DNA of 36,426 nucleotides from Bacillota bacterium (GTDB taxonomy: Bacteria; Bacillota; UBA4882; UBA8346). The stretch lies in assembly GCA_029776595.1 (NCBI GenBank), contig JAKOSX010000139.1, positions 1 to 36,426 on the forward strand, read 5' to 3'. The notes under the pieces are model-generated. The model saw nothing but the letters and a program-made list of their open reading frames with translations. It was not told where the DNA came from and ran no database searches. The translations under genes were made by a program, and so were the position numbers. Every line of letters begins with the position of its first letter. Position 1 is the stretch's first letter. Positions 1 through 36,426 of the stretch are shown here, piece after piece.

Positions 1-640
1 ACGAATCTGCTTCACCAATGGATGATGGCTCACCGCTTCAAAAGAAGGATGCGCTTTGGATCCGGGAAGATCCAGCACTAACCGGTCCGGCTGCGTCAGG
101 AGAAAACTTTTAACCTGAAAATCTTCCGTTCCGACCAGCAGAAAGGCAGGCCGCCCTTCATACTTGGTATTTTCGATGGCCAGCAAATAACTGTCAGCCC
201 AATTCATATGGAGCGTTGTAGCATCTTCTTTAATAATCTTCAACCCCAGTTTTAAAAGAAGCTCCACCGGGAGCCACAACTGACTGTCGGCTTCAAAAGG
301 CGCCGCCTTTAAAACATTTGGCGATCCGTCAATGGTATAAGCCGTATCGTCTTCCTTCAATATCAGGCTGGTTTTTCCTGATTTCAGTTGAATGCGACCG
401 GAATCCGGGTCCCAGTCGGTACTCATATGCAAGTATTTAACGATAAACGGCAAATTGATATATTTGGACCCGTTTATGGCAATCACTTTAATCTCGGGAC
501 TGACGGGTGATTTACCAAAGGTAAAGTGAATATTGGCACCGGTTTCGGCCCATGCGGGCGTTGCTACCATCAAGCTCAGAAAGACGACAAAACCGATCCA
601 TATCTTTCGGAACAAAGGGGTCCCCCCTTTCGCTTTCATG
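1..640 (-). CDS. Secreted protein with copper-amine-oxidase-N-like and AMIN-like region, 3' part outside window (possibly an N-acetylmuramoyl-L-alanine amidase)
   Basis: Hand translation of the minus strand from ATG at 640 gives MKAKGGTPLFRKIWIGFVVFLSLMVATPAWAETGANIHFTFG... with signal peptide, ...INGSKYINLPFIVKYLHMSTDWDPDSGRIQLKSG... (Cu_amine_oxidN1-like) and ...KVFLLTQPDRLVLDLPGS-type AMIN motif; open to the window edge. Confidence 0.7.
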
Positions 641-695
641 TTTCGACCTTTTGCAAATGGTTCCTGCAAATTAAGGAAAAGTAAAACATGGGATG

Positions 696-2921
696 TTAAT
701 CCATTTTTTCGAGATTGGCATAGCCCAAGATCAACGACTTGACCCCCAGGCCCGGAAAAGCCACTTTGACCTGAGCATCTTCGCCGGTCCCCTCTTTGGT
801 GACCACCGTCCCAATGCCCCATTTGGGATGCTTCACCTTGCATCCCACCCTGATGTCATCCGAAGGGGTAGCCGCCGTCTTCGGCTTGACTTGGATTCCC
901 GGGGATACTGTCGACGGGATTCCGGCCGGTCTCACCGTCTGGCCGGAAAACGAAGAAACCATCGGCCTGGCAGAAACCTGCCGTGCCGCATTCCGCTCCT
1001 CTTTGATACGGATGATGACTTCCCTGGGGAGTTCCAGGAGGAACCGGGAAGGCACCGAATTGGTATAACTCCCATACATCACCCGCTGGCTCGCATGAGT
1101 CACATACAAACGCTGTTTAGCCCGGGTAATACCCACATAACAGAGGCGCCGTTCCTCTTCCAGTTCGCTGCTTTCCAGCAAAGAGCGGCTGTGGGGAAAG
1201 ATCCCTTCTTCCATCCCGGCCAGGAAAACCACGGGAAATTCCAATCCCTTGGCCGAATGAAGCGTCATCAGGACCACCGCATCCGCATCCGGTTCATAAT
1301 TGTCCACATCGGAAACCAGAGCCACAGTCTCCAAAAAAGCAGCCAGGCTTTTATCGTCGCTGTTTCGTTCGAACTCAACGGTCAAAGCCAGAAACTCGTC
1401 CAAGTTTTCCAGCCGGCTCTCCGCCTCGATGGTCCCTTCAGCCTTAAGTTCCTGGAGATAACCGCTTTCTTTCAAGATAGTTTCGGCCAATTCTTGCACC
1501 GATACGGTATCCCGTTTCATCAGCCAACCCAGCAACATGTGGTAAAAGGCAGACAAAGGCTTAACGGCCCGGGCGGTCAACGACGGTATCTCTTCCAAAC
1601 GGCTGAACCCTTCGAGAACGGTATAGTTGTTTTCCTGAAGGAAATAGAGAAACCGTTCAAAGCTGGACTCACCGATACCCCGCTTGGGCACGTTGATAAT
1701 CCGGCTAAGGCTGACCTGGTCGTCCGGATTGGCGACCACCCGCAAATAAGCTAAAATGTCCTTAATCTCTTTCCGTTCGTAGAAACGGAGGCCGCCGATA
1801 ACCCGATACGGCAGATTCCGTTGAACCAAAGCTTCCTCAAAGGAACGGGACTGAGCATTGGTCCGGTAAAGCAAGGCAATATCGTTGTATTTATACCCCT
1901 TATTCCGCACCAAATCAATGATTTCTTCCGCGATAAACCAGGCTTCTTCCCGGTCGTCGGCGGCACTGTACTCATAAATATTGTCACCGACAACGTTTTC
2001 GGTCCACAGCCGTTTCGGATGGCGGCTGCGGTTGTGCCGAATCACTTCATTGGCCGCATGAAGAATGGTCTGAGTGGAACGGTAATTCTGTTCCAACTTG
2101 ATCACTTTGACTTCCGGAAAATCCCGTTCAAACTCCAAAATATTGCGGACATCCGCGCTTCGGAAACTATAAATGGATTGGTCGTCATCCCCTACCACAC
2201 ATAAATTTCGGTATTTGGCGGCCAACAGATTAACCAGGACGTATTGGGCGTGATTGGTATCCTGGTACTCATCGATTAAGATATAACGGAACCGGTCCTG
2301 GTACTTTTCAAGAATATCCGGACGCTCCCGGAACAGTTGGACCGTCAGCATGATCAGGTCGTCGAAATCCAAGCCGTTATTGGCCTTTAGCCGTTTTTGA
2401 TACCGTCTGTACACTTCGGCCACAGTATTGGACCAAAAATCGGCCGCTTTCCGATAATAGGTCTCTGCGTCGATCAATTCGTTCTTCGCAGCGGAGATCG
2501 AATTCAAAATGGCCCGAGGTTGGAAATTCTTATCGCTAATGTTCAGCTCTTTCAGGACGTTTTTCACCACGGTAAGCTGATCCTGGCTGTCGAAAATAAC
2601 GAAGTTTTTCGAATAGCCCAGCGCTTCAATCTCCTGTCGTAAAATGCGGACACAGGCCGTATGGAAAGTATGCACCCAGATGGAACGGGCCATCTCTCCG
2701 ACCAGCGCTTCGACCCGGTCCCGCATTTCCTGGGCGGCTTTATTGGTGAAAGTCACCGCCAAAATATTCCACGGTGGCACACCGTTTGCCATTAAATACG
2801 CAATGCGCCGCGTCAATACCCGGGTTTTCCCGGAACCGGCTCCGGCGAGGACCAACAAAGGCCCTTCTGTATGACAAACCGCTTCCTTTTGCGGTTCATT
2901 TAAATCCTCAAGAATCATCAT
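696..2921 (-). CDS. pcrA: ATP-dependent DNA helicase PcrA/UvrD
   Basis: LNEPQKEAVCHTEGPLLVLAGAGSGKTRVLTRRIAYL, DEYQDTNHAQY, GDDDQSIYSFRSA, TLHSAKGLEFPVVFLAGMEEGIFPH and the PcrA C-terminal HPKWGIGTVV motif. Start probably at the MMILEDL methionine. Confidence 0.95.
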   Translation of the reverse strand: MMILEDLNEPQKEAVCHTEGPLLVLAGAGSGKTRVLTRRIAYLMANGVPPWNILAVTFTNKAAQEMRDRVEALVGEMARSIWVHTFHTACVRILRQEIEALGYSKNFVIFDSQDQLTVVKNVLKELNISDKNFQPRAILNSISAAKNELIDAETYYRKAADFWSNTVAEVYRRYQKRLKANNGLDFDDLIMLTVQLFRERPDILEKYQDRFRYILIDEYQDTNHAQYVLVNLLAAKYRNLCVVGDDDQSIYSFRSADVRNILEFERDFPEVKVIKLEQNYRSTQTILHAANEVIRHNRSRHPKRLWTENVVGDNIYEYSAADDREEAWFIAEEIIDLVRNKGYKYNDIALLYRTNAQSRSFEEALVQRNLPYRVIGGLRFYERKEIKDILAYLRVVANPDDQVSLSRIINVPKRGIGESSFERFLYFLQENNYTVLEGFSRLEEIPSLTARAVKPLSAFYHMLLGWLMKRDTVSVQELAETILKESGYLQELKAEGTIEAESRLENLDEFLALTVEFERNSDDKSLAAFLETVALVSDVDNYEPDADAVVLMTLHSAKGLEFPVVFLAGMEEGIFPHSRSLLESSELEEERRLCYVGITRAKQRLYVTHASQRVMYGSYTNSVPSRFLLELPREVIIRIKEERNAARQVSARPMVSSFSGQTVRPAGIPSTVSPGIQVKPKTAATPSDDIRVGCKVKHPKWGIGTVVTKEGTGEDAQVKVAFPGLGVKSLILGYANLEKMD

Positions 2922-3031
2922 GTAATACGTCACTCCAATAACCGAATTTTTCATCCATGCGATAACCCGTCCGATTATATTTCCTGATGATTATCGGCTT
3001 TTCCTGCCAAAATGATGATTTAAAATCTTAT

Positions 3032-3065
3032 AAAAAAAGGGTTTGAAGATAACTCCCCAAACCCT
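3032..3065 (-). terminator. Rho-independent terminator of the pectate lyase gene
   Basis: Minus strand AGGGTTTG-GGGAGTTATCTT-CAAACCCT followed by TTTTTT, 34 nt downstream of the stop codon. Confidence 0.8.
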
Positions 3066-3098
3066 GCGCATTATACGGATCGATGGAAACTGACGCGA

Positions 3099-5297
3099 TT
3101 AATAGCGGAATCCGCTTTTCAACGAACGGTTGACGACTTGCATAAAGTCGTTCGGAGCAATGGAACCGTCTCGGTTGCGGACGAACGGTTTCAGCGTCAC
3201 GCTCTTGAAATCTTTGGCAGATAATTTAACGCCTTTGTTGTTCTGTGAATGACTGCCGTTGTAGAAATAATTATTCGCTGAAAGCAGCATATCCGGCAGA
3301 ACATCGGCAGCCCCGGGTTTCGTCCGGAACGAAATATTATTTTTTGCAACAAATTGTGGAGTCGCATTCGGATAGTTTGCAAAATTGAAGTTGGCTCTTC
3401 CGTTATCCACCGACGTCGTGTTTTCGACGATAATCGCCGGATTGCTGTTGCTGGACACTCCGAAGGTCTCATTGTTAAAGGCTAAGCTGTTTCTTAAGAC
3501 ATGTTTGACAGGTAAGCCCTCACCGCCCAGCTTAAATCCGTTGCCGTCGCCCTTGGTCCGGTACCCGTCCGACATTCTCCCGTTGCCGTATGAAATACAG
3601 TTTTCGATAACCACTACACCGATAGGACCGGTCTCCAGCTTGGAATATAAGTCCCAACCGTCATCGCAGTTGTTATAGGCGATACATCCTCTGAAAACGT
3701 TGCCGGGTCCGCAGGTGAGTTTGGCCGCAAATCCGTCGGCGTTATTTTCGGAAGGATCCCGGTTATCAAAGGAAGTACAGTTTAAAATCAGGTTGTTTGC
3801 CGGCCATTTTTCAAAAGGCTCCGTGGCCAGGCCGCTGATCTGCAAACCGGTCTCACCGTTGGCATAGGTCTGCACCAATTCGACGATATTATGGCTTCCG
3901 GAGATCCGAAGGCCGTTACCTGAAGATTTGGTAATATCGATTCCGACGATTTTCCAATAGTCCCCGGCCAAGAATACGCCGTTTGCTTTCTTGCCGAAAT
4001 CAAAGACGGGCTTTTCACCCGGATAGGCCGCCAGGACTTTCAATTTTCCGGGGGCACCGTTATTGCCCCGTTCAATCATGATTGGTGCGGATAATTCGTA
4101 GACCCCGCCCCGCACATAAATGGTCTGTCCGGTTTGGGCAAATTGAACCGCCGAATAAATATCGATGGGATCCGCTTCGGTACCGGCAGCGTTAGCCGTC
4201 CCTTTAGGCGATACATAAATCGGTTCACCGGGTTTCCCGTAATTTTTGAAGGTTACCATATGTCTCAACCGGACCGGTGCCGTACTGGTGATGGTCTCAA
4301 CCGGATCCGGGGTGAGGGTCACGTCAAAACTGTTATTCCCTTTGACCAACACGGTCTGGGTATTCACCGTCTGATTGGCTTCCACCGGATTGTCAAAAAC
4401 CTTCTTGCCGTTATGCAAAACCTCCAAGCGGCCTTTGGCATTCGGCTGCAGACTGAAAGTATAATCCGCCACCGGCGAACCGGCCAACGAAAGGACCGTC
4501 ACCGCCGGTTCGACCGCTTCCGGAGGTTCCGGCAGTCCGGGCTCATCGGTAGCTACATCGGAAAATTTCACTTGAATATCGGATACCGTAATGGAAGCGA
4601 CCCGTGCTGCAAAAAAGCCAACATAAATACGGTCCGGATCCAGTATTTCCAATTGTTTCGGACGATAATAAATCTTTTCAGGCCCGTTGTTGACAGACGC
4701 ATGATAACCGGTATTGGTCTTGCGCAGTTTCAACTCGTAGACCGCAGTCCCGTCATTGGCCGGGCGCTCTCCCATTTTCCACACGTTTTCCATTTTGGCG
4801 CCGGCTCCGGAAGGGTCTTTCACATGATTCCGGAATACCGACTGGATCAGGCCCCGATAGCCACCAACCATCACCATGTTGGACGGAAATACCGTACTGT
4901 CCATATGATTACCGATGGCATCCCGGGCCATAATCCCGAACGCTTCCTGATTGTCGGGGATCGGTTTGGCAAAATAGTTGACTCTTACTTTACCGGAGAT
5001 TTCAAAATTTTTGGAAGAATCCACTTCGATATAATAATAGGAAATGCCGTCATGGGACGAGGCGACTTTGCCTCCGACAACGCTTCCGTCCTTTTCTCCG
5101 GCGATGAGCGTTACCGATTGCGTCGCTTCATCCACGATGACTTTATTCCTGTCTTCCCCAATGGATTGTCCGAAAATAATCGACTTCCACTCAAGATTAG
5201 TCGCTGCTCCCGTCGTTGCCGGAATAAACGTCGCACTGAGAGCGAACACCAGCAACATCAGGATCGGCAACCGCCGAGTCATTTGCACATGGTTCAT
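3099..5297 (-). CDS. Secreted pectate lyase, PL9 family-like (right-handed parallel beta-helix)
   Basis: Signal peptide; N-terminal carbohydrate-binding-like region; GTEADPIDIYSAVQFAQTGQTIYVRGGVYEL...NADGFAAKLTCGPGNVFRGCIAYNNCDDGWDLYSK resembles PL9 pectate lyases. RBS AAGGAGGAG upstream. Confidence 0.85.
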   Translation of the reverse strand: MNHVQMTRRLPILMLLVFALSATFIPATTGAATNLEWKSIIFGQSIGEDRNKVIVDEATQSVTLIAGEKDGSVVGGKVASSHDGISYYYIEVDSSKNFEISGKVRVNYFAKPIPDNQEAFGIMARDAIGNHMDSTVFPSNMVMVGGYRGLIQSVFRNHVKDPSGAGAKMENVWKMGERPANDGTAVYELKLRKTNTGYHASVNNGPEKIYYRPKQLEILDPDRIYVGFFAARVASITVSDIQVKFSDVATDEPGLPEPPEAVEPAVTVLSLAGSPVADYTFSLQPNAKGRLEVLHNGKKVFDNPVEANQTVNTQTVLVKGNNSFDVTLTPDPVETITSTAPVRLRHMVTFKNYGKPGEPIYVSPKGTANAAGTEADPIDIYSAVQFAQTGQTIYVRGGVYELSAPIMIERGNNGAPGKLKVLAAYPGEKPVFDFGKKANGVFLAGDYWKIVGIDITKSSGNGLRISGSHNIVELVQTYANGETGLQISGLATEPFEKWPANNLILNCTSFDNRDPSENNADGFAAKLTCGPGNVFRGCIAYNNCDDGWDLYSKLETGPIGVVVIENCISYGNGRMSDGYRTKGDGNGFKLGGEGLPVKHVLRNSLAFNNETFGVSSNSNPAIIVENTTSVDNGRANFNFANYPNATPQFVAKNNISFRTKPGAADVLPDMLLSANNYFYNGSHSQNNKGVKLSAKDFKSVTLKPFVRNRDGSIAPNDFMQVVNRSLKSGFRY

Positions 5298-5345
5298 TGA
5301 GAGCCTCTCCTCCTTGCTATGTATACGTTTAAATTGACTATTAAT

Positions 5346-5374
5346 ATTATATAACGCATTGTTAAGAAATACAA
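5346..5374 (-). promoter_or_regulatory. Sigma-A-type promoter of the pectate lyase gene
   Basis: Minus strand TTGTAT-N17-TATAAT upstream of the RBS and ATG at 5297. Confidence 0.55.
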
Positions 5375-5401
5375 AATATATTTTTATACTCAGAAAAATA
5401 A

Positions 5402-5614
5402 TTACCCGATATAAACAAATCGCGGTTTTAATTCCCCATCCACTTCAACCTGCTCTTCAAACATAGTTCGGGGCCGCACCCATAGGCCGCCGTCGCCGTA
5501 CAAAGCCCGGTATACAACATATTCCTCCAGCGTCTCACTGTGTTTTGCCACTCCGATCACTTCATATTCTTTGCCTTTGAAATGGCGGTACCGTCCCGGT
5601 TTTAAGGTATCCAT
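5402..5614 (-). CDS. DUF1653 domain protein
   Basis: LKPGRYRHFKGKEYEVIGVAKHSETLEEYVVYRALYGDGGLWVRPRTMFEE is the typical DUF1653 pattern; start chosen after AAAGGGGA. Confidence 0.85.
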   Translation of the reverse strand: MDTLKPGRYRHFKGKEYEVIGVAKHSETLEEYVVYRALYGDGGLWVRPRTMFEEQVEVDGELKPRFVYIG

Positions 5615-5746
5615 CCCCATTCCCCTTTCATATCCTTTTTCTTGGTTTCCAGCAAATAATGGTTGCAAATGTTTTGATCCCGCAAGAAAAGTTGAGTGTA
5701 ACATGGTATAATATCGATACATTATTAAAACTTAAGGTAAATAAGG

Positions 5747-7144
5747 ATGTTTAATGTTCAAAAGAACAAAACGCTTCGTCAGGATATTTTGCGGTTGACC
5801 ATCCCGGTCATCGCCGAGCAAACCTTCATCATCCTGATGGGTGTCATCAACACCATGATGGCCGGCCATATCAGCAAGGAAGCAGCGGCCGCCATCGGCA
5901 TGATCGATTCCCTCAATAATATTTTCATCGCCGCCTTCTCCTCGCTGGCTGTCGGTGGCACTGTCATCGTCGCCCATTATACCGGCAAGTCCGACCGGAT
6001 AGGTGCGGGAGATGCTTCCAAACAAGCCATTTACGGCGGGATCGCTTTGGCTTCCTGCATCGCCATCCTGGCCGGTATCTTCCGTTATCCCCTGATTCAC
6101 CTGTTATACCAGGGCGCAGAACCTGCCGTTCTGACGTTAGCCTTTACATACCTCGAATATACCCTGCCCACTTATCCTTTGATCGCCGTCACCACTATTG
6201 CTTGCGGAGTTCTCCGGGGATCGGGCAACACGAAAGCCCCGGCTCAGGTCATGATCTTCATGAATCTTATCAACGTCATTGCCAGTTATCTATTTATTTT
6301 CGGGCTTCACATTCCGTTTACCCCTATCCGTCTTCCCGGCGGCGGGGTCCGAGGCGCAGCCGTCGGCATCGGTTTAGCCCGGTTCCTTGGCGGAATCATC
6401 TTAATCTTCATCCTCATCCGGGGAACAGCCAACCTGAAGATCGAACACATCTTCCGATTCAAGCCTGACTGGGAAAAATTAAGATCCATTCTGGCCATCG
6501 GCGTTCCGGCCAGCATTGAGTCATTACTCTTCAGTTTGGGAAAACTGATCACCCAAACCTTCATCGTCGCCCTGGGCACAGTGGCCATCGTCGCCAATTC
6601 GGTAGCCAATTCCATCCACGGTCTGATGATGATCCCCGGAAGCGCCCTGGGGATTGCCGCCACCACTCTGGTCGGCCAGCATATGGGACGCCAGGATCCG
6701 AAAGGAGCCACCGTCGCCTTAAGCTATATGAATAGATTGGCCATGCTCGCCCTGTTCCTGTTCAATCTGGCCTTTATACCGATCTATCCGGCTTTAGCCT
6801 CCCTATATACGCCCAGCCGGGAAGTTTCGGTGCTTGCTGCGAATTTGCTGACGGCTACCGCTATTGTCTCTTTCGCTTGGCCTTTCGCTTTCCTCTTGCC
6901 CGCCGGATTAAAGGGGGCCGGAGACGTCCGTTATACTTTAACCGTATCCACGCTCAGCATGTGGCTGTTCCGGATCAGTTTGGGCTATATCCTGTGTATC
7001 CAGCTGAGGATGGGGGCATTAGGCGTCTGGTGCGGCATGTACACCGATTGGTTCATTCGGGGTATCGCCTTTTATATCCGATTGCATAACGGAAAATGGC
7101 AACGACACACTGTCATTAAAAACAGCCGGGCCGTCAAAGCCTGA
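5747..7144 (+). CDS. MATE family efflux transporter
   Basis: 465 aa, multiple hydrophobic helices, LRLTIPVIAEQTFIILMGVINTMMAGHIS ... GVPASIESLLFSLGKLITQTFI, typical MATE. Confidence 0.92.
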   Translation: MFNVQKNKTLRQDILRLTIPVIAEQTFIILMGVINTMMAGHISKEAAAAIGMIDSLNNIFIAAFSSLAVGGTVIVAHYTGKSDRIGAGDASKQAIYGGIALASCIAILAGIFRYPLIHLLYQGAEPAVLTLAFTYLEYTLPTYPLIAVTTIACGVLRGSGNTKAPAQVMIFMNLINVIASYLFIFGLHIPFTPIRLPGGGVRGAAVGIGLARFLGGIILIFILIRGTANLKIEHIFRFKPDWEKLRSILAIGVPASIESLLFSLGKLITQTFIVALGTVAIVANSVANSIHGLMMIPGSALGIAATTLVGQHMGRQDPKGATVALSYMNRLAMLALFLFNLAFIPIYPALASLYTPSREVSVLAANLLTATAIVSFAWPFAFLLPAGLKGAGDVRYTLTVSTLSMWLFRISLGYILCIQLRMGALGVWCGMYTDWFIRGIAFYIRLHNGKWQRHTVIKNSRAVKA

Positions 7145-7205
7145 TTTTTCCTTGACTCTCTCCTATCATCCGCCTACATCCATATCAGACCCAATCAAGA
7201 AAGAA

Positions 7206-7235
7206 AAAAGCTATCTCCTGCAGGAGATAGCTTTT
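7206..7235. terminator. Bidirectional rho-independent terminator
   Basis: Perfect 15+15 palindrome AAAAGCTATCTCCTG/CAGGAGATAGCTTTT between convergent genes (MATE + and kdgK -). Confidence 0.85.
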
Positions 7236-7248
7236 AATTTAAGAAAGC

Positions 7249-8361
7249 TTACCGGTCAACCCGGGCGCTTCCGCCACCCATGACTTTTTCCACTTCTTTT
7301 AAGCTGGCCATTGAGGTGTCACCCGGAGTGGTCATCGCCAAAGCGCCGTGAGCAGCACCATAGTTAACCGCTTTCTCCGGATCACCGGTGGTAATCAATC
7401 CGTAAATCAAGCCGGAAGCGAAGCTGTCGCCGCCGCCAACCCGGTCCATAATCTCCAAGCCATTGTATTCTTTAGCTTTGTAAATTTGGCCGTCAGCCCA
7501 GCACATGGCGCTCCAGTCATTGATGGTGGCGGTCCGGACCGTCCGGAGGGTGGTAGCCACCACTTTGAAGTTGGGATAAGTCTTCACAACTTCATTAATC
7601 ATCTTCTTGTACCCTTCGATATTCAGCTCTTTCAATTGAGCGTCATTGCCTTCAACCTCAAAGCCGAGGCAAGCGGTGAAGTCCTCTTCGTTTCCGATCA
7701 TAACATCGATGTATTTGGCGATCTCTTTGTTGACTTCCTGGGCTCTCGCCTGGCCACCAATGGCCTTCCACAAAGAAGGACGATAGTTCAGGTCGTAAGA
7801 AACGATGGTGCCGTATTGTTTAGCCTTTTGAACGGCTTCCAACACCACTTCCGGAGTGGTATCAGAGAGAGCGGCAAAAATACCGCCGGTATGGAACCAA
7901 CGGGTACCCAAAGTACCGAAGATGTAATCCCAGTCGATATCGCCTTTCTTCAATTGAGAAGCAGCGGTATTGGCCCGGTCGGAAACGCCGAGAGCACCGC
8001 GGATACCGAAACCTCTTTCGGTGAAGTTCAAACCGTTACGAACCGTACGGCCGATGCCGTCATAAGGCACCCACTTAATGAGAGACGTGTCAACGCCACC
8101 TTGCATGATGAAATCTTCGATCAAGCGACCGACTTCATTGTCGGCAAAAGCAGTAACAACGGCTACATCCATGCCAAAGCATTTCTTGAGTCCGCGGGAG
8201 ACGTTATATTCTCCGCCGCCTTCCCAAGCTCTGAAGTAACGGGCGGTTTTAATCCGGCCTTCACCGGGATCCAACCGCAGCATAACTTCACCCAGGGAGA
8301 TACAGTCATACTTGCACTGTGATTTTGGTTTAACGTTCAAATTGACGATGGCCACAGCCAT
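7249..8361 (-). CDS. kdgK: 2-keto-3-deoxygluconate kinase, PfkB family
   Basis: LGEVMLRLDPGEGRIKTARYFRAWEGGGEYNVSRGL ... IVSYDLNYRPSLW ... GNEEDF ... DRVGGGDSFASGLIYGL (PfkB signature). Start near AAAGGAGG: ATG 8361, or GTG 8355 with better RBS spacing. Confidence 0.85.
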   Translation of the reverse strand: MAVAIVNLNVKPKSQCKYDCISLGEVMLRLDPGEGRIKTARYFRAWEGGGEYNVSRGLKKCFGMDVAVVTAFADNEVGRLIEDFIMQGGVDTSLIKWVPYDGIGRTVRNGLNFTERGFGIRGALGVSDRANTAASQLKKGDIDWDYIFGTLGTRWFHTGGIFAALSDTTPEVVLEAVQKAKQYGTIVSYDLNYRPSLWKAIGGQARAQEVNKEIAKYIDVMIGNEEDFTACLGFEVEGNDAQLKELNIEGYKKMINEVVKTYPNFKVVATTLRTVRTATINDWSAMCWADGQIYKAKEYNGLEIMDRVGGGDSFASGLIYGLITTGDPEKAVNYGAAHGALAMTTPGDTSMASLKEVEKVMGGGSARVDR

Positions 8362-8536
8362 AACCTCCTTTAGATTTTTTATAGAATGTGTTTTTAACCA
8401 CACTTTAATGACAATATAATGAACGCTCACGATCGGTCCGGTATACAGTTCACAGCACATAGTCAATGAAGACTTTACTTTGCGGCCTTTTTTCCTCTTG
8501 ATTAATTAACTGTCAACTGTCAACCAGGCCCTCGAC

Positions 8537-9319
8537 TCACGGCTCATGCCCCATACCTTTGGTATACCCCATCCGTTTCGATATCTCCTGAGCGGTTCGG
8601 ACGACATGGGTTGCAATTTCCTCATCCCGGTCAGGATGGATGATCCGTTTGTCTCCCGACACACTGACCGCAGCGATGACTTTCCCGGTGTAATCATAAA
8701 TCGGTGCCGCAATGCAGCGAATCCCCGGTTCGTGTTCTTCGTTGTCCAATGCCCATCCGTTGCGAATCACCTGGCAGACGGCTTCTTTCAACTGTTCCGG
8801 AGAACACAGGGTATTAGGAGTAAATGCCTCATATGGGAGTTGGCCGAGGACCTCATTTAAGCGTTCGGGACTCAGTCCCGACAATAACGTTTTGCCGATG
8901 GCCGAACAATGCACCGGAACGCGCCGGCCAATCTGAGAATACATCCGGATGGTATTGACCAGCTCAACCTTTTCGATATATATGACTTCCAGTCCTTCCA
9001 AAATGGCCAAATGCACCGGCTGCCCCACGATTTCGGCCAAGCGACGCATAAAGGGCAACGCTTCGGTCTTCAACTCCAGCTGTTTCAGGAAGAGGCCGCT
9101 GATTTCCATAAATCTTAAGCCAAGTTTGTAAGTATTGTTCCGAGGGTTTTTCTCAATATAACCCCGGTTGGACAAGGCATTGAGCAAACGGTGGACCGTG
9201 CTCTTATGAAGCCCCAACTGTTGTCCGATCTCCGTCACTCCCAGGCCGTCTTTTGACGTAGCTAAGAGTTCAATGACATCGAAGGCCCGTTCCAGGGTCT
9301 GGACTTTTTGATCCGCCAT
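8537..9319 (-). CDS. kdgR: IclR family transcriptional regulator, KdgR-like
   Basis: QTLERAFDVIELLATSKDGLGVTEIGQQLGLHKSTVHRLLNALSNRGYIEKN and C-terminal IclR effector domain; adjacent to a KDG kinase gene. Confidence 0.88.
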   Translation of the reverse strand: MADQKVQTLERAFDVIELLATSKDGLGVTEIGQQLGLHKSTVHRLLNALSNRGYIEKNPRNNTYKLGLRFMEISGLFLKQLELKTEALPFMRRLAEIVGQPVHLAILEGLEVIYIEKVELVNTIRMYSQIGRRVPVHCSAIGKTLLSGLSPERLNEVLGQLPYEAFTPNTLCSPEQLKEAVCQVIRNGWALDNEEHEPGIRCIAAPIYDYTGKVIAAVSVSGDKRIIHPDRDEEIATHVVRTAQEISKRMGYTKGMGHEP

Positions 9320-9330
9320 ACTCCACCTGC

Positions 9331-9356
9331 GTTTCATAATATGAAACAGCGTTTCA
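9331..9356. promoter_or_regulatory. Overlapping inverted repeats, candidate KdgR-like operator
   Basis: gtttcataatatgaaac (8-1-8 perfect, 9331-9347) overlapping tgaaacagcgtttca (6-3-6 perfect, 9342-9356), just upstream of the IclR start; half-sites match the TGAAAC/GTTTCA core of enterobacterial KdgR boxes. Confidence 0.65.
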
Positions 9357-9727
9357 AATCTTCGCAACCATATAAATTATAGCTTTTTTTGGAATGGATG
9401 TCTAGAGTATTTACATTTAGCATGTACCAAAATGCACTTCAGAAGAAATTTGTCCAATTTTTAATTCAGGCTAAGATATTGTTCCAAAACCTATATACGA
9501 AATTATTTTTGTAAATGTTATGAAAATTATCGCATTCAGCCTTTCCCAACAACTACCTCCTTCAAAATCGGCCTAACGGCCTATCGGAGTGAGCTCAATG
9601 AACGAGTCTTTCCCAAAGGGGTTGTTCGGTCAACCCCAACGGTATCGCCCCTGATTCGGAAGGTGCAGGAGGACGAACAGCGCCTTCTGCTGACAAGCAA
9701 AGCATTTCACGTATTTGAAGTATTATG

Positions 9728-9766
9728 AAAAAAATTAACCCTCCACCTTTCCAGGAAAAGGGTTAA
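9728..9766 (-). terminator. Rho-independent terminator
   Basis: Minus strand TTAACCCT ... AGGGTTAA followed by TTTTTTT, downstream of the 9832-10899 gene. Confidence 0.75.
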
Positions 9767-9831
9767 TCCCATTCGTTAAAACTCACCTGCATCTCACACA
9801 GCATAATAATTATTTTCAAATGATTTTATAT

Positions 9832-10899
9832 TTATTCCGTAAACAGCATCGTCACCGGATTATATACCGCCAGGAACATTTGCATTTGATTGCCGTTTAA
9901 CGGCAGATAACCGGTTGCGGCCACCTTGCCCTCTTGGTTGAGGATCAACTGGGTTATGCCGCTGGGGAAAGAAATCTCATGATTATCCCATCGCAAAGTG
10001 GTGTCGTCCGCGTCCAGTGCCGCCACATAAGCATGGTCAAAATTGTTCACGATCAAGCTACCCCCGACAGCCAATCCGCGTTCCGGCAAAGGGACAACGG
10101 TCGTCACGTTCAGATCGCCCCGTTGATGAGCCCAGATAATATTCCCGCTGCAATCGATCTGCATCACTACGGATTTGGCAGCGATGACGAAATTGCCCTC
10201 CTCCGTTTCAGCGATATCACTGTCCAGAAGCACGAAAATTTCAAATTCGTCATATATCCGTTCCCATACCCGATTTCCTTCGGCATCCAACTTTAATACA
10301 AAAATATGGCTGTTTAGCGTTCCCGGAATATTCCGGGCACCGGTCAGGATGTATCCTCCATCCCGGGTTTGCCCGATGGAAAAAGCGATGCCCGTATCAT
10401 AGCGCATATCCCATTCCAACCGGTTCATGGCATCAAATTTAAGTACCCGGGTTCCGTTCGCATTGCTCCCCTTTTCAATGAAATAACCGGCTACCACAAA
10501 ACCTCCGTCGGCAGTGGCTGCGGCATCTTGCCCGTCGCTCTGTTCTGTGGTACTGCCAAATGCCTCCTGCCAAAGAATTCGCCCATCCGGGTCCAACCGG
10601 ACCACCCAGATATATTCATCTCCCACAGACTCCGAATAGAAAAAGGCCCCTGTCGTGACAATGTCCCCGTTCCCGACCAAAGCAACGGCTTTGAAAAATA
10701 CGGTAAATGCTGAATCATAAACTTCTTCCCAGATAACATTTCCGAAAGCATCAACCCGGATAGCAACAGCGGATGAATCGCCGTCGGGTTCAAAGACCCG
10801 CCCCACCAGGATATAATTGCCGGACTCCGTTTGGGCCAGGCCATTGGCAATGGCCGAATCTCCCGGCAGATACGTATTGGCAACCTCCAATTGAGCCAT
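9832..10899 (-). CDS. Beta-propeller-like repeat protein, function unknown
   Basis: Six copies of a pattern like (V)xxLDxxGxxxWxxxYD: AIRVDAFGNVIWEEVYD, VVRLDPDGRILWQEAFG, VLKFDAMNRLEWDMRYD, VLKLDAEGNRVWERIYD, VMQIDCSGNIIWAHQRG, VAALDADDTTLRWDNHE. No obvious signal peptide. Confidence 0.75.
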   Translation of the reverse strand: MAQLEVANTYLPGDSAIANGLAQTESGNYILVGRVFEPDGDSSAVAIRVDAFGNVIWEEVYDSAFTVFFKAVALVGNGDIVTTGAFFYSESVGDEYIWVVRLDPDGRILWQEAFGSTTEQSDGQDAAATADGGFVVAGYFIEKGSNANGTRVLKFDAMNRLEWDMRYDTGIAFSIGQTRDGGYILTGARNIPGTLNSHIFVLKLDAEGNRVWERIYDEFEIFVLLDSDIAETEEGNFVIAAKSVVMQIDCSGNIIWAHQRGDLNVTTVVPLPERGLAVGGSLIVNNFDHAYVAALDADDTTLRWDNHEISFPSGITQLILNQEGKVAATGYLPLNGNQMQMFLAVYNPVTMLFTE

Positions 10900-11254
10900 C
10901 GGATCACTCCCCGTAATTTGCTATATACCATCTTATTGCGAACCTTTAAAAAAGGAACAGCGAAAATATCATAAAGTATAATATGACACATTGGACCTGT
11001 TGCCCAAAACTATCGGACATCGCTTCATTGGATTGCATATAATTTTACAAACCCCAGAAACACCATGCCGTTGGCGGTGACCAATCCGGAACCGCCATCA
11101 ACCGAAGTTGAACAACCCGCAAATCGAAGGATGCAACAGTGCTGATATAAACGATATTTTAGAAGATGCTCCTCACTCCGTACCCAAACAGAAAAAACCG
11201 CAAGGTTGTCAGGAGTCTACTGCCGGTCATTAAACATTAAAATATTCTTTAAAT

Positions 11255-11288
11255 AAAAAAGAAGTGTCATCCGACACTCCTTTTTTTA
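11255..11288. terminator. Rho-independent terminator (usable in both directions)
   Basis: AAAAAAGAAGTGTCATCCGACACTCCTTTTTTT: stem AGTGTC/GACACT flanked by A- and T-tracts, downstream of the 11313 stop. Confidence 0.75.
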
Positions 11289-11312
11289 TTCGCCGCCTTT
11301 GATAGACAAAGC

Positions 11313-13628
11313 CTAATTTTTCTTCAGGTAATCCTTTAACGTTGCACATTCTTCAATGACTTGTTGATAATATTGGGTCTTGGAATACTTTTCGCGCAAT
11401 ATGTCAAAATAATAAGCCATGCCTTTACCCGGCTCATGGAAACCCCGATAAAACGAAAACTTAGTCATGCAAGCCGCTGCCAAGAAACAGCATTTTGCCG
11501 CCAGTTCCGGATCTTCGGTGACATTCATGGCTTTCACATAATATTCCAAAGCCACTTTCCGTCTGCCGTATTCCTTCCAGAAAGCCTGATACTGCCGCTT
11601 TAACACGCTGTGAAGTCCGTGGATTTCAAAGGGATACTGCGGATCAAAACGCCAAATTGTCGAACTGTACGGCCATAACTGTCCGTTAAATCCCCAAAAC
11701 GGCGAATGGAAAAAACCGTTGGCGATTTGATAATAATAATATCCTGCATTTGCCCGATCTTTTTCGGCCAAGTTTTGCAACTCGATGACTTTCCGGGTAA
11801 ACTCCAGCTTTGTATACCGGGGAAATCCGTTTTCCGGATATTGGTAAAGACCGGTTCGGGGATTGTAATAGTTCTGTTCAAAACTGGTTTCCACCAGATC
11901 AACATCATTCCGCCGCAACCGTTCCCAATATCCCTCGGAAATCTGTGAAAACTTGGCCAAAGCCTCTGCGTACCGGCCTTTTCTGAGCAGCCGGGTTCCT
12001 TCGACGGAAAGATAGTCGTCAAAAGTCCAGGGCAACCCGGTGGTTATCCTCTGCTCAAAGGGGGTTTTATTCGGTTTGCTCAATAAATCCAGGAGTGCAT
12101 TCATCTGGGCCGAATCGGGATAAAGCTCCAACAGATAATCATGCTCGGTGCCGGCCTTGGCCATCATGCAATAAGCTTTCGGAAAATCCTGATGAATCAG
12201 ATATTTTTGTCCCAACAACGTATAAAAGGCTTGATGGATTTGTGCCCGATTATCGGGCTGATCTTTATAATCATCCAGCCATTGCAGGACGGCCAGAGAT
12301 TTATTTTCAAACTCCGGCGTGATTTTAGGTTGTTTCACCGCTTGGTTCAATAATTTCAATAGCTGAATCTGATACCACAGGTCAGAATTTTGGGACGGGC
12401 ATAACGATTCGGCCTTTGCCAGATATGTATCGGCTTCCTCGTGGGAACGAAGTAAAATATGGATATATCCGCCTGCAGCATACCAAAGGGCCGGCTGGCG
12501 AACTTTCGTTTTGTCCACCGAATCGATGAAATCAAGCAATTCCGGGAGGAGAAAACCTCCCCATGTCATCTCTTCTTCCAGATACAATGCATAATTGTCG
12601 AAAAAGTAGCCGGAATTAACAACCGAGCATTCCAATTGGTTGATATACCGGACCAGCAACACTTCGGCACGGGAAGACTTGGGTTCCAACTTGATGATTT
12701 CTTCCAACGGTTCCAGGTTAAAGTGATTTTGCTTCAATCCCTGCAACATCCACAAGGTCGCTTTTTGGCGCGGGTCCTTGGCCAGCCGCAGACATTCCTG
12801 CCAAACCGGTTCCAACGGAATATAAAAATCCAGATATGCTTCGTCCATCATGGCCGGATTCTGGTCAAACATCAAAGCGGTATTGACTAACGCTTCGCTT
12901 TTTTTGCCCATGGCTTTCAACGCGCCGTTGCGGTGGCGGGCCGCCCACTCCCAAATCACGCTGTTTTTGGGCAACGGGGCGACGTATTGGTTGAATAAAT
13001 CGATACATAAACGATAATCTTTAACATAGTGAGCCAAGCGGACCATTTGATATCCATAGCGGACTTTAAAGAAGGAAGACGAAACGCTTTGGTAACGGCG
13101 TTTTGCCTCTTCAAGCAATTTTAGCATCGGTGCAGGTTTCCGGCGTTCCGCCATCTCCTCTTCGAGGTCCCAGGACCAACGGTCGACCACACAGTAGGGT
13201 TCGCACCGCTTTGCGAAGATCAGGTATTCCAATGCCGCTCGGTGTTCCGGACGCATCAAAACCGTTTTCCACCGCTGTTGTTTAAGTCTGTCCGGATTTT
13301 GCAGATCGCTGAGAGGAACTTTATAGACCAGTTGTCGGATATCGTCCAGGGAAAGCAGGTCACCGAACCATTTTTCCCATTCCTTCAGATTGAGGGTTTC
13401 ACGGTTCTTCAAAATATCATTATCCCACTGGGTCTTGCTCCGGTCGTGGCGCTCATCAAAATAAAAACGTTCAAAGAGCGAATCATTAGCCAATGACGAC
13501 AGAAAGAAGATGGTCTCGTTCTCGAAATAGCTTGGCTCATAAGCACAAGCCTGCGCCAGAGGAAACTGGTTTACTGTCAGCCAAAAGCTAAAAAGTAAAA
13601 GCAGCAAAAATGCTCCGGATCTTCGCAT
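11313..13628 (-). CDS. Large secreted alpha-helical (TPR-like) protein, function unknown
   Basis: 771 aa, N-terminal hydrophobic signal, CAYEPSYFENETIFFLSSLANDSLFERFYFDERHD..., many helical repeat-like segments (e.g. YAEALAKFSQISEGYWERL). Confidence 0.75.
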   Translation of the reverse strand: MRRSGAFLLLLLFSFWLTVNQFPLAQACAYEPSYFENETIFFLSSLANDSLFERFYFDERHDRSKTQWDNDILKNRETLNLKEWEKWFGDLLSLDDIRQLVYKVPLSDLQNPDRLKQQRWKTVLMRPEHRAALEYLIFAKRCEPYCVVDRWSWDLEEEMAERRKPAPMLKLLEEAKRRYQSVSSSFFKVRYGYQMVRLAHYVKDYRLCIDLFNQYVAPLPKNSVIWEWAARHRNGALKAMGKKSEALVNTALMFDQNPAMMDEAYLDFYIPLEPVWQECLRLAKDPRQKATLWMLQGLKQNHFNLEPLEEIIKLEPKSSRAEVLLVRYINQLECSVVNSGYFFDNYALYLEEEMTWGGFLLPELLDFIDSVDKTKVRQPALWYAAGGYIHILLRSHEEADTYLAKAESLCPSQNSDLWYQIQLLKLLNQAVKQPKITPEFENKSLAVLQWLDDYKDQPDNRAQIHQAFYTLLGQKYLIHQDFPKAYCMMAKAGTEHDYLLELYPDSAQMNALLDLLSKPNKTPFEQRITTGLPWTFDDYLSVEGTRLLRKGRYAEALAKFSQISEGYWERLRRNDVDLVETSFEQNYYNPRTGLYQYPENGFPRYTKLEFTRKVIELQNLAEKDRANAGYYYYQIANGFFHSPFWGFNGQLWPYSSTIWRFDPQYPFEIHGLHSVLKRQYQAFWKEYGRRKVALEYYVKAMNVTEDPELAAKCCFLAAACMTKFSFYRGFHEPGKGMAYYFDILREKYSKTQYYQQVIEECATLKDYLKKN

Positions 13629-14631
13629 AACCCGTCCTCCTTATGCTCAAATCGTCAAAATGATACAACGAAACGTAAATTCGTTCATATTTCATTTTAC
13701 GCCGCAATGTTTTACTCACCGCGATCACCTCCCGGGGGTGCGCCGTTTCCAGACGCACTGTATCCCGGTGGTACAGCCGGACCCCTCGGATGGAAGTATC
13801 GTGAAGCACCTCGACGATGCCCTTTCGCTTTTTGGCAAAAACTTTCGGGTTTTTCAGGTCTTCTTCGCCTAAATTGTTAATCAGGCCGATAAACCGGTTG
13901 TGCTGAAATACCACGCCCCATGAGAAGATGGGCAATGCCACATCCAATGGAAGCGGGTACCGGTCGATATTGGAAATATAATCCCTGACAACGGCGGGAT
14001 TAAATATGGAGTTTTTCGTGTTTCGTTTCTGGACCGGCTCCACATTATAGACCATCAACATGCCCCGGTCGGCAGGCGGCACACCGGTCTGATCTTTGTA
14101 TTTGATCTGGTGCAGACGGATAGTGGCTGAAAGGCTGATGTTTCGTTCTCTAAGACGGCTACGAATTCCCCGGACCAATTGAAAAAATTTCTCTCGGGTG
14201 GTTCGATTCCAATCGCAGTCCACCTGTATTTCGTTGACGGGCTGTACCAGATTGTTGTCGGCCATCCGCAATACTTTTCCTGTAATTTTTCCCGCCAGAT
14301 CGTCCACCGCGTCTTGAGGGAGATTGATCAACGTCGAATTGGTGATAAAAACCGTCGGAACCACATCCAAATTTTCCGGCGGTTTAGTTGCAAACCGGAC
14401 CTCCGCCTCCGGCACCGCCCTCCCCTGCCAAACCACATCGAAGAACCTCACATACAGCCGGCCGACCCCCAGCCGGCGCAAGGTCTCCAACTGGTTCTCC
14501 GACAACTGAAACGTGGATTTCCAATAATAAAAACTGGGCTCAACGGTGCGGCGTTGGCCACAAGAAGAAAGCGTAAATACAAACGATAACAAAAGCAGCA
14601 AAATAATATAACGCTTCATGATGTACTCCAA
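13588..14631 (-). CDS. Lipoprotein of unknown function, possible TIM-barrel-like fold
   Basis: Lipobox MKRYIILLLLLSFVFTLSSCGQ; body FYYWKSTFQLSENQLETLRRLGVGRLYVRFFDVVW...VVPTVFITNSTLINL...EIQVDCDWNRTTREKFFQL; overlaps the downstream gene by 41 nt. Confidence 0.75.
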   Translation of the reverse strand: MEYIMKRYIILLLLLSFVFTLSSCGQRRTVEPSFYYWKSTFQLSENQLETLRRLGVGRLYVRFFDVVWQGRAVPEAEVRFATKPPENLDVVPTVFITNSTLINLPQDAVDDLAGKITGKVLRMADNNLVQPVNEIQVDCDWNRTTREKFFQLVRGIRSRLRERNISLSATIRLHQIKYKDQTGVPPADRGMLMVYNVEPVQKRNTKNSIFNPAVVRDYISNIDRYPLPLDVALPIFSWGVVFQHNRFIGLINNLGEEDLKNPKVFAKKRKGIVEVLHDTSIRGVRLYHRDTVRLETAHPREVIAVSKTLRRKMKYERIYVSLYHFDDLSIRRTGYAKIRSIFAAFTF

Positions 14632-14825
14632 ATATACATTGACTTTTTCCAGTTCATTTCATCGATTCCTATCTTTGTATTTTGAAAAGTCATTCGACAT
14701 CTTTAAGATGATTCCTTTTCTCTCATCCATGAGAAGCAACTTGTAATAACGGCTTAAGCGAATAAAAAATAAAGCTTTAAAATTCGCTTTTATAAGTGAA
14801 CCAAAAGTTTTATACCAACTGAAAA

Positions 14826-15476
14826 TTAACGAACGGCTTTCAGTATATGGGTCGCTCCCCATTGCTTCAATATTTCAACTGAGGAAAAACCGGCAGCTTT
14901 CAGGCAACCCACTTCACGTTGGACAGTCAACGGAGTATCATAATGAACAAAATCTTCATCCACGATACCTTGCTCTTTTCTCAACCGAAGCAGCTCACTT
15001 CGATGAAAATTTTCCTCTTCTTCAGAAAGGGCAAAATAATCGGTCAGAATAAAGTATCCGTTCGCTTTTAGCGAAAACCGTAGTTTTTCATATAACGGAA
15101 TCTTTTCTGCCGCCGTAAAATGATGCAACGATTCTACCGATACAGCCGCATCAAACTGTTCAACCCCAAACGGAATATCAAAATACGATCCGAGAATCAA
15201 GGTAATGTCTTTATCCGCAAATTTTTCTTTCAACCGGTTCAGCATACCCGGAGCCAAATCGATACCGGTAACCCTTGCCGATGGGTTTAACGGAAAATAA
15301 AAATCCAGTTCCAATCCAGTCCCGCATCCCAAATCAAGAATATGACACCCGGGATCCTGCGGAAGATTTTGAGCGGTAAAAAGATAAAACTCCTTCGCCG
15401 AGTCAATACAGTTCAATTGGTGATCTTCATAAATCTCTAAGCGGTTATCAAAAAACTCGCCCATTTTTTCGAGCAT
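14826..15476 (-). CDS. Class I SAM-dependent methyltransferase
   Basis: CHILDLGCGTGLELDFYFPLNPSARVTGIDLAPGMLNRLKEKF, canonical motif I and post-I. Confidence 0.9.
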   Translation of the reverse strand: MLEKMGEFFDNRLEIYEDHQLNCIDSAKEFYLFTAQNLPQDPGCHILDLGCGTGLELDFYFPLNPSARVTGIDLAPGMLNRLKEKFADKDITLILGSYFDIPFGVEQFDAAVSVESLHHFTAAEKIPLYEKLRFSLKANGYFILTDYFALSEEEENFHRSELLRLRKEQGIVDEDFVHYDTPLTVQREVGCLKAAGFSSVEILKQWGATHILKAVR

Positions 15477-15622
15477 AGCTTACCTCACATTTTAAGTATT
15501 TCTTCTCTCTTATGATATAGCATGGCGGAAACTTTTCATAGCACCACTTTAACTTTGATATCATCCGGTATCAAAACCGCAGGCCCGCCATCCATCCAAG
15601 AGCCACAACTCAACAAATAGGA

Positions 15623-16807
15623 TTATACCCTCCCAATACCCGCTTCTTTGCCATGAACCATATAATACGCGGGAATCAAACAAACCACAACAATCGCCAG
15701 GATAATATACATCATCTGAAATCCTACCCGTTCCGCAATTAACCCCAAAATATACGGGCCGATCCCCATTCCGCCGTCCATACAGATGTAATAGGTGGAA
15801 ATACCCAGTCCCAACCGGTGGGACGGTAATATTTTTCCGACGATCGTTTGGATGCCGGACATTAATGTCCCATACCCCATGGCCAATAATATCCCTGCAA
15901 GCAAAAGCAAAAAGCCGGTCCTGGCCATCGTAATGCCTAATAAACTGACCGCAAAGAAGAAAAAGGACGGATACATCACGATGTTTTCGCCTTTTTGGTC
16001 GAACAGTTTCCCGGCAACCGGCCGGACTAAAAATAAAAAGAGCGCATATACGACAAAGAAAAATGAAGCAGCCTTGGTTAAATTCATCTGGATTGCATAC
16101 GAATTGATAAAGGAAACGATCCCCGAATAGGCAATCCCGCTGATAAACATCAAAAATGCAACAGGAAACGCTTTCTTTTCATAAAAATCATTAATTCCGA
16201 AGCTCCTCTTGATCTTCTCTTTTTCTTCACGGCTTACATCAATCTCCGTGATCTTGGCCAATGTTCCCAAAACGAATGCGGAAACACTGAAAATAATGGA
16301 AAAAATGAATATCACGGGATAACCGAAATGGTTGACCAAATACAAAGCAAAAAAAGGCCCAATGGCCGTTCCGGCTGCATTGCTTAAGGAAAAATAACCA
16401 ATCCCCTCGCCTTGCCTGCCCGGAGGTAAAATTGACATATTCGCCGTCGTCAAAACCGTGGTTGAAATCCCAAAGCCAATCCCATGGATAAATCGAATCA
16501 CCATTAAACATTGAATGCCTTTGACAAACAGATAAGCCATGGAACCGGTCAAAAATAATCCCAGGCCGCAATAGAGCATCCTTTTCCTGCCGACGACATC
16601 GATAAATTTCCCTGCATACAACCGGGCCGCCATTGCGCCAATCACAAAGATGCTCGCCGCCAACCCGGCGCTGCTTTTGGATGCATGAAAGTATTTCATG
16701 GCATAGACTGCCATGGACGTCAGCAATAAATAAAAAGTTAAAACAATAAAAAAATTGGACGCCAGTAACACAATAAAATCCTTCGTCCACATTCTATCCC
16801 GTTGCAT
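15623..16807 (-). CDS. MFS transporter
   Basis: 394 aa with about 12 hydrophobic segments, AARLYAGKFIDVVGRKRMLYCGLGLF (MFS loop 2-3 motif). Confidence 0.9.
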   Translation of the reverse strand: MQRDRMWTKDFIVLLASNFFIVLTFYLLLTSMAVYAMKYFHASKSSAGLAASIFVIGAMAARLYAGKFIDVVGRKRMLYCGLGLFLTGSMAYLFVKGIQCLMVIRFIHGIGFGISTTVLTTANMSILPPGRQGEGIGYFSLSNAAGTAIGPFFALYLVNHFGYPVIFIFSIIFSVSAFVLGTLAKITEIDVSREEKEKIKRSFGINDFYEKKAFPVAFLMFISGIAYSGIVSFINSYAIQMNLTKAASFFFVVYALFLFLVRPVAGKLFDQKGENIVMYPSFFFFAVSLLGITMARTGFLLLLAGILLAMGYGTLMSGIQTIVGKILPSHRLGLGISTYYICMDGGMGIGPYILGLIAERVGFQMMYIILAIVVVCLIPAYYMVHGKEAGIGRV

Positions 16808-16943
16808 TCAATTTCCCCCTGAAGTTATTCTTGAGGCATGCAGTTTATATCATATTCTCACAGCTAGAACAGAAAATATTTATTATTTTACAAATATCTT
16901 TCAGCAAAGTCAATGACCATTGGATTGCAATTATGAATGTGAC

Positions 16944-16979
16944 AAAAAAATAACAGGTGGGTTTCACCTGTTTATTTTT
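16944..16979. terminator. Rho-independent terminator
   Basis: aaaaaaataACAGGTGggtttCACCTGTttattttta; A- and T-tracts on both sides. Confidence 0.75.
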
Positions 16980-17230
16980 AATCGAGATTACTTTTTTTAA
17001 TTGATTTTAACGCCTTAATCGCCCTATCGATGGCTCGACTGTTTTTCACACTGGTATTCAACACTTTTATTCCAGACGGCTGCTTTTCTTTTTGAAATGT
17101 TCCCAAATACCCTGCACCCCTTTCGGCGTTGCAGCAAGCTCTTTTAGAGTTTCAATCGCTATTTTAATATTAATCAAGGTTTTTTCCTTGAATTCCAACC
17201 GTATTTTGGGTTTATCACTGAAACAATCAT
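16978..17230 (-). pseudogene. Frameshifted small gene, family unknown
   Basis: RBS AAGGGAG then ATG at 17230, but open frames change: LEFKEKTLINIKIAIETLKELAATPKGVQGIWEHFKKKSSRLE* in one frame and KQPSGIKVLNTSVKNSRAIDRAIKALKSIKKSNLD* in another, ending at the terminator. Confidence 0.45.
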
Positions 17231-17264
17231 TCCGATCACTCCCTTAAGTTCATTATATTATACG

Positions 17265-17423
17265 TTACCCTACACCAATTCGATTTTTAAAGATAGTGAC
17301 CCGATCATAATTTCGATTATATTGAAGTCTAATCAAAGAAGCCAGTCTTTTCCCTAAACGTTTATATCCTGATGGAGAAATCGGAACCACATATATTTTT
17401 ACTTTGGAATTCAAATAAACCAT
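17265..17423 (-). pseudogene. Small ORF, probable 3' part of a decayed gene
   Basis: Hand translation MVYLNSKVKIYVVPISPSGYKRLGKRLASLIRLQYNRNYDRVTIFKNRIGVG*; protein-like composition upstream (FER/IILSIGTIEDIL) is joined only through a frameshift. Confidence 0.35.
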
Positions 17424-17754
17424 TGTCAAAATGTCTTCAATAGTACCAATTGATAAAATTATCTTTCAAAACCTAAAACCATTGGCTAAATGTATCCACC
17501 TTCGCTTTACCCCTGATAAAATTCAACACTTTGTGTCCTTTTCGCTGTCACTGCCATCCTCATTCGCATGCATCGTTTTTATAAAACGTACTTTCTGTTT
17601 TATTCTCTTTATTTTTCCTTTTTTGTTATATTAAGGCATTTCGCTTCATAATAATTTTCTTTTTCCGTTGACAAAAATTCATAACTCAATCCCTCGGTGT
17701 ATCCTACTGCCACCCGGGAATACTAATTCCAACAAACCCGGAGGGGGTGTTCCA

Positions 17755-17919
17755 GTGGGCAAAAAGAAGAATCTCGGCGAGATGCACTTGGGCGGCAATT
17801 CCAAGCCGGAGTGCTGGAACAATGCGGATGAGGTTAAAGGGGCCATGCTCTTTACGGCACTGCAAAACGAAACGGCCGGGCAACAGAAGTCGAATGAAGA
17901 CGCCGAGCCGCCTCAGTAA
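17755..17919 (+). CDS. Small hypothetical protein (54 aa)
   Basis: Strong RBS CGGAGGGGGT before GTG; VGKKKNLGEMHLGGNSKPECWNNADEVKGAMLFTALQNETAGQQKSNEDAEPPQ*. Confidence 0.6.
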   Translation: MGKKKNLGEMHLGGNSKPECWNNADEVKGAMLFTALQNETAGQQKSNEDAEPPQ

Positions 17920-17969
17920 ACAGCCGTATACCGGTTGACTGCCGGGGAAAGCTAACCACGGAGGTGATC

Positions 17970-18158
17970 ATGATCGGCCAACAAAAAACTCCGGATGCTG
18001 TCGGCACCGAAGTCGGCGTACGGGCGGACTTACGCCGCGGGGTTCCGAATCCCCGCGAAATGAGCTCTCAGGATAAACAGCTGGCTCACGGTGAAGCACC
18101 CGGTCCTAACAAAAATGTCAAATGGCAAATGAGTGAAAAAGTACGAAGTGACAAATGA
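17970..18158 (+). CDS. Small hypothetical protein (62 aa)
   Basis: RBS GGAGGTGATC immediately before ATG; MIGQQKTPDAVGTEVGVRADLRRGVPNPREMSSQDKQLAHGEAPGPNKNVKWQMSEKVRSDK*; followed directly by a terminator. Confidence 0.6.
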   Translation: MIGQQKTPDAVGTEVGVRADLRRGVPNPREMSSQDKQLAHGEAPGPNKNVKWQMSEKVRSDK

Positions 18159-18187
18159 AAAAGCTGTCTCCTTTGAGACAGCTTTGA
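18158..18187. terminator. Bidirectional terminator
   Basis: AAAGCTGTCTC-cttt-GAGACAGCTTT between convergent genes. Confidence 0.75.
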
Positions 18188-18195
18188 CTATTGAT

Positions 18196-18678
18196 TTAGA
18201 TATTGAAAATCCAGTGAATGATGCGGCGAATCATCATATAGCCCAGAAAAGACCCCACAGTGATCAATAATACCAGAAATAACCGTAAAAACTTGTCCGA
18301 TTCACCCCGGAGGGTTTTGAAATTGCTGGTAACTCCGATAAACGCACAGAGTCCTCCCAAAGCGCCGCCGTTAAATACCAAAATGACCGGGAGAGACGCG
18401 AGTAATGTTTCATACCACCGAAGTTTTCGGGCAACGCTGATAAATTTCCCTCCTATTGTAACCCGCGGTTGAAAATCGAAGGTAAATCCCTTGATTTCCA
18501 TTTTGATTTCCGTCCGATCCGGCAACGGTAGCATAAACGCACGAGGATCTTTGGGCATCGGAGGAATTAACCGGCCGTCGACCCAAACCGTCGGCTTATT
18601 GGTCCAAAAGGATAATTCCAAGTCAACATGGATATTTTGATATTCCGGCAAATCAAAACTGTATTTCTGTTTCTGCAT
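18196..18678 (-). CDS. Hypothetical membrane protein
   Basis: MQKQKYSFDLPEYQNIHVDLELSFWTNKPTVWVDGRLIPP... with two C-terminal hydrophobic segments; RBS AAAGGAGC before the chosen ATG. Confidence 0.65.
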   Translation of the reverse strand: MQKQKYSFDLPEYQNIHVDLELSFWTNKPTVWVDGRLIPPMPKDPRAFMLPLPDRTEIKMEIKGFTFDFQPRVTIGGKFISVARKLRWYETLLASLPVILVFNGGALGGLCAFIGVTSNFKTLRGESDKFLRLFLVLLITVGSFLGYMMIRRIIHWIFNI

Positions 18679-18769
18679 CTGCTGCTCCTTTGGAAACAAG
18701 AATATCATGACTGAAATTCGGCAAGAATTCGGCAATATCCTTCCGGTTTGACAAGAGGGAACGCGACCG

Positions 18770-20083
18770 TCAATTGGTCAACCCGGCAATGGCGGCACCG
18801 ATCAGCGGCGCGTTTTCCAGCGCCTTGATGGTATAATACCGCCCTTTTCCCCGGACCAGATAGTCCCGGAGATAGTACTCAATTTTTTCTTTTAAGGCTT
18901 TCAAATGGTGGAACGTGGTTCCATCGGCCATGATACATACCGGTCGTTCCGGCAACAATCCTTTGCCCGATTGAAGGACGGCCGCCGCAATACTGGCTGC
19001 GGACAATTTCGCCGCCCGGTCCACCAACCGGTCCAATAAATAATAGGCGACCGTGCGGTCTTGCTCCCTGCCGAAGGCGACAATGCTGCCTAAAGTATTT
19101 CCCCCGTTAAATGGGGCAGTTAAAAACTGATTGAGCTCCACCGTGCTGAGATCCTGTAAACCCATGATCGAAGCAGCCACTTTATCGGAGAAGAGGTTTT
19201 CAGCTGCTGCCGTCTGCAACAGCACCCGGCCCAATCCTCCCAAATAACGGCCGGAAATCATCTTCTCAAAAGTGAAAACACCCGGATTACCGGTGGTCCG
19301 GTCGAAAACCAGATCGATATCACCTTGGGGAATCTTGGCGAAACCGCCGGACTCCACGTTGATCAATTGGCTTCCCTCAGGATTCAGCCCCGGTTTTTTC
19401 CCGATATGGGCATTGGATTCGATATAACAGACATTGGTACCGGTCCCCAAGATAAAACCGATGAAACTGTCAAAAACTTCATCCGTCGCTGCAGCTTGTC
19501 CTGCCAATGATACAGCCACCGTGTCATTTAAAACGACCACCTGATAATCCAGGTCTGCACCGTCTTGCTGCAGCGCTTTTTTAAGATTTTCCCCCAACAG
19601 TTCCCCTTCGACTTCCGGCGCTTTAATCTCCTTACTGAACTTGATAACCCGACCGTCTTTGTCAGGCTGTATTTCCACTGAATAGGAAAAACAAAACCCC
19701 ACCTTTGAGCTGGCTTTCCTGATATCAGCCAGATATCTGGCTATCACCCCAAAGAATTGTTCTTTGCCGGTCTCTTCCCCTATCCCGGGCATAGGGTATT
19801 TCCTGAAGTTTTCGATAACCGCCCGGCCGTCATCGTCAAAATAGACGGTGGCCACGCGGAAATTGGTTCCGCCGGCATCCAATACGATGGCTTTTTCATG
19901 ACGCGGCACCTTAAAGGTAACTTCCAAATACGTCGGCAGCATGGCTAATGAGCTTTCCGTTCCGTTTAACCCCCGTTGCATTTCATCCCGAAACATGGTA
20001 CAGACGGTTTCCATCCCTATTGCATCGGGATTCATCCCATGCCTGCTTAAGAAATCATCCATGGATGATTTGAACGATTGCAT
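18770..20083 (-). CDS. Hexokinase, eukaryotic-type hexokinase family
   Basis: KAIVLDAGGTNFRVATVYF (phosphate 1), VGFCFSYSVEIQPDKDGRVIKFSKEIKAPEVEGELLGENLKKAL, VVLNDTVAVSLAGQ, FILGTGTNVCYIE, NVESGGFAKIP, EKMISGRYLGGLGRVLL: classic HK family motifs. RBS AAAGGAGAG. Confidence 0.9.
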   Translation of the reverse strand: MQSFKSSMDDFLSRHGMNPDAIGMETVCTMFRDEMQRGLNGTESSLAMLPTYLEVTFKVPRHEKAIVLDAGGTNFRVATVYFDDDGRAVIENFRKYPMPGIGEETGKEQFFGVIARYLADIRKASSKVGFCFSYSVEIQPDKDGRVIKFSKEIKAPEVEGELLGENLKKALQQDGADLDYQVVVLNDTVAVSLAGQAAATDEVFDSFIGFILGTGTNVCYIESNAHIGKKPGLNPEGSQLINVESGGFAKIPQGDIDLVFDRTTGNPGVFTFEKMISGRYLGGLGRVLLQTAAAENLFSDKVAASIMGLQDLSTVELNQFLTAPFNGGNTLGSIVAFGREQDRTVAYYLLDRLVDRAAKLSAASIAAAVLQSGKGLLPERPVCIMADGTTFHHLKALKEKIEYYLRDYLVRGKGRYYTIKALENAPLIGAAIAGLTN

Positions 20084-20229
20084 GGCACTCTCCTTTACAA
20101 CAGATCATTTTTCGATTCATATATATATTACCATATTTTTTCATTCTTGAAATTTTTTAAAAAATCAGGAACAATTTCCGAAGCATCTGCGTCCAATAAA
20201 CAGAAACAAGAAAAACGGAGGGATTGGAT

Positions 20230-20814
20230 ATGAAGAAATTACCATTATTACTCAGCATATCACTGACCGTAGGAGCATGCCTCTTCCAAGTGGACGCTAC
20301 ATATGCAAAACCCAAACCGAAGCCTGATCCGAAACCCGGAAAGAAAGTGGAACAGCCCCATAAAGGACCGCAAAAACCGGGCCCCGGCCCCCAGAAAGGC
20401 CATCCCGCACCGCCTCCCCATCGGGATCGGGAACGGGAAAAACTGCGGGAAGATGCCCGGGCGATCATCCAGCGAACCACCGTGGTCCTGCGGGAAGCCC
20501 AACAAACAGCCAAACGTCACCGTTACACTCGGGGACTGGCCAAAGCCGTTGCCCATCAAGAAAGAGCCCGCGAATTATACTGGAGAGGCGATTATAAAGA
20601 TGCGATCTTCCATTCGCTCCGCGCCCGCGATCTGGCTTTCCAGATCATCCGCGGCAACCGCCAGTCATACCGGAAAGAATATGATTGGAACGACATGGAA
20701 AGAAGATATCGCCACGATTGCCCCAAAGATGACGATCTGGACGTAAGAATCGAATGGCGCTCCCGCAACGACAAAGAGATGCTCACGATAAAACTGATAT
20801 TTGACTTAGACTAA
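20230..20814 (+). CDS. Secreted protein with Pro/Lys-rich linker, function unknown
   Basis: Signal peptide MKKLPLLLSISLTVGACLFQVDATYA then KPKPKPDPKPGKKVEQPHKGPQKPGPGPQKGHPAPPPH then a helical charged domain; RBS GGAGGG; followed by a terminator. Confidence 0.7.
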   Translation: MKKLPLLLSISLTVGACLFQVDATYAKPKPKPDPKPGKKVEQPHKGPQKPGPGPQKGHPAPPPHRDREREKLREDARAIIQRTTVVLREAQQTAKRHRYTRGLAKAVAHQERARELYWRGDYKDAIFHSLRARDLAFQIIRGNRQSYRKEYDWNDMERRYRHDCPKDDDLDVRIEWRSRNDKEMLTIKLIFDLD

Positions 20815-20826
20815 ACCTTAACCGCA

Positions 20827-20857
20827 AAACCCGCCGACGGCCATTGGCGGGTTTTTT
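20827..20857 (+). terminator. Rho-independent terminator
   Basis: AAACCCGCCgacggccattGGCGGGTTTTTT. Confidence 0.85.
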
Positions 20858-20888
20858 CATTCATGGAGTCAAATCATGGACCGGTCCG

Positions 20889-21521
20889 TCAAATTATCAA
20901 TTCGTCCGGATGTTGAATAATCCGGTCCGCCAACGATAAATCCTGAGCATACGAATGGGGGTTTTGATATCCTACGCATTGCATCCCGGCAGCTTTAGCC
21001 GCCTGCACCCCTCTTTCGGCATCCTCAATGACCAGACACTCGTCGGGAGAAACCCCTAATTTCTCAGCCGCCAGCAAAAAAATATCCGGTGCCGGTTTGC
21101 CGTGGGCCACATGCTCTCCGCTGACCAGCACATCAAAATAAGATTCCAAACCACATTTCCGTACCACTACCATTATCCAGTCCACCGGTGCCGACGACGC
21201 GATAGCCAGTTTCAGACGGGCGGCTTTCAATCGCTTTAGCAACTCAGGAATGCCGGGAATCGGTTCCAAGTCGAACTTTTCCATCTCCGCCCGGCTATGT
21301 TCTCTGTGCATGGACAGCAACTCCTCCACTGTCTCTGGCCGTCGGTGCCGTGCTTTGATGGCGGACCACATGTCCCAATCGGTAACTCCGACGAACGTCC
21401 GATATTCCTCTTCCGTAATGTTTAATTGTAACTTTTGAAAAAGTTCCTGGTTTAACCGGTAATGAATCGGCTCACTGTCGACAATGACGCCGTCCATATC
21501 GAAAATAACCGCTTTAATCAT
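20889..21521 (-). CDS. HAD-superfamily hydrolase, beta-phosphoglucomutase-like
   Basis: KAVIFDMDGVIVDSEPIHYRLNQELF ... LKLAIASSAPVDWIMVV ... GKPAPDIFLLAAEKLGVSPDECLVIEDAERGVQAAKAAGM. Confidence 0.92.
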   Translation of the reverse strand: MIKAVIFDMDGVIVDSEPIHYRLNQELFQKLQLNITEEEYRTFVGVTDWDMWSAIKARHRRPETVEELLSMHREHSRAEMEKFDLEPIPGIPELLKRLKAARLKLAIASSAPVDWIMVVVRKCGLESYFDVLVSGEHVAHGKPAPDIFLLAAEKLGVSPDECLVIEDAERGVQAAKAAGMQCVGYQNPHSYAQDLSLADRIIQHPDELII

Positions 21522-21532
21522 GGATACTCCTC

Positions 21533-23266
21533 TTATTTAAACTGTAACTGATACAACTGGGCATAAAGTCCGCCCCGGTTCAACAGTTCCTCATGAGTTC
21601 CTTCCTCAATAATCCCTTCCTCCGCCAGGACCAGAATTCGCCGGGCATTCTTAATCGTGGACAACCGGTGGGCAATGACAAATGTCGTCCGGTTTTTCGC
21701 CAAAGCTTCCAACGATTCCTGCACCACTTTTTCGCTCTCGTTATCCAGGGCGGAAGTGGCCTCATCCAAAATAAGGATGGGTGGATTCTTCAAAAACACC
21801 CGTGCAATGCTGATCCGCTGTTTCTGCCCGCCCGAAAGCTTAATTCCCCGCTGGCCGATATCTGTATCATACCCTTCGGGCAAACTCATGATAAAATCAT
21901 GGGCATTGGCCTTTTTCGCCGCTTCGATAACCTCTTCCTCCGTCGCATCCGGCTTGCCATAGCGGATGTTTTCCATTACCGTCCCTGCAAAAAGATAAAC
22001 ATCCTGTTGGACAATGCCGATATTTTTCCGCAAGGACTTTAATTTGATGCTTCGGATATCCCGGCCATCCAAGGTGATGGCACCTTCCGTTACCTCATAA
22101 AAGCGGGGAATCAAACTGCATAGGGTGGTCTTGCCTACGCCTGACGGCCCCACCAAGGCCACATATTCTCCGGCCTTCACCGTCAGGTTGACCTTGGACA
22201 ACACCGGTTCCGACCGGTCCGAATACCGGAAGGAAACGTCTTTGAAACAAATGTCTCCCCGGACCTCTTTCAATTCCACCGCATTCCGGGCATCAGTGAT
22301 ATCCGGGGCAATCTGCAACACTTCATAAAAGCGATCAAAGCCGGAAATCCCGTTCTGAAACTGTTCTCCGAAATTGACCAGTTTTTTAATGGGATCCAAA
22401 AATGTATTGATGTACAGTAAAAAAGTGATCAAATCCAGCGTATTCACACGGCCTTTCCCTGTCAACAATGCCGCCCCGACGACCACAGCCACATAAATCA
22501 AGGAGTTAAACGCATTGATCCCGCTGTGATAACGACCCATATAATAATAGCTGTTTTTCTTGGTCTCCACATACCGCCGGTTATTTTTGCGGAATTTCTC
22601 CATCTCCAGGTCTTCGTTGGCGAAGGACTTCACCACCCGAACCCCGGAGATACTGTCTTCGATCCCGGCATTGATCTCGGCAATCTTCGCCCGGTTAATT
22701 TTAAATGCCTGACGCATTTTCCGGTTGTAATAGTAAGCGAAACCGATCATTAACGGGATGAAGGCAAAGATGATCAACGTCAGTTGGACATTGATGGTCA
22801 GCAAAATGATAAAGGAACCGATCAGTTTCACGACGGAGATCAACAAATCTTCCGGGCCGTGATGGTATAACTCGGTAATCTCAAATAAATCATTGGTGAT
22901 CCTGGACATTATCTGTCCGGTTTTCTGATTGTCATAATACGTAAAGGACAGCTTCTGAAAATGCTCAAAGATCTCATTCCTGAGATCATGCTCCATCTTG
23001 GCGCCCATAATATGGCCGGCTGTCGTAATAAAAAAGTTACAAAAATATTCGATGACCGTCAATCCAACCATGGCAGCAGCAATTTTGAAAATCGGTCCGG
23101 TAACGTTTTCCAGCCCCGAGGGAAGAAGTTCGCCGGTAATATACCGGATCAGCAACGGAAAAACCAAGTTTATACCGGATACCGTAAAAGCACATGCCAT
23201 ATCCGCCGCAAAAAGTCCGAGATAAGGCCGGTAATATGATAGAAACTTTTTCATTTTTGGACTCAT
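21533..23266 (-). CDS. ABC exporter (fused TMD-NBD)
   Basis: Six-TM region then VALVGPSGVGKTTLCSLIPRFYE (Walker A), LSGGQKQRISIARVFLKNPPILILDEATSALD. Confidence 0.95.
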   Translation of the reverse strand: MSPKMKKFLSYYRPYLGLFAADMACAFTVSGINLVFPLLIRYITGELLPSGLENVTGPIFKIAAAMVGLTVIEYFCNFFITTAGHIMGAKMEHDLRNEIFEHFQKLSFTYYDNQKTGQIMSRITNDLFEITELYHHGPEDLLISVVKLIGSFIILLTINVQLTLIIFAFIPLMIGFAYYYNRKMRQAFKINRAKIAEINAGIEDSISGVRVVKSFANEDLEMEKFRKNNRRYVETKKNSYYYMGRYHSGINAFNSLIYVAVVVGAALLTGKGRVNTLDLITFLLYINTFLDPIKKLVNFGEQFQNGISGFDRFYEVLQIAPDITDARNAVELKEVRGDICFKDVSFRYSDRSEPVLSKVNLTVKAGEYVALVGPSGVGKTTLCSLIPRFYEVTEGAITLDGRDIRSIKLKSLRKNIGIVQQDVYLFAGTVMENIRYGKPDATEEEVIEAAKKANAHDFIMSLPEGYDTDIGQRGIKLSGGQKQRISIARVFLKNPPILILDEATSALDNESEKVVQESLEALAKNRTTFVIAHRLSTIKNARRILVLAEEGIIEEGTHEELLNRGGLYAQLYQLQFK

Positions 23267-23353
23267 GATGCTCTCGATGCTCTCCTTTCACACTTGCCGG
23301 AACGATCTTATATTACCATAATCCGTCCTGCTGCGGCTATCAAGGTTTTTTAA

Positions 23354-23382
23354 TTGTCTTTCAAAACAAAGTGTGATACGAT
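23354..23382 (+). promoter_or_regulatory. Sigma-A-type promoter for mscL
   Basis: TTGTCT-N17-TACGAT, upstream of mscL. Confidence 0.45.
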
Positions 23383-23430
23383 GGGATTGCATTACATGGA
23401 TACAACATGGGTTATAATGGAGGCATATCG

Positions 23431-23829
23431 ATGTGGAACGAGTTCAAACAGTTTGCCATGAAAGGCAATATTCTTGACCTGGCCATCGGTGTCATCATCG
23501 GCGGCGCTTTCGGAAAGATCGTCACGTCTCTGGTGAATGATTTACTAATGCCGATTTTCGGACTGATCCTGGGTGGATTGGACTTCTCCGGCTTACACAT
23601 AAAAATCGGAGACGCAGTCATCCGGTACGGCGCATTCGTTCAAAGCGTGGTGGATTTTCTCATTGTCGGCTGGTCCATTTTCCTCTTCATCCGAATACTG
23701 GACCGACTCAAAAAGAAGGAAACGCAGGCAAAAGCGGAAGAAGCCGCCGCAACCGTCGTCGAACCCTCCAATGAGGAGAAACTTCTGGCCGAAATTCGGG
23801 ATTTGTTGAAACAACAAAATAAAGCCTGA
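23431..23829 (+). CDS. mscL: Large-conductance mechanosensitive channel
   Basis: [65 protein letters not shown]; the track's upstream start is less likely. Confidence 0.95.
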
Positions 23830-23839
23830 ACATTTTTTA

Positions 23840-23870
23840 AATACCCCCTATCATGGGGTTTCTTTTTTAT
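23840..23870 (+). terminator. Rho-independent terminator of mscL
   Basis: ACCCCctatcaTGGGGTttcttttttat. Confidence 0.65.
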
Positions 23871-23964
23871 GTGATACTTCACACAAATGATTCAAACGAA
23901 CGTCAATGGCACAAATACCAACAAGAATGGAAACGTCCGTTATTTACGGCCGTTTCACATTATT

Positions 23965-25779
23965 TCATTCCATCTTCTTCTTTCGCATCCGGGCAGCATA
24001 CCGTTCCAACCCGTCGACAATCGCCTCAGCGACGGCCGAACGGAAAGCATCGGTTTTGAGATAAGCTTCTTCTTCCGGAACGATCATGTATGCCGACTCC
24101 GTCAACACCGATGGCATTTGCGTACCCCGGATCACCGCCAGGTTGGCGTGGTACAAACCGTCATCGTTTAAGGTAAAAACTTGTCCCGGCCCAAACGTCC
24201 GTTGATAGGCTTGGTGTATCTCCCAGGCCAACGGGAGGCTGACCGGCGTAAAGTAATACACCCCATACCCTCGCTTGACAAAAGGATTGCCGGTTGGCCC
24301 CAATGAATTGTTATGGACGCTCACCAGGATATCTGCCCGGTTTTTCCAAGCGATCCCAGGGCGCTGACTCAGCGGCACATCAGCATCGCCGTCGCGGATC
24401 ATCACCACCCGGGCACCCTTCACCTCCAGCTTTTCTTTAAGGCGCAAGGCGATGGCAAAATTGGCATCTCCCTCGGCATAACCAGTGACCCCCATGGCGC
24501 CGCCTCCGGCCCCATGGCCGGCATCAACAGCGATCACCAGTCCCAACAACGGTAAAGCCTCATCGAGCAACGGCGGCGGCGTCCTGAGCTCCAACACCAG
24601 TTCCTTCCCTTCATAGGAAACATCATATCCCCACCAACCGTTAGGTTCCATGAAAAGACGCAAGCGGTACGTTTCATCATCATCCTGGTACCACCGGACT
24701 TGTCGGACGCAGCCGGCTGTCGCATTATTGACCCAGTCCGTATTGGAATAAGCACCATACAGGATAATATCAAATGTCCGCCCTTCCCAATCATAATCGA
24801 TGCGGAAAGGGATCCTTTGGGACACCGGAATCCGGACCAGCGTCGAATAACCGCGCGTCATCATAGTCACATTGCCGATAATGTTCATGGGCGGCGGTGT
24901 CCCTGTCGGCAGTTGCTTCACAGCGCTTTCGTTGACCCAGGCGGTTTGCGTCCGATTAAGGCAGACCCGGTATTCTTTCCCTTTTTTCCCGGTAACCTGC
25001 AATACCGTCTCTTTGGGAAGGAACATCATATACCCTGCCTTATTTGAACCGGAAACCGCCGGCCCGGCATAGAGAACCGTTTGATCGGAAACCGTTTCCA
25101 CCATGACCGGAAGATCATCAGGGAACCGTGACAGACGTCCTTGGGCTTCTTTGGTGATCCATGCGCCCTTCTCATCCAGCAGGGTCACCCGGATGGTCGC
25201 CTGATAGATGACATCATGGGTTCCCATCTTATAGATTCCCTGATAAACACCGGAACTTTTCGGACTTTCAACCATCGGAAACCGCCTGGCCATTCCGTCG
25301 ACGGTAAAGTACGCCGACATTCCCGGACTTCCTTTGCAGACTACCTTCACCCAATCGCCGGGCAGCAAGGCCTGATCCTCCTGAGGTGTCACCCATTGAA
25401 TGGTCAACGGTGAAACCGCAGGCGCCGGCTGGGATTCCGCCACAAACACAGTCCGCACCGACTGATATATGGCACCGTTCCATTGGAGTTCCGCCCGGAT
25501 TTCATAAGTACCCGGAGTCAATGAAACCATCGTTAAAAACCCTCCCCCGGGATGAATCGCCACCGGCTTGCCGTTAATCGTCAATTTCCCGTCCGGCGGT
25601 GCCGAACCGGCCACAAATGTCGACGGGATCGCCGGAAGCCGTTGATTTTCAGCCGGATAAACGATCCGGACAGGAGCGGAATAGGGCGTATCATCCGCGG
25701 GCTCCGCCGCAACAGCGGGCCATATGCCGCTTAAAACCAATGCCAGGCACAACCATAACAACCATTTTTTCATTTTCAT
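23965..25779 (-). CDS. N-acetylmuramoyl-L-alanine amidase (amidase_3) with N-terminal SH3/Ig-like regions
   Basis: LVIAVDAGHGAGGGAMGVTGYAEGDANFAIALRLKEKLEVKGARVVMIRDGDADVPLSQR ... ADILVSVHNNS ... PSVLTESAYM; signal peptide MKMKKWLLWLCLALVLSGIWPAVAA. Confidence 0.88.
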   Translation of the reverse strand: MKMKKWLLWLCLALVLSGIWPAVAAEPADDTPYSAPVRIVYPAENQRLPAIPSTFVAGSAPPDGKLTINGKPVAIHPGGGFLTMVSLTPGTYEIRAELQWNGAIYQSVRTVFVAESQPAPAVSPLTIQWVTPQEDQALLPGDWVKVVCKGSPGMSAYFTVDGMARRFPMVESPKSSGVYQGIYKMGTHDVIYQATIRVTLLDEKGAWITKEAQGRLSRFPDDLPVMVETVSDQTVLYAGPAVSGSNKAGYMMFLPKETVLQVTGKKGKEYRVCLNRTQTAWVNESAVKQLPTGTPPPMNIIGNVTMMTRGYSTLVRIPVSQRIPFRIDYDWEGRTFDIILYGAYSNTDWVNNATAGCVRQVRWYQDDDETYRLRLFMEPNGWWGYDVSYEGKELVLELRTPPPLLDEALPLLGLVIAVDAGHGAGGGAMGVTGYAEGDANFAIALRLKEKLEVKGARVVMIRDGDADVPLSQRPGIAWKNRADILVSVHNNSLGPTGNPFVKRGYGVYYFTPVSLPLAWEIHQAYQRTFGPGQVFTLNDDGLYHANLAVIRGTQMPSVLTESAYMIVPEEEAYLKTDAFRSAVAEAIVDGLERYAARMRKKKME

Positions 25780-25807
25780 CCTCAACCAGCTTTTTTGTAC
25801 TGTTTTC

Positions 25808-27244
25808 TTATGGCCGATCCCAAGGATAGTCCAGACCAACTTGAGCCGGATAGTAATAGCCGGAAGTCTGATTGACGATCCCCAGACGATATTGCCGATT
25901 GGAAAGGAGCGGCGGATATTTTCGTTTGGAAGGTATGGGCGAACTGTAAATACGAATCTCCCCTTTAAGTGAGGTAATCACTTCTTCGCGCCAATCACCC
26001 ATACAATCCACAACTAAGACCACATTCCCTTCAATCCGGGTCATCGGCTCTCCGCCCCAGTCTCCGATCTTCCTGCCGCTGACTACCTCTTTTTGAAGAT
26101 CATCGTCCTACCAGACCGGCCTGGGCGAAAGTTCCGTTTTGGCATGAAATTGAACCCAATCACCACGGGCGGTATACATCCACCGTTTCGGATAATCTCG
26201 TTCCCCGCAGTACACTTCCATTCCCGGATATTCCTCCAAGACATCGGCACACATTCCCTGTCCGTGAATGTGATAAGTTTTCTCCGGATGGCCCCATAGT
26301 TTCCGGCCGGTCTTGGCATCCACCACACAGATGCCGTCAGCATCCTGCCGTCTTTCAAACCCGTAAAATATCTCCAGTCCCGGATGGGAGGGATCGATAT
26401 CGGCACAATAGACCACATCCGGATGCCCCATACCTAAAGACCAAAGACCTTTCCCGTCATCATCAATAACTGCCGCTCCGATGACTAATTCATCCCGTCC
26501 GTCTTGATCTACGTCGGCGGCGATCAGTCCATGGGAACCTTGGCCGTAATAATTCCGGCTTTTCACCGGATGCTTTTCCAGAACTTCATGTTTCCATAAA
26601 ATCCGAAAATTCGCATCCAACGCCCAGGTTTTGATGATATTATATGTCCCCCGTTGCATAATTAAGGATGGTTTTTTCCCGTCCAAATAGGCGACGGCCA
26701 ACATATTCCGACTGTATGAATTGTAATCCGGATAACCGGCCCGACTAATCCAAGGGGTTTTGGCAACAACCTTCCCGGTTATACCGTCAATCTTCACCAA
26801 ATACTCCGGTCCGGATTCCACCAGTCCATTGGGGTTCCGCGGATCCCCTTCGCCCGCTTTACAATAGACTTCGGCCCGTCCGTCGCCGTCCAAATCATAG
26901 ACTACCCATGGGGAATACCAGATCCCGGTTTCGATAGCCCAACCCATATCGTATACCCATAACAGACGGCCGTCTTTTTTATAAGCTTCCAATCGATAAG
27001 GAGAAGGACTGGGCTTCCAGTAGCCAGGGTGCTGATAGGGATCGACGTTAAAATTGGGCTGTTTGATAATGAACTCCAGTTCACCGTCGCCATCCAAATC
27101 GCCCAGCCCAATTTTTTGAAAATCATAGGAACCCGCCAAAGGAATGCTATGGTATGGTTTTAATGGCATTTCCGCACTCAATCCCGTCTGCACCCAAACA
27201 AACAAGAGGCCAAATATTCCGGCCAACATCCGCATTTTCACCAT
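25808..27244 (-). pseudogene. Rhamnogalacturonan lyase-like gene (PL11/YesW-type) interrupted by an in-frame TAG at 26108-26110
   Basis: N-terminal part (to 26111) signal peptide plus DLDGDGELEF, DLDGDGRAEVYCK, DVDQDGRDELVIG metal/propeller motifs; after TAG the same frame continues DDDLQKEVVSGRKIGDWGGEPMTRIEGNVVLVVDCMGDWREEVITSLKGEIRIYSSPIPSKRKYPPLLSNRQYRLGIVNQ to a stop at 25808. Confidence 0.85.
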
Positions 27245-27375
27245 CAGTAACGCCTCGCTTGATCCGATTTTACGAATTCGTAACTTTCCGTATGGCGGCA
27301 TCTCATTTCAGATTGAATCCCATTCATTATTTCGGCATCCATTCGCTTTTCCCACAGGTTTTTCAAGCATTTCCA

Positions 27376-27404
27376 ATAAAAAACGACCCCCGCAGGAGTC
27401 GTTT
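27376..27404 (-). terminator. Rho-independent terminator of ilvE
   Basis: Minus strand AAACGACTCCTGCGGGGGTCGTTTTTTATT. Confidence 0.75.
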
Positions 27405-27431
27405 CCGTAAATTCCCATCGACAGTTGATAA

Positions 27432-28517
27432 TCAAAGCCGACCGATTTCATGCACCCAGCCAAAGGGATCTTCTTCCCGTCCATACTGGATGCCCACCAA
27501 TTTATCATAGAGTCTTTGCGTAATGGGACCCACTTGGAAATTGTTGATCTCATAATTTTGCCCTTTATAGAACAAGGACCCGACCGGAGAGATAACCGCA
27601 GCCGTACCGGTCCCAAAGGCTTCAGTCAGCGTGCCGTTTTTCGTCCCTTCAATGACCTCGTCAATGCTGATCATCCGTTCTTCAGTCCGGTAACCGAGAT
27701 ATTGGGCCAGTTCGAGCACGGAGGCCCGGGTAATTCCGGGTAAAATAGACCCGCTTAAATTGGGCGTGACCAAGGTATCGCCAAAGACGAAGAAGATATT
27801 CATGGCCCCGACTTCTTCCACATATTTCCGTTCTTTGGCATCCAGCCAAAGTACCTGTGAAAACCCTTTTTCCTGCGCTTTGGCGCCTGCCAGAAGGCTG
27901 GCCGCATAGTTTCCGCCGGTTTTGGCGTTTCCGACGCCGCCCACGGCAGCCCGGATATACACATCTTCCACATATAGGCTGATGGGTTTGAAGCCTTCTT
28001 TAAAATAAGCGCCGACCGGGGTCAAAATGATATAGAACAAATATTCATCCGCCGGATGAACGCCTAATGCGGCACCCAACCCGACCAACGTCGGCCGGAT
28101 ATAAAGAGACGTACCGGGTGCTTTGGGAATCCAGCGTTTCTCCAGATTCACCAAGGTCTTAATCCCTTCCAGGAAATATTCCACGGGCAACGGCGCCATG
28201 CAAATCCGTTCCGCCGAATGATACATCCGTTCAGCGTTCTTCTCGGGACGGAATAATAAGATCCGGCTGTCCTCTGATGCATAAGCTTTAAGCCCTTCGA
28301 AGATTTCCTGGGAATAATGGAGCACCACTGCCGCCGGATCAATTTGAAACGGTTTATACTTCGTTATTTTCGGTTCCACCCAACCTTGGCCTTTCCGATA
28401 AACCATGGTGAACATGTGATCGGTGAAGAGTTTCCCGAACCCTAACTGAGTGGCATCGGTAAACAAGGGTTTTAGTTCCTCATCTTTCACTTTCTCAATG
28501 GTAATCTGCATCGCCAT
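27432..28517 (-). CDS. ilvE: Branched-chain amino acid aminotransferase
   Basis: HYSQEIFEGLKAYASEDSRILLFRPEKNAERMYHSAERICMAPLP ... GGNYAASLLAGAKAQEKGFSQVLWLDAKERKYVEEVGAMNIFFV ... EAFGTGTAAVISPVGSL. Confidence 0.95.
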   Translation of the reverse strand: MAMQITIEKVKDEELKPLFTDATQLGFGKLFTDHMFTMVYRKGQGWVEPKITKYKPFQIDPAAVVLHYSQEIFEGLKAYASEDSRILLFRPEKNAERMYHSAERICMAPLPVEYFLEGIKTLVNLEKRWIPKAPGTSLYIRPTLVGLGAALGVHPADEYLFYIILTPVGAYFKEGFKPISLYVEDVYIRAAVGGVGNAKTGGNYAASLLAGAKAQEKGFSQVLWLDAKERKYVEEVGAMNIFFVFGDTLVTPNLSGSILPGITRASVLELAQYLGYRTEERMISIDEVIEGTKNGTLTEAFGTGTAAVISPVGSLFYKGQNYEINNFQVGPITQRLYDKLVGIQYGREEDPFGWVHEIGRL

Positions 28518-28632
28518 AACTCCTCTCCAAACTTTAACACTATCCCTTCGGCCATCACGCAATTTAATCGGATCGTCGAAAAGACATCAACCTAATTATA
28601 GCACAATTCATTCCAAGCGAAGCAAAAAAATG

Positions 28633-28661
28633 AAAAAAGCCAATCAGAGATTGGCTTTTTC
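28633..28661. terminator. Rho-independent terminator
   Basis: AAAAAAGCCAATCagaGATTGGCTTTTT. Confidence 0.8.
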
Positions 28662-28843
28662 TATTCATCGTCTTTCTCCCGCTCCAGCAACCGAAGCAAA
28701 CGGCTTACCGTCAAATCGATTTTCGTGGCAATGGTATACTTTTCATGATCATCCAGGACTTTTTGATGGTCGGTATTCATCAGATCGTTTTTAATCTCAC
28801 CTATTTCCCGATGAAATTTCACTAAATCCTTTTCGAACATCAT
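28661..28843 (-). CDS. Small helical hypothetical protein
   Basis: MMFEKDLVKFHREIGEIKNDLMNTDHQKVLDDHEKYTIATKIDLTVSRLLRLLEREKDDE, about 60 aa, ends at a terminator; RBS GGAGGG. Confidence 0.6.
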   Translation of the reverse strand: MMFEKDLVKFHREIGEIKNDLMNTDHQKVLDDHEKYTIATKIDLTVSRLLRLLEREKDDE

Positions 28844-28895
28844 TGTTCCCTCCGTCTTCATACCTTTTTATGCCACCGATTGAACGGTAAAACGA

Positions 28896-29369
28896 TTACG
28901 GTTTGTGAGCCGCAACACCGGTGGAACCCATCCCGCCGGCGCCCCGGACAGTCTCTCCCAACCTTTCGGTTTCGTCCCACTCCACTTGGAAAACAGGGAA
29001 AAAAGCTATCTGTGCCACGCGATCCCCGGGATTGACAACGAAATCGGTTGGGCCGTCGTTTTTAACCAGACAAATAATCTCGCCCCGATAATCGCTGTCA
29101 ATGACTCCGACCGCATTGGAAAGGGAAATGCCGTGTTTCGAAGCCAGCCCGCTCCGGGGGAAAAGGAGCGCTACCATCTCCGGCCCGGGTAATTCGATGG
29201 CAATCCCCGTCGGAATGCTGCCGCGGCCCCCGGCCGGAATGACGATGGGTTCCTCGCAGCATGCATGCAAATCCATCCCCGCCGATCCGGGCGTAGCATA
29301 GGAAGGCATGGGAATCTGCCGCTTGATCAGGGGGGATACGATTTTAACCTTTACTTTTTGTTCCGCCAT
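28896..29369 (-). CDS. dut: Deoxyuridine 5'-triphosphate nucleotidohydrolase
   Basis: ATPGSAGMDLHACCEE, LFPRSGLASKHGISLSNAVGVIDSDYRGEI, PGDRVAQIAFFPV, RGAGGMGSTG: dUTPase motifs 1-5. Confidence 0.95.
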   Translation of the reverse strand: MAEQKVKVKIVSPLIKRQIPMPSYATPGSAGMDLHACCEEPIVIPAGGRGSIPTGIAIELPGPEMVALLFPRSGLASKHGISLSNAVGVIDSDYRGEIICLVKNDGPTDFVVNPGDRVAQIAFFPVFQVEWDETERLGETVRGAGGMGSTGVAAHKP

Positions 29370-30606
29370 GGGTCGCCTCCGCTTTTCCAAAGGGCCCGAT
29401 AGCCGTGGTAATCAGCCGGTCATCCGCCAACAATTCCACGGCTAAGGCCTGTACTTCTTCAGCCGTAACCGCTTCGATCCGGGCAACGGTCTCCTCAGGG
29501 GTTAAAAGAGGATCGTCGAACAATTCCATTTTAGCCAGGCGGCTCATCCGGTTACACGTACTTTCCAAACTCAACAGTAGATTGCCCTTGAGCTGCTCTT
29601 TGGCCCGGTTTAATTCCTCTTGGTCAACCGGCCGTTCTCGCAATTTGGCAATCTCCTCCCGGATTAAAGCGACGACCCGCTCAAAATTGGCCATGCTTGT
29701 CCCGGCATAAATCGTAAAGACGCCGGTATCCATAAACGCCGAATGACTGGTGCCCGTCGAATACACCAATCCTTCATCCTCCCGCAGTCGTTGAAACAAA
29801 CGGGAACTAACGCTTCCTCCAAAAATGCTGTCCATCAAAATAACAGCGTATTTCCGGGGATCTTTACGGGATATCCCTCGGCTGCCGATACACAGATGGA
29901 CCTGTTCCGTATCTTTATCCCTAAAATAGATCGTCGGCTCCAATTGGGGCAATATCGAGAGATCCGGTTCGCTTTTTCCGTTCAACGCGGAAAATCTTCC
30001 CTCGACTTCTGCAATAACTTGGTCGATCTGGATATTTCCCGCTAATGCAAATACTATGTTATCTGGGGTATAATGTTTCTGAAGGTAGTCTATTAAAATT
30101 TCCCGGTTAAACTGGGATACCGTTTCCGGAGTCCCTAAAATGGTCCGGCCCAACGCATGGCCTTTCAGTACCAAATTGAAAAAAATATCATATATCAGTT
30201 CATCCGGCGCGTCCTCATAGGACTTGATCTCTTCCAGGACCACCGATTTTTCTTTTTCGATTTCAACCGGGTGAAACAGCGAATTGGTAACCATATCGGC
30301 CAATAAGTCGACGCCCAGTTGAAAATGCTGATCCAGCACTTTGGCATAATAACAGGTGTATTCTTTGGTCGTAAACGCATTGAGTTGGCCGCCAACGGCA
30401 TCGATGGTCTCTGCGATTTGACGCGTCGTCCGTCGGCCGGTGCCTTTAAACATCATATGCTCAATAAAATGAGAAATCCCATTATACTGGGGTTTTTCAT
30501 TCCTGGAACCGGTTCTTGTCCAAACGCCTAATGATACGGAACGGCCATAAGGTATCGTTTCACATACAATTTTCAATCCGTTGGATAATGTTATGCGCTG
30601 ATACAT
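29344..30606 (-). CDS. M16 family zinc metallopeptidase
   Basis: RNEKPQYNGISHFIEHMMFKGTGRRT (HxxEH inverzincin motif), full M16 layout; overlaps dut by 26 nt. Confidence 0.93.
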   Translation of the reverse strand: MYQRITLSNGLKIVCETIPYGRSVSLGVWTRTGSRNEKPQYNGISHFIEHMMFKGTGRRTTRQIAETIDAVGGQLNAFTTKEYTCYYAKVLDQHFQLGVDLLADMVTNSLFHPVEIEKEKSVVLEEIKSYEDAPDELIYDIFFNLVLKGHALGRTILGTPETVSQFNREILIDYLQKHYTPDNIVFALAGNIQIDQVIAEVEGRFSALNGKSEPDLSILPQLEPTIYFRDKDTEQVHLCIGSRGISRKDPRKYAVILMDSIFGGSVSSRLFQRLREDEGLVYSTGTSHSAFMDTGVFTIYAGTSMANFERVVALIREEIAKLRERPVDQEELNRAKEQLKGNLLLSLESTCNRMSRLAKMELFDDPLLTPEETVARIEAVTAEEVQALAVELLADDRLITTAIGPFGKAEATHGGTKSKG

Positions 30607-30925
30607 GCAGTTGTCCTTTGATTATTCGTTAGATTTCATCGATTTGATTCACATATTCGCCCTTGAACATAAAAATCCTTTTTATCTCTTTTTTCTCTTT
30701 TGATCCATTCATACATATCCCCCAAATTCCTCGATTTATTCCAGTTAATTCTCATATTGCCTGCTATTTGTGGTTTTGGAGGGATGTTCTTAAAGGTTTT
30801 GGCAGCTAAAGGCCGAATTATGTAAATTATACTGTAATACTGCACATTTCGTGTCGATCCACGCCGCATAAATCCATTGGCATTCCATTGACGCGGACGA
30901 CTTTTATATAGAAGGGAGTTACCCG

Positions 30926-32218
30926 ATGCAAGGCAACTTAATGACAACATTGTTTGCTCTGATATTTTATTTGGCTTCCGGATTACTCGGTGGTAACAGC
31001 CTGCAAAACAATGTCACCGTCCCCGATACAGTCAGTACCGGGCAGCAAAGCATTTATCCTTACGCTGCCACCGTTAACAGCAAACAGGCTATGATTCGCA
31101 GCGGGGCATCGGCTGAAAGCGAAATCGTGGATACGGTTGCCGAAGGGTCCAGCTTGCTGGTATTATCCGAAAAAAACGGTTGGTTGCAGGTGCAAACCGA
31201 AACCGACAAAAGCGGATGGATCGCCAAATGGATGGTGAAAACGAAAACTCTGTCCGGAAGTTCAAAGGTAGGTAATAAAGTCATCGCCGGCTATTATGTG
31301 CAAAACAGCCAAAGCGACCAATTGGCCTATAATTCGTTAACCAAAAACCTGGGGTCAATTAATATGGTCATCCCTTTTTCATTCAAGGTGGACCAATATG
31401 GAACGGTCAGCGGCACGCATAATTCCAAAGCGGTTTCCCTCATTCGTTCCGCCGGCGGAGATGCTTTGGCATTGGTCAACAATATCCAGGGCGGAAACTT
31501 CAGCAGCAACACCATTCATCGGATGTTGACCAGCTCAACCGCCCGGTCCCGTGCCGTCAACGGAATTGTCCGGATATTATCGGAAAACGGTTATCAAGGG
31601 GTCAATATCGACTTTGAAAATGTCCCGGCCAGTGACCGGATGTACCTGACCGCATTTTTCAGAGAGCTCTCAGCAGCGCTCCGGCCGAAAGGACTGCTGG
31701 TCACCGCTTCGGTTCCGGCCAAAACCTATGACGACAAAAAATCGGCCCACGCCGGGGCTTATGACTATGCCGCATTGGCCCCGTATATCGACCAATTGAT
31801 GATTATGGCCTATGACGAGCATTATGCCGGTGGTTCGGCCGGTCCGGTAGCTTCTTATCCGTGGGTCGAAAAAGTCATTCAATATGCCATGAAATACTAT
31901 CCGTCCCAAAAAATCGTGCTGGGAATCGCCGGATACGGTTATGACTGGACCAGCGGTTCCGGGAAAGCTCGGACCTATAGCGCCATTCAAAACCTGATCA
32001 AAAAATACGGTGTCTCCCCCAAATGGCATTCCGTTTACAAAGTGCCTTATTTCACCTATAAAAGCTGGGGTACCAAACATGAAGTCTGGTATGAAAACAG
32101 CCACAGCACCGCCGCAAAGATGACATTGGTTAAAAAATACAATCTGCGAGGAGTTGCCGTCTGGCGGTTGGGTTACGAAGATCAAAACATCTGGAAGATC
32201 ATCATCCAAAATATCTAA
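30926..32218 (+). CDS. SH3 domain plus GH18-type glycosidase (YaaH/chitinase-like)
   Basis: Signal peptide; bacterial SH3 region MIRSGASAESEIVDTVAEGSSLLVLSEKNGWLQVQTETDKSGWIAKWM; GH18 catalytic-type GYQGVNIDFENVPASD; LMIMAYDEHY; KIVLGIAGYGYDW. Confidence 0.88.
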   Translation: MQGNLMTTLFALIFYLASGLLGGNSLQNNVTVPDTVSTGQQSIYPYAATVNSKQAMIRSGASAESEIVDTVAEGSSLLVLSEKNGWLQVQTETDKSGWIAKWMVKTKTLSGSSKVGNKVIAGYYVQNSQSDQLAYNSLTKNLGSINMVIPFSFKVDQYGTVSGTHNSKAVSLIRSAGGDALALVNNIQGGNFSSNTIHRMLTSSTARSRAVNGIVRILSENGYQGVNIDFENVPASDRMYLTAFFRELSAALRPKGLLVTASVPAKTYDDKKSAHAGAYDYAALAPYIDQLMIMAYDEHYAGGSAGPVASYPWVEKVIQYAMKYYPSQKIVLGIAGYGYDWTSGSGKARTYSAIQNLIKKYGVSPKWHSVYKVPYFTYKSWGTKHEVWYENSHSTAAKMTLVKKYNLRGVAVWRLGYEDQNIWKIIIQNI

Positions 32219-32227
32219 AGCAATTCG

Positions 32228-32254
32228 GGACAGTTCAACGAACTGTCCCTTTTG
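32228..32254. terminator. Terminator between convergent genes
   Basis: GGGACAGTTCaacGAACTGTCCCtttt. Confidence 0.7.
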
Positions 32255-32277
32255 TTTCGAAATTCGACTGCAAACGT

Positions 32278-33261
32278 TCATTCCAATACCGAAGACACCG
32301 TTCCAGGGGTTAACCCTTTCTCACGCAACGCTTTGATAAGCCTGGGAAGGGCCTTCGCCGTCGAGACCGTCGGGTGCATTAAGATGATCCCGCCGGGCTG
32401 AATCTTCCCCATGACCCGTTGTAACAGCAGATCCGGCCCGGGATTTTTCCAGTCAACGGTATCCACCGACCACATCACCGTACGGTATCCCAGTTCACCG
32501 GCGGTGCCCACGATCTCGGCATTGATTTCACCGTAGGGGGGAGCAAACAAGTTGGATGGCTCCTTGCCGGTCACCGAACGTAGCAGTGCCGCATTTTCCA
32601 AAATCAATCTCCGTAACTCATCGCGGCGCATCTGCTGCGGATGGCCGTGATATAAGCCATGATTGGCGATTTCATGGCCGGCGGCGGCAATCTCCTTCAC
32701 CAGTTCCGGAAAGGCCTTCACCCAGCTTCCAACGAAAAAGAAGGTCGCTTTCACTTTTTCCTCTTCCAGCGTTTTCAGCATTTCGCCTAAAAACTCTTCG
32801 CCCCATGCCACATTAATGGCAAAAGCCACCTTTTGGCTTTCCGGTTTCCCCTGATATACCGGTTTAAAGAAATCCTCCGAAATCTTCGCCGGAACTTCGG
32901 CCACCACCAAATTGAGCCTGGAGCCGGGTTTGGCCATGCAAACCTTGTTGACCGTATCGGCAATCATCACCATTTTACCGGGTTTGGAGGGGATAATTTC
33001 TCCGGTCTCCGAAAAATAACCGGCATTCTGGGGCTCCCGGTTGACTTTCACCGCCATCTTCTTCACTAAGTTGCTGACTTCCTCGGGCAACATTCCCTCC
33101 ACATTATAACCTTCAAGGTAAACACCGTTTTTCACCCCGAAGATTTTCCGAACTGTGCGATCCCAATGAAGTCTCACGCCCACCAATACGGTCAGAATGA
33201 TCATGGCCCACAACGCGGCATATATCTGTTTTCTATTGATAAACAGCACGTTCACTTTCAT
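32278..33261 (-). CDS. Polysaccharide deacetylase-family protein, YlxY-like
   Basis: NodB-like fold: EKVKATFFFVGSWVKAFPELVKEIAAAGHEIANHGLYHGHP ... LFAPPYGEIN ... VMWSVDTVDWKNPG ... PGGIILMHPT; first motif is VAFAINVAWGEE rather than TFDDG. Confidence 0.85.
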   Translation of the reverse strand: MKVNVLFINRKQIYAALWAMIILTVLVGVRLHWDRTVRKIFGVKNGVYLEGYNVEGMLPEEVSNLVKKMAVKVNREPQNAGYFSETGEIIPSKPGKMVMIADTVNKVCMAKPGSRLNLVVAEVPAKISEDFFKPVYQGKPESQKVAFAINVAWGEEFLGEMLKTLEEEKVKATFFFVGSWVKAFPELVKEIAAAGHEIANHGLYHGHPQQMRRDELRRLILENAALLRSVTGKEPSNLFAPPYGEINAEIVGTAGELGYRTVMWSVDTVDWKNPGPDLLLQRVMGKIQPGGIILMHPTVSTAKALPRLIKALREKGLTPGTVSSVLE

Positions 33262-33365
33262 ATCCCCCCGATCTTGGTGATGATCTATGCGGGGAGAAAG
33301 GGAAATAGAACCCGGCCAATATAAAAAGGCCCGATATGGACCTTATCTGAAGCAATACTTCCGTT

Positions 33366-34517
33366 TCAACCATTTTCGATCAAATCCGCGATTAGTCCGG
33401 CAACCCGGGTCATCACGCCCGGCGGGCCGATCTTTTCCCGAACCTGTTGCAATGCCCGGCGAATCCGGAGATTCACCTCCGGGTCGTACAACATCGTTTG
33501 CAAGGCAGCCCGCACATTCTCCGGTGTTAGGTCTTTTTGCAACACTTCCGGTACCACCGAAGCCCCTGCAATCAAATTGGGCAGCCCAATCCAGGGACGG
33601 ACCACCCGGCGTTCCGGGGATTCCAGCCGTTTGTAGATAAAATAGGATAAACCCGACACCCGGTAGATAATCACCATCGGAACCCCGATGATCGCTGCTT
33701 CCAACGTCGCCGTGCCCGAAGCGATGATGGCCGCATCCGCCGCCGCCATCAGCTCATATACATCGCCGCCGGTGACCGTCACTTTCACCGGATATTGGGA
33801 GAGGATAGACTCCAGCCAATCCCGGTCAATGGAAGTCGCCACCGGCAACACCAATTGCAGAGACGCATCATTCAATCCGGTTATCGTCTCCAACATTACC
33901 GGCAACAGCCTGGCCACTTCCTGCCGTCGGCTTCCCGGCAGCAATGCCACCAATTTTCGTTCCGGATCCAACCCCAGCTTCGCCCGATATTCCAAAGGAG
34001 ACATTCGACTTTGAACCCGGTCGATAAGGGGATGCCCCACGGAGACCACATTCACCCCGAACTTTCGGTAAAAATCAGATTCAAACGGTAACACGGCCAA
34101 CAGCAACCGGACCCGTTCCGCCAATTTTCTGGCCCGATCTTCTCCATACGCCCAAGCGGAAGGAGAAAACATGCAGACCACCGGAATTCCCATCCGCTTC
34201 GCTTCTTTGGCCAGTACCAGGTTGAAACCACCGGAATCCAACCAAATGACGACATCGGGACGATCTTTCTCCCAAAAGGCCACAATTTCCCCGACCAGTT
34301 TCTTTAAGCGCCGTAAATTGCGCAGGGCTTCAAAAAAACCAATGGTGCTTTTGGCTGTCGAATCATAAAGCAGTTGAACGCCTGCAGCCGCCATCCGTCG
34401 GCCTCCGATTCCGGTGAACCGGGCTTCGGGAAGCCTTTTTTGCAATTCTTGGACCAGCACCTCTCCATGCATATCCCCTGAAAACTCACAGGTAGACACA
34501 AAGATATGACGTTTCAT
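33366..34517 (-). CDS. lpxB: Lipid-A-disaccharide synthase
   Basis: FVSTCEFSGDMHGEVLVQELQKRLPEARFTGIGGRRMAAAGVQLLYDSTAKSTIGFFEALRNL ... LLPGSRRQEVARLLPVMLE ... ASGTATLEAAIIGVPMVIIYRVSGLSY. Confidence 0.95.
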   Translation of the reverse strand: MKRHIFVSTCEFSGDMHGEVLVQELQKRLPEARFTGIGGRRMAAAGVQLLYDSTAKSTIGFFEALRNLRRLKKLVGEIVAFWEKDRPDVVIWLDSGGFNLVLAKEAKRMGIPVVCMFSPSAWAYGEDRARKLAERVRLLLAVLPFESDFYRKFGVNVVSVGHPLIDRVQSRMSPLEYRAKLGLDPERKLVALLPGSRRQEVARLLPVMLETITGLNDASLQLVLPVATSIDRDWLESILSQYPVKVTVTGGDVYELMAAADAAIIASGTATLEAAIIGVPMVIIYRVSGLSYFIYKRLESPERRVVRPWIGLPNLIAGASVVPEVLQKDLTPENVRAALQTMLYDPEVNLRIRRALQQVREKIGPPGVMTRVAGLIADLIENG

Positions 34518-34577
34518 CGACGCAACTCCATATGTAACCGTTTTCGATAATATTCTCCTTCGACAACCATTCCCCTT

Positions 34578-35318
34578 CTATGGTGCCATCTCTTCCAAAT
34601 GGATCTCCAGTTGCCCCTGGGTCAACTGCAACCGGGTAATCTTCAGCGGCCAATCCTTCATCACCTCGAAATTCAGCGGAATCTGGGCGGTGATCAGCTT
34701 CACCAAATCACCGGGAACTTCCCGTCCGCCGATAATGACGGACTCCGTAAAAAAACGAACGGTTTTCGGGCCGGAAGCTTCCACCCGTTCCTCGAGGACA
34801 ATATCCGTGGCCCTGCCGAACAGACTTACTTTTCCGGAAATTCGGATCCGTCCCGGAAGAATCACCGTTTTCGGTTGGAATTCGGGATAATTGAGATTTA
34901 AATAATCCGAAAGCGCCGTTTCACTAATGATCCCCTGCACTTGGGTGGCTCCGATCCGTTCGACCCGCAATTGCTTTTCCCGGATAAGCGACGGTAAATC
35001 CAGATCCAGCCATTCATTGTCCACCCGGAGATATTGATAGCGAAGGTCGCTGATGATACAGTTTTTTGCCTCCAGACGGATCCGTTTCACCTTCCCCCGC
35101 ACCACATCCGTCAGCTTGATCCACCCCATCGATGCTTTTAGCTGAAAACCGGCACCGCCGCTCTCGATGAACTGACGGGACAACAGGAAACGGACCCAGA
35201 GATTCATTCCGACTTGCAGCAAAATGACGACAAGAAAAACCCCTGCCACGATCAACAGGGTCCTTCGTTGCTTTGAAAGGCGATACAGCCAGTCCCGCCA
35301 AGCCCCGAAATTTCGCAT
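34578..35318 (-). CDS. DUF2993 (LmeA-like) membrane-anchored lipid-binding-like protein
   Basis: Single N-terminal TM then KASMGWIKLTDVVRGKVKRIRLEAKNCIISDLRYQYLRVDNEWLDLDLPSL ... ALSDYLNLNYPEFQPKTV, typical DUF2993 layout. Confidence 0.7.
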   Translation of the reverse strand: MRNFGAWRDWLYRLSKQRRTLLIVAGVFLVVILLQVGMNLWVRFLLSRQFIESGGAGFQLKASMGWIKLTDVVRGKVKRIRLEAKNCIISDLRYQYLRVDNEWLDLDLPSLIREKQLRVERIGATQVQGIISETALSDYLNLNYPEFQPKTVILPGRIRISGKVSLFGRATDIVLEERVEASGPKTVRFFTESVIIGGREVPGDLVKLITAQIPLNFEVMKDWPLKITRLQLTQGQLEIHLEEMAP

Positions 35319-35398
35319 GGAAACACTCCTTTGTCGTATTTATGCCAAGATTTCAGTGTTTATATGCAATTATCGGTTGCGGGAGCCGCAAGCTGCCA

Positions 35399-36426
35399 TC
35401 ATTTCCCCTTCAATTCCGCGATCTCTTCCTTCAATTGTTCGATGGTTTTCTTCATCGCCCGAAATTCTTTCAACAAATCCGGCAAATGTTGGGCCGCAGC
35501 CTCAACCCTCAATTGTTTGGCATGCGGCCGGGCCGGATCGCCGGAAACAAAGGATTTCGGAGGAAGCGAGTTGGTTACCTTGGAACAACCTGCCACCACT
35601 GAATCATCCCCCACCGTCAAGTGCCCGGCAAGACCGGCTTTACCGGCTAACGTCACCCGATCCCCGGTGATACTGCTGCCGGCCAGACCGGCTTGGCCGC
35701 AAACCAGATTGTCCGCGCCCACTTCGCAGTTATGGCCGACCTGGACCAAATTGTCGATTTTGGTTCCCCGTTTAATCCGGGTCACACCGGTTGTCGCCCG
35801 GTCGATGGTCGTATTGGCACCAATCTCCACGTCATCTTCAACGACAACGATGCCCACTTGCGGCACTTTAAAATGTTTCCCGTCCACAGTGACATATCCG
35901 AAACCATCTGCGCCGATAACCGCTCCGGCATGAATCTCGACCCGGTTGCCGATCTGACAGCCTTCCCGGATCACTACATTCCCATGGATCATTCCGTCTT
36001 CCCCGATGACCACCCCGTCACCGATCCACGCTCCGGCAGCGACAATCGTCCCTTTTCCGATCCGGACATTCTTCCCGATGTATACCAACGGCCCGATCTC
36101 CGCGCCGTCTCCCTGGAACCCTTCACCCACCACGGCGGTTGAATGCACTCCCGGCACACACGGGCGTTTCTCTGTGAAATATGTTAAAAGTTGGGCAAAA
36201 GCCAATTTAGGATTGGCAACCTCAATGGAAGGTTTGGGCAAAGCGCCGGTCCCCAAAGGAACAATCACCGCCGCCGCCGGGCTTCGCAAAGCCTTTTCCA
36301 ACGCAGTTTTATTGCCGCCCAGTGTCAAATCGCCGGGTCTCAAATCATCCACGCCGGCCACGCGGGTAATCTCGGTATTTCCGTCTCCAATCACCGTTCC
36401 ATTGACCACTTGGGCCAATTCCGTCA
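35399..36426 (-). CDS. lpxD: UDP-3-O-acylglucosamine N-acyltransferase; 5' end probably just outside the window
   Basis: Left-handed beta-helix hexapeptides, [54 protein letters not shown]; frame remains open as ...[15 protein letters not shown] to the edge. Confidence 0.93.

Follow-up and report, generated by a model that had tools for sequence, protein, structure and literature searches.

An in-frame amber codon within a PL11-like gene

The window, by which we mean the whole 36,426-nucleotide stretch of DNA analysed, comes from a draft genome of a Bacillota bacterium and carries on its minus strand a PL11-like gene whose frame is broken by a single TAG. The features of this locus are as follows.

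26108..27301, minus strand: upstream ORF, 397 aa as listed, ending ...ELSPRPVW-TAG; it encodes the N-terminal three quarters of a PL11-like beta-propeller protein, as seen from a Pfam match and a fold match to YesW
26108..26110, minus strand: in-frame TAG, codon 380 counted from 27247, placed by homolog comparison
25811..26107, minus strand: in-frame continuation of 99 codons (the tail), encoding the final six strands of the propeller and its C-terminal helix
25808..25810, minus strand: TAA, terminator of the full gene, read from the sequence

The start codon of the upstream ORF is likely an ATG near 27244, followed by a signal peptide. An earlier note on this DNA, made from the sequence alone, had described a TAG splitting a gene with an intact downstream part, and this description proved accurate: past the TAG, the frame runs on for 99 codons without a further stop until the TAA at 25808-25810, and the Pfam domain RGL11_C (PF21348) is matched on both sides. 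The domain spans residues 40-470 of the read-through protein with a score of 287 bits; scored separately, the N-terminal part reaches 232 bits and the tail 45 bits, and the profile positions of the two parts are collinear. This is one continuous RGL11_C gene, cut by a single stop. Judging from these profile matches, homology to the same family running across both sides of the TAG is far beyond chance. The tail includes the stretch VVLVVDCMGDWREEV, downstream of the TAG, and in the multiple alignment it holds the invariant D383, Y464 and a GDWREE block; D381 is also conserved.

Codon 380 is Trp in all readable homologs

A homolog scan of 85,000 species genomes yielded 77 homologous loci. The closest homolog belongs to a sister species ('Bacillota bacterium', JAKOTQ010000003.1; locus L024, contig C110 of G001) and shares 90% amino-acid identity with the window protein. 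The next group, at 58-70%, consists mostly of Phycisphaerae, Sedimentisphaerales and other Planctomycetota, along with two records labelled Omnitrophota. In the multiple alignment, Trp occupies the codon-380 column in 79 of the 79 homologs readable there (26 close, 53 distant), and the stop does fall on a conserved Trp position, as had been proposed. The motif given in that proposal for YesW, VYWDGDLQ, was incorrect, since YesW reads IWWDGDLLRE at this site. Pairwise tblastn gave TGG as the codon in all rows but that of L051 (Armatimonadetes), which is gap-shifted and for which the multiple alignment gives Trp.

In the sister species, codon 380 is TGG by tblastn, and the predicted change from TGG to TAG corresponds to one transition at 26109 (G to A on the coding strand). 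The sister gene is two codons shorter at its 3' end and closes with a TAG of its own. We considered whether this represents a conserved internal amber and rejected the idea, as that TAG is the normal terminator of the sister gene and its position 380 is TGG. Because all 79 readable homologs, the sister species included, carry Trp, the TAG is, by this alignment, private to the present draft genome.

Fold, metal site and substrate-contacting residues

AlphaFold modelled the read-through protein confidently, with a pLDDT of 85 and a pTM of 0.86, and the predicted fold matches that of YesW (2z8r), with a Foldseek TM of 0.83 and 33% identity. In Bo3128, a PL11 protein, the Ca ligands are His376, His412, Asp414 and Glu435, and the substrate residues are Arg467, Lys549 and Tyr610, the last of which stacks on the sugar (PMC8787155). 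The window protein has Ca ligands (H239, H275, D277, E298) at spacing identical to that in Bo3128, and these are kept in essentially all homologs. Y464, in the tail, is the counterpart of the stacking Tyr610. At the position of the substrate-binding Arg, however, the protein has Gln330, found in 27/27 close homologs, whereas Arg is present in 48/53 distant ones. Similarly, the xGTK loop bearing the substrate-binding Lys occurs in 0/27 close homologs versus 47/53 distant ones. The N-terminal beta domain PF18370 was found neither in the window protein nor elsewhere in its own draft, while two control genomes were positive. A literature search gave no YesW residue numbers for the PL11 sites.

The window protein is therefore like PL11 members (YesW, 2Z8R; YesX, 2ZUY; the B. 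licheniformis protein, 4CAG) in its RGL11_C domain, YesW-like propeller, Ca ligands and stacking Tyr, and unlike them in having no PF18370, Gln330 in place of Arg, a deleted Lys loop and, in this copy, a TAG. The label 'rhamnogalacturonan lyase' is weakened, as the close subfamily as a whole has only one of the three residues described as contacting substrate in PL11. Fold and metal site are those of PL11; rhamnogalacturonan lyase activity is uncertain for the subfamily, and its specificity or function is probably altered. The subfamily (window 25811-27247; L024-L048) is made up of the Bacillota sister pair and many Planctomycetota.

By model and alignment, the truncated product is without the last six strands, the C-terminal helix, the GDWREE block and Y464. 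Truncation would hence remove part of the propeller closure as well as the stacking Tyr, and we infer that the truncated protein is inactive.

Genomic neighbourhood

The PL11-like gene is flanked by genes for an Amidase_3 protein and a branched-chain aminotransferase. A pectin-type cluster lies ~17 kb from it.

3099-9367: genes for a PelX/Pel9A-like beta-helix protein, a MatE transporter, a KDG-kinase-like PfkB protein and an IclR regulator

The beta-helix protein scores below the PelX cut-off. Given this separate location, both a functional link between these genes and the PL11-like gene and the suggestion that loss of the latter would alter the degradative phenotype are speculative. Two other observations concern the window at large. 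An LpxB gene (Pfam) lies near a hexapeptide-repeat LpxD-like gene (33366-36424), a pair that, in a Bacillota genome, suggests a diderm envelope with lipid A. The window also encodes a eukaryote-type hexokinase (Hexokinase_1/Hexokinase_2 Pfam domains; 18770-20083) in this bacterial genome.

The tail is as conserved as the body

To gauge the age of the stop, we compared the gene with that of the sister species, for which dN/dS is 0.063 overall and dS is 0.92. dN is 0.044 in the body (codons 30-379) and 0.042 in the tail (codons 381-477). Seven amino-acid differences fall in the tail; polarisation assigns five of them to the sister and the other two to this genome. The codons around the TAG closely match those of the sister. 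If the tail has been unconstrained since the stop arose, these two changes imply that the stop arose within the latest ~6% of this branch (a rough 95% bound). On this comparison, selection on the tail looks undiminished, with no detectable relaxation downstream of the stop. Since dN is about the same in tail and body, the stop is either very young or erroneous, or else the tail is still translated. The lack of decay agrees with the earlier note, which had listed a recent event and a sequencing error among its explanations.

Interrupted genes in the two drafts

For background, we surveyed 522 kb of this 2.05 Mb draft against 1.39 Mb of the sister's 2.7 Mb, which gave 288 ortholog pairs and ~93,000 aligned residues. 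Secure mid-gene nonsense codons numbered two in this genome (the window TAG and one in L188) and one in the sister (contig C73 of G001). The L188 case (L188:7746; G000:C240) is a TAG at a Gln position in a gene for a CT398-like coiled-coil/zinc-ribbon protein; the sister has CAA, and the zinc ribbon is intact downstream. The sister's case, near 11572 of C73, is likewise a TAG at a Gln position, in a gene for a methyl-accepting chemotaxis-receptor-like protein; the codon is CAA in this genome, and the sister's frame is intact downstream. Of the remaining 'mid-gene' stops, most fall in short, probably antisense ORFs and were set aside. Probable frameshifts are about as numerous as nonsense codons, with two in our draft; one probable frameshift, near 24183 of contig C262 of this draft (G000), sits close to the end of a subtilisin-like protease gene whose counterpart in the sister is intact. 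The two genomes are thus alike in how seldom their genes are interrupted, an ordinary background.

All three secure nonsense codons in the two genomes are TAG, and none is common to both species. Codon usage would predict TAG in ~39% of nonsense changes, and hence three of three has a p of ~0.06. This pattern, noticed after the fact, is suggestive at most.

A recent substitution or a draft error

The explanation we consider best, with a probability of roughly two in three (0.66), is that a private, very recent TGG-to-TAG substitution interrupts the gene, which the ancestor shared with the sister species still had in intact form. The substitution would have arisen on this lineage, and the intact RF1 would terminate translation at the TAG. 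The product would be a secreted propeller without its last ~100 residues, probably unfolded or inactive, and the gene would be either a pseudogene in the making or a loss-of-function allele that is still segregating. The finding that all three nonsense codons are TAG was counted against this explanation.

The substitution is taken here to be biological rather than a consensus error. That the real gene is intact, and that the TAG stems from a mistake in the consensus or the binning or from a base call on mixed strains, is a distinctly less probable but serious alternative. It has to be weighed because the draft is fragmented and incomplete (296 contigs, 85.9% complete, 2.5% contamination). The same draft contains the second mid-gene TAG, in the conserved zinc-ribbon protein, and the two probable frameshifts, and a tail without decay is just what an error would leave. 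However, if errors were to account for two nonsense codons in ~93,000 codons, substitution errors would have to occur at ~2-3e-4 per base, a high figure for a consensus built from short reads, and the sister draft shows a similar rate. Because the error reading needs such a high consensus error rate, a real recent mutation is favoured over it.

TAG looks like an ordinary terminator

If the tail is under selection because it is still translated, the genus would have a natural amber suppressor or read TAG part of the time, and both truncated and full-length protein would be made. We regard this as unlikely. In its favour are the three of three nonsense codons that are TAG (two at Gln, one at Trp), with conserved parts downstream, and a report that in-frame stops in genes with dN/dS <1 are widespread in bacteria (PMC7918605). 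Several lines of evidence speak against it. RF1 is intact in our draft (561 bits, over the cut-off, uninterrupted), and TAG terminates 44 of 317 ORFs of at least 150 aa (14%). A CTA anticodon was seen in none of the 23 tRNAs of our draft, where absence of a CUA tRNA is not proven because the draft is 86% complete, and in none of the 43 tRNAs read, of 45 confident ones, in the 99%-complete sister. An anticodon-arm pattern search for CTA gave few matches, and those inside tRNA genes lie off the anticodon. In-frame runs of at least 50 codons past TAG are not significantly commoner than those past TAA or TGA (combined p = 0.15). Finally, no internal TAG common to both species was convincing: judged by eye, the candidates resemble the normal ends of genes or frames on the antisense strand.

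A broader version of this idea is that TAG in conserved genes of the genus (here those for the lyase-like protein, the zinc-ribbon protein and the chemotaxis receptor) is tolerated and lowers the amount of full-length product, owing either to partial readthrough or to an amber suppressor that escaped detection. This seems less probable still.

It is highly improbable that two genes are present and that the C-terminal block has a start of its own: an ATG does lie in frame ~22 codons past the stop, with a purine-rich stretch and GGAG before it, but the restart product would be without a signal peptide and without the start of the conserved block, and all relatives have the block within one unbroken RGL11_C domain rather than in a separate gene, the arrangement that the earlier note had named as contrary to its reading. 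Dedicated recoding of codon 380, by pyrrolysine or otherwise, has next to no likelihood; TAG is the pyrrolysine codon and the downstream frame is intact, but RF1 is present, the relatives carry Trp and no special residue, and no PylS scored above the cut-off in 13 genomes (our own, the sister and 11 further relatives), in a search that put one of 14 control genomes over the cut-off, as expected for a working search. Matches below the cut-off, seen also in most control genomes, are probably class II synthetases.

Collectively, these data argue against the amber recoding that had been listed as a lesser possibility. TAG looks like an ordinary terminator here, with no new genetic code, and recoding or suppression is poorly supported. 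Phase-variable expression, which had also been suggested, was rejected, as the change is a point substitution and no tract or repeat that could switch was noticed.

Relation to known in-frame stops

Belinky et al. 2021 described in-frame stop codons within conserved bacterial genes, most of them short-lived, with carbohydrate metabolism among the commonest categories (PMC7918605). The present gene resembles their cases in having a single nonsense codon while being otherwise intact and under selection. It differs in that the study relied on stops common to at least two species, whereas this TAG is private to one draft.

Two points of caution follow. A striking lone amber in a draft genome can turn out to be ordinary recent gene loss or a draft error once the relatives are read, and automatic 'rhamnogalacturonan lyase' labels in the PL11-like subfamily need testing. 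Were the three-of-three TAG pattern to be upheld across the whole genome, it would be a sign that this uncultured genus of Bacillota suppresses amber codons naturally.
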